From Fidelibacterota bacterium (lineage in GTDB: Bacteria > Fidelibacterota > UBA8477 > JABMPR01), in NCBI GenBank assembly GCA_013202495.1, contig JABMQQ010000029.1:1-58424 (forward strand): 58,424 nucleotides of DNA. The letters are read 5' to 3'. Position numbers and translations under genes: made by a program. The notes beneath the pieces are model-generated. The model was not told the origin of the DNA. It was given only the letters and a program-made list of their open reading frames with translations, and ran no database searches. Position 1 is the first letter of the stretch, and every line of letters starts with the position of its first letter. Below are positions 1 to 58,424 of the stretch, piece after piece.

Positions 1-52
1 TATTTTAGGGATGATTGAAAGCTGTGCAAGTATTATCCAATCTACAAAGGAC

Positions 53-334
53 TTAGGGGAGAACTTCGACACCCTTCCAGAAAGCGATGTGGTCTCTGAT
101 GGGTTCAGCAGCATCTGATGGGTCGGGGTAGTACCAGGCGGCATCGCGATTATCCATTCCCTCTACTTCAATATGGTAGTAGCTGGCAGTTCCTTTCCAG
201 TGACAGATGGTATGGGTTTGACTATCTCTCAAATATGCTGGGTTTACAGAATTAACGGGAAAATAGTGATTCCCCTCAATGATTACTGTTTTGTCACTTT
301 CAGCAATAACTTTATCATTCCAAATGGCTTTCAT
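53..334 (-). CDS. DUF427 family protein
   Basis: A 93-residue soluble protein with the DUF427 pattern: an N-terminal MKAIWNDKVIAES strand pair, the YFPVNSVN segment, then HTICHWKGTASYY and a W-Y-Y-P-D-P motif. Family members are small single-domain proteins of about this size with no firmly established reaction. It is the last gene of the ergothioneine operon: its start lies 20 bases inside the end of egtD, so the two are almost certainly co-translated. The function is unknown; a role linked to ergothioneine handling is inference from position only. I see no signal peptide or membrane segment. The assignment to DUF427 is from the conserved W-K-G and Y-Y-P motifs. Confidence 0.85.
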   Translation of the reverse strand: MKAIWNDKVIAESDKTVIIEGNHYFPVNSVNPAYLRDSQTHTICHWKGTASYYHIEVEGMDNRDAAWYYPDPSDAAEPIRDHIAFWKGVEVLP

Positions 335-1367
335 TTGTTGCTCCTTTAAGGGCGCGCAACTCAGGCGCGTTATTTTGGGGTTTAAAACAATTCAGACTGA
401 ACCAGCCCTTATCATCCAACCATTGTTGCTCCAGAAAAAAGCCAGAGGCTTCAGCTAAAGCATTAATTTCACTATGTGAATACTTATACGAATATTCAGT
501 TAAAATTTTCTCATCCTTTTTTAATGAGATACTCACACCGATATTTTTTACTTCAACTTCTTGCTCGATATTGCTCACCAGATACATTTCAATGCGTCCT
601 TCCTCTACATTGTAAATGGCCTTGTGGTGGAAATTCTTGCGCTCAAAAGTACCACCCAATTCGTTGTTGAGGCGATCCAGTAGATTCAGATTAAAATCAG
701 CGGTGACGCCCTTGGCATCATCATAGGCAGGTTCCAAAATCTCTGGACCCTTGCGGAGATCAATACCCAATAACAAACTATCCTGATCGCCAATATTTTT
801 GCGGACTTCTCTTAAAAATTGGGCTGCTTCAGCTCGTGTTAAATTCCCAATACTGGAGCCTAACCACATAATACAATTAGAGGTTGTGCTATTTTTTAGG
901 ATATACTCCATACCAAATTCATAGCGGCCAGCTACTGCTTCTAACTGAAGTTGCGGATAACGCTGGTTAAGATCATTCACTGTTTCCGTCAGAATTTCAG
1001 CTGATACATCGATAGGCGAATATTGTGTAGTGCCACCGCGTGCCATGGCAGCTTCCAGCAATATTCTTGTTTTAGTTGAGCTGCCACTTCCTAACTCCAC
1101 GAGGTGAGTGTTAGGGGGCAGCTTTGAGATGATTTCTGCTGCGGATCTTTGAAGGATTTCAGTTTCTTTGCGTGTGAGGTAATATTCTTCCAGTTCACAA
1201 ATTTCTTCAAATATCTGGGATCCACGTTCATCATAGAAATAGACAGAAGACAAACGTTTCGGTGTAGTGTTTAACCCCTTGAGTACGTCCTTGGCGAAAG
1301 CCATGGTAGGGTTTTCAAATTGATCCTGAGCCTTAATAATCTGGGGTGAGCGAAGTGTTTCAGTCAT
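315..1367 (-). CDS. egtD: L-histidine N-alpha-methyltransferase EgtD
   Basis: A 350-residue SAM-dependent methyltransferase of the EgtD type, which trimethylates the alpha-amino group of histidine to hercynine, the first committed step of ergothioneine biosynthesis. Visible motifs are the N-terminal YFYDERGSQIFEEI (residues about 43-56), the SAM-binding ELGSGSSTKT (91-100), PIDVS (118-122) and LGSSIGNLT (about 169-177), all typical of this family. The length is slightly above the usual 320 or so. The ATG start overlaps the stop of the preceding transporter gene by 4 bases and the gene runs 20 bases into the DUF427 gene. With egtB in the same operon the pathway to the sulfoxide intermediate is present. 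Cytoplasmic. Confidence 0.95.
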   Translation of the reverse strand: MTETLRSPQIIKAQDQFENPTMAFAKDVLKGLNTTPKRLSSVYFYDERGSQIFEEICELEEYYLTRKETEILQRSAAEIISKLPPNTHLVELGSGSSTKTRILLEAAMARGGTTQYSPIDVSAEILTETVNDLNQRYPQLQLEAVAGRYEFGMEYILKNSTTSNCIMWLGSSIGNLTRAEAAQFLREVRKNIGDQDSLLLGIDLRKGPEILEPAYDDAKGVTADFNLNLLDRLNNELGGTFERKNFHHKAIYNVEEGRIEMYLVSNIEQEVEVKNIGVSISLKKDEKILTEYSYKYSHSEINALAEASGFFLEQQWLDDKGWFSLNCFKPQNNAPELRALKGATNESHLE

Positions 1368-2875
1368 GAGGTAGATTCCTGTTTCATTTGTAATCCAGGT
1401 GAGAGAAAAGTACGTTCAGCAAAATCAAAACTCCATTGAACAAGAAGGGCTAGAACAGCAGCTGGGATAGCACCTTCTAGAATGAGACCAGTGTCATCTA
1501 GTCTGATGCCTGTGAGTATGGGTTGGCCATATCCTCCAGCGCCAATCAAGGCACCTAAGGTTGCCGTACCAACATTAATAACGGCTGATGTTTTTATACC
1601 TGCCAGAATCGAACGAGCAGCCAGAGGGAGTTCAATTAATCTTAGTCGAGCAGAAGCAGGGAGACCCAGGGCACGGGCTGACTCCTGTACGTCGATGGAA
1701 AGTCCAGTCAAACCACTCAATGTATTTCGTACAATGGGCAGCAAGCTGTATAGAAATAATGCTACCAGTGCAGGTGGTCCGCCGATACCCAACAGGGGAA
1801 TCATAAATACCAGGAGTGCCAATGAAGGTATGGTCTGGATGATACCCACAATACTGAGAATAACCTGGCCCAGGGCTGAATTCCTGGAGCCCCAAATACC
1901 CAGGGGAATAGCCACCAGAATAGCAGCTCCCAGAGACAGACAGACCAGAAATAAATGTTCTGATGTGGTCGCTATCAATCTGTCCAGTCTAGTTGCGACT
2001 TCTATCTTAGAAAGCGTATTAAATTTGATATTCAAGAAACTCTGAGCCACTTCAGCTTCACTGCGACCCTCTAACTTGACATCAGAATTCATCTTGATCA
2101 TCTCAGTTTCGGAAATGATACTACCAAACTGTGTCAGATATGCCTGAATCTCTGGGACATGATCTATGAGCTCTGTTCGATACAGTATTACTGCTCGGTA
2201 ATCAGGGAAATAGCTCTCATCATCCTCGAGAATACTCAATTGATAATAGGCGATTTCTGCATCAGTGGAATAAAGATCAATCAGGTCAATGGAGCCTGCT
2301 TCCAACCCCTTGTATGCCAGATCATGATCCAAACCGCGCACTGCGGTTTGGGGTAGTTGATAATGGTTCCTGAGGCTGGGCCAGCCATCCTCGCGATCCA
2401 TAAATTCATTGGTAAACCCAAATCTGAGCTCAGGATATTGGCGCAAATCACTGATTTTCTCCAGCGAGTACTTCCTGGCTGTAGAAGGTGTGACCCCAAG
2501 GGCGTAGGTATTGTTAAAACCCAGGGGCGCTGTAATACTCACTCCGTGCCGAGCAAGTGCCGCCTTGATATCCGCATCGGATGAAATCTCCTCCCCTTGA
2601 AGAATTTCGTATATAATCGTACCTGTATAATCGGGATAGATGTCCAGCTCTCCCTGAACCAGGGCTTTCCAGAGCAAACGTGTTCCACCAAGTTGATCCT
2701 TGTGAGTAGCTGAAATATGGTTGTTTTGGAGATGTTGGGTAATGACCTCACTCAAAATCACAGATTCTGTAAACTTCTTTGAACCGATTCGGATCTCTGA
2801 AGCAGCTTCTGCCTGTACAGGATTGGCGATAAGAAGGCTAAGAAACAGGCAAGAATAAAAGGTCAGATTCTTCAT
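1364..2875 (-). CDS. Fused substrate-binding/permease ABC transporter protein, ergothioneine/betaine type
   Basis: A 503-residue fusion. A signal peptide (about 1-24) is followed by an OpuAC/OsmF-type binding domain (about 26-280) with the hallmark IGSKKFTES and IYPDYTGT motifs, then a BPD-type permease domain with about five to six membrane segments (about 300-490), including the EAA-like loop around SARALGLPASARLR. Quaternary-amine importers of the OpuB/OpuC, OsmU and EgtU families share these domains. Ergothioneine is itself a trimethylated betaine, so placement between egtB and egtD makes it the likely ligand; that is inference. Described EgtU proteins carry the permease first and the binding domain second, whereas here the order is reversed. 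The start overlaps the ATPase gene by 4 bases. Confidence 0.85.
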   Translation of the reverse strand: MKNLTFYSCLFLSLLIANPVQAEAASEIRIGSKKFTESVILSEVITQHLQNNHISATHKDQLGGTRLLWKALVQGELDIYPDYTGTIIYEILQGEEISSDADIKAALARHGVSITAPLGFNNTYALGVTPSTARKYSLEKISDLRQYPELRFGFTNEFMDREDGWPSLRNHYQLPQTAVRGLDHDLAYKGLEAGSIDLIDLYSTDAEIAYYQLSILEDDESYFPDYRAVILYRTELIDHVPEIQAYLTQFGSIISETEMIKMNSDVKLEGRSEAEVAQSFLNIKFNTLSKIEVATRLDRLIATTSEHLFLVCLSLGAAILVAIPLGIWGSRNSALGQVILSIVGIIQTIPSLALLVFMIPLLGIGGPPALVALFLYSLLPIVRNTLSGLTGLSIDVQESARALGLPASARLRLIELPLAARSILAGIKTSAVINVGTATLGALIGAGGYGQPILTGIRLDDTGLILEGAIPAAVLALLVQWSFDFAERTFLSPGLQMKQESTS

Positions 2876-3624
2876 TTGATCTGATCCTCTAGCTGTTGCC
2901 AGGGTTTTCGCTGTGCATTGATAAATTCGGTAACAAAGGGATCCGCAGGGTGTGACGAAAGTTTTGACAGGGTATCATATTGAAGTAAATATCCATCTTG
3001 CATTATCACAATCAAGTCTGCCAATGAGGCTGCTTCACCCATGTCGTGGGTCACCAGAACCACAGTTTTCCCGAGTTGACTAAAAATGGTCTTCATTTCT
3101 TCCTGCAAGCTGACTCTATTTAGTGGATCCAGGGCTCCCAGGGGCTCATCCAGAAACAGAATCTGGGGATCCAACATGAGGGCGCGCATCAGAGCAACCC
3201 GTTGAACCTGACCGCCGGAAAGTTCCGATGGGTAGCGTTTTAGCAGGTCTGCAGAAATATGGGTCAAATCACATAATTCAGCTATGCGATGCTCTGTTTT
3301 TATAGGATCATGCTGTAAATAATCTGCCATGAGGCGCATGTTTTGAACAGCAGTCATATGAGGAAAGAGTCCCCCATCCTGGAGTACAAATCCCACCTGC
3401 TGACGTAATTTTTCAACGTTAGCTTTGGATAAGTCCTCTTGAAAAAGTGAGATATTACCCTTCTCAGGCCACAACAAACCCACCATAAGCCTCAGTAAGG
3501 TTGATTTTCCACACCCACTGGGACCGATGAGAACAACAGTTTTACCTTGAGGTATTTCTAAGGAAAGGTCATGGATGACCTCATTTCCGTTAAAGCTTTT
3601 ACTTATACCCTTTAAATGAATCAT
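2872..3624 (-). CDS. ABC transporter ATP-binding protein, partner of the ergothioneine/betaine-type permease
   Basis: A 250-residue nucleotide-binding subunit. Walker A is GPSGCGKST (34-42), the Q-loop lies around VLQDGG (80-85), the signature is LSGGQVQR (135-142), Walker B is ILFLDEP (155-161) and the H-loop His is at about 193. It is of the OpuCA/EgtV class but lacks the C-terminal CBS pair found in osmoregulated OpuA/OpuC ATPases, which fits a transporter not gated by ionic strength. The 4-base overlap with the fused permease gene indicates a two-component importer. Substrate (ergothioneine or another betaine) is inferred from the operon. Confidence 0.93.
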   Translation of the reverse strand: MIHLKGISKSFNGNEVIHDLSLEIPQGKTVVLIGPSGCGKSTLLRLMVGLLWPEKGNISLFQEDLSKANVEKLRQQVGFVLQDGGLFPHMTAVQNMRLMADYLQHDPIKTEHRIAELCDLTHISADLLKRYPSELSGGQVQRVALMRALMLDPQILFLDEPLGALDPLNRVSLQEEMKTIFSQLGKTVVLVTHDMGEAASLADLIVIMQDGYLLQYDTLSKLSSHPADPFVTEFINAQRKPWQQLEDQIK

Positions 3625-3629
3625 GTGGA

Positions 3630-4487
3630 TTAGCGGCTGTCTCCACTGATGGTTTCAGCATGTTGAATGGTCTGGCTTAGAAATGTTTCCACCATTGATT
3701 TTTGTGCTTCAGGTGCATTTTCCTTAACTATTTGATCCATTCTTAAAACCATGCCGGTCCAACCCTCGGTGTGCCACTTGCCATAAGTCAGGGGCAGATC
3801 TTGGATTTGATCTTTGGAAGGGTAAGGCCAGACATTTACATAATAGTAAGGAGCTGTATAGCTGGTGTCACCGGGCGACATACCTATGCCAATAGATTTT
3901 TCCTCACCTAGACTGAGTAAAATGGCCATATCAAAGTGGTGGGGCCAGGTCAACAGACTTCCTGCTCTAGCATCTCTGTGGGAAATTGCTTTAATCAGCG
4001 GATAGGCATTGGAATAAGCCGAGGATAATTGGTCAAATGCTGCCTGATCCGATGTATCAAATGGGGTGGACCAGCGATCAGGATAGTCAGGTAATTCAAA
4101 ATGTCTTTCCATGGTGAATACGGACTTTGGGAGACCATGGTCTTCCAGAAAGAATTGTAAATCGGAAGCAACCTGTTTCAGAGTGGTTCCACTTAATTTC
4201 AGCTGTAGTAGAGATTCATGATTATGAATGACTTGACAGGTAAGATTCTGGGGTGTTAGACCGATCTGAAATTTGTGGTCAGGACCAAAGGGATGACTTA
4301 AAAACATGTTGGCCTGGGCATCCCATAGCAACGATGTATGGCTATCATCAGGTTTATGTTCTACAAAGGATATACCTGCCGCTGTCAGGAGTTGAACGGC
4401 CTGGTGCAGTTGTCCACGAGCTTCTAATAGTCGATCACCTCCAACCTGTATGAGTTGTTCCCAGTTCGTTTCTTTTATGCTCACCAT
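3630..4487 (-). CDS. Conserved hypothetical protein of the ergothioneine operon
   Basis: A 285-residue soluble protein with no signal peptide. I do not recognise it securely. The C-terminal half has a distinctive arrangement: an FELPDYPDRW segment (about 128-137), a helix with AISHRDARAG, then SLLTWPHHFDMAILL and a PYYYVNVWPYP stretch. The layout loosely recalls DUF5996, but the similarity is too weak to call. Several His and Asp residues (WPHHFD) could bind metal or a substrate. It sits 5 bases upstream of the ABC ATPase and 46 bases downstream of egtB. Its location inside the operon makes it a candidate for an accessory step such as the missing C-S lyase reaction or a thiol-handling role, but it shows no PLP-binding lysine motif. 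Confidence 0.75.
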   Translation of the reverse strand: MVSIKETNWEQLIQVGGDRLLEARGQLHQAVQLLTAAGISFVEHKPDDSHTSLLWDAQANMFLSHPFGPDHKFQIGLTPQNLTCQVIHNHESLLQLKLSGTTLKQVASDLQFFLEDHGLPKSVFTMERHFELPDYPDRWSTPFDTSDQAAFDQLSSAYSNAYPLIKAISHRDARAGSLLTWPHHFDMAILLSLGEEKSIGIGMSPGDTSYTAPYYYVNVWPYPSKDQIQDLPLTYGKWHTEGWTGMVLRMDQIVKENAPEAQKSMVETFLSQTIQHAETISGDSR

Positions 4488-4533
4488 GACTCCAATATTT
4501 ATTTATTCAGTAAGGTACATTGTAATAGGTCAG

Positions 4534-5814
4534 CTAAACGTCTCGGGCGAGACGAATTCCCATGAATTGCCAACGTGAATGGGGATAAAAGAAATTCCGG
4601 TAGGTGGATCGCAGGTGGTCGCTGCTGCTGACGCACGAACCTCCCCGTAAAACTATCTGACTGGACATGAATTTTCCATTGTATTCACCCACTGCACCGC
4701 TGGCAGATTTAAACCCCGGGTAGGGAGTGTAGGGACTGCGGGTCCACTCCCAGACATCCCCAAACATCTGACTCAATTGTGATACTGTAGCAGGCTCTGC
4801 TGGTGCAGGATGATAGCGTTGTGTCTGGACGAAGTTACCATCAATCCTCAGATTCTGTGCAGCATACTCCCACTCATGCTCGCTGGGAAGACGCGCTCCA
4901 CACCAATTTGCGTAGGCATCGGCTTCATAATAACTAAGATGAGTGACAGGACTGTCAAGATTCAATGGGACAAGACCCGAAAGCGTAAACTCAAACCACT
5001 GATTTTCTTCGTGAAGCCAATAGAGGGGGGCAATCCAACCTTCTTTGTTGATCAAAGCCCATCCGTCTGACAACCAGAGAGCTGGCTGATTGTATCCACC
5101 ATCTTTAATAAATGATAGATACTCCCGATTGGTTACCAGCCGATTACCTAATTCAAAGGGTTGGATGAGAACATCATGTCGGGGTGTTTCATTATCAAAA
5201 CTAAACTCACTGCCAGAGAATCCATGTTGAACCTGTCCACCATCAAAAGAGGTCCAGCTGAGCTCTTGATAATTATCAATGCTCTTTGCCGATTCAACTT
5301 CCACATAGGCAGGGTATATCGGATTTTGAAAAAAGACATGCTTGATATCGGTGAGCATCAACTCCTGATGCTGCTGTTCGTGATGTAGCCCCAAAACAAA
5401 AATTGATTCAAGTTCAGAGATTTTATGCTCATCCAGGGTCTCAAAAAGACGGATTATTTCATGGTCGACATGATGACGGTATGCAAATACTTCGTCAACG
5501 GTAGGACGGCTCAAGTGGCCTCGCTCGGCACGGGTGAATTGCTCTCCTACTGCATTGTAATAAGAATTAAACAGATAATTATATAGCTCGTTGGGAGTCT
5601 CATAATCAGTAAGTTTTGGTTTGAGGATGAAGGTCTCAAAAAACCAGGCAGTATGGGCAAGATGCCAGCGTGTGGGGCTCACATCCGGCATGGATTGGAC
5701 CACAAAATCTTCCTTTTCCAGTGGTTCACAAAGTTGCTCTGTAAATCTTCGAATCGCTGTGTATTTTTCAATAAGCTGTGCTCTTAAATCCTGTATTTCC
5801 CCTGAATTGTTCAT
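4534..5814 (-). CDS. egtB: Ergothioneine biosynthesis sulfoxide synthase EgtB
   Basis: A 426-residue non-haem iron enzyme that couples hercynine to a thiol donor with O2, forming the C-S bond and sulfoxide. The N-terminal DinB-like domain (about 1-165) shows the three-histidine iron site: His51 in RWHLAHTAW and His145/His149 in GLHHEQQHQELM. The C-terminal FGE-sulfatase domain (about 190-426) ends with the typical VLRGGSC and YRNFFYPHSRWQFMGIRLA segments. No egtA (gamma-glutamylcysteine ligase) or egtC gene is nearby, so this enzyme may use cysteine directly, as some EgtB subtypes do; that is inference. It is the first gene of the operon, starting about 60 bases from a terminator of the gene behind it. 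Confidence 0.95.
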   Translation of the reverse strand: MNNSGEIQDLRAQLIEKYTAIRRFTEQLCEPLEKEDFVVQSMPDVSPTRWHLAHTAWFFETFILKPKLTDYETPNELYNYLFNSYYNAVGEQFTRAERGHLSRPTVDEVFAYRHHVDHEIIRLFETLDEHKISELESIFVLGLHHEQQHQELMLTDIKHVFFQNPIYPAYVEVESAKSIDNYQELSWTSFDGGQVQHGFSGSEFSFDNETPRHDVLIQPFELGNRLVTNREYLSFIKDGGYNQPALWLSDGWALINKEGWIAPLYWLHEENQWFEFTLSGLVPLNLDSPVTHLSYYEADAYANWCGARLPSEHEWEYAAQNLRIDGNFVQTQRYHPAPAEPATVSQLSQMFGDVWEWTRSPYTPYPGFKSASGAVGEYNGKFMSSQIVLRGGSCVSSSDHLRSTYRNFFYPHSRWQFMGIRLARDV

Positions 5815-5873
5815 AACTGCTTCAAAGCCTTAAGTATTCGTTTTTCTTATACGTATTGATAGGTGGCTGAACT

Positions 5874-5912
5874 TAACAAAAGCACCCTGAATTAGTATTA
5901 AAAACAGGGTAC
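5874..5912 (-). terminator. Rho-independent terminator of the YceI-like gene
   Basis: On the minus strand an 8-bp stem (gtaccctg / cagggtgc, one G-U pair, plus coordinates 5882-5889 and 5905-5912) is followed by ttttgtt. It lies 40 bases past the stop of the YceI-like gene and separates it from the ergothioneine operon on the same strand. Confidence 0.6.
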
Positions 5913-5951
5913 TTTCGAACTTACAGAGGAAAAATGCAGCAAAAACTTCTG

Positions 5952-6488
5952 CTAGAAACTGACATCCAGGTTCAGATTAACCTTATCTAAAACTTTCATG
6001 GGTCCCATACCAACCAGTGGGAGATCAAAATCAGTGGGTACAATGAGGAAGCTACCTGTAGCATTCCATTTTCCTGCGGACGGCTTCAAGTCCAGCATGA
6101 GTGTATAGGGTTTTGTAATCCCATTAACTTGGAGATTTCCAGCCAGGGATATCTCACCAGCTATTAGCTCAGGTAAATTCACATCGGACTTAAAGGTTAT
6201 CAGAGGATGCTTTTTACGGTCTAAAACCGACATACGCATGTGGGAATCACGCATGCGGTTCCCCGTATGAAGGTCATTCACAGAAACCTCGACACTGAGG
6301 GTTCGGTTTCCGCTGGTGTCAGCGTCGCTAACAGAGACAGTGAAAATCCGAGCTTCAACAGGAAAGTCATGTGTTCGGGCATGCCCCAAGCCTTCAAAGC
6401 TACCGTTTGCTTCAGTGATGGTGATATTGGCCCAGCTCAAGAGTGGGAGAATGGTGATAGTCATTGCGATCAAATTTTTAAGTTTCAA
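5952..6488 (-). CDS. YceI-like periplasmic protein
   Basis: A 178-residue protein with a signal peptide (about 1-20, ending around LLSWA) and the YceI fold pattern: alternating beta strands with NRMRDSHMRMSVLDRKKHP, ITFKSD and LQVNGITKPYTL. YceI proteins are secreted lipocalin-like barrels that bind polyisoprenoids or amphiphiles; the ligand here is unknown. The start is TTG at 6486-6488, chosen because a strong aaaggag lies about 7 bases upstream and the signal peptide begins there. Monocistronic, with its own terminator. Its divergent neighbour is a lipoprotein gene, and about 220 bases of shared upstream DNA separate them. Confidence 0.85.
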   Translation of the reverse strand: MKLKNLIAMTITILPLLSWANITITEANGSFEGLGHARTHDFPVEARIFTVSVSDADTSGNRTLSVEVSVNDLHTGNRMRDSHMRMSVLDRKKHPLITFKSDVNLPELIAGEISLAGNLQVNGITKPYTLMLDLKPSAGKWNATGSFLIVPTDFDLPLVGMGPMKVLDKVNLNLDVSF

Positions 6489-6708
6489 AATTAACTCCTT
6501 TCAACGAGTTTTAAATTATGCTGAGAGGGTAACTTTTATCCAGACTTGCTTCTGTCTTGAATATGACAAAGTCGCCATAATGGACCAGGTCTTGTTTCGC
6601 TTATGGCAGCCTACCTTGAGCTATCACTTAATATGCTCACAATAGTTATTGCATGTGTTCCTCGGAGAAATAGTTTTTACAAGCTCGCATAATTGGAAGG
6701 GATCAACA

Positions 6709-7608
6709 TTGAATCAATGGCTTTACAGGGCATGCTTATTGTTTCTAGGACTCGTCATAGTAGCCTGTGAAGATGCTACCATTGATTATACCTCAGATAT
6801 AGCAGGTGTCTATATTGTTGAATCCGCAACCGTTGATGGGGTCAATACCAATTATAGCACTTTGCCGATTGAAGAAGCCTGGATTATTGACATCACTGCG
6901 GACAATTTATTGTCCTATGTGAATGATATAAATTTATGTGATTCAACCTTCAACCTGGACGCCCGGGTAATTGATATGGTAACTGATACATCAATAGTTT
7001 TTACAGATGATTCTGACCTGTACTACAGTGTAGAAGAAGGGAAACTTACGCTCTTTAATGATGACGATGTGATTGTCCTGGTTGGATATGGATATGATTT
7101 TCCTCCCCCCTCATGGTCAGACCCTCAATTTCTAACCAATGACATATATGAACCAGACAGCAGCTTGAGTCTGGCAACCAGGATTTCTGCTGCAGGTGCT
7201 GTTCAGATTCACTATTCGGCTGTCTGCGATGATGAAGATTTTTATATTTTTGAAGCCCTAGGTGGTACAACATATATCATTGAAGCTTCAGCAGCTGCAG
7301 GTACTGGTATTGATTTAACATTATCTCTGTATTCTTCTGACAGCCTTGAAGCCTTTAATGATGATCAGACCACCTCCAATGTTGACCCAAAATTAGTGTG
7401 GCCCTGTCTGGTCAGTGGTGACTACTATTTTATCATAAAAAAATATTGGGATTATCTGGATCCAGGTAATTCTGAAGATGATAAGAAGGGTGCATACACT
7501 GTCAGTGTTGATGTAACAAAAGGATTGCTGAAGGCACCACCTCCAGAGATTATCAAGCTTCATCGACCAGTTCAAGCGACGCGTCTATTCCACAAATTTT
7601 TCGACTAA
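6709..7608 (+). CDS. Lipoprotein with PPC-like C-terminal domain
   Basis: A roughly 299-residue lipoprotein. I place the start at the TTG at 6709 because ggaaggga lies just upstream and the signal peptide then begins correctly (LNQWLYRACLLFLGLVIVAC), with lipobox VIVAC; an in-frame TTG at 6649 would add 20 residues. The residues after the Cys are acidic (CEDATIDYTSD), as in some surface-exported lipoproteins. The region from about residue 150 contains FYIFEALGGTTYIIEASA and LTLSLYSSDS, a pattern of pre-peptidase C-terminal (PPC) beta-sandwich domains. No catalytic domain is recognisable. It is probably a single gene. Function unknown; a surface or periplasmic binding role is a guess. Confidence 0.7.
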   Translation: MNQWLYRACLLFLGLVIVACEDATIDYTSDIAGVYIVESATVDGVNTNYSTLPIEEAWIIDITADNLLSYVNDINLCDSTFNLDARVIDMVTDTSIVFTDDSDLYYSVEEGKLTLFNDDDVIVLVGYGYDFPPPSWSDPQFLTNDIYEPDSSLSLATRISAAGAVQIHYSAVCDDEDFYIFEALGGTTYIIEASAAAGTGIDLTLSLYSSDSLEAFNDDQTTSNVDPKLVWPCLVSGDYYFIIKKYWDYLDPGNSEDDKKGAYTVSVDVTKGLLKAPPPEIIKLHRPVQATRLFHKFFD

Positions 7609-7642
7609 CCCCATCCTGCTTTCTTACAGAAAAACGTACCTG

Positions 7643-7665
7643 TTAATGCGTATACTTTGCATTAA
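7643..7665. promoter_or_regulatory. Inverted repeat upstream of the RND operon
   Basis: A 7-bp perfect inverted repeat, ttaatgc / gcattaa, with a 9-base spacer, about 120 bases before the membrane fusion protein start. It could be an operator; it is not followed by a T-run, so it does not look like a terminator. Weak on its own. Confidence 0.25.
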
Positions 7666-7784
7666 GAATACTTGCTAAGCTATGGTTCAGCGACTATCCT
7701 GAACTCTTTGTCATTTTGACAAACTGTTGTGAAGATGTTTTACACTGATAATTGGCACCTCTTATTCAGGGGCGAAGGATATAT

Positions 7785-8924
7785 ATGAAAAGAAAAGCAC
7801 TGGTACTTTCACCCCTGGTTCTCCTGGTTGTGGGATTTATAATTATGAAAATTTTATTCTCTTTTAAAGCAGATAAGCCCAAGCGCAATGCTCAGGTTAC
7901 CCCACGCATCGTAGCCACATCTGTTGTATCTCTGGGAGAGGTACCTGCAAAATTGACTACATATGGTACGCTGGCCAGCAGTCAACCCGTCTCATTGATT
8001 AGTGAAGTCTCCGGGACACTTCAAGCCGGTGATATCCCCTTTCAACCTGCACAATCCTTTAAAAGGGGTGAGCTACTATTAAAAGTGGATAATCGTCAGA
8101 TAAATCTAGAACTAAACAGTACCAAGAGTGATTTATTAACGGCCCTATCTTCGCTCATGCCCGAGATTAAAGTCAGTTCACCTAAAATATTTCAGGTCTG
8201 GCAACAGTATTTTGATTCCATCAACTTTGACGAACCCATTGGAAAGCTACCCACCACGCAAGACCAGAGACTCAAGGCACTTCTGGCCAGATACAATATC
8301 TTCAAACTTTACTTTGCTGTCCAGAATCTGGAAATCAGGGCTTCTAAACACTTTTTCTACGCACCTTTTAATGGCTCCATCATATCCACCCAGCTACGCG
8401 ACGGTAGCACAGCTGCCCCTGGAAGCAGATTGGGAGAACTCATCAATCTTGAAAAACTTGAAGTTGAGATTCAGGTACCGGCGAAGGATATCGGCTGGAT
8501 TCATGAGGGCTCTCCCGTCATACTCGAGCCAGAAGAAAATGGCATCAAGTGGATAGGACATATTGAGAGAATCGGAAATATTATTGATGAACGCTCTCAA
8601 TCGGTTCTAGCCTATATCAAGTTGGATGATACAGGTGATGTGAACCCCCTGGCCGGCGTATTTGTCAAGGCAGATATCGAAGCTCGTATGATTCCAGAAG
8701 CCATCAAAGTGAGTCGCCGTGCAGTCTACGAGGAGTCCTATGTATTTCTTGTAAATGGTGGAGTTTTCGAGAAACGTCCTGTTGGAATTGCTTTTGATGA
8801 GGGTGACTATTACATCATCAATAAGGGACTGACTCAAAGTGATACTCTGGTGACTGAACTTCTCCAGGGTGTATCAGCAGGGATGCCAGCTCGATCCCGC
8901 AACGCTTCTGAATCCAGAGAGTAA
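7785..8924 (+). CDS. RND efflux membrane fusion protein (HlyD family)
   Basis: A 379-residue periplasmic adaptor. The start at 7785 is preferred over 7752 because gaagga lies 6-9 bases upstream and the protein then begins MKRKALVLSPLVLLVVG, an inner-membrane anchor. The barrel and lipoyl half-motifs (VSLISEVSGTLQAGDIPF and FFYAPFNGSIISTQLRDGS) flank a short coiled-coil hairpin (about 100-190). The downstream beta-barrel domain contains LVELINLEKLEVEIQVPAKD-like strands. It is 8 bases upstream of the RND pump gene and must act with it; no outer-membrane factor gene is adjacent, so a TolC-like partner encoded elsewhere is expected. Substrate unknown. Confidence 0.88.
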   Translation: MKRKALVLSPLVLLVVGFIIMKILFSFKADKPKRNAQVTPRIVATSVVSLGEVPAKLTTYGTLASSQPVSLISEVSGTLQAGDIPFQPAQSFKRGELLLKVDNRQINLELNSTKSDLLTALSSLMPEIKVSSPKIFQVWQQYFDSINFDEPIGKLPTTQDQRLKALLARYNIFKLYFAVQNLEIRASKHFFYAPFNGSIISTQLRDGSTAAPGSRLGELINLEKLEVEIQVPAKDIGWIHEGSPVILEPEENGIKWIGHIERIGNIIDERSQSVLAYIKLDDTGDVNPLAGVFVKADIEARMIPEAIKVSRRAVYEESYVFLVNGGVFEKRPVGIAFDEGDYYIINKGLTQSDTLVTELLQGVSAGMPARSRNASESRE

Positions 8925-8932
8925 TTTATCCA

Positions 8933-11900
8933 ATGCGACGTGTTATAGAGTTTTTTGCCCGCTATCCTATCTGGACCAATGTGCTATTGGTTACTGTGCT
9001 TCTTTTTGGAGGACTTGCTCTTTCCAATCTGCGCTACTCCACCTTCCCTGAAATTGCTCCGAACCGCATTATTATTCAGGTTCTATATCCTGGTGCTTCA
9101 CCTGATGAGGTAGAAGAGGGGGTCATCCTCAAAATTGAGGAAAACCTGGATGGTCTTGATGGTGTAGAGAGAGTTACATCCACATCCTCTGAAAACGTTG
9201 GGTCGGTCAATATTGAAGCCATTCGTGGTGCTGATATGGATAAAGTCCTCACTGATGTTAAAAACGCCGTCGATCGGATTGGTTCTTTTCCTGTAAGCGC
9301 TGAAAAACCGGTGGTGTACCAGCAAAAATTCAGATCGAGAGCCCTGTCTATTGTTCTTTTTGGTGAAACTGATTTAAAGACCATGAAAGTTTTTGCAGAG
9401 AACATGCGGGACGAGCTCATTGCTTCTCCGGAAATTTCACAGGTCGCTATACAGGGTTATCCTGGTCTTGAGATTTCTATTGAAGTTTCTGAAGCCAATC
9501 TGCGGCGCTTCCAACTGACCTTTGATGAAATTTCACGACGCATCCAGTCAGAAAATGTGAATCTCTCAGGAGGTAAATTTGAAACCCTAGATGAAGAGAT
9601 TCTCATTCGGGCTTATGGTCGCGAATATGAAGCCACTGAGCTGGCCAATCTGGTCATCAGAGGAGATAGTGATGGAAATCTGATTTTCCTTAAGGATGTG
9701 GCCACCATTCGTGAAAGATGGGCTGACTCTCCCAATAAAACCTATTACAATGGCCATACCGCAGTGGTGCTGAATATTAGTAAAACCCGTGAAGAGAATG
9801 TCATTACTGTAGCAGATTTATCCAAAGAGCTGGTTGAGAAATTCAATTCAGAGAACTCTGTAATTCAAGCTATGGTTCTGGCCGACAACACCATCAGTTT
9901 ACGCCAAAGACTTGAACTCTTGATCAATAATGGATTTATTGGGCTGGTATTGGTTGTCCTCAGTCTCAGCTTCTTTTTGAATTTACGGATCTCTTTTTGG
10001 GTAGCTCTGGGTATTCCATTCTCATTTGCCGGGATGTTTCTGGTCTTGAGTTTTGCTGGAATTACCCTGAATGTTATCTCCTTGTTTGGCATGATCATCG
10101 TCATCGGAATTCTTGTAGATGATGCAATTGTGGTTTCTGAAAGCATTTTTAGCGAGTTTGAAAAAGGTAAAAAAGGTATACGGGCTGCCATTGATGGAAC
10201 CCTTATCATGCTGGGACCGGTAACCACTTCGGTAATGACCACGATACTCGTTTTTCTCCCCTTCTTCTTTCTGGATGGCTTTTTAGGTCGGTTTATCTGG
10301 AATTTGGCGGCAGTTGTGGTGGCAGCCCTGATCTTTTCGCTGGTTGAGTCTTTTCTCATTCTTCCTGCTCACCTCGCCCATTCCAAGGGTTTGCATGCTC
10401 ACAGTAAAGATTCAAAAATGCGCAAGCAAATCGAGAAGATCATTCAGTTCATGACTCACCGCATGTACGCCCCTTCATTGAAGTCTGCCTTGCGATATAA
10501 ATGGATGACGGTAACCATGCCCCTGGTCTTTGTTTTAATCACTGCCGGTCTCTTTGGAGGCGGATTCATAGGTTTTACTTTTTTCCCATTTATTGATGGA
10601 GATACACTGCCAATTAATGTCAGTCTTGTAGCAGGACGACAGGAAGCAGATGTAGATAAATTTCTGGCTGAAATCGAAGGTGTGGTTTGGTCAGTCAATG
10701 AAGAGATGAGCGCTAACAGGGAAGATAGCCTCCAATACATTTTGGGGATAAAGAGGGATATTGGCAGTAATGATTTTGGTGATGCTGGAAGCCATGCAGG
10801 CAAGTTGACACTTCAACTGCTGGATGGTGAATTGCGAGGCATGGACAGTTTTGTTTTGGCCAACAAAATCCGAAAAGCTGTCGGTCCCCAACCTGAAGCT
10901 CAGAAGCTCTCATTTGGTCGAGCCAGCATGTTTGGAAAACCTGTATCTGTCAGTCTGTTGGGCAGCAATATGAATGAACTGAGAAAAGCCAGTGATCTTC
11001 TCACTGCAGAATTACAGCAATTTTCCACCTTGAGAGATGTGTCTCTTGGAACCAAAGAGGGGCGCCGGGAAATTGATATCACTTTAAAACCATTGGCATA
11101 TTCCATGGGTCTTACCCTCAGGGATGTCGCCGGTCAGGTTCGTCAGGGATTTTTTGGACAGGAGGTCCAGCGAATTCAGAGAGGACGTGATGAAATTCGA
11201 GTCTGGGTGCGTTATTCACCGGAGGATCGCTCCTCATTAGGTTATCTGGATCGCATGCTTATTCGGACTCAAAATGGTCATGAGTATCCTTTTGGAGAGC
11301 TGGCAACCTATACACTCAAACGCGGGATTACATCCATCAGTCATCTCGATAAAAAACGTGAATTGACAGTTGAGGCTGATCTGGCAGATGGAAGTCTGGA
11401 TTTACCTCCAATTCTGGCAGAGATTCGGGAAGAGGTAATACCTCGTGTCCTATCTCAGGTCCAGGGTGTGCAAGTCTCGTATGAAGGTCAATCCAGGGAC
11501 CAGGCTAAAACCGGGGCAAGTTTCCGCAGGACCTTCCCGCTTGCTTTTATGGGTATGTTTATATTACTGATCCTGGTTTTTAGGTCTTATGTTCAAGCCT
11601 TGCTTATTTTTGGACTGATACCTTTTGGTGTGATTGGTGCATTCTGGGGACATGGCTTGCATGGTATCCAGGTGAACACGCTTTCAGTATATGGGATTCT
11701 TGCACTCACAGGTATCATCGTAAATGATAGTATTGTGTTGGTGGATAAAATTAACAGGAATCTAAAAAAGGGAATGAAGCTTTACGATGCTGTCTTTGAT
11801 GCCGGTGTCAGTCGTCTGCGCCCCATCCTGTTGACCACTTTCACGACAGCCTTTGGATTGGCTCCTTTGATTTTCGAGACCAGTCGACAGGCACAGTTCC

Positions 11901-12118
11901 TGATTCCCATGGCCATTTCTCTGGCCTATGGTTTACTCTTCGGAACCTTCCTCATCCTGGTGGTATTACCATCAAGTTATCTTGTGACCAATCGGGCACG
12001 CGTGATGTGGATGAAGTTGTACCATGGTGTGAATGTGAGTCCAGAAGAAATAGAGCCCGCCATGCAGGAGTTAAAGGCGAGTGTCTCAGTGAATCCTGTT
12101 GATCCCGAGGTTGCTTAA
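8933..12118 (+). CDS. RND family efflux transporter permease
   Basis: A 1061-residue inner-membrane pump of the AcrB/MdtB superfamily, full length. The first membrane helix (about 12-30) is followed by the periplasmic porter domain beginning FPEIAPNRIIIQVLYPGASP. Helix 4 carries the proton-relay pair in GILVDDAIVVSE (about 396-407). The C-terminal half repeats the layout with TGIIVNDSIVLVDKIN (about 925-940). It is coupled to the fusion protein gene just upstream. The large porter loops argue for export of an organic compound rather than metal ions, but the substrate cannot be read from the sequence. The gene after it begins 148 bases downstream and looks like a separate unit. Confidence 0.93.
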   Translation: MRRVIEFFARYPIWTNVLLVTVLLFGGLALSNLRYSTFPEIAPNRIIIQVLYPGASPDEVEEGVILKIEENLDGLDGVERVTSTSSENVGSVNIEAIRGADMDKVLTDVKNAVDRIGSFPVSAEKPVVYQQKFRSRALSIVLFGETDLKTMKVFAENMRDELIASPEISQVAIQGYPGLEISIEVSEANLRRFQLTFDEISRRIQSENVNLSGGKFETLDEEILIRAYGREYEATELANLVIRGDSDGNLIFLKDVATIRERWADSPNKTYYNGHTAVVLNISKTREENVITVADLSKELVEKFNSENSVIQAMVLADNTISLRQRLELLINNGFIGLVLVVLSLSFFLNLRISFWVALGIPFSFAGMFLVLSFAGITLNVISLFGMIIVIGILVDDAIVVSESIFSEFEKGKKGIRAAIDGTLIMLGPVTTSVMTTILVFLPFFFLDGFLGRFIWNLAAVVVAALIFSLVESFLILPAHLAHSKGLHAHSKDSKMRKQIEKIIQFMTHRMYAPSLKSALRYKWMTVTMPLVFVLITAGLFGGGFIGFTFFPFIDGDTLPINVSLVAGRQEADVDKFLAEIEGVVWSVNEEMSANREDSLQYILGIKRDIGSNDFGDAGSHAGKLTLQLLDGELRGMDSFVLANKIRKAVGPQPEAQKLSFGRASMFGKPVSVSLLGSNMNELRKASDLLTAELQQFSTLRDVSLGTKEGRREIDITLKPLAYSMGLTLRDVAGQVRQGFFGQEVQRIQRGRDEIRVWVRYSPEDRSSLGYLDRMLIRTQNGHEYPFGELATYTLKRGITSISHLDKKRELTVEADLADGSLDLPPILAEIREEVIPRVLSQVQGVQVSYEGQSRDQAKTGASFRRTFPLAFMGMFILLILVFRSYVQALLIFGLIPFGVIGAFWGHGLHGIQVNTLSVYGILALTGIIVNDSIVLVDKINRNLKKGMKLYDAVFDAGVSRLRPILLTTFTTAFGLAPLIFETSRQAQFLIPMAISLAYGLLFGTFLILVVLPSSYLVTNRARVMWMKLYHGVNVSPEEIEPAMQELKASVSVNPVDPEVA

Positions 12119-12266
12119 GATATTTTTTCCCTGACAAGGAACAGTTTAGCTTCAGGTTTAATTAATTTCCAGAACTGACCCATTGTTGGTCGAAATAGTT
12201 ATACCTATTTAATTCAACAAATATAAGTCTTTACCAAAAGAGTTATTCCCCTCCAGGTGAGTAAGA

Positions 12267-12800
12267 ATGCTTGCTATTCCACAATCATTTGCTATATTTG
12301 AAAAATACCAAACGCAGGATGTTATGAATATGGATGAATTAAAGCACGAATTTGTGAATCGCTTTGGCGACGCTTATAAAGATTTTGGTCTCCCAATTCT
12401 CATGGGGCGAATTGTAGGATTACTACTGTATTGCGATAAGCCTATGTCGCTTGACACTATGACCGATGAGCTACATGTAAGTAAGGGGCCAGTGAGCCAG
12501 ATATTGCGACGCTTGAGAGATCATAATCTAGTGAAAAGAATCTGGGTAGGGGGTGATCGCAAAGACTATTACCAGGTGGTGGATCACGTATTCCTCCAGG
12601 CATTTATAAATCAGGCCGAGCTATTGAAGAGAAACCTGACCCTGGCGAAAGAGTTTGAACGAAAACTCCGCACGAATGACAAACCTGAAAACGCAAAATT
12701 TAAAGCTCGCATGAAAGAAATGGTTCAATTCAACTCACAGATGCAAGAGTATCTGAACTCATTTATAGATAAGTGGCGAGAGGAACAAACTGATCTGTAG
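12267..12800 (+). CDS. GbsR/MarR-type HTH transcriptional regulator
   Basis: A 177-residue winged-helix regulator. The helix-turn-helix lies at about 60-100 (MSLDTMTDELHVSKGPVSQ followed by the wing RIWVGGDRKDYYQV), and a C-terminal helical region (about 120-175) probably dimerises. The GPVSQ recognition helix and the wing are those of the GbsR group, whose known members sense glycine betaine or choline, though many have unknown ligands. Two starts are possible: ATG at 12267 with ggtgag upstream, or ATG at 12324 with agga upstream, which would remove 19 residues. It lies 17 bases before the short-chain reductase gene and is likely the regulator of the whole 12267-21863 operon. Confidence 0.8.
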   Translation: MLAIPQSFAIFEKYQTQDVMNMDELKHEFVNRFGDAYKDFGLPILMGRIVGLLLYCDKPMSLDTMTDELHVSKGPVSQILRRLRDHNLVKRIWVGGDRKDYYQVVDHVFLQAFINQAELLKRNLTLAKEFERKLRTNDKPENAKFKARMKEMVQFNSQMQEYLNSFIDKWREEQTDL

Positions 12801-12817
12801 ATCGGATTGAGGAAAAC

Positions 12818-13561
12818 ATGAATAAACTCAAAGCAAAAGTTGCAATTATTACTGGGGGTGCTGCTGGAATCGGCATGGCCACCGTGGAAAAATTCCTGGC
12901 TGAAGGAGCCATCGTATCTGCCTGGGATATTAATCAGGAGATGGGTGATGCTCTCATGGCAGGCCTTCAAACGCCTGACAATCGACTAGAATTTCGGGCT
13001 GTGGATGTCACTGACGAGGGTGCTGTTAATGCTGCTGTGGCAGCCATCGTTGAAAAACATGGTCAGCTGGATATCCTGATCAACAATGCTGGTATCACAA
13101 GAGATGCGACCCTCCTCAAAATGGAGGGGGCCGCTTTTGACCAAGTCATCAATGTGAACTTAAAAGCGGTATTTATCTGTGGTCAAGCTGCTGCGAAGCA
13201 AATGGTAACCCAGGGCTCAGGCGTGATTCTAAACGCCAGCTCAGTCGTGGGGCTCTACGGAAATTTTGGCCAGACTAATTATGTCGCTTCAAAAGCAGGT
13301 GTCATAGGAATGACTCAAGTATGGGCCAGAGAACTGGGTCGCAAAGGCGTGAGGGTAAATGCCATCGCCCCTGGATTTATTGCCACAGAGATGGTTAAAA
13401 AAATGCCCGAAAAGGTCATTGAAATGATGGCGGGCAAGGCACCCATGCAACGTATCGGCGAGCCCTCGGAAGTCGCGTCGGCCTATGCGTTTCTGGCTTC
13501 AGACGAAGCCTCCTTTATTCATGGCACCACGCTCTCAGTGGATGGAGGTTTGATTTCCTGA
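12818..13561 (+). CDS. Short-chain dehydrogenase/reductase, 3-oxoacyl-ACP reductase (FabG) type
   Basis: A 247-residue SDR enzyme. The Rossmann motif TGGAAGIG is at about 12-19, NNAG at 89-92, the catalytic serine in NASSVVG (about 139-145) and Tyr155/Lys159 in NYVASK. The sequence closely follows FabG, including the C-terminal DEASFIHGTTLSVDGG. It would reduce a 3-oxoacyl thioester to the 3-hydroxy form with NAD(P)H, or oxidise in the reverse direction. In this operon it overlaps the next gene, a KAS III-fold enzyme, by one base (TGATG), so the two probably act in sequence on the same acyl chain. Housekeeping FabG is usually next to acpP/fabF; this context suggests a specialised copy. Confidence 0.92.
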   Translation: MNKLKAKVAIITGGAAGIGMATVEKFLAEGAIVSAWDINQEMGDALMAGLQTPDNRLEFRAVDVTDEGAVNAAVAAIVEKHGQLDILINNAGITRDATLLKMEGAAFDQVINVNLKAVFICGQAAAKQMVTQGSGVILNASSVVGLYGNFGQTNYVASKAGVIGMTQVWARELGRKGVRVNAIAPGFIATEMVKKMPEKVIEMMAGKAPMQRIGEPSEVASAYAFLASDEASFIHGTTLSVDGGLIS

Positions 13562-14556
13562 TGGCTGAACTCCGCAACGCACGAATTCTATCAACAGGTA
13601 CAGCTGTACCTGATCGCATTGTCCCAAACTCATATTTTGATGACATCCTGGGTGAGAATGTTTCAGAATGGCTGGAAAATAACCTCACCATAAAAGAGCG
13701 TCGCTGGCTCTCTGAAGGTGAAAGTGTGGCCGATCTTGTTGAATCATCAGCGCGAACCATTCTGGCAAATGCCAAGGTGAAACCAGAGGAACTGGATCTC
13801 ATCATTATTTCAACTGATACACCGGAATACATATCACCATCGACCGCTTCAGTCATTCAAGACCGTTTAGGTGCTTCCAGAGCCGGAACCTTTGATTTGA
13901 ATGCAGCCTGTGCAGGATTTGTAACTGCAATTGATATGGGTGCCAAATACATCCAAACTGATTCCAAATATAAATACATACTGGTCATCGGAGCCTATGG
14001 GATGTCCCGTTATTTGGATTTGCATGACAAAAAGACAGTAACCCTGTTTGCCGATGGTGCTTCAGGTGTGCTGCTGGGAGTCGATCCAAAGGGTGTTGGT
14101 CATCTCCAGGGGTTGTTGCATACAGAAGGACAGTATGCAGACTGGATGGGGATATATGCAGGTGGTGTGAAAACTCCAGTAACTGAAAAAGTACTCGAGA
14201 ACAAAGATCATCTCCTGAAATTTGTTAAAAAGTTCCCTAAAGAACTCAATCCCATCACCTGGGAAAAAATGGTGCGTAAAGTTGTTGCAGATGGGGGGTA
14301 CGAACTAACCGATGTGAAGCAGCTCTTTTTTACCCAGATCAATATCAACAGCATTCAGGCTACCATGGAAGCACTTGATCTACCCATGGTAAAAGCTCAG
14401 ACCATTATGTCTAATTATGGGTATACGGGTTCAGCGTGTATTCCAATGGCTTTGAATGAAGCTCACAATCGAGGCAAACTGAATCGAGGTGATCTGGTTG
14501 TATTTATGGGTTCAGGTGGCGGACTGGCTTTTGCGTGCTCAGCGTGGATATGGTAA
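13561..14556 (+). CDS. KAS III-fold (FabH-like) enzyme with non-standard catalytic residues
   Basis: A 331-residue thiolase-superfamily protein with the FabH architecture. The nucleophile is Cys117 in NAACAGFV. The usual HQAN histidine motif reads TQIN here (Thr258), and the usual GNTSAAS asparagine is Tyr288 in NYGYTGSACIP. Two of the three canonical Cys-His-Asn residues are therefore replaced, so decarboxylative condensation with malonyl-ACP is doubtful; acyl transfer, C-O or C-C bond formation by another route, or chain binding are alternatives. The C-terminal GSGGGLAFA glycine loop is intact. The gene overlaps the reductase by one base and precedes a symporter by 10 bases, with aaggag before the latter. 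It is not the housekeeping fabH in my judgement. Confidence 0.85.
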   Translation: MAELRNARILSTGTAVPDRIVPNSYFDDILGENVSEWLENNLTIKERRWLSEGESVADLVESSARTILANAKVKPEELDLIIISTDTPEYISPSTASVIQDRLGASRAGTFDLNAACAGFVTAIDMGAKYIQTDSKYKYILVIGAYGMSRYLDLHDKKTVTLFADGASGVLLGVDPKGVGHLQGLLHTEGQYADWMGIYAGGVKTPVTEKVLENKDHLLKFVKKFPKELNPITWEKMVRKVVADGGYELTDVKQLFFTQININSIQATMEALDLPMVKAQTIMSNYGYTGSACIPMALNEAHNRGKLNRGDLVVFMGSGGGLAFACSAWIW

Positions 14557-14566
14557 GGAGTAAGCC

Positions 14567-16072
14567 ATGAATTCGAACACAGATATGGTCTTATACAGTT
14601 GGATTCTGATGATTCTGCTGGCTAGCGGTATTCTTGTGCTGGTTGTCAGGGGAGCTCGGAAAACCAAGAGTATGCATGATTACGCTCTGGGATCGTTTTT
14701 GTTTTCACCTGCTGCAGTAGGAATTTCACTGGCAGCCTCCATGACCAGTGCAGCCACCTTTATTATCAATCCCGGATTTATAGCCATTTACGGTATCTCA
14801 GCTGTGATTTCTTATGCTGTAGTCTTGCCCCTGGCAGCCATGGTTTCCCTGGTGATCCTCAGTAAGGGATTTCGTAAATTCGGAGCAACGGTAAAGGTGA
14901 TTACCCTGTCACAGTGGATGGGTGTACGCTACAATAGTAAGGGCTACCAGACCTTTTTTGCCATTTTGTCACTGCTACTCATCACATTTATCGTCCTAAT
15001 TGTTGTAGGTCTTACTAAGGTATTGTCAAGCACTCTAGCCATTTCAGAAATGGCTGCTTTGTTGGGGATAGTTATTTTCATTTTTGGCTATATGATGTTT
15101 GGTGGCGCAAACTCCATGGTCTATACCAACACCATACAGGGCTCTATCATGCTGGTGGTGGCTTTCCTGTTGTTGGGCTCCGGATATGAACATTTCAGCG
15201 CCGGCATCCATGGATTTTTAGACAAGCTATCCAGTATTGATCCTGATCTGGTGGGCTCCACAAACACCAATAGCTTCCTATTCAGGGACTGGTTTGAAAT
15301 TGGGATCGTTCAAATAGTTGTGGGTGTAGCCATCGTCTGTCAACCTCATATCATCACAAAAAGTCTGCTGCTCAAGGATGACAAAAGTGTCAACCGCTTT
15401 TTGGTGGTCGCGGTAATTACGGAGCTGATTTTCTTTAGTGTCGTTATTGCCGGCCTATACGCCAGGATTGCCTTCCCAGATTTGACTGTGGGAGGTACAG
15501 CCTTAAAAATGGATGGTATCATTCCAGCCTATGTTCTCAATGAATTCCCGGTATTTATCGGTTTATTTGTGGTTCTGGGTTTGATAGCAGCTGGTTTGAG
15601 TACGCTGGAAGGATTGATCCAGAGTTTATCAACGACAATGACTGAAGATCTGATTAAACCAGCAATTAACAAATTTAAAGGGGAGTATCCTGATGATGGT
15701 GTGATGATTATGATTAATCGTCTGGTCATCGCAGCCCTGGCCATTGTTGCCATCATACTATCCAGGCAGCAACTCCTGTTTCCAAAACTATCTGTAGCTA
15801 TTTTTGCCCAGAATGGGGTTTATGCTTTCTTTGCAGCAGCCTTTTTCCCCATCCTGTTTGGTATGTTTTCGAAGCGGACACCACCACTGGCCGCCATTGT
15901 TGCCAGTGCCACTGCTGTGATTGTCCACTTCTCCATGTATTATGGCAAAATATCTGTTCCATTTACCCTGGCGACAGGTGAAAACCCGGGTGTAGCCGCT
16001 GCCGTGGCCATTGTTTTATCACTTGTGGTGGGATCTATCATTTTCCAATTAAAGAAGGAGCCCCTGTCTTGA
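14567..16072 (+). CDS. Sodium/solute symporter (SSS family)
   Basis: A 501-residue inner-membrane transporter with about 13 membrane helices. The early MHDYALGSFLFSPAAVGISL followed by ASMTSAATFI matches the SSS (SSF) family, in which this second-helix region helps form the sodium site. The substrate class cannot be fixed; relatives carry pantothenate, proline, acetate, and other carboxylates. Because the next gene, overlapping by 4 bases (TTGA), encodes an acyl-CoA synthetase, a carboxylate substrate that is activated on entry is the simplest inference. The ribosome-binding site is aaggag, 6 bases before the ATG. Confidence 0.9.
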   Translation: MNSNTDMVLYSWILMILLASGILVLVVRGARKTKSMHDYALGSFLFSPAAVGISLAASMTSAATFIINPGFIAIYGISAVISYAVVLPLAAMVSLVILSKGFRKFGATVKVITLSQWMGVRYNSKGYQTFFAILSLLLITFIVLIVVGLTKVLSSTLAISEMAALLGIVIFIFGYMMFGGANSMVYTNTIQGSIMLVVAFLLLGSGYEHFSAGIHGFLDKLSSIDPDLVGSTNTNSFLFRDWFEIGIVQIVVGVAIVCQPHIITKSLLLKDDKSVNRFLVVAVITELIFFSVVIAGLYARIAFPDLTVGGTALKMDGIIPAYVLNEFPVFIGLFVVLGLIAAGLSTLEGLIQSLSTTMTEDLIKPAINKFKGEYPDDGVMIMINRLVIAALAIVAIILSRQQLLFPKLSVAIFAQNGVYAFFAAAFFPILFGMFSKRTPPLAAIVASATAVIVHFSMYYGKISVPFTLATGENPGVAAAVAIVLSLVVGSIIFQLKKEPLS

Positions 16073-17592
16073 CGCAGCATGCACATGATTGGCTGGCTCG
16101 CTGGGCTTTCTACACACCGGGCAAAAGGTTCCTGCGCGAGCATGTCAGTGATCGATCCTGGACCTATAGCCAATTCAATGAGGTCTCCAAACGCTGTGCC
16201 CGATATCTCCTAGATGAGATGAAACTATCGAGAGGTGATCGACTGGCTATTTACTCCAGTAATCGCATAGAATATTTCATGCTGTATTTTGCAGCCATTA
16301 AACTGGGAGTCATTGTTGTACCCTTGAACTTCCGATTGACTCCTGTCGAATTAGATGTGCTTTTGAGGGATGCAGAACCACAGCTCATGGTGTTTGAGGA
16401 GGAGTATTCTGAGCAGATAGCCATGCTGCATTCTTTACCTGAGAATTGCCAGAAAGTAGGTGTTGAATCGCTCAGCTCCTTACTAGTTGTGGATGAAAAT
16501 ACTTCTGCAATTGAGTTCACTAATGTGGAAACTGATTCTGAGGAACTGGTGATGATCCTCTATACTTCTGGAACCACTGGAGTTCCCAAGGGCGCCATGA
16601 TCACCCACAAAATGCTTTTCTGGAATTCAGTCAACACAGCGCTGCGTCTGGATATTAATTCAAGTGATCATACGCAGGCCTATGCTCCCCTTTTTCATAC
16701 TGGTGGTTGGAATGTTCTATTCACGCCTTTTCTCCAGCATGGAGCTTCACATACCATTCTGGAAAATTTCGATGCGGATCTAATTCTGGAACTCATCGAG
16801 AAAGAGCGCTCAACCATTTTATTCGGTGTGCCTACCATGATGCAGATGCTGGCAGATTCCCCTCGATTTGAAAGCACGGATCTATCTAGTCTTCGCTATG
16901 CTGTGGTTGGCGGTGCTCCCATGCCCATCCCACTGATCGAAATCTGGCATGCTAAGAATATTCCCATTAGACAGGGCTATGGTCTCACCGAGGTGGGTCC
17001 CAATTGTTTCTCGTTGAATCAGGATGCCGCCATCCGCAAACAAGGGAGCATTGGATTCCCAAACTTCTACATGGACGCCTGCGTCTTGTCTGAATCTGGA
17101 GAAGAAGTTGACGTGGATGAGGCAGGTGAACTGTGTCTGCGTTCACCAGTTGTCACGCCAGGTTACTGGAGAAAACCAGAGGAAACACAAAAAGCCATTA
17201 CCTCTGGATGGTTTCATACTGGTGATATGGCCCGCAAAGATAAAGATGGCTATTTTTACATCGTAGATCGTAAGAAAAACATGTTCATCAGTGGTGGCGA
17301 AAATGTGTATCCAGCTGAAGTGGAAGCCAATCTGGTTCAACACCCAGATATCATTGACGCAGCCGTTATTGGGATTCCTGATGAAAAATGGGGTGAAGTG
17401 GGTTTGGCATTCATCGTGGCTAACAGGCCAGTCAATATTACAGAAGTCAGAGAGTTTTGTTTGCAGTCTCTGGCAAAATACAAAATACCAAAACAGGTTT
17501 GTTTGATCGATGCTCTACCACTGAATGACTCTGGTAAGCTGGATCGCAAACAATTAATAAAAATGCACAAACAACAAAAGGAGACAAGATGA
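16069..17592 (+). CDS. Acyl-CoA synthetase (AMP-forming, ANL superfamily)
   Basis: A 507-residue adenylate-forming enzyme that activates a carboxylic acid with ATP and CoA. The P-loop YTSGTTGVPKG is at 165-175, the A5 motif is in QGYGLTEVGP, the hinge region in GWFHTGDMARKDKDGYFYIV, VDRKKNMFISGGENVYP follows, and the catalytic lysine of the C-terminal domain is in NDSGKLDRKQL. It starts with TTG, overlapping the symporter stop by 4 bases, with aaggag 8 bases upstream. Length and motifs are those of medium/long-chain or aromatic acid-CoA ligases; the chain specificity cannot be told. The coupling to a sodium symporter and a reductase suggests an imported acid that is activated and then modified. 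Confidence 0.93.
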   Translation: MTQHAHDWLARWAFYTPGKRFLREHVSDRSWTYSQFNEVSKRCARYLLDEMKLSRGDRLAIYSSNRIEYFMLYFAAIKLGVIVVPLNFRLTPVELDVLLRDAEPQLMVFEEEYSEQIAMLHSLPENCQKVGVESLSSLLVVDENTSAIEFTNVETDSEELVMILYTSGTTGVPKGAMITHKMLFWNSVNTALRLDINSSDHTQAYAPLFHTGGWNVLFTPFLQHGASHTILENFDADLILELIEKERSTILFGVPTMMQMLADSPRFESTDLSSLRYAVVGGAPMPIPLIEIWHAKNIPIRQGYGLTEVGPNCFSLNQDAAIRKQGSIGFPNFYMDACVLSESGEEVDVDEAGELCLRSPVVTPGYWRKPEETQKAITSGWFHTGDMARKDKDGYFYIVDRKKNMFISGGENVYPAEVEANLVQHPDIIDAAVIGIPDEKWGEVGLAFIVANRPVNITEVREFCLQSLAKYKIPKQVCLIDALPLNDSGKLDRKQLIKMHKQQKETR

Positions 17593-18077
17593 TGAAAAGA
17601 TACTCAATCCTGATGGTTCTCATTCTGGGACTGCTCTTGGTAATGGGTTGTGAAGATGACTCTGACAATGACATCAATGGCAACGAGGTAGACGTGTGGG
17701 TTGGTAACTGGCTGAGTGCAGGGGATAATGTTGCAGTTATACTGTCAACATATTTTCTGTATGACAGTGTCAAGGTTGAACTTACTGAAGACAACACTGT
17801 AACCCTTGAGACCCATGTGATTGATGGTGCCTGGACCACACTCGAAGGTACCTATGTACTCACAGAATCCAGTGACTCTGACCTCGATATAATCCAGCTC
17901 ATTTATACGGCTTTTGAGCAAGAAGGTATTATCGAGATCGATGGCGACACTATGAGATTGGAAGCAGTACAAACCGTTCCAGATATTGCTGCAACCGTTC
18001 CTACACCAGCAGCAGGTTTTGGTGCAGATCCAACTCTGGGAACCATAAATATCCAGACCTATATCCGTCAGGACTAA
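17589..18077 (+). CDS. Small acidic lipoprotein of unknown function
   Basis: A 162-residue lipoprotein. The signal peptide MMKRYSILMVLILGLLLVMGC has lipobox LVMGC; the mature N-terminus CEDDSDNDING is strongly acidic, similar to the lipoprotein encoded at 6709, which starts CED as well. The body is beta-rich, with DVWVGNWLSAGD and a TLEGTYVLTESSDSDL strand pair that resembles lipocalin-like folds; no family is recognised. Its ATG overlaps the acyl-CoA synthetase stop by 4 bases (ATGA), and a good aaaggag precedes it. Being in the same transcript as an outer-membrane barrel and hydrolases suggests a surface or periplasmic part of the same uptake system. Confidence 0.75.
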   Translation: MMKRYSILMVLILGLLLVMGCEDDSDNDINGNEVDVWVGNWLSAGDNVAVILSTYFLYDSVKVELTEDNTVTLETHVIDGAWTTLEGTYVLTESSDSDLDIIQLIYTAFEQEGIIEIDGDTMRLEAVQTVPDIAATVPTPAAGFGADPTLGTINIQTYIRQD

Positions 18078-18088
18078 GGTTTTTAATG

Positions 18089-18113
18089 TCGGGGTGTGAT
18101 TTTTACACCCCGA
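18089..18113 (+). terminator. Stem-loop between the lipoprotein and outer-membrane barrel genes
   Basis: A 9-bp GC-rich stem (tcggggtgt / acaccccga) with a 7-base loop lies between two operon genes. There is only a weak T-tract after it (taacatttt), so it may be a partial terminator, a processing site or an mRNA stabiliser rather than a full stop. Confidence 0.45.
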
Positions 18114-18134
18114 TAACATTTTAGGGAGAATGAT

Positions 18135-19697
18135 ATGCGGAGAAATCTTACGCGTGCATTGCTCGTTGTTTTTTTTGCTCTGACAAGTTTCAGCCAGGCG
18201 CTTCCTTTATGGCCTGAAGGCAAAGAAACCATCAGGGAAAAGAACGAGTTAACATTTATTGGTTATTATTTGACCAGGTATGAGGCCATCAACGTGGCGC
18301 CTACCAATGAGTTTCTAAAAGGTCAGGTTGTGGGCCGTTTTTATGGTGGCAACACAACCAAAAGTTATTCCGATAAATATGCCAACTATGTGGAGCAACG
18401 CTTTTTAGGCATGATGTCTTATTCGCCACGCTTGTTTGATGGCTGGGCTCGCATGCGTATGTCCTTCGAGCTGGACTGGACCTGGGGCGATGCCAACTAT
18501 GGGGCTGGGGGTAATTTTGGTGGTGCTTTTGGAGCCGATTTTGTGAATCTGCAAACTCAGAATCTGTTCATGGAATTCCACCCGAATAAAAAGTGGTATA
18601 TCAATATGGGATTGCTGCGGTTTTACGATAACACATCGGTTCCTTATTATACTGGAACCAGTGAACTGTTAACCACAGGGTATCGACTTTCCTTGTTCGC
18701 CTCGGATGCTACTGGCTTGTCAGGTCACTATTCTCCCACTACTTATCAGCATTTCAAAGCTGGTGCCTATCAGCTCTATGAAAACAATGTTGAGCAAAAC
18801 GATGATGTCTTCCTGTTTGAGTTTGATGCAGAGCAGGATGTCTCAATCAAGACCACGCTTGGACTCACATTATATCATCTCCGCGATTATGGAAGTTCTC
18901 AGAGCGGAGCCGGTGAAGGTGGTGTATCTATTTTGGGGCAGGGTTTGAACTCATTACTCGCGCCTTATAATGGTGTTTTCCAATTCAATCTTGGCAATGA
19001 AACCTATACGGCAAATCTTTGGTGGATCGGGACACACTTTGATAGTGATCCCATGTTAGAGCAGGGAAGGTTTGGGGCCAGTGGATTTGCCTATACCACA
19101 CGAGGCCTGGTGAAGACAGCCACTCGGGAAATTGATGTGGCGGGATATGCAGCCAATCTTCGTCTGGCCTACAAGTATGGGAAGACCTCGCGGGACAACA
19201 TTGTTCTGGATGGAATATTCTCAACTGGGGATACTGAAAACGTAGACGACGGGAAATATACGGGTGTGCTTACTGGGAATAACTGGACAGCTCCAGGTGC
19301 GGTATTCTTTGGAACCGGTTTGTACTTGTTACTGCCTCACGGTGATGTGGTGAATCGCTACTATGCTTCGACCATTGATATTCAGAATCTGGGTTACGGT
19401 CTTGCTGCAGGTGTGGGTCGACTTTCATATGATGTAATACCCTACAAGTTGAAGGTTGAAGGAAATCTAGGCTATGCAATAGCTCCTGTTGCACCTTTTG
19501 GCGGAGGCAACACCATGGGGTTTGAGGCAAATATTGGTGTCACCTATACACCCAAAGTATTCTTCGATATTGAAATGCATGCTGCTCATCTAAGTCTGGG
19601 AGATTTCTATGATTCTCCCTTGACCAATGGTGGCATTGCTGAGCGTCCTGTAGACCCATGGACGGTAATACTGCTCCTTAAATGGATCATGTTTTAG
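18135..19697 (+). CDS. Outer-membrane beta-barrel protein
   Basis: A 520-residue protein with a signal peptide (about 1-23, MRRNLTRALLVVFFALTSFSQA) and a long series of alternating aromatic/polar strands (for example WARMRMSFELDWTWGD, KWYINMGLLRFYDNT and YKLKVEGNLGYAIAP). It ends in the aromatic residue Phe (ILLLKWIMF), the usual BAM recognition signal for outer-membrane barrels. About 18-20 strands are plausible. It is not a TonB-dependent receptor: no plug domain or TonB box is visible. It resembles outer-membrane proteins that export or import organic compounds, but I cannot name the family. The neighbouring hydrolase starts 8 bases downstream. In this operon it is the likely entry porin for the substrate. 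Confidence 0.8.
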   Translation: MRRNLTRALLVVFFALTSFSQALPLWPEGKETIREKNELTFIGYYLTRYEAINVAPTNEFLKGQVVGRFYGGNTTKSYSDKYANYVEQRFLGMMSYSPRLFDGWARMRMSFELDWTWGDANYGAGGNFGGAFGADFVNLQTQNLFMEFHPNKKWYINMGLLRFYDNTSVPYYTGTSELLTTGYRLSLFASDATGLSGHYSPTTYQHFKAGAYQLYENNVEQNDDVFLFEFDAEQDVSIKTTLGLTLYHLRDYGSSQSGAGEGGVSILGQGLNSLLAPYNGVFQFNLGNETYTANLWWIGTHFDSDPMLEQGRFGASGFAYTTRGLVKTATREIDVAGYAANLRLAYKYGKTSRDNIVLDGIFSTGDTENVDDGKYTGVLTGNNWTAPGAVFFGTGLYLLLPHGDVVNRYYASTIDIQNLGYGLAAGVGRLSYDVIPYKLKVEGNLGYAIAPVAPFGGGNTMGFEANIGVTYTPKVFFDIEMHAAHLSLGDFYDSPLTNGGIAERPVDPWTVILLLKWIMF

Positions 19698-19705
19698 GAG
19701 GCATC

Positions 19706-20662
19706 GTGAAGAAAATTATACGAATACTTGTTTTTTTGTCAGTGATAGGAACGCTCATGGGTGCTGGAACAGGATCTTATTATAAACTTCCCAGTATCGA
19801 ATTTGATGAATTAGAATATGGTTTCCCCGTTAAAAACATTCAGCTAGGAAATATAGACCTGGCTTACATCGAACAGGGGGATGATCCGCAGACAATACTG
19901 CTCATCCATGGATTAGGTAGTTATGCCCGGGCATGGACTAAAAATATTGACGTTCTAGCAAAAACCCATCGAGTCATTGCTGTTGATTTACCAGGTTATG
20001 GTCATTCCAGTAAGGGTTCATATGAATATTCCATGTCCTTTAATGCGGATGTGTTGAGACATTTTATTAAGGAACTGGGCTTGGGGAGTGTCATTGTGGC
20101 AGGACATTCTATGGGTGGACAAATTGCCATGACCCTGGCTCTTGAGAGTCCAGATTTGGTGGAGAAATTGATTCTGATTTCCCCTGCTGGGTTTGAACGC
20201 TTCAATGAGGGCGAATCCGCCTGGATGAAGAACATAATGACCCCGGAATTGGTGAAAGACACGCCGGTACGAGCCATTGCAAAAAACGTCAGCATCAATT
20301 TTTATGATTTCCCTAAAGATGCAGCCTGGATGATCACCGATCGCATTCAGCTGAGAGGCGCCACAGACTTCTATAACTATTGCTACGCAGTATCTAAAAA
20401 TGTTGAAGGTATGTTGCGGGGAATTGTCTGGGATAAGCTAGATCAAATCGAGCAACCGACTCTGGTTTTGTTTGGTGCCAATGATGCACTCATCCCAAAC
20501 CGTTTTTTACATCCGGGGTGGACCAAAGATATTGCCAAAATTGCCAAAGAAATACCCAATAGCACTGTGAAAGTTATTCCAAAGTGCGGACACTTTGTTC
20601 AATTGGATGCGCCGGACGCTGCGAATCAGATGATAATGGAATTTATTTCCGGGGATCATTAG
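19706..20662 (+). CDS. Exported alpha/beta hydrolase
   Basis: A 318-residue hydrolase. The start is GTG at 19706, directly after aggagg; an upstream in-frame ATG at 19682 would overlap the previous gene. The N-terminus (VKKIIRILVFLSVIGTLMGAG) is a signal peptide or anchor. The fold motifs are LLIHGLGSYA with the oxyanion residues, the nucleophile Ser135 in GHSMGG, Asp260 in LVLFGANDALIP and His296 in KCGHFVQLD, so a complete Ser-Asp-His triad. It is an esterase or lipase-type enzyme acting outside the cytoplasm; the substrate is unknown. Coupled to the barrel gene and followed by a second hydrolase, it probably releases the carboxylate that the symporter and CoA ligase handle. Confidence 0.88.
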   Translation: MKKIIRILVFLSVIGTLMGAGTGSYYKLPSIEFDELEYGFPVKNIQLGNIDLAYIEQGDDPQTILLIHGLGSYARAWTKNIDVLAKTHRVIAVDLPGYGHSSKGSYEYSMSFNADVLRHFIKELGLGSVIVAGHSMGGQIAMTLALESPDLVEKLILISPAGFERFNEGESAWMKNIMTPELVKDTPVRAIAKNVSINFYDFPKDAAWMITDRIQLRGATDFYNYCYAVSKNVEGMLRGIVWDKLDQIEQPTLVLFGANDALIPNRFLHPGWTKDIAKIAKEIPNSTVKVIPKCGHFVQLDAPDAANQMIMEFISGDH

Positions 20663-20702
20663 AGCAGGACTGTCAAGAAATTCAATATAAGGAGATTCAA
20701 GT

Positions 20703-21863
20703 ATGAAACACTTCAAAAAACCGGTCTTCAACACACTTCTCCTGGTGATGTTTATACTCACAATAATGATATCGTGTGAATCCCAGTATGAGGAGTTCCC
20801 AACTGAAATCAAGCATCTGGAAGGCATGTCTTCATATATGATTCAGACGGATCGCCTGAATACGCACCTGTTGATGTCTGGCTCCACGAAAGGAACGCCA
20901 GTCATATTTTTACATGGAAATTTCACAGCTGCCACCTATTGGGAAGAAAATATGGTGAATTTACCTGAGGAGTTTTGGGCAATTGCTCCAGATCTGCGAG
21001 GCTATGGTTGGAGTGAAGATAAAGCCATTGATGCTACCCGTGGCTTTAGTGACTGGAGTGACGATTTACAGGCGCTGTACCTGGCACTCAACATTGAAAA
21101 AGCTCATATTGTGGGTTGGTCTTTAGGAGGCGGGGTTGTTTATAGGTTCATGGCTGATCATCCTGAGATGGTATTGTCAGCTACCCTGGTTTCACCCGTT
21201 TCACCCTATGGGTTTGGCGGATCAAAAGGCTTGGGGGGAACATCCTGTTATGAGGATTATGCGGGATCCGGTGGTGGGGTTGTTAATCCTGAATTCATTC
21301 AACTTATCAAGGCTGGTGACAAAGGTGTGGAAAGCCAGAACTCTCCCAGAAATGTGATCAATGGATTCTATTTCAAACCACCATTCAAAGCAGCCAGAGA
21401 GGAAGAATTTCTTACGGCGTCCTTGAAGCAGAGCACAGGCGATGATCGTTATCCTGGTGACTTTGTCGCTTCTGAGAATTGGCCGAATGTGGCTCCTGGA
21501 GTTTGGGGTCCTATTAATGCTGGAGCACCTAAATATGTAGCTGACGATGCTCAGGCACTTATCAATTTACCTGTGAAGCCACCCATCCTATGGGTCAGGG
21601 GTAGCGATGATATGATCGTCTCCGACATTTCACTGTTTGATTTTGGTGCCTTGGGTCAGTTGGGATACGTGCCAGGTTGGCCAGGGGATGAAGTATTTCC
21701 ACCCCAACCCATGGTTGGCCAGACCCGTAATGCTCTTGAGCAGTACGCTGCACATGGTGGGACATTCACAGAGGTGGTTATGGAAAATACTGCTCATGCA
21801 CCTCAGATTGAAAAACCTGATGAGTTTGGCACTACTTTCCTTGGATTTATTCGGGGAGAATAA
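20703..21863 (+). CDS. Alpha/beta hydrolase lipoprotein
   Basis: A 386-residue hydrolase anchored as a lipoprotein: signal peptide MKHFKKPVFNTLLLVMF with lipobox IMISC (Cys25), followed by acidic ESQYEEFP. The triad is Ser140 in VGWSLGGG, an Asp in WVRGSDDMIV and a His in NTAHAPQIEKP. A long insertion between the nucleophile and the acid (about 165-275, including SNGF and Gly-rich stretches) forms an unusually large lid. A ggagattcaagt ribosome-binding region precedes the ATG. It is the last gene of the operon, ending 30 bases before a terminator. Likely role: surface or periplasmic cleavage of an ester or amide substrate. Confidence 0.86.
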   Translation: MKHFKKPVFNTLLLVMFILTIMISCESQYEEFPTEIKHLEGMSSYMIQTDRLNTHLLMSGSTKGTPVIFLHGNFTAATYWEENMVNLPEEFWAIAPDLRGYGWSEDKAIDATRGFSDWSDDLQALYLALNIEKAHIVGWSLGGGVVYRFMADHPEMVLSATLVSPVSPYGFGGSKGLGGTSCYEDYAGSGGGVVNPEFIQLIKAGDKGVESQNSPRNVINGFYFKPPFKAAREEEFLTASLKQSTGDDRYPGDFVASENWPNVAPGVWGPINAGAPKYVADDAQALINLPVKPPILWVRGSDDMIVSDISLFDFGALGQLGYVPGWPGDEVFPPQPMVGQTRNALEQYAAHGGTFTEVVMENTAHAPQIEKPDEFGTTFLGFIRGE

Positions 21864-21893
21864 TTAAACCAATCACTAAAAGATAGTGAATCT

Positions 21894-21932
21894 AAAGCCG
21901 CGTCAGTTCCGATTGATGTGGCTTTTTATTTT
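21894..21932 (+). terminator. Terminator of the 12267-21863 operon
   Basis: A 12-bp stem with two G-U pairs (aaagccgcgtca / tgatgtggcttt, 21894-21905 and 21914-21925) is followed by ttatttt. It lies 30 bases past the last hydrolase gene and also sits at the end of the minus-strand thioesterase gene, so it separates convergent units. Confidence 0.65.
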
Positions 21933-22462
21933 GTAGAGTTGGATGGCCAGGGTCGTTGGCTTTCAGCTGCGATCCAGGCATGCACCCAGTCGGGCAATTC
22001 ACCGGTCCAGGTATTATTCGGAAATTCCTGCATGACCTCTGCAGCAGGAACCAAACCATTTTTCGATACAACACCAGCTTTAATAAGTGCTGAGGAGCAG
22101 ATTGTGTCTCCCAAACACATTTTTTGGAGAAAATAGAACCAGCGTCCATCATGACCGATGACTTCACTATGTAATTGAAACTTCTTCCACAGGGTTATTC
22201 TACGTCGGTAGCGAATACTGGAACCGCCAACAGCAAAGCCCCATTTCTTTTCTGAGATAAGTTTCATCAGACCACCCCGAACTCCAAGATCATAGCGCCC
22301 CAGGTCCATGAGGGTCAACTGCCTGCCATTATTAATTTCGCCATAGTGATCAATATCTGTGAATCCAGCTCGGAGATTTAGAATAGCGGTATCACCAAAA
22401 TCCAATGGGCTGCGATACTTGGCCGAGAGAATGGTTTTAATGGTTCTGAAATAGGGGTACAT
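21926..22462 (-). CDS. Hotdog-fold acyl-CoA thioesterase-like protein
   Basis: A 178-residue protein of the 4HBT_2/THEM6-like type: FTDIDHYGEINNGRQLTLMDLGRYDLGVRGG is the core, with the IDxxGEINNG loop taking the place of the usual D-hexapeptide that carries the active-site Asp, and IRYRRRITLWKKFQLHSEVIG the long strand that follows. It would hydrolyse acyl-CoA or acyl-ACP thioesters. No signal peptide. aaagga precedes the ATG. It diverges from a MarR regulator gene, with a perfect palindromic operator in the 136-base spacer, so it is probably under that regulator's control. A link to the acyl-CoA operon ending just downstream is possible but the two are convergent. Confidence 0.8.
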   Translation of the reverse strand: MYPYFRTIKTILSAKYRSPLDFGDTAILNLRAGFTDIDHYGEINNGRQLTLMDLGRYDLGVRGGLMKLISEKKWGFAVGGSSIRYRRRITLWKKFQLHSEVIGHDGRWFYFLQKMCLGDTICSSALIKAGVVSKNGLVPAAEVMQEFPNNTWTGELPDWVHAWIAAESQRPWPSNSTK

Positions 22463-22550
22463 GGGCGTTTCCTTTTAGCCATTTGTGACACCAGCATGCT
22501 AACCGCCATGAACCAGAACTCAAGATTTATTTACTAAATCAAAGAAAAAG

Positions 22551-22582
22551 GTAATATATTGCATAATTATGCAATATATTAC
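22551..22582. promoter_or_regulatory. Perfect 32-bp palindromic operator for the divergent thioesterase and MarR genes
   Basis: The half-site gtaatatattgcataa is followed immediately by its exact reverse complement, giving 16 paired positions with no spacer. It begins 89 bases before the thioesterase start and ends 16 bases before the MarR start, exactly where a self-regulating MarR protein would bind. Its A/T-rich half-sites with a central gcataattatgc are typical of MarR-family operators. Confidence 0.8.
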
Positions 22583-22598
22583 ATAAAACGGAGGTGGT

Positions 22599-23057
22599 AT
22601 GAAACTAGATGCTAGTAAAGACCATAAAAAAGAGATCTTTGGAATGATATTCCTGCTGTCACAACGGTGGCAGAATTTGGGGGATCAGGAATTGGTCAGT
22701 ATTGGGGTTACGACAAAGCAGTGGCTGCTGCTGGTGACATTACATGTATTTTTTAGAGAACCGCCAACCCTGAATCAATTGGCAGAAGCCATGGGTTCTT
22801 CAAGACAGAATGTGAAACAACTGGCTGCCAACCTGCAAAAAGCAGGCTTTCTCGAAATTTTGCAAGACGCTCGTGATAAGCGCATTCTCCGCTTCCGTTT
22901 GACTCAAAAGAATACGGATATCTGGGAATCCAGAGCAGAACAGGATGAAGTATATATCAGCTCTCTTTTTGGGGATGTAAGTCTTGATGATATCATAACC
23001 ACCAGAAGCACTATTGAAAAACTCGTCGGCATCAGTGCTGAAAAATTGGGTATTTAA
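22599..23057 (+). CDS. MarR family transcriptional regulator
   Basis: A 152-residue winged-helix regulator. The recognition helix is in PTLNQLAEAMGSSRQNVKQ (about 53-71) and the wing in EILQDARDKRILRFRLT (about 85-101), where the D-x-R-D-K-R motif is a MarR hallmark. Strong gaggtggt precedes the ATG. The palindrome at 22551-22582 overlaps its promoter, so autorepression is likely. The gene downstream begins 2 bases after the stop and is co-transcribed. MarR proteins respond to small phenolic or lipid-like ligands; here the thioesterase next door hints at an acyl compound. Confidence 0.9.
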   Translation: MKLDASKDHKKEIFGMIFLLSQRWQNLGDQELVSIGVTTKQWLLLVTLHVFFREPPTLNQLAEAMGSSRQNVKQLAANLQKAGFLEILQDARDKRILRFRLTQKNTDIWESRAEQDEVYISSLFGDVSLDDIITTRSTIEKLVGISAEKLGI

Positions 23058-23059
23058 TT

Positions 23060-23842
23060 ATGAAAACTAAAATTCTAAAAATTATCTTTTTAACCCTCAT
23101 GATAAGTTTGACGATCTGGGGAAGGGGAAATCGAATGGAGAATAATCAAAGAATTATTGCAGTGTCAGATCTGGCGGGACTCCCTGATCCTGTAAAACGC
23201 TTTATGGAATATAGCCAGGTAGTTGGTACTCCTCACATACAGAAAGCCAGAATCAAACAGACTGGATTTTTCAAAATGGGTCCAGATAAACCCTGGGCAC
23301 CCTTTACAGCGAAACAGGAGTATGACATTCCATCTGCCTCCTTCGTGTGGAAAGTTGATCTGAAAATGGCGCCCTTCATTCACGTTAAAGGAAGCGATCG
23401 TCTGGAAAATGGGATGGGCAATATGCGTATAAAGCTTTTCGGGCTCATTCCCGTGGTGAATGAAAAGGGACCTGAAATGGATCAGGGTGCCATGACTCGC
23501 TATTTGTCAGAAACAATCTGGTTCCCACAGTCCTTCCTGGATTCACACATCACCTGGGAAGCCATCGATTCACTTTCTGCGAAGGGTACACTAACCATAG
23601 ATGATAAATCGGTAGATGGCACTTTCCATTTTGATGAGATGGGGCGGTTTACACAGTTCACTTGTGATCGATACTATGTAAAAGGTGATGAGAAATTATT
23701 CCTGCCCTGGTCAACTCCGGTATATGGTTATACAAAGCAAGGGGGATTGCAGTTGGCTACAAAGGGCAAAGCAGTGTGGGATCACCCATCAGGTGAATTT
23801 ACATATATAGATGTCGAGGTTACTGAAGTGGAGTATGAATAA
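23060..23842 (+). CDS. DUF6544-like protein
   Basis: A 260-residue protein with an N-terminal hydrophobic segment (about 7-22, IFLTLMISLTIWG) that is a signal anchor. The rest matches the pattern of DUF6544 (formerly DUF6920): LPDPVKRFMEYSQVVG, the QTGFFKMGPDKPWAPFTAKQ strand, FVWKVDLKMAPFIHVKGSDRLENGMGNMRIKLFGLIPV and RYLSETIWFPQSFL. The family has no defined function. It shares the transcript with the MarR gene (2-base gap), so it may be an effector of the same response. A terminator follows. Confidence 0.75.
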   Translation: MKTKILKIIFLTLMISLTIWGRGNRMENNQRIIAVSDLAGLPDPVKRFMEYSQVVGTPHIQKARIKQTGFFKMGPDKPWAPFTAKQEYDIPSASFVWKVDLKMAPFIHVKGSDRLENGMGNMRIKLFGLIPVVNEKGPEMDQGAMTRYLSETIWFPQSFLDSHITWEAIDSLSAKGTLTIDDKSVDGTFHFDEMGRFTQFTCDRYYVKGDEKLFLPWSTPVYGYTKQGGLQLATKGKAVWDHPSGEFTYIDVEVTEVEYE

Positions 23843-23857
23843 AATTGTCGGGGGGGT

Positions 23858-23887
23858 ACTGGGGCTGATTGGAACATCAGCCCCAGT
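23858..23887. terminator. Bidirectional terminator between convergent genes
   Basis: A perfect 12-bp stem (actggggctgat / atcagccccagt) with a 6-base loop lies in the 59-base gap between the DUF6544-like gene and the convergent VWA gene. T-runs on either side are short. Confidence 0.65.
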
Positions 23888-23901
23888 GTTATTCAAAAGC
23901 T

Positions 23902-25926
23902 TTAACGTAACAACAAAACTTTAAGGGGTTTTCCCTGGAAGTTCCCAGATTCCAGGACCGCGAAGTACACACCTGATGCCAGCTGAGAACCATTGATGCC
24001 CCTGGCAAACCATGATATCTGATGGGTGCCAGGTGCCAGACCTGACAGATCTATGCTATAGATGAGGCGTCCCCGAATATCATAGATATTTAAAACAAGT
24101 GGTGTGGAACTTTCCCCCTCTCCAATCTGGATTTGAAAGGTGGTCACTGGATTGAAGGGATTCGGGTAAGCTTTCACCAGAGTTGAGTTAGGCAGCACTG
24201 GATGTGTATCATCGACAATAGTTGGATTCTCAAACTCATAGTCGGCAAAATAGGCAGTATAACGACATCGCATTTGGTAGCGTAGGCTCAATGCAATTAA
24301 ACTGTCTTTCCTGGCTGGAGTTTCGCCCAGAACTTCGATTCCCTGCTCAAGATTATCAATAGCCTGCTTCGCCCACAGATATGCCGATAAATCCCATTCT
24401 GTTGTGTCATTTCGAAAATCCAGAGGAAATCCATATTGCTGTTGACCTGCAATACCGTCACCCCAAATGTCCATGGAAGTTGATCCAGAAACATCATAAC
24501 GACCTGAATACAGTGAATAAGAGCCTGCATAGGTGCTGGGATAGGTCTCGGGGAATATATCGTGGACATCATCCTTGTTGAAATCGACAGTTACATTGTT
24601 GAACAGAGGCCTATTGACAATCTGAAACACTCTGTGAATATCTTCAACTAAATCGCTTTCTTCATCAAGGTAAGTGACAAAGCCTAAATTCATCCTGGCT
24701 GTCATATCCAGGCGGGCGTGTGATACATCCTCCCCAATGGCGATTGGAAAGATGGCAATGTTATGAGTGTTAGAAGTGGCAAGTCCCACTGGGTCTAGTG
24801 GAGCACGTCCATCAGTAAAAGCGAGGATGGCATTGTGATAATCAGAATCATCAAACTGCTCGATGGCTTCCTCCAAGCCTGTCTGAAGATTGCTTCCTCC
24901 AGAGGCAGTCAACCCGTCGAGATAGCTTTTTGCGCTTGCTATATTTGCTTCAGAGGCAGGCACCAGAGCGGAGCGCCAATTACTCGCCCAATAATCATAG
25001 TGGATGATGTTAAAAAAATCGGTCTCACCCAATTCATCCAGTCCCAGTTTCATGGCAGCAATAGAAGCTTCCAGCTTGAATCCCAACATGGTTGAGGAGG
25101 TGCTGAGCAAAAATACTACCTTGCGATTCAGGGTTTCAGATAAGCTTGCCAGATTTGGTGGTGTGAGAAAAAAGGCAAAATGACCGGCGACTTCATCATT
25201 GAGTGAGGAGTAAAAATTTCGGCCAAAACCATTGTCTGAAAGATTGTATGTGAACTCAAGGTTGCGACCCAAAAAGGCCATTGACTCTAGCATCTCAATT
25301 TCAATTTGGGAAACATCATCAGTGATCAGGTCAAAATTTGGGTGACTGGGCATACTAAAATCAGAAATATCCCGGTCTGATTCGACCCGGACACTCAATT
25401 CGAGATGCTCTACTGGATAGTTAGTAAAATCCATGGTTTCAAGGGGATACTTATAGTGACATTCTCCCTGGAAATAATCGACGAGAGAGACATAGCTGAG
25501 TTCAACTTTCTGTATATCACCTGGTTCAATTCCTCTTAGTTGAAGACGTAATCCATTCACACCTATATAGTCATTCACAAGAGCTGCTACCCCTCCTTCA
25601 CCAGTTCCAGGGTTGGTTGACTGGGAAGATTCAATGAGGATAGCCTGAAAGATCGTATCATGGCGGGTATACAGTAATTTGATAGATCGCGCATCATAGG
25701 GCAGGGGGAATGACCACACAGCATCAGTGGTCTCATGCCAATCATTAACAAATTCCTGATACACTACTGTCATGGCATACAACTCTTCAATTTCAATATC
25801 AATAATGGTTGCCCTGTGTCGCAAAAAATCGGCGGGATAATTCTCATCGTTAGGCATGAGCAATCCATCGGCGAAAACTGAGGATGAGATTGCCAGAATC
25901 ACGAGAAGGCTTAATAATTGTTTCAT
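23902..25926 (-). CDS. Secreted VIT/VWA-domain protein with C-terminal sorting domain
   Basis: A 674-residue exported protein. Signal peptide about 1-19 (MKQLLSLLVILAISSSVFA). Residues about 25-240 form a VIT-like domain (ATIIDIEIEELYAMTVVYQEFVN). A VWA domain follows at about 265-440, but its metal site is degenerate: the usual DxSxS reads LSTSST in VVFLLSTSSTML, while later elements (ASGGSNLQTGLEEAI, LAFTDGRAP) are conserved. The last 80 residues carry a type-IX-like sorting domain: KAYPNPFNPVTTFQIQIG, LNIYDIRGRLIYSIDLSGL and ASGVYFAVLESG. It is 13 bases from the next VWA gene on the same strand; the two are likely co-transcribed. Role: cell-surface or secreted adhesion or scaffolding, by inference. 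Confidence 0.85.
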   Translation of the reverse strand: MKQLLSLLVILAISSSVFADGLLMPNDENYPADFLRHRATIIDIEIEELYAMTVVYQEFVNDWHETTDAVWSFPLPYDARSIKLLYTRHDTIFQAILIESSQSTNPGTGEGGVAALVNDYIGVNGLRLQLRGIEPGDIQKVELSYVSLVDYFQGECHYKYPLETMDFTNYPVEHLELSVRVESDRDISDFSMPSHPNFDLITDDVSQIEIEMLESMAFLGRNLEFTYNLSDNGFGRNFYSSLNDEVAGHFAFFLTPPNLASLSETLNRKVVFLLSTSSTMLGFKLEASIAAMKLGLDELGETDFFNIIHYDYWASNWRSALVPASEANIASAKSYLDGLTASGGSNLQTGLEEAIEQFDDSDYHNAILAFTDGRAPLDPVGLATSNTHNIAIFPIAIGEDVSHARLDMTARMNLGFVTYLDEESDLVEDIHRVFQIVNRPLFNNVTVDFNKDDVHDIFPETYPSTYAGSYSLYSGRYDVSGSTSMDIWGDGIAGQQQYGFPLDFRNDTTEWDLSAYLWAKQAIDNLEQGIEVLGETPARKDSLIALSLRYQMRCRYTAYFADYEFENPTIVDDTHPVLPNSTLVKAYPNPFNPVTTFQIQIGEGESSTPLVLNIYDIRGRLIYSIDLSGLAPGTHQISWFARGINGSQLASGVYFAVLESGNFQGKPLKVLLLR

Positions 25927-25939
25927 ATTCTAGCCTCCC

Positions 25940-28318
25940 CTATTTCGCGTGGATTAATTTAATAAGTTGTTGAGAAACCATGTCCCCATACTTGTCCAGA
26001 AGGCTTACCTGTAAGAGGTAAATTCCAGCTGCAACATTGTGCCCTCCTCGTTCAGTGGCATCCCATTGCAAGGTGTGGGAACCTGAGGCGTGAATCTTGA
26101 AATTTCTAATCTCTTGCCCGCGAATATTAAATATAGAAGCCTGGGCTGTGTACGATGCAGGGATGTCCAAGGCAATGTTAATGTTGGGATTAAAAGGGTT
26201 GGGATAACACTTCACAACCAAATCTGAGGGTTTTCCCAAGTTTGTTGCTGGGGGTGGTATATATGAAATACTTCCATAACCTCCCAGCCCGGCGTAATGA
26301 ATCTCCAGGCCAATGGTTCTGGAGTTTGGCTCTGTGTTTGGCGAATCGAAGGTCAGTAAATATTTATTCGTTCCACCCCAGTCTGAGATTTGTAGCAGGA
26401 TATCCAGAAAATTACCATTTATGTCAAACCAATCTCCGCCAGTAGGAACCGTAATTGGTTCACAATATTCGACGCGGATTTCATCTCCTGAAACTGCATT
26501 GGCTGTTACCCCATTAAGAAGGAGTGCATCCACAACATCCTCAACTGTAAGTGAGGTGGGTCCAGTATTGACATGATACCCGGCATCGGTGATCCAGATG
26601 AATTCACGACTGGCTTGATCCCGGAACTGAAGTTGGGTTGCGATATATATGGCATCCAGTGAATTTTCCTTCCAGTCACCACCACCATGAGCATACTGGG
26701 CATCTATATAGGTTTGGAAAAGATCTACATCGCTTGTAAAATCATAGACATTCTCTACCTCATCGGTGAATGTCACCATAGCCAGGCGATAGTCGACTCC
26801 CTGACTGTCAAGGCTTTGAGCAAAAGCACCAAGATTATTTTTTACACCATCAATTTCATCACCCATACTTCCAGTAACGTCCAGAACAAAAACGACATCG
26901 GCAGAATTATTACCACCAGTGGTGTCTGCAATGAGGGAGAAGTCATAGATGCGGGTTTGGTCTTCATAGACAAAAACATTTTCGTTTTCAAGATCGAAGA
27001 GGTACCGTCCACTGCTTTCCTCATTAGCACTGAAACGAACCGATACTTCTGGGTAATTGTGGATGAGGACAGAATCAGCGATAACAACCATCCCGGTATC
27101 TGAATAGGGACTGGCTGGAATGAAACAATTCTGTTGAATAAGATCCAGGATATCACTACCCTGCTTTAATTCCAGGGAAAGGGTGTAGACTCGATCTTCA
27201 AAAATTTCTGGAAACTGAATCGGGACATATTCATAGGCAAAACCGTGAGATCCAATATTGAAAGGTTCTGAAGTCCACTCTTCAAAAAGCTGATCGCCCC
27301 TCAACGTCATCACCATATTGTCTGAAGGCTGAGCAGAAGGGTTTTTTATACTCGTGAAACAATCAAAGTCACGTGGGTAGACCAATCCCTGATAAATATC
27401 CAGCATTTGAGGAAGCTGCGAATGCATATAGGGACCATTGGGGTAGTCAGCTTCATCAAGCATTATGTTGAATTGGGTCTCCATGAGGCTCTCTGGTGCA
27501 AGGCTGATACTGTCACTCTTCCATTCAAGTGCCAGATCATATAGCTCATTGACAGTATGCTCCTGATATCCAGCCAGTACAGGCCAGTTTCCTGCTTGCA
27601 ATGTTTGAGGTTCTTCTCCAGCCGGAAAGTTGATGTCCAAATTCATACCAGTATTCAGATTTCTTCGTTCATCCAGTGTCAGGGATGAGAAATTCACACC
27701 ATCGATCCAGGATTGTGTCAGTTCGATGGGAACACCATCTATGGAAAGCGCTCCGTCACCCCAGGTTCCCATAGCAGGATCAAGGATAAAACCGGTGGAT
27801 ATTTCATAAGTAATCGTACCCAGGTTCTCTATTGATGTATTGAAAGAAAGACCTGTTTGCTGGCTATCACTATTCCTTGCAATTGTGAGAGAATATCGAA
27901 GCGTCCCATTGTTCAGAATAAGTGAGATAAGTGAGTCACCCTCGGTTAAGAATGAACCATCTGATTCATCGAAATATTGATCCATGCGGGAATTAACCCC
28001 ATCTACAATGAGATAGGGATACGAAGTTTTAGCAAAGGGGTGGCCATAGGTTAGGGATTGATTGTCATCCAGGATTCCAGGATCTGAACCGATTGTCGTA
28101 CCCATGGTGAAGTAACCTTCTTTTAGCAGGACCACTTCCATTCCAGCTGTTTCAATTTCAAGGAAATCAAGACCCAGATACGGGATTTTTGACAGGGAGT
28201 TTATCTGCTCATTAGAATCAACATCTGATTCGGTAATATCGAAGGTGGCTTTATCAAAACCCATTAATGAAATTGTTGATAGAAGGATAGATAGTGAGAC
28301 GAATCTTGATATGTGCAT
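25940..28318 (-). CDS. Secreted VWA-domain protein with C-terminal sorting domain
   Basis: A 792-residue exported protein with a signal peptide (MHISRFVSLSILLSTISLMG). The first 440 residues are a beta-rich region with no clear family. The VWA domain (about 475-640) has an intact metal site, VVFVLDVTGSMGDEID, followed by LAMVTFTDEV and HGGGDWKENSLDAI, so it resembles integrin/midasin-type A domains. The C-terminal 80 residues form a YPNPFNPNINIALDI sorting domain with IFNIRGQEIRNF and AAGIYLLQVSLLDK. It lies upstream of the VIT/VWA gene in the same orientation with a 13-base gap. The function is unknown; surface attachment or protein-protein contact is inferred. Confidence 0.85.
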   Translation of the reverse strand: MHISRFVSLSILLSTISLMGFDKATFDITESDVDSNEQINSLSKIPYLGLDFLEIETAGMEVVLLKEGYFTMGTTIGSDPGILDDNQSLTYGHPFAKTSYPYLIVDGVNSRMDQYFDESDGSFLTEGDSLISLILNNGTLRYSLTIARNSDSQQTGLSFNTSIENLGTITYEISTGFILDPAMGTWGDGALSIDGVPIELTQSWIDGVNFSSLTLDERRNLNTGMNLDINFPAGEEPQTLQAGNWPVLAGYQEHTVNELYDLALEWKSDSISLAPESLMETQFNIMLDEADYPNGPYMHSQLPQMLDIYQGLVYPRDFDCFTSIKNPSAQPSDNMVMTLRGDQLFEEWTSEPFNIGSHGFAYEYVPIQFPEIFEDRVYTLSLELKQGSDILDLIQQNCFIPASPYSDTGMVVIADSVLIHNYPEVSVRFSANEESSGRYLFDLENENVFVYEDQTRIYDFSLIADTTGGNNSADVVFVLDVTGSMGDEIDGVKNNLGAFAQSLDSQGVDYRLAMVTFTDEVENVYDFTSDVDLFQTYIDAQYAHGGGDWKENSLDAIYIATQLQFRDQASREFIWITDAGYHVNTGPTSLTVEDVVDALLLNGVTANAVSGDEIRVEYCEPITVPTGGDWFDINGNFLDILLQISDWGGTNKYLLTFDSPNTEPNSRTIGLEIHYAGLGGYGSISYIPPPATNLGKPSDLVVKCYPNPFNPNINIALDIPASYTAQASIFNIRGQEIRNFKIHASGSHTLQWDATERGGHNVAAGIYLLQVSLLDKYGDMVSQQLIKLIHAK

Positions 28319-28505
28319 GGGGTCCCCTTTCCCAGGGACTCATTTGACTGCTCAAGCCCCCAATTCGAGTAAAAATAATACTTCCACAAATATAGAGTTC
28401 GCATGCCGCAGAGACTAAGGAATATCGTCCATTTTCATTGATTATTGAAATGTGATACAATCTAAAAAAGGAGATTTAAAACAAAAAAGCAGTAATAATA
28501 TGAGC

Positions 28506-28994
28506 CTAAATCATGGCCAGTAGCTTATTCTTTTGTTTCTTGAACTCTTTCCCTGTAATGAGTTGCCTGGAGTACATCTGGTGCAAAGCTTCGATTTGCC
28601 CTATCAGTTCTTCAGTAGTTGCCTCCTGGGCATCTGGATTCATGGACATACCAATCCGATTGAGCAATGTCTTTTTAGTTCTTTCATAGTCCTTTTCACT
28701 TATCACACCACGTGACATCATACGATTCAAGACAACAATATCTTCTGAAACACTTTCAGCTGTGATGGTAACCAGATTAGTAGGATAGGTGGTGATCGAT
28801 TGGGTCGTGACCATGACAGGTCTATAAGAATAGCGATAGTATCCATAAGCTGAATAGTAATTGTTGTAATGGTAGGGGTAATAGGAGGAGTGATAGTTTC
28901 TGGCAGGGTGGTGATGATTTCTTCTTGAACGGGGGCCTGCCTGCACCGTGACTGAAAGGATAAGTAGAAGGATAATAAGTTTGCTAAATTTCAT
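28506..28994 (-). CDS. Exported protein with two SHOCT-like repeats
   Basis: A 162-residue protein. I prefer the ATG at 28994 to the one at 29006, because gaggtg then lies 5 bases upstream and the signal peptide begins MKFSKLIILLLILSVTVQAG. A Tyr/His/Arg-rich segment follows (about 20-60). Two short helical units end the protein: LNRMMSRGVISEKDYERTKK and, at the C-terminus, MYSRQLITGKEFKKQKNKLL. They match SHOCT (short C-terminal) domains, which are oligomerisation or binding modules. Isolated, between the VWA genes and the dehydratase cluster. Function unknown. Confidence 0.7.
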   Translation of the reverse strand: MKFSKLIILLLILSVTVQAGPRSRRNHHHPARNYHSSYYPYHYNNYYSAYGYYRYSYRPVMVTTQSITTYPTNLVTITAESVSEDIVVLNRMMSRGVISEKDYERTKKTLLNRIGMSMNPDAQEATTEELIGQIEALHQMYSRQLITGKEFKKQKNKLLAMI

Positions 28995-29044
28995 AATGCA
29001 CCTCATTCTATTTAATCCCTTTGACCTTATAAGTTCCTGATTGG

Positions 29045-29854
29045 TTAATTTGTGGCAGGCTCGAGACTGCGTTGATAAGCTCGACGGGCAATATGAGCCC
29101 CTCCCAGGGCACCCACAGTTTGCGGGTTTTCAGGAATATTCAAAGTCAACCCCAGCTTCTCCTCCAGCAACGTGACCAGACCCCGATTATGAGCAACACC
29201 GCCTGTCAGGGTCACTTCGCCTTCAATACCAATTGAGGTGACCATACTCCAGATCCGGTTCACTATAGAACGCTGCAATCCATGTACGATTTCTTCACGA
29301 GGGGTATTTTTGGCCAGAAGTGAAATAACTTCACTCTCAGCAAATACAGTACAGGTGCTACTGATTGGAGCTGATTCTCCCTCGATATTCGCCGGGCTGC
29401 TCAATTCATCCAGATCCAGTTCCAGACGGTTGGCCATGACCTCGAGAAAACGGCCAGTCCCGGCTGCACATTTATCATTCATGGTGAAATCTAGCATACG
29501 ACCACGTGAGTCGATTTGGATCACTTTACTGTCCTGACCACCAATATCTATCACCGTTCCCGTCCTGGGAAAAAGTTGATGAGCCCCGACGCCATGGCAA
29601 CTGATCTCAGTCGTTTTTCCCGTGGCAAAAGTCACTGAAGCACGTCCATAACCCGTAGCAGTGATTGCTGTGATGCCTTCCCTTGAGAGATCTGCCAGTT
29701 TTAAGGCAGAATCAAAAGCCTCTTCAGCTGCTTCAGAACCATTCACGCCTGTGGGGATTACAATTTCAGACAGGACTTTTCCTGAATGATCAATAATGGA
29801 TACATCGGTGCTGAGAGAGCCTACATCCACGCCGACGAAATAGAGATCAACCAT
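29045..29854 (-). CDS. 2-hydroxyacyl-CoA dehydratase activator (HgdC/BadF-type ATPase)
   Basis: A 269-residue ASKHA-fold ATPase that uses ATP to drive one-electron transfer to the dehydratase or reductase. ATP-binding motifs: GVDVGSLSTDVSI (about 7-19) and DIGGQDSKVI. Its [4Fe-4S] cluster cysteines are in NDKCAAGTGRFLE and STCTVFAESEV. I place the start at ATG 29854, with ggaagga upstream; an in-frame extension to 29998 overlaps the neighbour too far and lacks family similarity. It overlaps the upstream dehydratase subunit by 8 bases. It belongs to the 'archerase' class, extremely oxygen-sensitive. Length equals family members (about 260). Confidence 0.92.
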   Translation of the reverse strand: MVDLYFVGVDVGSLSTDVSIIDHSGKVLSEIVIPTGVNGSEAAEEAFDSALKLADLSREGITAITATGYGRASVTFATGKTTEISCHGVGAHQLFPRTGTVIDIGGQDSKVIQIDSRGRMLDFTMNDKCAAGTGRFLEVMANRLELDLDELSSPANIEGESAPISSTCTVFAESEVISLLAKNTPREEIVHGLQRSIVNRIWSMVTSIGIEGEVTLTGGVAHNRGLVTLLEEKLGLTLNIPENPQTVGALGGAHIARRAYQRSLEPATN

Positions 29855-31169
29855 GTTTTGATCCTTCCAGGGTTTCACAAAAGGCTTCAAGTCGAGTGTG
29901 GATCTGCTGCTCTGACCAGACCCGTTCATCGGCAATGTCCGCATCCAGAATAACAGCAGGTAGATCAAGATCAGTCGTGATGGCCTTGCGCAGATCAAAT
30001 TGCCCTACAGAATAAGGTTTACAGCTCCGTGTTGAATGCATGACCATTCCATCCACTGAATAAGTCTTGATCATCTTTTTCATCAGATCAAGCCGATGCT
30101 TCAGGTTGTTGTTGAGAATGATCTGGCCATAGGTTTTGGCCATGGAGTTCCAGGGATCTTTTACATTGAGATAACCTGTGGTTTCAGCCCAGGCATTGGT
30201 ATATGTAGCAGTCACAAAGTTCATTTTTCTCTCAGCAAAAAAAGTAGCCAGAAATCGGACCTTATACCAGATGGCAATATTATCCCAGATTAGGCGGTAA
30301 CGTTCATCACTTATTGCACCAATCCCCTGGGTAACCCGGGTTTCGACCTCATCCATCAATATATGGTAGTAGTCTTGTGCCACAGGTAAGCCGCGGAGGG
30401 AAACGATGGGAGCAAGATGACCAAAGGCATCAAAGATGGTCATGGGGGCAGGTTGAGCCTTCATGGCATCCAGGATGGTACCCCAGGTTTTGGATGTTTC
30501 CATGGAGCGTTTAAGGATATCTTCAAAAATATTAAGATAAAAGACCCGTCCAGAAACTCGCTCGAGGACGGGAATCATATCCTGTAACTGCTGCGCCATA
30601 TAATTGATATCAGCTTCGGTTTGCTCTGATGTAACGAAGGGTGCATCAAAGTGAATCAGAGGAATATTCAGTTCATGGGCGATGGCTTTATACCAGTATA
30701 GGACGGTCTGACAGATATTGTTTGAACAAAACAATAGATCTGGTTTGGGAAGCTTTCCAGCCGGTGTTTTCCCTGACAGCATGTGTCCGAGATCGATACG
30801 GGCATAGGAACACAGATCCTGACTGAAGCCACTCCCTTCAGCGATTCCACAGTAGTCGGCCCCTTGTTTTTTGGCTCCTACCAGGGCTGAATGATTCTCC
30901 GGATAGATGGTATAGAAATCAAAAGCCCGCAGGAGCTCCACAGGAGCACCGCTGGTGACCCAGGCTACTTTTTTTACTCCCGGAACATATCTGGAGAGAA
31001 AATAGTGACGACTGAGAATTTCTTTTAAGCGCTTATTGGATTCCAGAGGTGGTCCGAATGCCTCTGGAATGGGACGAGGTTTCCGTTTTTTGAAATTCTG
31101 AAGCGCCATGACAGCAGGAGCTCCATAATCTTTCATGATTTTATATCTTAGTTCGGTTCTAATACTCAA
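29847..31169 (-). CDS. 2-hydroxyacyl-CoA dehydratase/benzoyl-CoA reductase family subunit (larger)
   Basis: A 440-residue iron-sulfur subunit. Cysteines that would bind the cluster are in QDLCSYARIDLG, LLFCSNNICQT and STRSCKPYSVGQFDL, all family hallmarks. Also typical are VAWVTSGAPVELLRAFDFY and VPLIHFDAPF-like segments. It starts with TTG, overlapping the previous subunit stop by 4 bases (TTGA). The reaction is ATP-dependent radical elimination of water from a 2-hydroxyacyl-CoA or reduction of an aromatic acyl-CoA; the substrate is not deducible. Some members of this family occur in bacteria that ferment amino acids. No CoA transferase gene is adjacent. Confidence 0.88.
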   Translation of the reverse strand: MSIRTELRYKIMKDYGAPAVMALQNFKKRKPRPIPEAFGPPLESNKRLKEILSRHYFLSRYVPGVKKVAWVTSGAPVELLRAFDFYTIYPENHSALVGAKKQGADYCGIAEGSGFSQDLCSYARIDLGHMLSGKTPAGKLPKPDLLFCSNNICQTVLYWYKAIAHELNIPLIHFDAPFVTSEQTEADINYMAQQLQDMIPVLERVSGRVFYLNIFEDILKRSMETSKTWGTILDAMKAQPAPMTIFDAFGHLAPIVSLRGLPVAQDYYHILMDEVETRVTQGIGAISDERYRLIWDNIAIWYKVRFLATFFAERKMNFVTATYTNAWAETTGYLNVKDPWNSMAKTYGQIILNNNLKHRLDLMKKMIKTYSVDGMVMHSTRSCKPYSVGQFDLRKAITTDLDLPAVILDADIADERVWSEQQIHTRLEAFCETLEGSKHG

Positions 31170-32266
31170 GGCGATACCATCTCAAATAGAAGTTCAGTAA
31201 ATGCTTCGATACGCGTTTTGTCTTGTCCTGAAATGTGGCTCTCTAGTTCTGTTTCCAGGGTTAAAACTGGAATGCTTTTTTCCCGAAGTGTTTTCACCAG
31301 GAGACGATGATCGAATAGCTCAGGCTCACAGAATTTTACCATATTAAAGAGCATTCCTTGAGCTTGACTTGCATTCATTAGTTTACTTAGATGGTGCAAG
31401 CGTTCATCCAGATCACCCCCGCGTGTGGAGCAAGATGGCAAAATGAAGAATCGATCTGTTAAGTAATCCAAGGGTGAAACGGGGACATCCATGGGAAACT
31501 TGGGAATGCGTCGACTGACCGCCAGTAAATCATCGGCGACGATGCTAACCCCCAATTCATCGAGAAATTCCAGTATCTCTGAAGTGGGTGGTAGAATGCC
31601 CGACACCATCAATCTGGCTCTTGGAGTTTCGGAGGGTTGATCAAGAATATCTACCTGTTCAAGCAGGCTCAAATAGTCAGTGGGGAGCAGGTACTCCTGA
31701 GCTCGCATGAGTTTGAAATACTCCAGATTATTCAAAGACAGATGATCTGTCATGCGAGCCAGTTGGATTGCCAGGAGGTGTGAATCGATATTATGACTGA
31801 GTACACAGGCAGCCAGCAGTTTTTCTGGATCTAGAGGTCCATAGCTTGCTTCCAATGTTGATTGGAAATTTTTAAGAATGTCCTGGTAATATTTAGTCGT
31901 TGTATTGTTAAAACTGCCCTTGGGATTGTAAAAGGTGTAAACAGGGAGGGATACACCGATAAGATCCTTGACTTGAGTCCCTAGATTTTGCAGAGAATCA
32001 CAGGTATGTGGGAAGAGATATCCCGCATTGATGATATCAGGTTCCTTGAGAATGAACTCCAGGCTTTTTTTTACAATGGGGCAAATGGTGGTCTGTAGAT
32101 GTGCATTGGCGTGAAGTAATTCTCCAGGCGGATCCCAGATTTCAGCGGCATGGATATCAAAAGCCCAGAGGATCTCTCGGGGATAGAGCGCAGGCAGCAC
32201 ACCCATTATTTTCTGGCCAGATTGGGCCAGTGCTTTTAAATATTCTGATCGGTCTGGTATTATCAT
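31166..32266 (-). CDS. 2-hydroxyacyl-CoA dehydratase/benzoyl-CoA reductase family subunit (smaller)
   Basis: A 366-residue subunit. The N-terminus (GQKIMGVLPALYPREILWAF) is the usual family start. Putative cluster ligands: Cys in QTTICPIVKKSLEF, LFPHTCDSLQNLG and MVKFCEPELFD. The C-terminal VLTLETELESHISGQDKTRIEAFTELL matches the conserved end. It is the first gene of a three-gene operon with a second subunit and the activator, overlapping the next by 4 bases. Upstream lies a repeat-containing spacer and then gatD. The combination is sufficient for an alpha/beta dehydratase plus its ATP-dependent activator. Confidence 0.88.
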   Translation of the reverse strand: MIIPDRSEYLKALAQSGQKIMGVLPALYPREILWAFDIHAAEIWDPPGELLHANAHLQTTICPIVKKSLEFILKEPDIINAGYLFPHTCDSLQNLGTQVKDLIGVSLPVYTFYNPKGSFNNTTTKYYQDILKNFQSTLEASYGPLDPEKLLAACVLSHNIDSHLLAIQLARMTDHLSLNNLEYFKLMRAQEYLLPTDYLSLLEQVDILDQPSETPRARLMVSGILPPTSEILEFLDELGVSIVADDLLAVSRRIPKFPMDVPVSPLDYLTDRFFILPSCSTRGGDLDERLHHLSKLMNASQAQGMLFNMVKFCEPELFDHRLLVKTLREKSIPVLTLETELESHISGQDKTRIEAFTELLFEMVSP

Positions 32267-32314
32267 TTACTATTACTCAAACTATTTATTTGATCTTCAC
32301 ATTTAGATATTAGA

Positions 32315-32450
32315 AACAAAACCCTTCGAGAGCCTCAGGGAGACGAACTTTTTACCCGGCGTCATGCTGAGGGTCTCACACTTCGACTCCGCTCAGTGTG
32401 ACACACGATAGGTAGGTTGTCTCCCTGAGCGGAGTCGAAGGGTCCTGAAA
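32315..32450. repeat. Intergenic inverted-repeat element between gatD and the dehydratase operon
   Basis: The 16-base sequence cttcgactccgctcag (32381-32396) is matched by its exact reverse complement (32425-32440), and flanking cccttcgagagcctcaggga is also repeated in inverted form. A related palindromic element occurs at 40020-40200. It looks like a non-coding dispersed repeat (REP-like), not a gene. Confidence 0.55.
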
Positions 32451-32458
32451 TTTCAGCT

Positions 32459-33844
32459 TTACTTTCTGAATTTGCGGACAAAACCTTCCACCTCAGGGAC
32501 CCCACCCTGATAAACAAGATAGCCATTGTATGGCTCTCGCTCTGTAATATCATCATTAATAGGTGTAAGCATTATCTCTTTGATCTTTTTGGGATCGTCC
32601 GTTTGTCCCAGAGCCCAGCCCAATTTAACCCAGGCAACTTCAGGGAGCATATTTCCAAGGGGAGTAACACCCAAAGCCATCATATCACGCCCCGTATCAT
32701 AAACGAACATGTGGGCATACCCCCAGATAGTCTGAAGGGTCATAAAGACTGAGACGCCCTTGTCTCTCGCCCTCTCAAGGGCAGGATACAATTCCCTGTT
32801 CACATGTCCAAGACCGGTTCCCACAATAACGATTCCTTTGTACCCGGCATCTACCAGGGAATCTACAATGTCAGCCTGCATGTGAGGGTAGTAGTAAAGC
32901 ATAGTGACCTTCTCATTGAAGGTGGGGATAATTTTTACAGTCTTGTCGTTCCGACGATGTTTGTATTCTGTTTTGATAATTTTGAGACCTTTACGGGTAA
33001 CAGTGGCAGCCGGTGTATCGCCAATGGTGCGAAAAGTAGACCGGTAGGAACTATGCATTTTCCTGACACGGGTTCCACGATGTAGAAAACCGTATTCATC
33101 AGAGGTGGGACCAAACATACACACCAGGGTTTCTGCTATATCACCATGCCCGGCAGCATAAGAAGCGTGGATCAAATTCAGGGCCGCGTCTGAAGAGGGT
33201 CGATCCGAAGAGCGCTGTGATCCCACAAGAATGATGGGGATGGGCGAATCCTGAACCATAAAGGAAAGGGCCGCTGCCGTATGATGCAGGGTGTCTGTCC
33301 CATGACCGATCACAATACCATCTGTGCCGTTGGCTATTTCTTTGCCAATACTTTCTGCCAGGATTTTATATTGATCAGGACCCATATTTTCGCTAAAAAC
33401 CGCGAACAATTTTTCTGTATCGATATTGCAAATATCAGCCAATTCAGGGACAGCACCATATAATTCACCAGGAGAAAAAGCGGGAATGACAGCACCCGTC
33501 CGATAATCCAGGCGGGATGCAATAGTTCCACCAGTACCAAATAATTTCACATTGGGTTTATCATCTGAATAGGGGAAGGTTTTCTCGGGAATTTTGTAGT
33601 TGGCTTTTTGATAGCCCGTTTCAACCATTTTTTTAATGGTCACAATATCGATACCGATATTGTAGCCGGTTTGAATTTTCAAGACGATATGCTGATCATC
33701 ATCATTTTCTGAGCGGGGGAGAACCGTGCCATCAAAAGTGCCCCTGGTCGTGTGAATTTCAGCTTGACCCCAGACCCTTACACTGAATTTCTTTAACGTG
33801 GCGAGAGCATCCCCTTTATATCCTTGAAAAATGTCATCACTCAT
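32459..33844 (-). CDS. gatD: Glutamyl-tRNA(Gln) amidotransferase subunit D
   Basis: A 461-residue glutaminase subunit of GatDE. An N-terminal beta-barrel (about 1-90) is followed by an L-asparaginase-like domain, with FGTGGTIASRLDYRTGAV (catalytic Thr107), GHGTDTLHHTAAALSF (Thr183/Asp184) and RKMHSSYRSTFR (with the active-site Lys). It releases ammonia from glutamine or asparagine for GatE, which converts Glu-tRNA(Gln) to Gln-tRNA(Gln). The family is characteristic of Archaea; bacteria normally have GatCAB. It follows gatE on the same strand, with a 188-base repeat-bearing gap. Length and motifs equal archaeal GatD. Not an ordinary type I or II asparaginase, because of the barrel and C-terminal region. 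Confidence 0.93.
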   Translation of the reverse strand: MSDDIFQGYKGDALATLKKFSVRVWGQAEIHTTRGTFDGTVLPRSENDDDQHIVLKIQTGYNIGIDIVTIKKMVETGYQKANYKIPEKTFPYSDDKPNVKLFGTGGTIASRLDYRTGAVIPAFSPGELYGAVPELADICNIDTEKLFAVFSENMGPDQYKILAESIGKEIANGTDGIVIGHGTDTLHHTAAALSFMVQDSPIPIILVGSQRSSDRPSSDAALNLIHASYAAGHGDIAETLVCMFGPTSDEYGFLHRGTRVRKMHSSYRSTFRTIGDTPAATVTRKGLKIIKTEYKHRRNDKTVKIIPTFNEKVTMLYYYPHMQADIVDSLVDAGYKGIVIVGTGLGHVNRELYPALERARDKGVSVFMTLQTIWGYAHMFVYDTGRDMMALGVTPLGNMLPEVAWVKLGWALGQTDDPKKIKEIMLTPINDDITEREPYNGYLVYQGGVPEVEGFVRKFRK

Positions 33845-33899
33845 AGAATTAATTCTCTCTCTAATTCAACAATGAAAAGCTTTTTAACCATCCATCTAC

Positions 33900-34030
33900 G
33901 CTCTTTGAGCTGCGCTGGACAGGCAGAGTTCGCGAAGAACGCAAAGGTTTTAATAGCACAGTATCAATAGCCTATCGTTTTCAACAAAAACATTCTTTGC
34001 GGGCTCAGCGCCCTTTGCGGTTAGCCTGTT
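33900..34030. repeat. Repeat-bearing spacer between gatE and gatD
   Basis: The 188-base gap holds gcgaagaacgcaaagg near 33930 and, on the opposite sense, ctttgcgggctcagcgccctttgcgg near 34000-34020, forming an inverted, partly repeated unit. Similar text occurs in intergenic DNA of related bacteria as dispersed repeats. No coding frame is supported. Confidence 0.4.
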
Positions 34031-34032
34031 TA

Positions 34033-36006
34033 TCATTTAACTATCATCTCGATTTTTTGTCTCAGGTCAGCCATTTCCACATTCCCGATGGCCTGATGAT
34101 GTATCTGACCCATGAGCCAGTTGATGTCGTCACCTGTTTCAGGTTTTGGAGTATTCTCTTGATATTTTTCGTAAAGAAATTCTATAGGAGCTGCAATTTC
34201 AGCCATATCGCGTTTCCTGAAATGGATACTGGTGAGAACGGAACTAAACTGCATATCTGGGAATTCATAGATCACTGGCATCATGTATTTGGCAATACCT
34301 GGCTCCAGTTTTTTCTCCTTGATATAACGAAATAATTCATAGATTTTTTCATAGAAGAAGTTTTTATGCAAGTCACACCTGCCTTCAATATTTTTGAAGG
34401 TATGCCCCAGAAAAGAACCGATAAACTTATGAGTATAGCCATGATCCGTACAGATGTTTTCAATCAGGGGGATCATGTTTTTGCTCAGGAGATACTTCCA
34501 GGTGTCTTCAGGGATGCCCCACTTTTTCATCTGTGCATAACGATCTGCAATATCCGGGGGTAATTGTTTCCCAAGACTGTCGATGAACTCAACGGTCAAA
34601 GGGATGGGCGCAGAATCTGTGTCGGGATACATGCGATCACTTCCCGGAAGCACCCTTTCAAAAATAGTGGTACCATCTGGAAAGGATTTACGTGTTTCTT
34701 CTGGAACACCTTCAAAGGCCATGCGGATTCGTTCTTCCACGGTTTCCAGGGCAGTGGGGATGTCCTCTGCAGGTCCCCAGAAAATGATCTGTGCATCGTT
34801 TTTCTTAGCTCCCAGCCACTTGGATATTTTGCCCAAATCGTCATCACTCAGGAGAGGATCAAAGCTTTCTGAATGAGTCATGTTGGGTCGTTCAATACAG
34901 GCAATCACCTTCAGGCGATGACTTATCTCGTGGGCAAAATTGTGCCCGGGTTGCATGAAGTGAGAGAGAATTCCCTTTAGTTTTGGAAGATTAATGGCGA
35001 CGACTTTCATTCTCTGATTCAGCTTTTCTCGGAGGGGAGTTGCCAATAGCTCTGGCATGGAAAAATCGATTTCTTTATGACTCATTTTCCATTTGTTGAG
35101 CTGAATACCACGTTCATGGATGAGCTTTTTAATATGTAGAAGTGCCCATTGACGGAATGCTTCATTATGCGAGAGTTCAGGGATCCATTTATTGTGGGCT
35201 ACCCCTTTTATTTCAACCCGACTCCCACCTGCACAACTCACATTGACATCTTCGCGACCAGCACCCATCCCAGTACGCACTTTGCCCGTACTGCGATTTA
35301 GAAATCGTATGTATTCTGCAGCTTCTGCCAGTTCATCAGGTGTGGTCATATCAGGGTGGGTTACTGTTTCGATGAGAGGCATGCCGAGTCGATCAGTTTT
35401 GTAAATTCGCTCATGGCCGATATCAGAGATTTCACGACAGGAATCTTCTTCAATACTGAGTTGAATCAGACGCACTTTCTTATTTTTTAGTTGAAGCTCA
35501 CCCTCGACGCCAAGAATCGCTGTCCTTTGGAAACCGGTTGGGATGCTGCCATCCAGATATTGTTTGCGGGTGATGTGAACTTCACCCACGATATTCAGCT
35601 TGGAGAGCAGCGATATTTCAATGGCAATTTCCAAAGCTTCCGGATCAATATGAAAGGGTGGGGTATCATCAACTTCATAGGTGCAAGCGTTCTGATTATT
35701 GAGACGATAGGTGATGTTTTTGCGCGTCTTGAATTCCATGAGTGCCGTACCATCATACTCACCCAGTTCGCTCAATGTAGGACGCATATGACGGATAACT
35801 TCAGCATCGAAATCATCATCAGAATGATAAATACCTGCGGGACAGCGACAAAACAGTTTACTCTTCGTTTTGAGCTGCTGGTGGACCTCCAGACCTGATT
35901 TAAAACCAATGCGCTTATAGTCACTTGGCTTGGCTTTTTGGCGTTCCACATAACCAATGGCTTTGCGTGTCGCTTTGTAATTTTTTAATGCTTCAGCTTG
36001 TTTCAT
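34033..36006 (-). CDS. gatE: Glutamyl-tRNA(Gln) amidotransferase subunit E
   Basis: A 657-residue protein of the GatE family, the tRNA-binding and kinase/transferase subunit. The GatB-like head begins GLEVHQQLKTKSKLFCRCP (about 38-56), and RVEIKGVAHNKWIPELSH, RPNMTHSESFDPLLSDDDL and ETRKSFPDGTTIFERVLPGSDRMYPDTD span the central GAD-type insert unique to GatE. The C-terminal tail domain (about 530-657) ends in a helical YqeY-like unit. ATG at 36006 is chosen over an upstream TTG (36015). It activates the Glu of Glu-tRNA(Gln) with ATP for amidation using ammonia from GatD. GatE is known as an archaeal signature; its occurrence here suggests ancient transfer. Confidence 0.93.
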   Translation of the reverse strand: MKQAEALKNYKATRKAIGYVERQKAKPSDYKRIGFKSGLEVHQQLKTKSKLFCRCPAGIYHSDDDFDAEVIRHMRPTLSELGEYDGTALMEFKTRKNITYRLNNQNACTYEVDDTPPFHIDPEALEIAIEISLLSKLNIVGEVHITRKQYLDGSIPTGFQRTAILGVEGELQLKNKKVRLIQLSIEEDSCREISDIGHERIYKTDRLGMPLIETVTHPDMTTPDELAEAAEYIRFLNRSTGKVRTGMGAGREDVNVSCAGGSRVEIKGVAHNKWIPELSHNEAFRQWALLHIKKLIHERGIQLNKWKMSHKEIDFSMPELLATPLREKLNQRMKVVAINLPKLKGILSHFMQPGHNFAHEISHRLKVIACIERPNMTHSESFDPLLSDDDLGKISKWLGAKKNDAQIIFWGPAEDIPTALETVEERIRMAFEGVPEETRKSFPDGTTIFERVLPGSDRMYPDTDSAPIPLTVEFIDSLGKQLPPDIADRYAQMKKWGIPEDTWKYLLSKNMIPLIENICTDHGYTHKFIGSFLGHTFKNIEGRCDLHKNFFYEKIYELFRYIKEKKLEPGIAKYMMPVIYEFPDMQFSSVLTSIHFRKRDMAEIAAPIEFLYEKYQENTPKPETGDDINWLMGQIHHQAIGNVEMADLRQKIEMIVK

Positions 36007-36240
36007 CTTCACCAATTATTTTATTACAGAACTCAACAAGGAGTGTTAAAAATATTGTATCAATCAAAGCATGGATAGTGCCAGTTGGTCACTTTCAAGA
36101 GTTGAAACAAGATAAGGTATCAGAGACTAAGTGCAATTTGAGTTATGGCCTTTGAGATTAACCGATGCATCCCATTCTGCGGGGTCTAACTTATTTGGCG
36201 ACAGCTGTGACAATAAATCTACAATAATTGCGAAAATCTA

Positions 36241-39200
36241 ATGACCGATCTAGAAAAAACTGAATCGACATCAGGCAATACCACCCGATTTATTAGCCTC
36301 ATGATTCTCGTGCTTTTCCTGTGCTCAGGAATGACGGGTTTGTTGTACGAAGTGATCTGGTCCAGGATGATTGTCAAGGTGATTGGAGCTGCTCCATTTG
36401 CCATCAGTATTGTGCTCACCGTGTTCATGGGAGGTCTGGGATTAGGGAGCTATCTGGCTGGAAGATATATTGATCAGATTAAAAAATCCTCCCAACTACT
36501 TCAACTATACGGTCTCATGGAAATTGGGATTGGTATATACGCCTTTGTACTTAAGGGAGTGATTGCAGCCAGTCAGCCAATATTTAGCTCTATCTACAAT
36601 CAGTCCTCAGAGCATCTATTGATATTTAATGCTGTCATTCTACTGGGAGCATTTGTTCTATTCATCTTTCCAGTGACACTTATGGGCGCCACCCTGCCAA
36701 TTCTCATTCGATTTTATGTGGCCAATTTAGGTCATCTCGGAGCCCGAGTTGGTCGACTATATGCCATCAATACAATTGGCGCTGCAGTTGGTTCAATTCT
36801 AAGTGGATTTTTGTTGATAAATTTGTGGGGCGTCGATGGTACCCTTCGATTTGCTGTGGTCATTAATTTCCTGATTGGTGGCATCTCATTTGTTCTGGCG
36901 AATTGGGTTGCCAAGCGTTCTTCTCTGGATGAGCAAAAAGCCGACAGACATGCTGTTGAAGTATCACAAACTGCAGTTGGCGCTCAATATTCGCGTTCTC
37001 ACCAGCTGGCTGTACTGGCTATATTCGCTGTTTCTGGATATGCCGCCATGGCTTATGAGGTGATCTGGACAAGATTGCTCGGGCTAATTATTGGGCCGAC
37101 GACGTATTCATTCACGATTGTACTTACTACCTTTATTGTGGGTCTAGCTCTGGGAGCGATGTTCTTTGGGTGGCTGGCTGACCGAAGCAAACATCCTTTC
37201 CGACTCCTGCTTATCACCCAGATGAGTGCAGCCATCCTGGCTCTTGTAGTAAGTCAGTTTTTGGGCAATAGTCAATTTTTCTTCGCCAAGTTGATCTTCA
37301 GTTTCAGAGACGATTTTGTCATGCTCTACATAGCCAAAGCGACGCTATTATTCCTCCTCTTGCTAGGCCCAACCCTTGCGTTGGGAGCCACATTTCCCCT
37401 GGTGGGGAAGATCTACACCAGTTCCATTCGAAAACTGGGCAAGTCCATTGGATTTGCATATGCCATCAATACCATCGGGGCATTACTGGGAGCCTTCTCG
37501 GCTGGTTTTGTTCTGATTCCCTTATTCGGCAAGGAAAATAGCCTGAGTCTGGTAATTGGTATTCAATTGCTTACCGTATTGGCTATTGTTGGTCTTCTAT
37601 ATCCCAAGGGCGAAAACTCCCGAATCAGACTCATTCTTTTGAGTTCTGGAATCCTTGGTCTGCTCCTCACTTTTGCATTCCCCCATTGGGATAGAGAACA
37701 ATTAGCGACTGGGAAATATTATAGGTTTAGCAGTTATGCAGACATGCTAAAAAACACCAGCTGGTGGGATGCCCTGGTGAAGATGCCCAGGGATTTCATG
37801 CCCAATATCAGTGGTACAGAGGTGGTCTTTTATGGAGATGGTATTGGCGGTTTTACAACGGTGGAGCAGGATATTGATCCACTTGGAAAGCCACAATATG
37901 TTCTATATAATAGCGGTAAGGCAGACGCCTCTTCAGAATCGGATATGGCTACTCAAACCATGCTGGCTCATCTACCTCTACTGTTTCACCCGCAACCTAA
38001 AAATGTCATGATTTTAGGTCTGGCCAGCGGGGTTACTGCAGGGGAAGCCCTATACTATGATTTAGACCGCCTGGATATTCTAGAAATCAGTGAGCAGGTT
38101 GTAGAGGCCAGCGATTTCTTTAGAGAAACGAATAGTGATGTGCTTTCACATCCCGCCACGAATTTGATCATCCAGGATGGTAGAGCCCATCTGGAATTGA
38201 CGGAGCAAGTATATGATGTTATAACTTCAGAGCCGTCCAATCCGTGGATGGCTGGACTGGCAAACTTATTTACTGAAGAGTTCTTCAGACTAACCAAAAA
38301 CAGACTGAGTTGGGACGGTGTATTTATTCAGTGGTTGCCATCCTACCAGATGGATTGGACCACCTTCTCAATGATAGGAAGAACTTTCACCAAGGTTTTT
38401 CCCAATAGCTTGTTGATGAAGTCATTTATCGGTGGTAATGATTACTTATTGGTCGGCTTTAATGGCCTGAAACAACTCGACCTTGAAAACGGACTCAAAA
38501 ATTTGCCCAAGCTTCAAAAATCTCCCAATCTGATTGTTGAAGATCCCAGGATATTGTACCGACTCATCGTAAGTGATAATCTACCTGCTTTGTTCGGTTC
38601 AGGACCTGGACACACCGATGATCACCCCGTTCTTGAGTTTATGGCACCACAACGTATGCATCTGGTAGATAAAACCATTGAAAAAACCCTGGCCGCAAGA
38701 CGCACCCTCGGTGATGAGATTATTGATGTCATGCGGGAAGTTCTTGATGTAGATGGGCAGCTCAAATTTGCCAGGTTTATGCTTTCTGTTTATTCTCCCT
38801 TCCAGGACATGGTAGATTTATCCACAGCAACCGAGGAGCAAAAAGTTGAATATACCGAGATGTTAATGGAATATAGCAAGAGGAATGCGGTTCAGGATTA
38901 CGATATGTTTGAAAGCATGGGTTTGAGAGATACCGTTATTCAAACACAAATAGCTCAACTTACCCAAAAATTACCCAGTCTCCCGAATCGACTTGCTTCC
39001 TTTTTCATCCTGGCCAACGCTCATGCTGAGTTGGGAGATTTCGATGAGGCTATCAAATATTGTCGGCAAATTATTGAAATGGGTAGTGATCCCATTGAGG
39101 CAAATCTCAATTTAGGGTTGTTTTGTATGAATGCTGGACGGAACGAAGAGGCAATCGCTGCCTACAATACCGTCTTGGAGCTGGATCCTGAACACAGTCA

Positions 39201-39957
39201 TGCCCACAATAATCTGGGGACACTTTTCGAGCAGACTGGCGAGACCAAAAATGCGAAAGCTTCCTATGAACAGGCTGTTCTCATAGATCCAGATCTTGCA
39301 ATAGCCCATTTCAATCTGGCTCGCTTACATATGAGCTCAGGGGCTGTGGATTCAGCAATGCTCGCCTATGCCACCGTGTTGAAGTTGGATCCTGAATACG
39401 TACCGGCTTATTATCGGGTCAGCCAAATCTATCAGATTTCAGGAGATTATGAAAAGGCCATTGCAATAATGGAAACCCTCCTCAAAATTCGTCCTGATTT
39501 AAAAGAAGCTCAGATTGAAATAAAAAATCTCACCATGCAAATGGAGCAGGAACAGCCAAAGGTATCAGTTCAGATGCCTCCTCGTACAGCTAAATCAGAC
39601 AAAAGCACGGATCCCAGATATTTTTATAACCAGGCTGTCATGTTGATTCAGAAACAAAAATACAGAGAAGCGATTGTCGATTTTGAACGGGCACTCTCAT
39701 TAAAGCCCGACTATCTCAATGCTCTCATTGGTCTTGGAGCCATGTATCAGAACCTGAGTGAGTATGAAGCTGCTATCAGCCAGTATAAGCGAGCCCTGGC
39801 TATTGACCCAAATCATAGCGGGACACACAATAACATGGCCATTAATTATTATACGGTAAAAAAATATAAATTGGCCATTGAACATGCAGATAAGGCCAAA
39901 GCATTGGGTTTTAAAGTTCAGCAGGCTTTTTTGGATGAACTGTCAAAGTATCGATAG
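36241..39957 (+). CDS. Membrane spermidine synthase-like protein fused to TPR repeats
   Basis: A 1238-residue, three-part protein. Residues about 15-490 contain about 12-14 membrane helices of MFS-like type (FISLMILVLFLCSGMTGLLYEVIWSRMI). A spermidine-synthase-like methyltransferase fold (about 530-800) carries VMILGLASGVTAGEAL in place of GGGDG, LDILEISEQVVEAS, and SEPSNPWMAGLANLFTEEFF in place of the acidic catalytic site, so polyamine synthesis is doubtful. From about 920 on, at least seven TPR units (FDEAIKYCRQIIEMG, EAIAAYNTVLELDPEH, KAIAIMETLLKIRPDL, EAIVDFERALSLKPDY, AAISQYKRALAIDPNH) end the protein. Fused forms of this type are known and unassigned. The upstream 225 bases show no clear promoter or RNA. 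It is monocistronic. Confidence 0.85.
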   Translation: MTDLEKTESTSGNTTRFISLMILVLFLCSGMTGLLYEVIWSRMIVKVIGAAPFAISIVLTVFMGGLGLGSYLAGRYIDQIKKSSQLLQLYGLMEIGIGIYAFVLKGVIAASQPIFSSIYNQSSEHLLIFNAVILLGAFVLFIFPVTLMGATLPILIRFYVANLGHLGARVGRLYAINTIGAAVGSILSGFLLINLWGVDGTLRFAVVINFLIGGISFVLANWVAKRSSLDEQKADRHAVEVSQTAVGAQYSRSHQLAVLAIFAVSGYAAMAYEVIWTRLLGLIIGPTTYSFTIVLTTFIVGLALGAMFFGWLADRSKHPFRLLLITQMSAAILALVVSQFLGNSQFFFAKLIFSFRDDFVMLYIAKATLLFLLLLGPTLALGATFPLVGKIYTSSIRKLGKSIGFAYAINTIGALLGAFSAGFVLIPLFGKENSLSLVIGIQLLTVLAIVGLLYPKGENSRIRLILLSSGILGLLLTFAFPHWDREQLATGKYYRFSSYADMLKNTSWWDALVKMPRDFMPNISGTEVVFYGDGIGGFTTVEQDIDPLGKPQYVLYNSGKADASSESDMATQTMLAHLPLLFHPQPKNVMILGLASGVTAGEALYYDLDRLDILEISEQVVEASDFFRETNSDVLSHPATNLIIQDGRAHLELTEQVYDVITSEPSNPWMAGLANLFTEEFFRLTKNRLSWDGVFIQWLPSYQMDWTTFSMIGRTFTKVFPNSLLMKSFIGGNDYLLVGFNGLKQLDLENGLKNLPKLQKSPNLIVEDPRILYRLIVSDNLPALFGSGPGHTDDHPVLEFMAPQRMHLVDKTIEKTLAARRTLGDEIIDVMREVLDVDGQLKFARFMLSVYSPFQDMVDLSTATEEQKVEYTEMLMEYSKRNAVQDYDMFESMGLRDTVIQTQIAQLTQKLPSLPNRLASFFILANAHAELGDFDEAIKYCRQIIEMGSDPIEANLNLGLFCMNAGRNEEAIAAYNTVLELDPEHSHAHNNLGTLFEQTGETKNAKASYEQAVLIDPDLAIAHFNLARLHMSSGAVDSAMLAYATVLKLDPEYVPAYYRVSQIYQISGDYEKAIAIMETLLKIRPDLKEAQIEIKNLTMQMEQEQPKVSVQMPPRTAKSDKSTDPRYFYNQAVMLIQKQKYREAIVDFERALSLKPDYLNALIGLGAMYQNLSEYEAAISQYKRALAIDPNHSGTHNNMAINYYTVKKYKLAIEHADKAKALGFKVQQAFLDELSKYR

Positions 39958-39994
39958 TTTCGCTGGAATTATATCAAGTGTAATTATTAATGAA

Positions 39995-40215
39995 CATTGC
40001 ATGTCATCGCGGACCCGTAGGGAGCCATCTAGATTGTACATTGAGCTTGTCGAAATGTACGTAAGGACCATGGCAGACAACCTTAGGCTTCGATACTTCG
40101 ACGGAGTTTATACTGAGCTGAGTCGAAGTGCTCAGCACAGGCTTGCTCAGCCTCCGGCGTCCTCGATGCTTCCCCTTGTTCCCTTGAGGGAGTATATACT
40201 CAGCATCGCCGATAT
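39995..40215. repeat. Intergenic palindromic repeat element
   Basis: Between the giant TPR gene and the selenoprotein gene lies a block with short inverted repeats: acttcgac (40095-40102) and gtcgaagt (40122-40129), and tgtacatt / aatgtaca arms around 40036-40060. The style matches the element at 32315-32450, so they are probably copies of one dispersed family. No coding frame is supported. Confidence 0.5.
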
Positions 40216-40251
40216 TCTCGGAATGACTTATAATAACGACATCGTTTACCA

Positions 40252-40887
40252 TCAACCATTGATAAGATTCTTAGCGATTGACAGAATTTTTGCCGTTTCA
40301 ATTCGTTTACGATGATTGTTATCGGTATGGGCGAATCGAATCGTCCCGTCCTTATCTATAATGTAGACGCTGGGAACCGGGATGAGATGGTGATCCTGAC
40401 CGGAAGCAGTTTCAATATTCTGATTGTTTAGCTTGTAGGCTGCAACCTTAACGCTGCCAAAACGTTCTGCAATGTCCAGAGATTGAGCACCCAGCATACT
40501 GCTGTCTGATAGCAGGGTATATGTCAATTCATTTGTATCGATAGTTTTTGAGAGTTCAGTGGGACGATCGGGACTCACAGCAACAATGCGGTATCCCAAC
40601 TCAATCATCTCACCTTCAATTTCTAACAGTTGACCCAACTGTAAATTGCAGTATGGTCACCAGCCTCCGCGATAGTAAATCAATACGACAGGCTCATTTT
40701 GCAGGTAGTCATATAAATCGATTGATTCGTATGCTGTGGAGGTAAGCTGGAAATGGGGGAAGGCATCGCCAACACCAGGTGATTTAGTTGAAATTTCCTC
40801 GGGTGGTAGATTCTGAGCGCAGACACATGTCGCCATGAATGCTGTTAGTAGGACGGATAGGATATAAGATCTTGAAATTTTAAACAT
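40252..40887 (-). CDS. Peroxiredoxin-like selenoprotein (in-frame UGA read as selenocysteine)
   Basis: A 211-residue exported thioredoxin-fold protein. The start is ATG 40887 with ggaga upstream; residues 1-25 form a signal peptide (MFKISRSYILSVLLTAFMA). The reading frame continues through a UGA at 40657-40659 (minus strand), codon 77, into the rest of the domain with no shift. The context is YYRGGW-UGA-PYCNLQLGQLLE, and the family consensus there is YRGGWCPYCNLQL, so UGA sits exactly on the first (peroxidatic) Cys of CxxC, giving a UxxC site. Downstream VAVSPDRPTEL, DSSMLGAQS and VPSVYIIDKDGTIRFAHTD are typical of peroxiredoxin-like family proteins. A hairpin with a GGU apical loop 22-24 bases after the U matches a bacterial SECIS. 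Likely a periplasmic peroxide reductase. Confidence 0.85.
40618..40647 (-). promoter_or_regulatory. SECIS-like hairpin
   Basis: In mRNA sense the segment aauuuacaguugggucaacu and beyond folds with an upper 7-bp stem (acaguug / caacugu) closed by a GGU loop, a 3-base bulge (uag) and a lower 5-bp stem (aauuu / aaauu). The loop lies about 22 bases after the UGA, within the normal 15-40 range of bacterial SECIS elements, and contains the exposed G and U that SelB binds. It is inside the coding frame, as required. Confidence 0.7.
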
Positions 40888-41181
40888 GAGGTCTCCGTTA
40901 TTTTTTCTCCAGCTTAAAATAGGAACTCCCCATATTGAAAATGTATTCACCGCGACACTTATCATAAGAAAAGGAGTGTTTCAGAATCTATGATGGCCCC
41001 CATTATTTTAGCCACGGATGTGCACCCGTCTCTGCTCGTTGTGCTACGCCGGGCAGGCGGATTTTCACCGATAGGATTTGGCACAGGTTATCCGGGCTGA
41101 AGCGTTTGTGATTGTGCTTTGCTGACGTGTCCGCGTCTCATCATAGCCCCATTTTACTCTATACCTTTATACCCTTGACAT
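40888..41181. other. Intergenic region with repeat-like text
   Basis: About 294 bases between the selenoprotein start and the RND terminator. The part at about 41010-41104 (gccacggatg, then cggattttcaccgatag and ggttatccgggc) has the look of the widely dispersed cacggat/tttcacggat intergenic repeat of environmental bacteria. Near 40990 and 41140, gatggccccc and atagcccc flank it. No gene or RNA is supported; a promoter for the selenoprotein must lie in the right part. Confidence 0.35.
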
Positions 41182-41215
41182 TAAAAGAAGAGGCCGCCCT
41201 TTTTGGGACAGCCTC
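41182..41215 (-). terminator. Terminator of the TetR/TolC/MFP/RND operon
   Basis: On the minus strand gaggctgtccc and gggcggcctc pair around a ttttt-complement loop, followed by ttcttttaa. It lies 31 bases past the RND stop codon. Stem 10 bp with one mismatch. Confidence 0.7.
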
Positions 41216-41246
41216 CTTTGATAAAACATGAACGACTCTTAAATAC

Positions 41247-44200
41247 TTATACGTTTTTTAACTGTCTCCGTTCAGCTCGTCGAATTCCTGCATCCGCCAG
41301 AAGGCTGTATAGTGACGGTACAACAAACAAGGTGAGGAAAGTGGCAGCTGTTAATCCACCAATCACGGTGATGGCCATGGGTGCACGCATCTCGGCACCT
41401 TCACTTGAGTCTAATACCATGGGGAGCATACCAAAAATAGTAGTAAGCGCAGTAATCAGGACAGGACGAAGTCGCGTTGAACCAGCTTCAATGATTGCAG
41501 TGGTTGCTTCGATTCCCTTCCGTCGTAACTGGTTAATATAATCCACCAACACAATGCCATTATTCACCACAATTCCAGTGAGCATGATGAAACCGATGAA
41601 ACTGGTAAGGCTGATGGTGACACCGGAAATAAGAAATCCAATGACAACACCTATCAAAGCCAAAGGAATGGTAACCATGATCACTAAGGGATGAATCAAT
41701 GATTCAAATTGTGACGCCATGACCATGAATACGAGCAGGATGGCTAGCGCCAAAGCCTGGCCAAGTGTGATGAAAGTATCGATCATCTGTTCGTATTGAC
41801 CCCCGTATTCCACAAAATACCCATCAGGTAAAGTCGCCTGAATCGGTTTGAGGATTTCGATGATTTCCTCCATCACCGATCCCATATCTCTATCCAGGAT
41901 ATTGGCTGTAACCAGAACCATACGACTTTGGTTATCTCTGACTATTTTAACTGGCCCTTCTTCTTGTGTAATTGAGGCGACCTGAGCCAGTGGGATTTGA
42001 GATTTCATAGGAGTCGTCAGCAGAATTTGTCCAATATCACGTATTGAATTGCGCTGATCTTCCCGGAATTTGATACGGACATTGGTTTCATCGCCGGCAA
42101 AGCGATAGCGGGTGGCTACCTGACCCAGGGTGGAAGCCTTAATGGTGTTGGCCACTTGTCCTGAGACCAACCCCATGCGGTTAATTTCTTCACGATTGAG
42201 AGCAATATGATATTCAGGCTTGGCTTCTTCCATGGAGGATTTGATATCCATAACGCCCTCGACGTCTGCGATGATGGCGGCTACTTCTTTGCTGATCTCT
42301 TCCAGAATAATAAAATCTTTCCCGAAAACCTGAATCTCGACATCAGCTCCACTGCCACCCATGGCTGCTCCAAAGTCAATGCTCTGGATGGTAACATCAC
42401 GCATGGCCGGAATTTCACCACGAATTTTTTCACCGATCTTTGTGGTTGAAAGTGATCTCTCCGATTTTGGCTTCATGGCCAGCATGATCATACCTTCATG
42501 AGATCCAGCGTTAGCCATATCGCCACTCTGGCCGCGATCTTCTTCATTGACACCGTTGGAAACAATCACGGTCTGGACAGCATCTTCTGAAAGGGCAATT
42601 TTTTCCACTTGTCTCACAGCCTGGTCTGTTTCTTCCAGGGCTGACCCAACAGGCAGCTTGATCTTCATCATGAGCATGGCTTGATCCATCTCTGGCATGA
42701 ATTCAGTTCCAACCACTGGAATTAGCGCCATGGAAATAACAAATAACACGGTTGCAGCTCCCAGGGTCTTCCAGCGATGCTGAAGAACTACAGTAAGCGT
42801 TCCCGTATAGACAGCTCGCAAACGAACGATCCAGGACTCGTCTGCTTTAAGGGTGTAATCCACTTTGCTTCTCGGTTTGAAAAAGACCGAGGCGATCATG
42901 GGCACCATGGTGAGTGAGACGAAGAGTGAGGCAAGCAGTGAGAATGAAATTGAAAGTGCCAGCCCTCGAACCAACTGACCTGCAGTACCTGAACCCATGG
43001 CCATTGGTAAAAATACTGCGAGGGTGGTCAATGTGGATGCCGTAATGGCCATTCCAACCTCTGATGCACCCAGGCGGGCGGCCTCCTTGCGGCTTTTACC
43101 TTCCTCAAGATGACGAAACACATTTTCAATAACCACAATGGCATTGTCCACCAGCATACCAATGCCCAGGGCCAATCCTCCCAGCGTGAGGAGGTTGAGT
43201 GTATAACCGACAGCGTTAAGAGGTATAAAGGTAACGATTATGGATGTAGGAATGGCGATTCCAACCGCCAGGGTGGGACGAATATTTCTCAAGAAAAAAT
43301 AAATCATGAGCATGGCCAGAACGCCACCCAATAGTGCGGTTCGACCTGTACTGTTCACGGTGAGCTTCACACTGGAGGACATATCCATCCCGATATGCAT
43401 CTCAATATCTTTAGGTAAAACTTGCTGGAGTTCAGCCAGCTCAGCCTTGACCGCATCAGCAACCTGAACAGTGTTTGTGCCAGATTGTTTGGTAACAATC
43501 ATCATGACGCCCGGTTTAGACTGGACCCGCATTTCCGTACGTAAATCTGATACAGTGTCTTTAACCTTGGCAACCTGTCTGAGTTTGATAGGATTACCCG
43601 TAGGAGAAACTCCAACGATCAGGTCTTCTATTTCTGTCAGGGATGCAAATTCAGCCCGGGTCCGAACCAGAAAATCTTTGTGATCTTCGACGATTCGCCC
43701 AGCTGGCATATTCAGATTTTCAAAACCAATCACCTGGATAATCTGATTCAATGTAATTCCAGAGGTTTCCAGGGCATGTTGATCAATTTCCACCTGTATT
43801 TCTCTTACTTCAGGAGATTGAACGATGACAGAGGCCACACCTTCAATACGCTCCAGACGATAGCCGGCGGTTTCGTCCATATACTCGGCCAACTCATTGA
43901 GGGGTCGTTCTTCACTGGTGACACCATAAAAGAGCAGGGGTAGAGCAGACATGTCAAATTTCATGACCAGGGGCGTTTGGATATCATCGGGTAGGAAGTC
44001 GGCAAACATGGCTAGCTGATCCCGGAGATCCTGTGCTGCAAAATCGAGATTAGACCCGCTCTCAAATTCCACGGCAATCATGGACATACCTTCCACAGTA
44101 GTGGAAACGACGCCTTTCACCCCTGAAACAGAGGCAATGGCCTGTTCGATGGGTTTTGTAACGATGGATTCGATATCTTCGGGGCTGGCTCCACCATAGA

Positions 44201-44348
44201 CAGTGACCACGGACACCATGGGGAACTCAACATCAGGTAGCATGTCCAGACCCAGTTTGGTGAAAGATATAATACCACCCAGGACCACAATCAACGTGAT
44301 CATGGTGACGGTAATCTTGCGATCGACGGATAGATCAACAATTTTCAT
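41247..44348 (-). CDS. RND family efflux transporter permease (HAE1-type)
   Basis: A 1033-residue pump with the AcrB layout: first helix at about 12-30, porter start FPMVSVVTVYGGASPED, helix 4 with GIGMLVDNAIVVIENVF (the second Asp of the usual pair is Asn here), and TGIVVNNGIVLVDYINQ in the second half. It is preceded by its fusion protein gene with a 9-base spacer and taggag, and ends before a terminator. It works with the TolC-like and HlyD-like products upstream in the same operon, under the TetR gene. Export of organic toxicants is inferred from family; the exact substrate is unknown. Confidence 0.93.
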   Translation of the reverse strand: MKIVDLSVDRKITVTMITLIVVLGGIISFTKLGLDMLPDVEFPMVSVVTVYGGASPEDIESIVTKPIEQAIASVSGVKGVVSTTVEGMSMIAVEFESGSNLDFAAQDLRDQLAMFADFLPDDIQTPLVMKFDMSALPLLFYGVTSEERPLNELAEYMDETAGYRLERIEGVASVIVQSPEVREIQVEIDQHALETSGITLNQIIQVIGFENLNMPAGRIVEDHKDFLVRTRAEFASLTEIEDLIVGVSPTGNPIKLRQVAKVKDTVSDLRTEMRVQSKPGVMMIVTKQSGTNTVQVADAVKAELAELQQVLPKDIEMHIGMDMSSSVKLTVNSTGRTALLGGVLAMLMIYFFLRNIRPTLAVGIAIPTSIIVTFIPLNAVGYTLNLLTLGGLALGIGMLVDNAIVVIENVFRHLEEGKSRKEAARLGASEVGMAITASTLTTLAVFLPMAMGSGTAGQLVRGLALSISFSLLASLFVSLTMVPMIASVFFKPRSKVDYTLKADESWIVRLRAVYTGTLTVVLQHRWKTLGAATVLFVISMALIPVVGTEFMPEMDQAMLMMKIKLPVGSALEETDQAVRQVEKIALSEDAVQTVIVSNGVNEEDRGQSGDMANAGSHEGMIMLAMKPKSERSLSTTKIGEKIRGEIPAMRDVTIQSIDFGAAMGGSGADVEIQVFGKDFIILEEISKEVAAIIADVEGVMDIKSSMEEAKPEYHIALNREEINRMGLVSGQVANTIKASTLGQVATRYRFAGDETNVRIKFREDQRNSIRDIGQILLTTPMKSQIPLAQVASITQEEGPVKIVRDNQSRMVLVTANILDRDMGSVMEEIIEILKPIQATLPDGYFVEYGGQYEQMIDTFITLGQALALAILLVFMVMASQFESLIHPLVIMVTIPLALIGVVIGFLISGVTISLTSFIGFIMLTGIVVNNGIVLVDYINQLRRKGIEATTAIIEAGSTRLRPVLITALTTIFGMLPMVLDSSEGAEMRAPMAITVIGGLTAATFLTLFVVPSLYSLLADAGIRRAERRQLKNV

Positions 44349-44357
44349 AGCTGACTC

Positions 44358-45434
44358 CTAGTCCTCAACCTGGACGAGACTGCTGTCTGTGAGGATAAAT
44401 GCGCCACTGGTGACAAAAAGCTCACCCTCGCTGAGACCTGCACCGATGATGAGTTCTTTTAAACTCTCCTGGAGGATTTCAACATCCCGTCTATAAGCGT
44501 AATTATCCTCAACAACAAACATGTGGGATTTATCAATGACAGCGTTTTTCGGTACGACCATCACACCTCCAATTTCTTCAATAGATATATCCACTCGACC
44601 AAAAGTTCCGGCTCGGAGATTTCCTGAGCTATTGTTGAACTGGCATTCTACAAAAAAAGTTTTTGAAAGAGGATCAGCGGCTACGCCAACCAGTGTGACG
44701 ATACCTGGGACTGGATCATCCAGATAGTCTACTTTCAAGAAGGCATTTTGACCTTTCTGAATGCTCATGATTTCCTGAGAAGTGATTTGAAGTTCAATTT
44801 TTATGGATGATACATCCTGAAGTGTGAAAACAGGCATCATGAGTGCTGGACTGAACAAATCACCCCTGTTGAAACCCTTCTGGGTTATGACACCATAAAA
44901 TGGGGCTGTCAGCGTAGCCTTGTCCAATTGCATTTTAAGAAGATCCAGGCCAGCCTGTGCCTGGCTCATCTGTGCCTGGGCGGCATCCAGTCCCAGTTTC
45001 ATTTTTTCAAATTGTTGCTGAGAAACTGCATTTTCGCTATGGAGTGTTTGAACCCGTTCCCAGTTTTTGCGTGCATCCAGCAGGTTCGCATGAGCCACAG
45101 AGACTCCAGCCGAGGCCTGTTTGTGCTGTAATGTCATGGTGCTGATATCCATTTGCACCAGAGTCATGCCCTTCTGGACATAATCACCGATTTGAACATG
45201 GAGCTCTTCAATTTTTCCAGGAATCTCAGGAATAATGCGTGCGGTTTGAATTGCCAGCAAAGAGCCATTATAAGATAGGGAGCTGACAAAGTTTTGTGAT
45301 CGTGCAGTCTCAACCTGAACTGGAACAGCTTTTCGGATCCAGTCGTCAGGAGTCTCTGTTGCATCGTTTTTACTGCAGCCATTAAAAAGAAATAGTCCGA
45401 GACTGAGAACGAGGATGAGTTTTAGTGTTTTCAT
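44358..45434 (-). CDS. RND membrane fusion protein (lipoprotein, HlyD family)
   Basis: A 358-residue periplasmic adaptor with a lipoprotein signal: MKTLKLILVLSLGLFLFNGC, lipobox FNGC. The lipoyl half-motifs (ARIIPEIPGKIEELHVQIGDYVQKG and ATLTAPFYGVITQKGFNRGDLF) flank a coiled-coil hairpin (about 80-160, with many heptad Ala/Leu/Gln). The beta-barrel and membrane-proximal domains follow. Its ATG overlaps the TolC-like stop by one base (TAATG), with aaggag upstream. It bridges the pump and the outer-membrane factor. Distinct from the non-lipoprotein adaptor at 7785, so the two RND systems are not recent duplicates. Confidence 0.92.
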   Translation of the reverse strand: MKTLKLILVLSLGLFLFNGCSKNDATETPDDWIRKAVPVQVETARSQNFVSSLSYNGSLLAIQTARIIPEIPGKIEELHVQIGDYVQKGMTLVQMDISTMTLQHKQASAGVSVAHANLLDARKNWERVQTLHSENAVSQQQFEKMKLGLDAAQAQMSQAQAGLDLLKMQLDKATLTAPFYGVITQKGFNRGDLFSPALMMPVFTLQDVSSIKIELQITSQEIMSIQKGQNAFLKVDYLDDPVPGIVTLVGVAADPLSKTFFVECQFNNSSGNLRAGTFGRVDISIEEIGGVMVVPKNAVIDKSHMFVVEDNYAYRRDVEILQESLKELIIGAGLSEGELFVTSGAFILTDSSLVQVED

Positions 45435-46750
45435 TAATTATTAACTCCTTGTTTATGGAGAGACTCACCGATGACCTTTTTTATGCTGGCTTCAGCGAGT
45501 GTGTAATTGAATAGTGCCTGTAAATAGTTTGCCTTGGCCACGGTCAGATTGATCTGTATCTGATTGGCCTGAAGATTGGTAATGGTCCCTTCCCGAAATT
45601 GGATTTTAGCCAGACGTGCAGCCTCTTCGGCCTGACCTACGGTTTTTTCCTGAGAAAGGATATTCTTTTCAGCTTCCATAAGTCTTAAATAGACCTGTTC
45701 CACCTCAAACATTATGACGTCCTTCAGAGCGTCATAGCCATAATTAACCTGGCGCTCTGCAATCCTGGCCTGGCGTACTTTCGAGTACCGGGTGCCACCA
45801 GCAAACAATTCATAACTCATTCCAATTGCCACCATATAGCTATCATCCCAATCTGAATAGATATCCAGGTCGTTCCCTGACTTTGAATACGAATAGCTTA
45901 ATGCGAACATAGGCAGAAAATTTGAGCGCGCCAAATTGACATTTAGGGAACTTAAAGATTTTGATAGACTCATCTGCTGAAGTTCAGCTCTATTCTTAAG
46001 GGCTTTGGTCTTTAGTTGATCCAAATTGTATTCACCGGGATTGTAGGTCATGACATCCGTAAGTTCGATGTTAGTTTCTGATTCTATTCCCAAGAGCATT
46101 TTCAATCCGGCGGCTGCCATGGTGACGCCATTCTCAGCCTGGGTTTTCTGGGGCAGCAGATTGGCTGCTTGAACTTCGGCTTGGAGCAGATCAAGTTTTG
46201 AAATCATTCCTTGGCCATAGAGTAGCTCTGAGATCTCGTAGAATTCCTTGGCAGTGTTGTAACCTTCATCAGCAACAGCTGCAAATTCCTTAGTGACCAG
46301 CATGCCGAGGTAGGCTTGAATCACACTGAAGGAGAGATTGTTTTTTTCTTGTTCATGCTGGGATTGGATCATACTCAAGCCCTTCTTGGCCATAAGTGTT
46401 CCTAAGGCGATTTTCCCACCAGTAAAAAGTGGTTGAGTCACTCGAATATCATATTGGTAATCCATGGTAAAATCGAGTTCAAGGGGGGGGGCCGTCGGAC
46501 CGGCAAAGGGATTCTGGATCACCTGGACCTTTTCGTCTGTAATTCTGGTTCCCTGCAAATTAATGCTGGGCAATGCGGATCCGATGGCCTGATAGACACT
46601 TTGTTGGGCATCATTCACCTTTTCCTGAGCAATCTTGATATTGGGATTTCTCTTGAGAGCCAACTTGACACTCTCCTCAATGGAAAGATCCATTTGGGGT
46701 TGGGCTCCCAGTAGGACTGGGAGAATAAGCATTGTTCTAAATATTTTCAT
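45434..46750 (-). CDS. TolC-family outer-membrane efflux protein
   Basis: A 438-residue outer-membrane factor. The ATG at 46750 (MKIFRTMLILPVLLG) gives a clean signal peptide; an ATG at 46765 would add 5 residues. The TolC repeat pattern (SVKLALKRNPNIKIAQEKV at about 28-46 and GTITNLQANQIQINLTVAKANY near 400) shows the two homologous halves. The start overlaps the TetR gene by 14 bases. A run of nine consecutive C bases on the coding strand (46483-46491, G9 in the plus strand) lies in residues 86-89 (a Pro-Pro region), a potential site of slippage that would truncate the protein. Confidence 0.9.
   Translation of the reverse strand: MKIFRTMLILPVLLGAQPQMDLSIEESVKLALKRNPNIKIAQEKVNDAQQSVYQAIGSALPSINLQGTRITDEKVQVIQNPFAGPTAPPLELDFTMDYQYDIRVTQPLFTGGKIALGTLMAKKGLSMIQSQHEQEKNNLSFSVIQAYLGMLVTKEFAAVADEGYNTAKEFYEISELLYGQGMISKLDLLQAEVQAANLLPQKTQAENGVTMAAAGLKMLLGIESETNIELTDVMTYNPGEYNLDQLKTKALKNRAELQQMSLSKSLSSLNVNLARSNFLPMFALSYSYSKSGNDLDIYSDWDDSYMVAIGMSYELFAGGTRYSKVRQARIAERQVNYGYDALKDVIMFEVEQVYLRLMEAEKNILSQEKTVGQAEEAARLAKIQFREGTITNLQANQIQINLTVAKANYLQALFNYTLAEASIKKVIGESLHKQGVNN
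46483..46491 (-). repeat. C9 homopolymer inside the TolC-like gene
   Basis: Nine consecutive C on the coding strand (G on plus) within a gene of mid-40s GC. Such tracts are classic slippage sites. The frame is intact here. Confidence 0.6.
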
Positions 46751-47351
46751 GGGGAAGTATTCCATTTATAAATAGTGATGTAATTTGACTTTTAATATGA
46801 TCGAGATCGATTGTATCGGCTGCCATAAGCCAATTAAGCTGATGAAGATTGACGGCCCCAACTATGCTTCCAGCCAGGATGGATGGATCAATGTGGGAGT
46901 CCTTGGGCATCCCTACTTTCAATGCCTGAGTAATTTGCTCAATATGTGTCTGTTGTTGAGTGATAAGTTTTTCTCTGAGTCCTGAATCGGAACTGTGCAT
47001 AACTTTGCCCTGTTCTGCGATGACCAGTTGGAAAAAGTGTTTATTCTCAGTGAGGAATTGAAATTGGCCTTCGATAAGCGCGGCAATTTTACCTTTTACG
47101 CCCTCGGAAGTTTTCAACTCATTCAGGAGGGTTTCCGAAAAACGTTCCATCTTTTCTATGAGGATTGAGAAGAAGAGGTCTTCTTTATTTTTGAAATAGA
47201 GGTAGAGAGTTCCCTTGCTCCATCCACATTCTTCAGCAACTGCTTCCATTGTGGTTGTGTGATATCCCTGACGGGCAAAGATTTGTTCAGCTGTTGTTAA
47301 AATTTCCAGGCGATGCTGTTTTCGCCGCCGTGCTTTTATTGTGGGTGCCAT
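46737..47351 (-). CDS. TetR family transcriptional regulator
   Basis: A 204-residue regulator. I place the start at ATG 47351 (MAPTIKARRRKQHRLEIL) because the operator-like palindromes lie directly upstream and a TTG at 47390 would sit inside one. The N-terminal HTH is in EILTTAEQIFARQGYHTTTMEAVAEECGWSKGTLYLYFKNKEDL, the family signature. The C-terminal domain (about 70-204) is the ligand-binding and dimer region. It is the first gene of the efflux operon, overlapping the TolC gene. It probably represses its own operon and is released by a pump substrate. Confidence 0.93.
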   Translation of the reverse strand: MAPTIKARRRKQHRLEILTTAEQIFARQGYHTTTMEAVAEECGWSKGTLYLYFKNKEDLFFSILIEKMERFSETLLNELKTSEGVKGKIAALIEGQFQFLTENKHFFQLVIAEQGKVMHSSDSGLREKLITQQQTHIEQITQALKVGMPKDSHIDPSILAGSIVGAVNLHQLNWLMAADTIDLDHIKSQITSLFINGILPHENI

Positions 47352-47375
47352 ACTAAGTAATCGTCTCCATTGTTT

Positions 47376-47387
47376 CTGACCGGTCAG
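47376..47387. promoter_or_regulatory. TetR operator 1
   Basis: Perfect 12-bp palindrome ctgaccggtcag, 25 bases before the regulator start. Together with a second site 6 bases further it resembles TetR operators with TGAC/GTCA half-sites. Confidence 0.65.
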
Positions 47388-47393
47388 CAAAAT

Positions 47394-47411
47394 AATGACT
47401 GGGTAGTCATT
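47394..47411. promoter_or_regulatory. TetR operator 2
   Basis: Inverted repeat aatgact / agtcatt with gggt spacer. It shares the TGAC...GTCA half-sites with the neighbouring palindrome; centre-to-centre distance is about 21 bases, about two helical turns. Confidence 0.6.
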
Positions 47412-47486
47412 TCAAAGTTGAATCGTGACCAATGCCGTAACTATGTAGTGATAAGAACGATTGAATAAGAAAGGTAGGGTAAATAC

Positions 47487-47517
47487 AAAAAGGGCTCCGA
47501 TATACGGAACCCTTTTT
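47487..47517 (-). terminator. Terminator of the tandem HAF-like gene operon
   Basis: aaaaagggctccg / cggaaccctttttt form a stem with one mismatch and a 4-5 base loop; T-runs on both strands make it bidirectional. It lies 26 bases past the stop of the last HAF-like gene. Confidence 0.75.
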
Positions 47518-47542
47518 TGTCACTAACCAAACGGAGGTTGAA

Positions 47543-49243
47543 TTATTTAATAAGCATCAACTTTTGAACATCCATTTTGTCACCGCTGATGATACGAACG
47601 AGATAAACTCCAGAGCTGTACCCGCTCATGTCTATTTGGAGACTCTGATTCCCTGCTTCTGTTAACCCATCACTGAGGACAGCCAGCTCAGTACCTGTCA
47701 CAGAGTAGAGTACAACCTGAGTATTCATCTGCTCAGGTATTTCATACTGAATGTTTGTAATTGGATTGAAGGGGTTGGGGTATGCGCCAGTGATACTGAA
47801 CTCTATGGGTAAGCCTGAAGCAACCTCATCAACACTTGAGGCAGTCATAATTTCGACCCACTCAGATTCACCAACTGGATTTTCAGCACGTAGCCGATAT
47901 TCCCACTCAACACCATTAGAGATGTAAATTTCAGCATCAACATAGGAGTTGTGGCTGGAGTCGGGATAGGCCAGGGTGGTCCATTCACTGGTTGAATCTG
48001 CAATGGTTACCCGTCGTTGAAGATGGTAGTTAAATTCATTGTTGGTTGGATCATCTGCCCAATTGAGCTCAATCCAGGTTCCCAAAGGATCATTGTTGAT
48101 TTGTGAGGCTAAATCAGTTGGTGCAGTGGGGTGGATAAACTCTACGATGAAAGGTGTAATAATCCCTGATAATCCTATGGCTGAGCCAACAATGAATTTT
48201 CCATCATCTGAGATCCCGTTTGCCTGTGGTAAGAACCAATCCTCCAAAAAATCGTCATCATCAACAAGGACTTGAAGACTGTCCTTAAGGTACGATATCC
48301 CGTTTTCTGGCGTATATATGATGGCATCACGGGTCCAGATCCAGGTCTGTGCTTGTGCAAAGCCAACGGATGTTCCATCATCAATGATATCCATAGGGAT
48401 GACACCCGCTTCAGCAGGATTGTGACCTGGGGCAAATCCAATATCCTGCATGCCAGTTTCTTCTGTCCAGACAAACATGGCATTGGGAGACCAACCACAG
48501 ATGTAATTACCACTGGGACTCACACCGTAAGCTTCACCTGGAACTTCAGGATACCAATCACCCAGGGCACCAAGATAAACGAGATCATAATCTCCAGTTT
48601 CTTCATTCAAGACCCAGGCATGAGCAGCCCTGTCGGTGTACTGACCATCAATTTCAATAGAAGCCCAGCCAACGATGACACTACCATCAGCACTCATGTC
48701 ATTGGGACGGCTACTAAGCAAGAGACCATTGTCAGGGAGTAATTCACCATCTGGATCTTCAGGCGTCCAGACAAATGCTGTGGTTCTGTAGTTATCATGC
48801 CAGTACATTCCGGCCACGATGAAGGTATCCGCTGCAACCGCCCAGGCACCCTGGTACATATATGGATCAAAAGGTAGAGTGCCCTGAATGGGACCAATCA
48901 TGACCCATTCCTCACCATCATAATAGCAGGCAGCGTCAACATCAGTTATGGTGTCACCCATCATCATGGGGAAGGGAGATTCACCTACCAGCAATCCGTT
49001 GTTATCCATGGCACGAATTGATCGACCACCTGTGTGCTCCACCCCCTCCTCTTCTGTCCATAGATAGCTACTGCCAAAGTAGTAGGCACCTCCGAGGAGG
49101 GAACCATCTTCATTAGTCCACCATAGGGAACCACCCAGGGGATCAGGAAAGTTTTCAATCACAGAGAATCTTACAATTTCTGGATCAGCAAAAAGGATAG
49201 TGCTCAAGAAAAGCAGCGTACTGAGGATTCTTTTAAGTTTCAT
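47543..49243 (-). CDS. Secreted HAF-repeat-like protein with Fn3 and sorting domain (copy 3)
   Basis: A 566-residue exported protein. Signal peptide about 1-19. Residues 25-380 hold repeated blades similar to the HAF extracellular repeat (short glycine/aspartate turn motifs such as SADGSVIVGWASIEIDGQYT and SPSGNYICGWSPNAMFVWTEETG), likely a beta-propeller. A fibronectin III-like domain (about 385-475, TDLASQINNDPLGTWIELNW) and the YPNPFNP sorting domain (about 490-566, ending SGDKMDVQKLMLIK) follow. It is a close paralog of the two upstream copies, the third and most downstream. Gap to the next copy is 16 bases, so one transcript is likely. Function unknown; attachment or substrate binding at the surface is inferred. 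Confidence 0.85.
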   Translation of the reverse strand: MKLKRILSTLLFLSTILFADPEIVRFSVIENFPDPLGGSLWWTNEDGSLLGGAYYFGSSYLWTEEEGVEHTGGRSIRAMDNNGLLVGESPFPMMMGDTITDVDAACYYDGEEWVMIGPIQGTLPFDPYMYQGAWAVAADTFIVAGMYWHDNYRTTAFVWTPEDPDGELLPDNGLLLSSRPNDMSADGSVIVGWASIEIDGQYTDRAAHAWVLNEETGDYDLVYLGALGDWYPEVPGEAYGVSPSGNYICGWSPNAMFVWTEETGMQDIGFAPGHNPAEAGVIPMDIIDDGTSVGFAQAQTWIWTRDAIIYTPENGISYLKDSLQVLVDDDDFLEDWFLPQANGISDDGKFIVGSAIGLSGIITPFIVEFIHPTAPTDLASQINNDPLGTWIELNWADDPTNNEFNYHLQRRVTIADSTSEWTTLAYPDSSHNSYVDAEIYISNGVEWEYRLRAENPVGESEWVEIMTASSVDEVASGLPIEFSITGAYPNPFNPITNIQYEIPEQMNTQVVLYSVTGTELAVLSDGLTEAGNQSLQIDMSGYSSGVYLVRIISGDKMDVQKLMLIK

Positions 49244-49259
49244 GGTTATTAGTCCTGTT

Positions 49260-50975
49260 TTATTTAATAAGTGTCAGTTTTTGAACAGCCATTTTATCGC
49301 CACTGATGATTCGAACGAGATAAACACCAGAACTGTACCCGCTCATGTCAATTTGGAGACTATGAGCTCCAGCCCTGGCAATGCCATCACTGAGAACAGC
49401 CAATTCAGCGCCCGTCACAGAATAGAGAACTACTTTAGTATTCATCTGCTCAGGGATCTCATATTGTATGGTGGTTGAAGGATTAAAGGGGTTTGGGTAG
49501 GCTCCAGTTATCCTGAGATCGGTTGGGAGACCTGTAGCGAGACGATCGGTGCTAGAGGTAGTCATAATCTCTACCCAGTCGGATTCTCCAACAGGGTTTT
49601 CAGCTCTCAGGCGATATTCCCACTCCACACCATTGGCGAAGTAAATTTCAGAGTCTCTATATGAATTATCGGCTGAATCAGGATTGGCAATGGTAGCCCA
49701 CTCACTAGTAGAGTCAGTAATGGTGACACGACGTTGGAGAGTATATGAGAATTCATTGTTGGTGGGATCATCTGTCCATGTGAGATCGATCCAGGTTCCA
49801 TCAGCATCATTATAAATTTCAGAGGCAAGATCTGTAGGTGTAGACGGTGCGATGAATTCCAGGGTATAGGGTTGAATTATTCCAGAAAGCCCAAGCACAG
49901 ACCCAGCTAAGGTTTTACCATCATCGGAGATCGTATTGATGTGCAGAAAGGACCAATCCTCAAACTGGTCTTCCAGCCCTAAATTCTCCAGGCTGTCCTT
50001 CAAAAAGACGATACCACTACTTGGGGAATAAATAATAGCACTTCGTCCCCACTCATAAAACACAGGTTGTGCAAAACCTACAATGGTAGTGTCTGAGGAT
50101 ACATCCAACCCAGAAACACTTGCTACGGCTGGGTCATGACCCGGTGCATGACCGAGACTCAGCATGCCCTCATCATCAGTCCAGACGAACATTTCTGTGT
50201 CTCCAGAACGGCCAACTACAATATTGCCATCGGCACTACAGCCATAGGCTTCGCCTCCAAGCCAATCCTCATCAATCTCAGAACCTAGCCCACCAAGAAA
50301 TAGCAACTCATAGTCACCAGTCAGTTCATCACGGACCCAGGCATGGGCCGCTCTGCTGACGTAATCAATTCCAGCTGTTCCCATGGAAGCCCATCCAACG
50401 ATTAGTTCTCCGTTGGCACTCATGTCATTGGGTCTACTACTTTGGTCCAAGCCATAGTCAGGCAAAAGCTCACCGTCTGGATCTTCCGGTGTCCAGACAA
50501 ATGCTGTGGTCTTTGAGTTTTCATGCCAGTACATACCAGCGACAATAAAAGTATCTGCTGCAATAGCCCAGGCGCTTTGATAAAAATTTGGATCGTTAGG
50601 TAAAGTGCCAGCAATGGGACCTATCATGACCCATTCTTCACCATTATAGTAGCAAGCAGCATTGACCTCTGTAAGGGTATCAGCCAGGATCATGGGGAAA
50701 TATGCGCTCCCGACGAGAGTCCCATCGTTGGCCATTCCACGAGGAGAGGCAGAGCCAACAATCTCTTCTATACCGCTCTCAGGCCGATAATAAAAACCAC
50801 CACCAAATGAATAACGTCCGGCAAAGACGGATCCATCAGTATTCACCTGTGTAATTTCACCACCCCAGGGATCCAACAGGTTTTCAATGACCGTAAATTT
50901 TACAATTTCTGGATCGTCGGCCAGTAGTGCCGTTGTCATTATTAATACACTTATTAGGAGCTTTTTTAAGGTCAT
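49260..50975 (-). CDS. Secreted HAF-repeat-like protein with Fn3 and sorting domain (copy 2)
   Basis: A 571-residue paralog with the same domain order: signal peptide, HAF-like propeller (about 25-385), Fn3-like domain and C-terminal YPNPFNPSTTIQYEIPE sorting domain, ending SGDKMAVQKLTLIK. Most conserved with its neighbours are the Fn3 domain and the C-terminus; differences cluster in the propeller turns, for example SANGELIVGWASMGTAG. Same strand and direction as copies 1 and 3, with gaps of 16 and 18 bases. The ATG is preceded by actcagcaag, a weak ribosome-binding site. Confidence 0.85.
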   Translation of the reverse strand: MTLKKLLISVLIMTTALLADDPEIVKFTVIENLLDPWGGEITQVNTDGSVFAGRYSFGGGFYYRPESGIEEIVGSASPRGMANDGTLVGSAYFPMILADTLTEVNAACYYNGEEWVMIGPIAGTLPNDPNFYQSAWAIAADTFIVAGMYWHENSKTTAFVWTPEDPDGELLPDYGLDQSSRPNDMSANGELIVGWASMGTAGIDYVSRAAHAWVRDELTGDYELLFLGGLGSEIDEDWLGGEAYGCSADGNIVVGRSGDTEMFVWTDDEGMLSLGHAPGHDPAVASVSGLDVSSDTTIVGFAQPVFYEWGRSAIIYSPSSGIVFLKDSLENLGLEDQFEDWSFLHINTISDDGKTLAGSVLGLSGIIQPYTLEFIAPSTPTDLASEIYNDADGTWIDLTWTDDPTNNEFSYTLQRRVTITDSTSEWATIANPDSADNSYRDSEIYFANGVEWEYRLRAENPVGESDWVEIMTTSSTDRLATGLPTDLRITGAYPNPFNPSTTIQYEIPEQMNTKVVLYSVTGAELAVLSDGIARAGAHSLQIDMSGYSSGVYLVRIISGDKMAVQKLTLIK

Positions 50976-50993
50976 GATCTTGCTGAGTCTTTT

Positions 50994-52697
50994 CTATTTA
51001 ATAAGCGTTAGTTTTTGAACATCCATTTTATCACCACTGATGATACGAACCAGATAAACACCAGAACTGTAACCACTCATATCAAGCTTGAGACTATGAA
51101 CACCTGCTTCAGTCATGCCGTCACTGAGAACGGCTAGCTCTGCTCCTGTCACGGAGTAGAGCACGACCTTAGTATTCATTTGTTCAGGGAGTTCATATTG
51201 AATATTGGTTGTTGGGTTAAAGGGGTTTGGATATGCTCCTGTGATCCGGAACTCAACGGGGAGTCCTGAAGCAATGCGATCGGTACTTGAGGCAGTCATG
51301 ATCTCTACCCAGTCTGATGCACCCACAGGATTTTCAGCCCTCAGTCGATATTCCCATTCGATGCCATTGGCGAAGTAGACTTCAGTATCGGTATACATGT
51401 TATCTGCTGAATCAGGATGAGCCAGGGTTGCCCATTCACTGGTAGAGTCTGCTATAGTTACCCGACGTTGGAGATGGTAATTAAATTCATTATTTGTTGG
51501 ATCATCAGTCCAGTTGAGTTGTATCCAGGTGCCATCAGCATCATTATACACTTCTGAGGTCAGATCAGTGGGGACGGATGGGGGAATAAACTCTAAAATA
51601 TAAGGTGTCATGATACCGGATAATCCGAGGCAATTGCCAACAATGGTTAACCCATCGTCAGAAATGCTGTTGGCCTGGAGAAAGGTCCAGTCTTCGATTT
51701 GATCTTCCAACCCCAGATTTTCCAGGCTGTCCTTAAGGAAAATAATTCCACTTTCTGGTGTATATATGATTGCCTCGCGACTCCAGACCCAGGTCTGCGC
51801 CTGCGCAAATCCAACTGCAGTTCCATCGTCTGTAATATCCAGGGGTAGGGCGCGCGCCTCATCAGGATTATGACCAGCAACGAACCCAATATTTTGCATA
51901 CCTGTTGCTTCGGTCCAAATAAACATGGCGCCAGGTGATGACCCACAGATATAGTTTCCACTTGGACTAACTCCGAAAGCCTCGCCTTCAAAAGATTGAC
52001 CACCTGGAACAAGCGAGCCGAGGAAAACCAATTCATATTCACCTGTTAATTCATCACGAACCCAGGCATGAGCAGCTCTATCTGTATAAAAAGCCTCTTC
52101 AATTGAAGCCCAACCTACAATGACACTTCCGTCAGAGTTCATATCATTTGGTCTACTATTTAGGTCCAGTCCATTATCTGGAAGTAGTTCACCATCTGGG
52201 TCTTCAGGTGTCCATACGAAGGCAGTCGTTCGGTAGTTGTCATGCCAGTACATACCGGCAATGATCAGCGTATCTGCTGCAATGGCCCAGGCACCTTGAT
52301 ACATATTGGGGTCGAAAGGTTGTGTCCCCTGAATAGGTCCCATCATAACCCATTCTTCACCATCGAAATAGCTGGCAGCGAAAACATCGACCAGACTGTC
52401 TCCCATAAGCATAGGGAAAATTGTTTCACCGACAAGAACTCCATTGTTGTCCATACCGCGAACATATCCTCCACCCGCATGCTGTGTTCCCCCTGGTGTA
52501 TCCCAGGTAAACCCACCCCCAAAGTAGTAGGCACCACCACTGAGGGAACCATCGCTGCTGACCCACATCATACTACCACCCCAGGGATCCCCCAGATCAT
52601 TTACAGTTATAAAACGTACTATTTCTGGATCAGCAATGGCTGAAGCAAAGAGCACTAATAGGTTGATAGTAATAAGCTTAATAAGATTTGATTTCAT
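50994..52697 (-). CDS. Secreted HAF-repeat-like protein with Fn3 and sorting domain (copy 1)
   Basis: A 567-residue paralog, first in transcription order. Signal peptide MKSNLIKLITINLLVLFASA, propeller (about 25-385), Fn3-like domain, C-terminal sorting domain (YPNPFNPTTNIQYELPE). Ribosome-binding site aaagggg 7 bases from the ATG. It is closest to copy 3 in the propeller (both have ...DNNGVLVGE / DNNGLLVGE and the TDRAAHAW segment). It starts 81 bases from a GC-rich palindrome in the divergent promoter region shared with the 818-residue gene. Confidence 0.85.
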   Translation of the reverse strand: MKSNLIKLITINLLVLFASAIADPEIVRFITVNDLGDPWGGSMMWVSSDGSLSGGAYYFGGGFTWDTPGGTQHAGGGYVRGMDNNGVLVGETIFPMLMGDSLVDVFAASYFDGEEWVMMGPIQGTQPFDPNMYQGAWAIAADTLIIAGMYWHDNYRTTAFVWTPEDPDGELLPDNGLDLNSRPNDMNSDGSVIVGWASIEEAFYTDRAAHAWVRDELTGEYELVFLGSLVPGGQSFEGEAFGVSPSGNYICGSSPGAMFIWTEATGMQNIGFVAGHNPDEARALPLDITDDGTAVGFAQAQTWVWSREAIIYTPESGIIFLKDSLENLGLEDQIEDWTFLQANSISDDGLTIVGNCLGLSGIMTPYILEFIPPSVPTDLTSEVYNDADGTWIQLNWTDDPTNNEFNYHLQRRVTIADSTSEWATLAHPDSADNMYTDTEVYFANGIEWEYRLRAENPVGASDWVEIMTASSTDRIASGLPVEFRITGAYPNPFNPTTNIQYELPEQMNTKVVLYSVTGAELAVLSDGMTEAGVHSLKLDMSGYSSGVYLVRIISGDKMDVQKLTLIK

Positions 52698-52778
52698 GGT
52701 CGACCCCTTTAATAGTATTCATACAAAAGTTCTTATAGCGTCAAAGTAAATACCTGGAATCTCGCTTTGCAAGTAATA

Positions 52779-52797
52779 GTTCCCCCCGGGGGGGACA
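52779..52797. promoter_or_regulatory. GC-rich palindromic operator-like site E1
   Basis: gttccccccgggggggaca, near-perfect palindrome, 81 bases before the start of the minus-strand gene. A sister site lies near the divergent start. Confidence 0.55.
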
Positions 52798-53015
52798 CAA
52801 GAGATCAAAAAAGTATAAAGAGAACAAATTAATATATGCTCCAAATTGTGTAATTGGATGTGAATGACAAGAATTAATACGAGTCGAAAATACTATAATC
52901 ATATAATAAACAACAATATACACATATAAATACTATAATTTATAAGTCAGAATATAATGTATCTATAAATAATAGGTGCCATTACATTCACTTAAAAAAA
53001 ATGAAAATAATTGTT

Positions 53016-53036
53016 GTTACCCCCTAGGTGGGGACA
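53016..53036. promoter_or_regulatory. GC-rich palindromic operator-like site E2
   Basis: Palindrome beginning gttaccccctagg and ending tggggaca, 72 bases before the plus-strand start. It shares GTT-CCCCC and GGGGACA arms with E1, with 2 extra central bases. Both sites sit at similar distances from their respective starts. Confidence 0.55.
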
Positions 53037-53108
53037 TAATATATCACCATATTTTAAATCGTTTATTGGTTTGATTAAGAAACAACAGTAAGAAAGAGGA
53101 GTTTACGC

Positions 53109-55565
53109 ATGAAAAGAACGCAACCCTGGATGGTAATCGTGATTTTATTGATTGCCTCTGTGAGTCTTCAGGCTCAACTGGTGGAAGCCATAGATATTAC
53201 CAATTTTATCTATGCTCCAGATGATGGACAATATGGTCCCTGGCAAATGGATGCTGGTGGGAAATACATCCTTGGTAATAAAATGCAGGGAGAATGGGAC
53301 CTCGCTAGAGTTGTCCGACACGAGACTGCAAACTTCCAGCTTGGGGATAATTACTGGGCAGGATCATTCGGCTCTACGAATTGGCAGGGCAGCTCCGGTC
53401 AAATTAGCCAAGTGTCTGCCATTGCCAGCAATGGTAGTGTAGTTGGTAGTTTTACCTGGGATTATTTTGAATATGATGCTGATGGCGATACACTTCCAGA
53501 TACACTATTTAACGCCTCAATCGCTTCTATTGCAGATGCTGCAGCATGGGGTGAATGGCATACTTTAGGCGGAATCCTTGACGACTCCTTAGCCTATGGT
53601 AGTACTAATTTCAGTAATGCTTCATTAATTAGTCCTGATGGAAATGTCATCATCGGTACTATGGCTTACGCCGATACCAATGAGTGGGGAAGTGATCAAA
53701 ACTATAATGTTCCTTTTATATACCATTTAGATAGTATGCTTCTTGACATGGATTTGCCAGGACGAAGTGGCGGATCCATAATTAGCGCTATGAGCGGTGA
53801 TGGTTCAATACTTATAGGTTCAAGCAAAGTAGGCTGGACAAGCTATCCCTTTATCTGGAGACAGAATGCTGAGGGTGGTTATGATTCAACCGCTGTCGAT
53901 TCTCCTATTGTAGATATGGGACAGGCACGTATCAGTGTTAATGGAAAACACATAAGTGGAAATGGCCCCTTCGGTTTCAATGGCCAGGCTGCCTATATGA
54001 TGACTGAGATCGATGGAGTGGACACATTAATGCAGATGACAGGTTTCCCTGGAATGCTTGGTGGTCCCGGAGTAAGATCTATCTCAAATGATGGTACTGC
54101 TTTTGGTTTATTCCAAGAAGCTGGTGGTCCATGGGGTGGTCCCATGCACCCATGGATGTGGCACCCAGAAGGTGGCGCCAAGGATGTTGCCTATGCTCTG
54201 GAATCTCTAGGTATGGAAATACCAACCGGCGAGCAGGCTCCCTTTGATCAGGGTCAGGTTCTTGCAGCAGATTCAACAGGTAAAAAACTACTTGTCAACT
54301 GGACCAATGCCAACTGGGAAGCTGCCTATTCATGGGTAGTACTTCCTGATGTTGCTCCACCAACTCATCTTGAGATCGCCTATGATGGTGACAATCACGT
54401 TGTTCCGGCAACGCTTGAACTCGAGTGGGAAAATGTTATGCCATATGCTTACACCTATCGCTTAGATGTGAGTTATATGCCTTATGGTGGTAGCTGGGGT
54501 GCCTGGACAGAATTAGCCAACAACTATGATGATGATGACTTTGATCATGCCATCACAGAAGGTGGTTACTATAAATACCGTGTCGTCTCCCTCTATGGTG
54601 CTGACGAATCCATGGAAACCGAATCTATGCCTTACGAAGTCCGTCGTCTTATGGACGAACCAGCCATCATTGCTGTGACTGACGTTCCTGAAGATCAGGG
54701 TGGTAAAGTAGTTGTAAACTTTGCAGCCAGTGGTTTTGATATTCTTGGTGGAATGACCAATGAGCTTTACACGGTAGAAACTTATATCGTTGACCAGTGG
54801 GTAGCAGTTGGAAACACAGCAGCCTACGGTTCAAACGAATATTCAGTCCTGGTAAATACTATCAACGACTCTGTTGATGAAGGTACCACCAACTCACAGG
54901 ATTATCGTGTGGTAGCTGCACTGGGTGAAGATGCCTTTATCAGTGCCACCGCATCAGGATATTCAACTGATGATGTTGCACCTCCAGTCCCAACTGGTCT
55001 GGCTGGTGAGATTCTTGACGGAACAGGTATCGCTCTGTCATGGGATCCAGTGAACATCAATGATCTTGGTCTGTATGAAGTTTATCGCGGCAGCAATCCT
55101 GAGATGACTGATGGTGTTGTTATCGGTCAAACCGCATCACCTGATTATACCGATTCTGATGTGGATTTCGTGAATGGCGCTACTTACTACTATGCAGTAG
55201 CAGGTCTGGATATTCATGAGAATCTTGGTGAAGCTACCAGTAGTTTTGTAATGACAGTTGTGAATATTGATCTTCAGGGTTTGCCAGAAGAATTTGCTCT
55301 GAATCAGAACTATCCCAACCCCTTCAATCCAAGCACCTCCATAAACTTCAGTCTACCTGAGGCTTCAGAGATGACCCTCACAGTCTATGACTTGAGTGGA
55401 CGTGAAGTTGCTCGTTTGGTTGATGCTTCCATGAATGCCGGATTTCATCAGGTGATCTGGAATGGGTTGACTGCTCAGGGAGAGTCCCTTTCTACAGGCA
55501 TGTATATCTACCGCATGCAGGCAGGTACTTATACTGAAACTAGAAAGATGACCTACCTCAGATAG
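53109..55565 (+). CDS. Large secreted HAF-like/Fn3 protein with sorting domain
   Basis: An 818-residue exported protein. Signal peptide MKRTQPWMVIVILLIASVSLQAQ. The first 420 residues contain HAF-like repeat strands (ASNGSVVGSFTWDYFEYDAD, SPDGNVIIGTMAY, SGDGSILIGSSKVG, SVNGKHISGNGPFG). Two Fn3-like domains follow (about 420-520 and 630-725: PVPTGLAGEILDGTGIALSW), then the sorting domain YPNPFNPSTSINFSLPE to the end (LSTGMYIYRMQAGTYTETRKM). It diverges from the three-gene paralog operon and shares its promoter region. aggag precedes the ATG. Confidence 0.87.
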   Translation: MKRTQPWMVIVILLIASVSLQAQLVEAIDITNFIYAPDDGQYGPWQMDAGGKYILGNKMQGEWDLARVVRHETANFQLGDNYWAGSFGSTNWQGSSGQISQVSAIASNGSVVGSFTWDYFEYDADGDTLPDTLFNASIASIADAAAWGEWHTLGGILDDSLAYGSTNFSNASLISPDGNVIIGTMAYADTNEWGSDQNYNVPFIYHLDSMLLDMDLPGRSGGSIISAMSGDGSILIGSSKVGWTSYPFIWRQNAEGGYDSTAVDSPIVDMGQARISVNGKHISGNGPFGFNGQAAYMMTEIDGVDTLMQMTGFPGMLGGPGVRSISNDGTAFGLFQEAGGPWGGPMHPWMWHPEGGAKDVAYALESLGMEIPTGEQAPFDQGQVLAADSTGKKLLVNWTNANWEAAYSWVVLPDVAPPTHLEIAYDGDNHVVPATLELEWENVMPYAYTYRLDVSYMPYGGSWGAWTELANNYDDDDFDHAITEGGYYKYRVVSLYGADESMETESMPYEVRRLMDEPAIIAVTDVPEDQGGKVVVNFAASGFDILGGMTNELYTVETYIVDQWVAVGNTAAYGSNEYSVLVNTINDSVDEGTTNSQDYRVVAALGEDAFISATASGYSTDDVAPPVPTGLAGEILDGTGIALSWDPVNINDLGLYEVYRGSNPEMTDGVVIGQTASPDYTDSDVDFVNGATYYYAVAGLDIHENLGEATSSFVMTVVNIDLQGLPEEFALNQNYPNPFNPSTSINFSLPEASEMTLTVYDLSGREVARLVDASMNAGFHQVIWNGLTAQGESLSTGMYIYRMQAGTYTETRKMTYLR

Positions 55566-55641
55566 TTATCAAATAATGAAGGTCCTCACCTGGAATTAGC
55601 AAGACGCCACATCTTCCTCCTGGGTTGAGATAAGACCGTTC

Positions 55642-55665
55642 GAGGGGGGCTTTACTGCCCCCCTC
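55642..55665 (+). terminator. Hairpin after the large HAF-like gene
   Basis: Perfect 9-bp stem gaggggggc / gcccccctc with a 6-base loop, 76 bases past the stop. No T-run follows, so termination may be partial and some read-through into the TrmB-like gene is possible. Confidence 0.5.
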
Positions 55666-55692
55666 ATCATAACCAAAACATCGGAAATCAGC

Positions 55693-56532
55693 ATGACTCA
55701 AATAGACATACGGGACATCGTGGAGCTGGGAATCTCAGAACGAGAGGCCAAACTCTATGTTGTCATGCTTGAATACGATGAAGTAAACGCCAATGACTTA
55801 CATCGACTAACCGGTGTACAACGCTCCAAAATGTACTCAATCCTGAGTCGTATGGTGGTACACGGCTTGTGCACGGAACGGATTGAGGGACGGAATCGGT
55901 TCTTTACAGCCCTCAGCCCTAAGACTGTCAAAGATACGCTTGTTCGAGAATGGGATACTGTTCACTCCAACAAGCTGGAAAAGGCTGACATTCTCTTCGA
56001 AAAACTTGCAGATAGTTTCCAATCAACTTCGTCTGGACCCTCATTGAACTCTGTGGAGATGATTCGGAATGCAGCGAATATCCATAACAGGTATTTACAA
56101 CTGGTAAGTGAGAGTCAGTCCGAAATACTGGGCTACATGAGACCCCCTTTTGCAGCCACAACAAAACGCTCTCAGAAACTTCAACTGGAGGTTCAGATAA
56201 AAGCTCTCGAAAGAGGTGTTGTACAACGAGGGATCTTCAGTTTAAAACATCTTGGAGGTTTCGACTTTGCCTGGAAATCCCTGGGAGAGCAAGACCAAAT
56301 GCGGGTAGCAGAAAACTTGCCCCTGAAAATGTTTATTTTCGACCGAAGCATTGCTCTTGTTGGAATGCCTACATCAGCTGAAAATAACAACAGCAGTTAT
56401 TATATGCTGAATATCGAGGATACTGGCTTCGTTCAGATCCTTGTTGATAGCTTTGAGGGTGTCTGGCAACGAGCGATCCCAGTTGAAAACTTTCGTGGAA
56501 CTGAAGTCAACTCGAATTCCCCACAACTCTAA
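55693..56532 (+). CDS. TrmB-like transcriptional regulator (copy 1)
   Basis: A 279-residue protein. The N-terminal winged helix (about 5-80, LGISEREAKLYVVMLEYDEVNANDLHRLTGVQRSKMY) is the TrmB pattern, followed by a linker helix and a C-terminal domain (about 110-265, MIRNAANIHNRYLQLVSES) that resembles the PLD-like effector-binding domain of TrmB. TrmB proteins are best known in Archaea as sugar-sensing regulators. It is followed after 156 bases by a paralog. The ligand is unknown. The context suggests control of the adjacent secreted-protein genes. Confidence 0.85.
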   Translation: MTQIDIRDIVELGISEREAKLYVVMLEYDEVNANDLHRLTGVQRSKMYSILSRMVVHGLCTERIEGRNRFFTALSPKTVKDTLVREWDTVHSNKLEKADILFEKLADSFQSTSSGPSLNSVEMIRNAANIHNRYLQLVSESQSEILGYMRPPFAATTKRSQKLQLEVQIKALERGVVQRGIFSLKHLGGFDFAWKSLGEQDQMRVAENLPLKMFIFDRSIALVGMPTSAENNNSSYYMLNIEDTGFVQILVDSFEGVWQRAIPVENFRGTEVNSNSPQL

Positions 56533-56688
56533 CTCAACCCCAACAGCTAACATTCAAACCAGCCTTCTTTATGGGGGTTATATTCAAATTCATGATAACG
56601 ACTAATCCAAGGCTATCTTTATTGAATCCTGCTTTTTATTCCTTATTCTATTGCCCTAAATGTTCAAATCGAGTAAAAGGATATATCT

Positions 56689-57537
56689 GTGGCTGCAATT
56701 GAAACAAATATACGTGAATTAACAGACCTGGGCATTTCTGAACGTGAAGCAAAACTGTATCTGGTCATGCTGGAATATGGAGAAGTAACCGCTAATGAGA
56801 TGCATCGCCTGACAGGTATCCAACGCTCAAAGATTTATTCAATTTTGAGTAGAATGGTGGTACATGGCTTAAGCAGTGAACGAATCGAGGGTCGCAATCG
56901 TTTTTTTACAGCCCTAAATCCAAAAATAGTCAAGGCAACACTTCAGCGGGAATGGGACTCTGAGCATGCGAATCGTGTTGACAAAGCGAATTCGATCTTT
57001 GATACGCTTGAGGAAAGTTTTATAGCTCATCAATCGGGACCCTCACTCCAATCTATTGAGCTTATTCGAAATCCCGGTAATATTCACAATCGCTTTTTGC
57101 AACTAATTAATGAAAGCAAGAAAGACATTGTAGCTTTTAATCGTCCACCATTTGCCGCCAGTACAAAGAAATCCATCGAAGTTCAAAATACGGCTCAGTT
57201 AGAAGCCATGGAGCGGGGTGTTAAAATTCGTGCTATTATCGGCCTGGAAGATGTTAAAGACCGCAATTTTGATTATGAGAAAATCCACAAAAATGATCTA
57301 TTAAGAGTTACCTCTCACCTTCCCGTAAAACTATTTATATTTGATATTGAAAAAGTATTTATTGGCCTACCATCCAACGTACAGGGTAGTTTTAATAATT
57401 TTACGATGATGTATGTTGATGATCCAGGTTTTGCTGAACTTTGTAATATCTCATTTGAAGAAATATGGACGAACGCTTTGCCTATTGAACACCTCAAAGG
57501 TAACGAGGTTACCTGGGCTCAGAATGGAAATGATTAA
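56689..57537 (+). CDS. TrmB-like transcriptional regulator (copy 2)
   Basis: A 282-residue paralog of the preceding gene, with a near-identical HTH (LGISEREAKLYLVMLEYGEVTANEMHRLTGIQRSK) and a more diverged effector domain. Starts with GTG at 56689, with aaaagga 8 bases upstream. The conserved HTH of both copies implies they read the same or similar DNA sites, while the diverged second domain implies different ligands. A strong terminator follows. Confidence 0.85.
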   Translation: MAAIETNIRELTDLGISEREAKLYLVMLEYGEVTANEMHRLTGIQRSKIYSILSRMVVHGLSSERIEGRNRFFTALNPKIVKATLQREWDSEHANRVDKANSIFDTLEESFIAHQSGPSLQSIELIRNPGNIHNRFLQLINESKKDIVAFNRPPFAASTKKSIEVQNTAQLEAMERGVKIRAIIGLEDVKDRNFDYEKIHKNDLLRVTSHLPVKLFIFDIEKVFIGLPSNVQGSFNNFTMMYVDDPGFAELCNISFEEIWTNALPIEHLKGNEVTWAQNGND

Positions 57538-57569
57538 TTCATCAGTAGCACAACTAATTTCAATTTAAA

Positions 57570-57599
57570 AAAGAGGGCTCCTGAACAGGAGCCCTCTTT
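57570..57599 (+). terminator. Strong terminator after the TrmB-like pair
   Basis: A perfect 13-bp stem (aaagagggctcct / aggagccctcttt) with a 4-base loop and T-run, 32 bases past the stop. Confidence 0.9.
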
Positions 57600-57689
57600 G
57601 TATCTGGAAGCTTGCCTGCTTCAACTCTTGGACTATGCTTGGGCAAGCAGGAGCTTAGGTGGTTGTTTTTCCTATTACCCCGCCTTTTA

Positions 57690-58424
57690 GAGGCTGTGTG
57701 AAAACGGGGATCCAATAGAGGATACTTTGGTGGTGTTCTCGATCCTTTAGCTAAGCTGGCATACGTAACCTTTTGATAATAAATAAGATAAGAGGTATTC
57801 ATCCTTGCTTTTTATTATGGAATAATTAACTTAACATATTGATAATACATGAGATAACATTAGTCTATTATTGTTAAATATAGTGAGTTAATTATGCACA
57901 CCATCCCTCCCAAAGACCGCACCCAAACCAGTATCATGCCACCCAGCCTGGATGAGATGATAGCAAGGGATGCAGAGATACGCATCCTTGACCTCCTGGT
58001 TACTGAGATAGTTAGACAGAATCCAGGTAAGTTCCGATACAAAGGTAGGATACGAGTTGGTCGTAAAGCCTATAGTTCTGAGACAATGTTAAAGCTGTAT
58101 CTGTATGGCTATCTTAATGGCATCAGCAGTAGTCGTAAGTTGGAAGTAGAATGTAATCGGAACATAGAGGTGATGTGGTTACTTGGCAGTCTCGCACCAG
58201 ACTTCAAAACGATTTCAGATTATCGCAGGGATAATGGGAAGCAGATCAAGTTTTTGACCCGTCAGGTCAGATTGTTTTTACGTGATAAAAAATATATCAA
58301 GGGTAAAGTTGTTGCCATAGATGGAACCAAGCTGAAAGCCAATGCTAAGCGTGAGATGTTAACTCGCAGTGGTCTTGAGAAACGCCTATCAAAGATGGCT
58401 GATGAGATGGAGGATTACTTGTCA
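57690..58424 (+). mobile_element. IS1182-family insertion sequence, left part
   Basis: The transposase gene begins at 57894 and is cut by the window end. A candidate left terminal repeat gaggctgtgtgaaaac lies at about 57690-57706, of the kind seen at ends of IS5/IS1182-type elements. The right end is outside the window, so the ends cannot be confirmed. The 350 bases between the terminator and the transposase hold no other gene. Confidence 0.55.
57894..58424 (+). CDS. IS1182-family transposase, N-terminal part
   Basis: 177 codons of an uninterrupted frame run to the window end. The translation contains the DUF772-type N-terminal motifs: SETMLKLYLYGYLNGISSSRKLEVE, then RNIEVMWLLGSLAPDFKTISDYRRDN, and the first catalytic Asp in VVAIDGTKLKANAK. 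This is the usual start of IS1182 transposases (about 450-550 residues), a DDE-type enzyme. The rest is beyond the window, so intactness cannot be judged. Confidence 0.9.
   Translation, partial: MHTIPPKDRTQTSIMPPSLDEMIARDAEIRILDLLVTEIVRQNPGKFRYKGRIRVGRKAYSSETMLKLYLYGYLNGISSSRKLEVECNRNIEVMWLLGSLAPDFKTISDYRRDNGKQIKFLTRQVRLFLRDKKYIKGKVVAIDGTKLKANAKREMLTRSGLEKRLSKMADEMEDYLS

Follow-up and report, generated by a model that had tools for sequence, protein, structure and literature searches.

According to our analysis, the window (the whole stretch of 58,424 nucleotides analyzed here) very probably carries on its minus strand a gene for a peroxiredoxin (Prx)-like selenoprotein of Candidatus Neomarinimicrobiota, in which an in-frame UGA would be decoded as selenocysteine (Sec) and whose product is probably exported. 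The first-pass annotation had proposed a Prx-like selenoprotein of the UxxC type at this place, and the proposal is borne out by the alternation of Sec and Cys among homologues, by selection acting on both sides of the UGA, by a hairpin with compensatory changes, by a tRNA-Sec in the same assembly, and by the presence of selA, selB, and selD in the genus. With this gene, a marine phylum of mostly uncultured members gains a well-supported selenoprotein, and one of its genera is seen to have the full Sec-decoding set; the Sec, Cys, and truncated copies found in this one phylum make a usable case for the exchange between Sec and Cys.

Reading frame, domain, and active site

The frame of 211 codons is interrupted only by the UGA at codon 77, where the translation reads YYRGGW-U-PYC, the flanking segments being YYRGGW and PYCNLQL (Table 1). 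It starts with an ATG at position 40887, preceded by GGAG and matched by a methionine in the four nearest relatives, and it ends with a TGA stop at 40252 to 40254. On re-reading, the frame, the TGA, its flanks, and the gene ends were all as first described. The expectation that standard annotation would yield two fragments was also correct, since translation table 11 gives two open reading frames (40657 to 40965 and 40252 to 40638) and annotation by that table would cut the gene in two. The two flanks had been assigned to one domain and, when Cys is substituted for the UGA, a single AhpC-TSA domain (PF00578) indeed spans it, from residue 39 to residue 185, with an E value of 6.4e-25 and a score of 87.9 bits against a gathering score of 26. 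In the window, 17 TGA codons are flanked on each side by 50 or more open codons, and none but this one stands in a UxxC or CxxU context. The N terminus, as read by eye, has basic residues, a hydrophobic stretch, and an AxA-like end, which suggests that the protein is probably exported.

Table 1. Features of the putative selenoprotein gene in the window
Feature	Position	Strand	Remarks
Putative selenoprotein gene, Prx-like (AhpC/TSA, PF00578) thiol:disulfide oxidoreductase, U77-P-Y-C80	40252..40887	-	211 residues + TGA stop
In-frame UGA, predicted to be read as selenocysteine (residue 77)	40657..40659	-	TGA here, in 9 clear congeneric homologues, and in 3 distant ones; TGC/TGT in 6 others
Cys80 codon, second residue of UxxC	40648..40650	-	Invariant in 18/18 aligned proteins; opposite the conserved Cys when aligned to 2cx3 (Bcp/thiol peroxidase)
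Candidate bSECIS hairpin, 7-bp stem, GGU loop, 21 nt from UGA to loop	40626..40642	-	Conservation and model constraints of PMC13188914
Probable N-terminal export signal, residues 1 to 24, ending ATCVCA	40816..40887	-	Inspection by eye only

When the protein is aligned to the thiol peroxidase 2cx3, U77 is matched with a Ser and C80 with the conserved Cys, which we take to be the peroxidatic one; Sec therefore does not lie at the peroxidatic site of peroxiredoxins. Judged by this alignment, U77 and C80 are a thioredoxin-like pair, Sec standing where a CxxC motif of that type has its first Cys. The earlier statement that the UGA occupies the catalytic Cys thus holds for the first Cys of CxxC and not for the conserved Cys of thiol peroxidases, which aligns with the second. 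From the UxxC motif, the domain, and the N terminus, the mature protein would be a thiol/selenol oxidoreductase of the thioredoxin fold, with Sec77 as the attacking and Cys80 as the resolving residue, and its substrates, disulfides or peroxides, would be reduced outside the cytoplasm.

The best NCBIfam match of the protein was the SelL-related redox protein (NF040769), with 46.8 bits and an E value of 2.5e-12 against a cut-off of 120 bits that was not reached; the same model matches all 18 aligned members at an E value of ≤0.001. The SelL motif is UxxU, whereas the one found here is UxxC. Thiol-disulfide oxidoreductases of the ResA/TlpA/DsbE type, of which the active site is CxxC, gave weak NCBIfam matches, the protein remaining below the cut-offs of ResA and DsbE. 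By description, it matches instead the Prx-like thiol:disulfide oxidoreductase selenoproteins, with which it has in common PF00578, the UxxC motif, Cys homologues, a bSECIS element, and an origin in marine bacteria, and from which it differs in coming from Neomarinimicrobiota and in its export signal, seen by eye. The original reports describe 22 Sargasso Sea sequences of a Prx-like family in which TXXU is replaced by a thioredoxin-like UXXC (PMC1088965) and 225 members of Prx-like 1 (pfam00578, UxxC) in GOS (PMC2398784), and two reviews list a Prx-like thiol:disulfide oxidoreductase with UxxC or UxxU (PMC9312934, PMC13188914). The family is thus already known from seawater, and the gene is a well-supported new member of it. 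Peroxiredoxin selenoproteins, according to one of these reviews, have the motif TxxU (PMC9312934); our protein resembles them in being similar in sequence to peroxiredoxins and thiol peroxidases of solved structure, but their Sec stands in the second place of the motif, where Cys80 is found here, and Sec77 lies three residues before it, not aligned with a peroxidatic Cys. Literature searches combining selenoprotein or selenocysteine with the names of the phylum returned, among the matches listed, no title describing these genes.

Conservation of the UGA codon and of the downstream hairpin

When we searched 199 genomes, including the one to which the window belongs (G000), 102 had some match at an E value of ≤0.001, mostly weak, while close homologues with 65 to 91% identity were found on five named contigs, all of Candidatus Neomarinimicrobiota metagenome-assembled genomes. 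Nine of 18 congeners (G002, G004, G005, G007, G009, G010, G011, G013, and G015) have a clear homologue, each with a single internal stop, which is a TGA at codon 77, and eight gave no match. Left out of these counts were a match in G008 (E value of 6e-5), which is another protein with an FFTSW-TGA-PVC site, a second match in G010, which is a decayed fragment containing TAG and TAA from which codon 77 is deleted, and weak rows with TGA, e.g., G107:C12, G099:C7, G153, and G116. Outside the genus, codon 77 is TGA in G195 (two copies) and G069, TGC in G099, G107, G137, and G028, and TGT in the distant G135 and G122, so that the homologue alignment called for in the first-pass annotation does reveal the alternation of Cys and Sec. 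The tree of 18 proteins needs three switches between the two; if only its well-supported branches are considered, no more than one is required. Being truncated, G007 was excluded from the tree, the dN/dS analysis, and the codon count, and G135 and G122 are absent from one alignment (A2), their stems still being scored.

In comparisons with the four nearest relatives, dN/dS behind the UGA is 0.09 against G013, 0.12 against G009, and 0.05 against both G010 and G004, with dS in the last two comparisons at 1.4 to 2.0, i.e., near saturation; the part of the gene behind the UGA is therefore translated and constrained in this lineage. Before the UGA, the ratio is 0.14, 0.10, and 0.10 against G009, G010, and G004, respectively, and 0.81 against G013, for which dS is as low as 0.058. 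After the UGA, a ratio of 0.14 at a dS of 2.2 was obtained against G005, and for G011, G015, and G002 none was computable.

A stem-loop with a GGU loop, which had been placed within positions 40610 to 40660, is found downstream of the UGA (ACAGTTG-GGT-CAACTGT; Table 1) and is conserved in the UGA copies. The bSECIS model, as set out in PMC13188914, asks for a loop of 3 to 9 nt, a stem of 4 to 16 bp, a G in the first two loop positions, a spacing of 16 to 37 nt, and a minimum free energy (MFE) of ≤−7.5 kcal/mol. Checked against these rules, the hairpin fits in loop, stem, guanine, and spacing, whereas its energy depends on the stretch folded, being −5.7 kcal/mol for the 17-nt hairpin and −9.2 kcal/mol for the 42 nt after the UGA. 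With the limits on loop and spacing unchanged, a stem of at least 7 bp arises in 1679 of 20000 synonymous recodings of the gene (8%) and at 1220 of 16079 in-frame positions in the open reading frames of the window. Since 8% of the recodings equal its stem, we rejected the presence of the hairpin by itself as proof; alone it could be chance, and its weight comes from its conservation.

Across the 13 UGA copies, 96.7% of the 91 hairpin cells are paired, compared with 13 to 51% for versions slid by 1 to 3 columns. Changes on both sides affect two pairs in five cells; five such cells were reached by none of 500 shuffles, while two compensated pairs are few, that number being reached by 74 of the 500. 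The full 7 bp are intact in 11 of the 13 copies, the exceptions being one copy of G195 (G195b), with 5 bp and a 5-nt loop, and the truncated copy of G007, with a mismatch. In four Cys copies, by comparison, 60.7% of 28 hairpin cells pair and none has changed on both sides, and fitting stems in the six Cys copies never exceed 5 bp; four of these copies do have another 4- to 5-bp stem that would satisfy the loose published rule for stems. Codon usage was compared across nine genomes, in which a single codon is used at three of six conserved residues in the hairpin versus four of 59 elsewhere (Fisher p 0.014). The MFE fold of 54 nt includes the hairpin in only three of the 13 UGA copies (G000, G009, and G069) and differs in the other 10, in nine of which a helix pairs the UGA itself. 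This helix, UGACC/GGUCA, was not favored, as it shows no change on both sides and its A3-U27 pair is lost in G195a and G069. Rfam returned nothing for the whole window at the gathering score and, for positions 40560 to 41300 at an E value of ≤1, one chance-level match to a long noncoding RNA (E value of 0.21).

The selenocysteine-decoding machinery

The first-pass annotation recommended a search of the genome for selA, selB, selC, and selD. Part of this set was found: the assembly contains a tRNA-Sec (G000:C33:5834-5924, corresponding to L009 1501-1591) that scores 62.6 bits against an Rfam cut-off of 47 and that ARAGORN calls tRNA-SeC with the anticodon tca, whereas in this assembly, which is 86% complete, selA had no match and the matches of selB and selD all stayed below the threshold. 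Over the cut-off, selA, selB, and selD were each found in 17 of the 18 congeners and tRNA-Sec in 16; G005 and G011 have the TGA gene together with selA, selB, and selD, but no tRNA-Sec over the cut-off. All 17 of the above-cut-off congeneric selD genes (L131 to L147) have an in-frame TGA in U-A-G-K, and the genus therefore has another UGA-bearing selenoprotein gene. According to a 2016 survey (PMC5029168), three single-cell genomes of SAR406 had an orphan SelD.

With the machinery present in the genus and tRNA-Sec in the same assembly, ribosomes would not stop at the UGA; SelB with Sec-tRNA(Sec) would recognize the hairpin and deliver Sec as residue 77.

Where the missing genes might lie was approached through the congeners. 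In G013, selA, an Nramp-like gene, selB, and mutS lie within 16 kb, and this stretch has at least 10 short DNA matches in the assembly (34 to 70 bases, 40 of 56 candidates scored), and none of those scored falls within mutS, which is adjacent to selB; mutS therefore appears to be missing from the assembly too. The match between the neighborhood of selD in G009 and contig C142 of the assembly runs to the final base of the contig (13942 of 13942) and breaks off some 5.5 kb before selD. The absence of selA, selB, and selD is best explained by gaps in the sequence, as these matches suggest, though the existence of the genes is unproven. The absence of selB and selC from the complete genome, which had been named as evidence against a selenoprotein, is not what was found as far as this assembly allows, since selC is present and the region of selB is missing from the assembly. 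As for the surroundings of these genes, the Nramp-like transporter gene sits between selA and selB in G013:C23 (L123, 3205 to 8790) and a TauE/SafE-type gene lies just before selA, both arrangements being, by eye, the same in G010; either gene might be tied to selenium supply.

The tRNA-Sec differs from those of G013 and G009 by two T-to-G changes, one in the D-loop and one that turns an anticodon-stem pair into an A-G mismatch (structure by eye), and neither occurs in the 16 congeners having tRNA-Sec. These changes, if real, together with an assembly that lacks selA, selB, and selD over the cut-off when 17 of 18 congeners have each, are what would be expected if the gene were a true selenoprotein gene in the genus, stranded in a species whose machinery is gone and whose tRNA-Sec is decaying. 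We deem this very unlikely, since the selenoprotein gene itself is intact, the matches scored for the selA-selB region are short and none falls in mutS, the contig matching the selD neighborhood ends before selD, and the tRNA-Sec lies only 70 nt from the end of a contig that is 91% identical to G013. A species that is losing or altering Sec decoding, as the tRNA-Sec changes could indicate, yet keeps a strongly constrained selenoprotein gene, is likewise an improbable case.

A recent pseudogene of an ordinary CxxC protein, in which TGC or TGT became TGA, or a sequencing error to the same effect, would agree with the split under table 11 and with the lack of selA, selB, and selD over the cut-off, but we hold it to be highly improbable, because the same TGA recurs in nine clear congeneric homologues and three distant copies and is thus conserved across divergent species, the part after the UGA is under purifying selection, and the compensated hairpin of the TGA copies is not kept in the Cys copies. 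The alignment of the UGA with Cys codons would also suit its decoding as Trp by a changed code or as Cys by a tRNA-Cys with a UCA anticodon, for which we see next to no likelihood, given that the gene itself stops at TGA and the frames of its relatives end at about the same place, that the tca tRNA scores as tRNA-Sec by both Rfam and ARAGORN, that a SECIS-type hairpin follows the UGA, and that selA, selB, and selD are present in the genus.

Gene decay in relatives and observations on the neighborhood

Other inactivating lesions in close relatives had also been named as evidence against a selenoprotein. The two nearest, G013 and G009, have none, whereas lesions do occur in other congeners. In G007 (L129, 5436 to 5474), a deletion takes the 3' part of the homologue together with the neighboring 1238-aa spermine-synthase/TPR gene, the alignment skipping window positions 36116 to 40543; in G002, the N-terminal part is missing, signal included; and the extra fragment of G010 with TAG and TAA has lost the region of codon 77. 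With two of nine congeneric copies truncated and this decayed fragment besides, loss of the gene occurs now and then, and some species can evidently dispense with it.

The product of the neighboring gene, at window positions 36241 to 39957, combines TPR repeats and a spermine/spermidine synthase domain with a membrane part that is MFS-like. On the other side, in the region 40982 to 41251, about 220 bases between an AcrB-type gene and the selenoprotein gene are extra with respect to G013, G009, and G004; they had no match in Rfam and did not recur in the window or in those loci of the assembly that were examined. The weak relative in G008 (C171, L177, 313 to 612), with its own in-frame TGA in FFTSW-U-PVC, probably stands for another family of UxxC selenoproteins in the genus.
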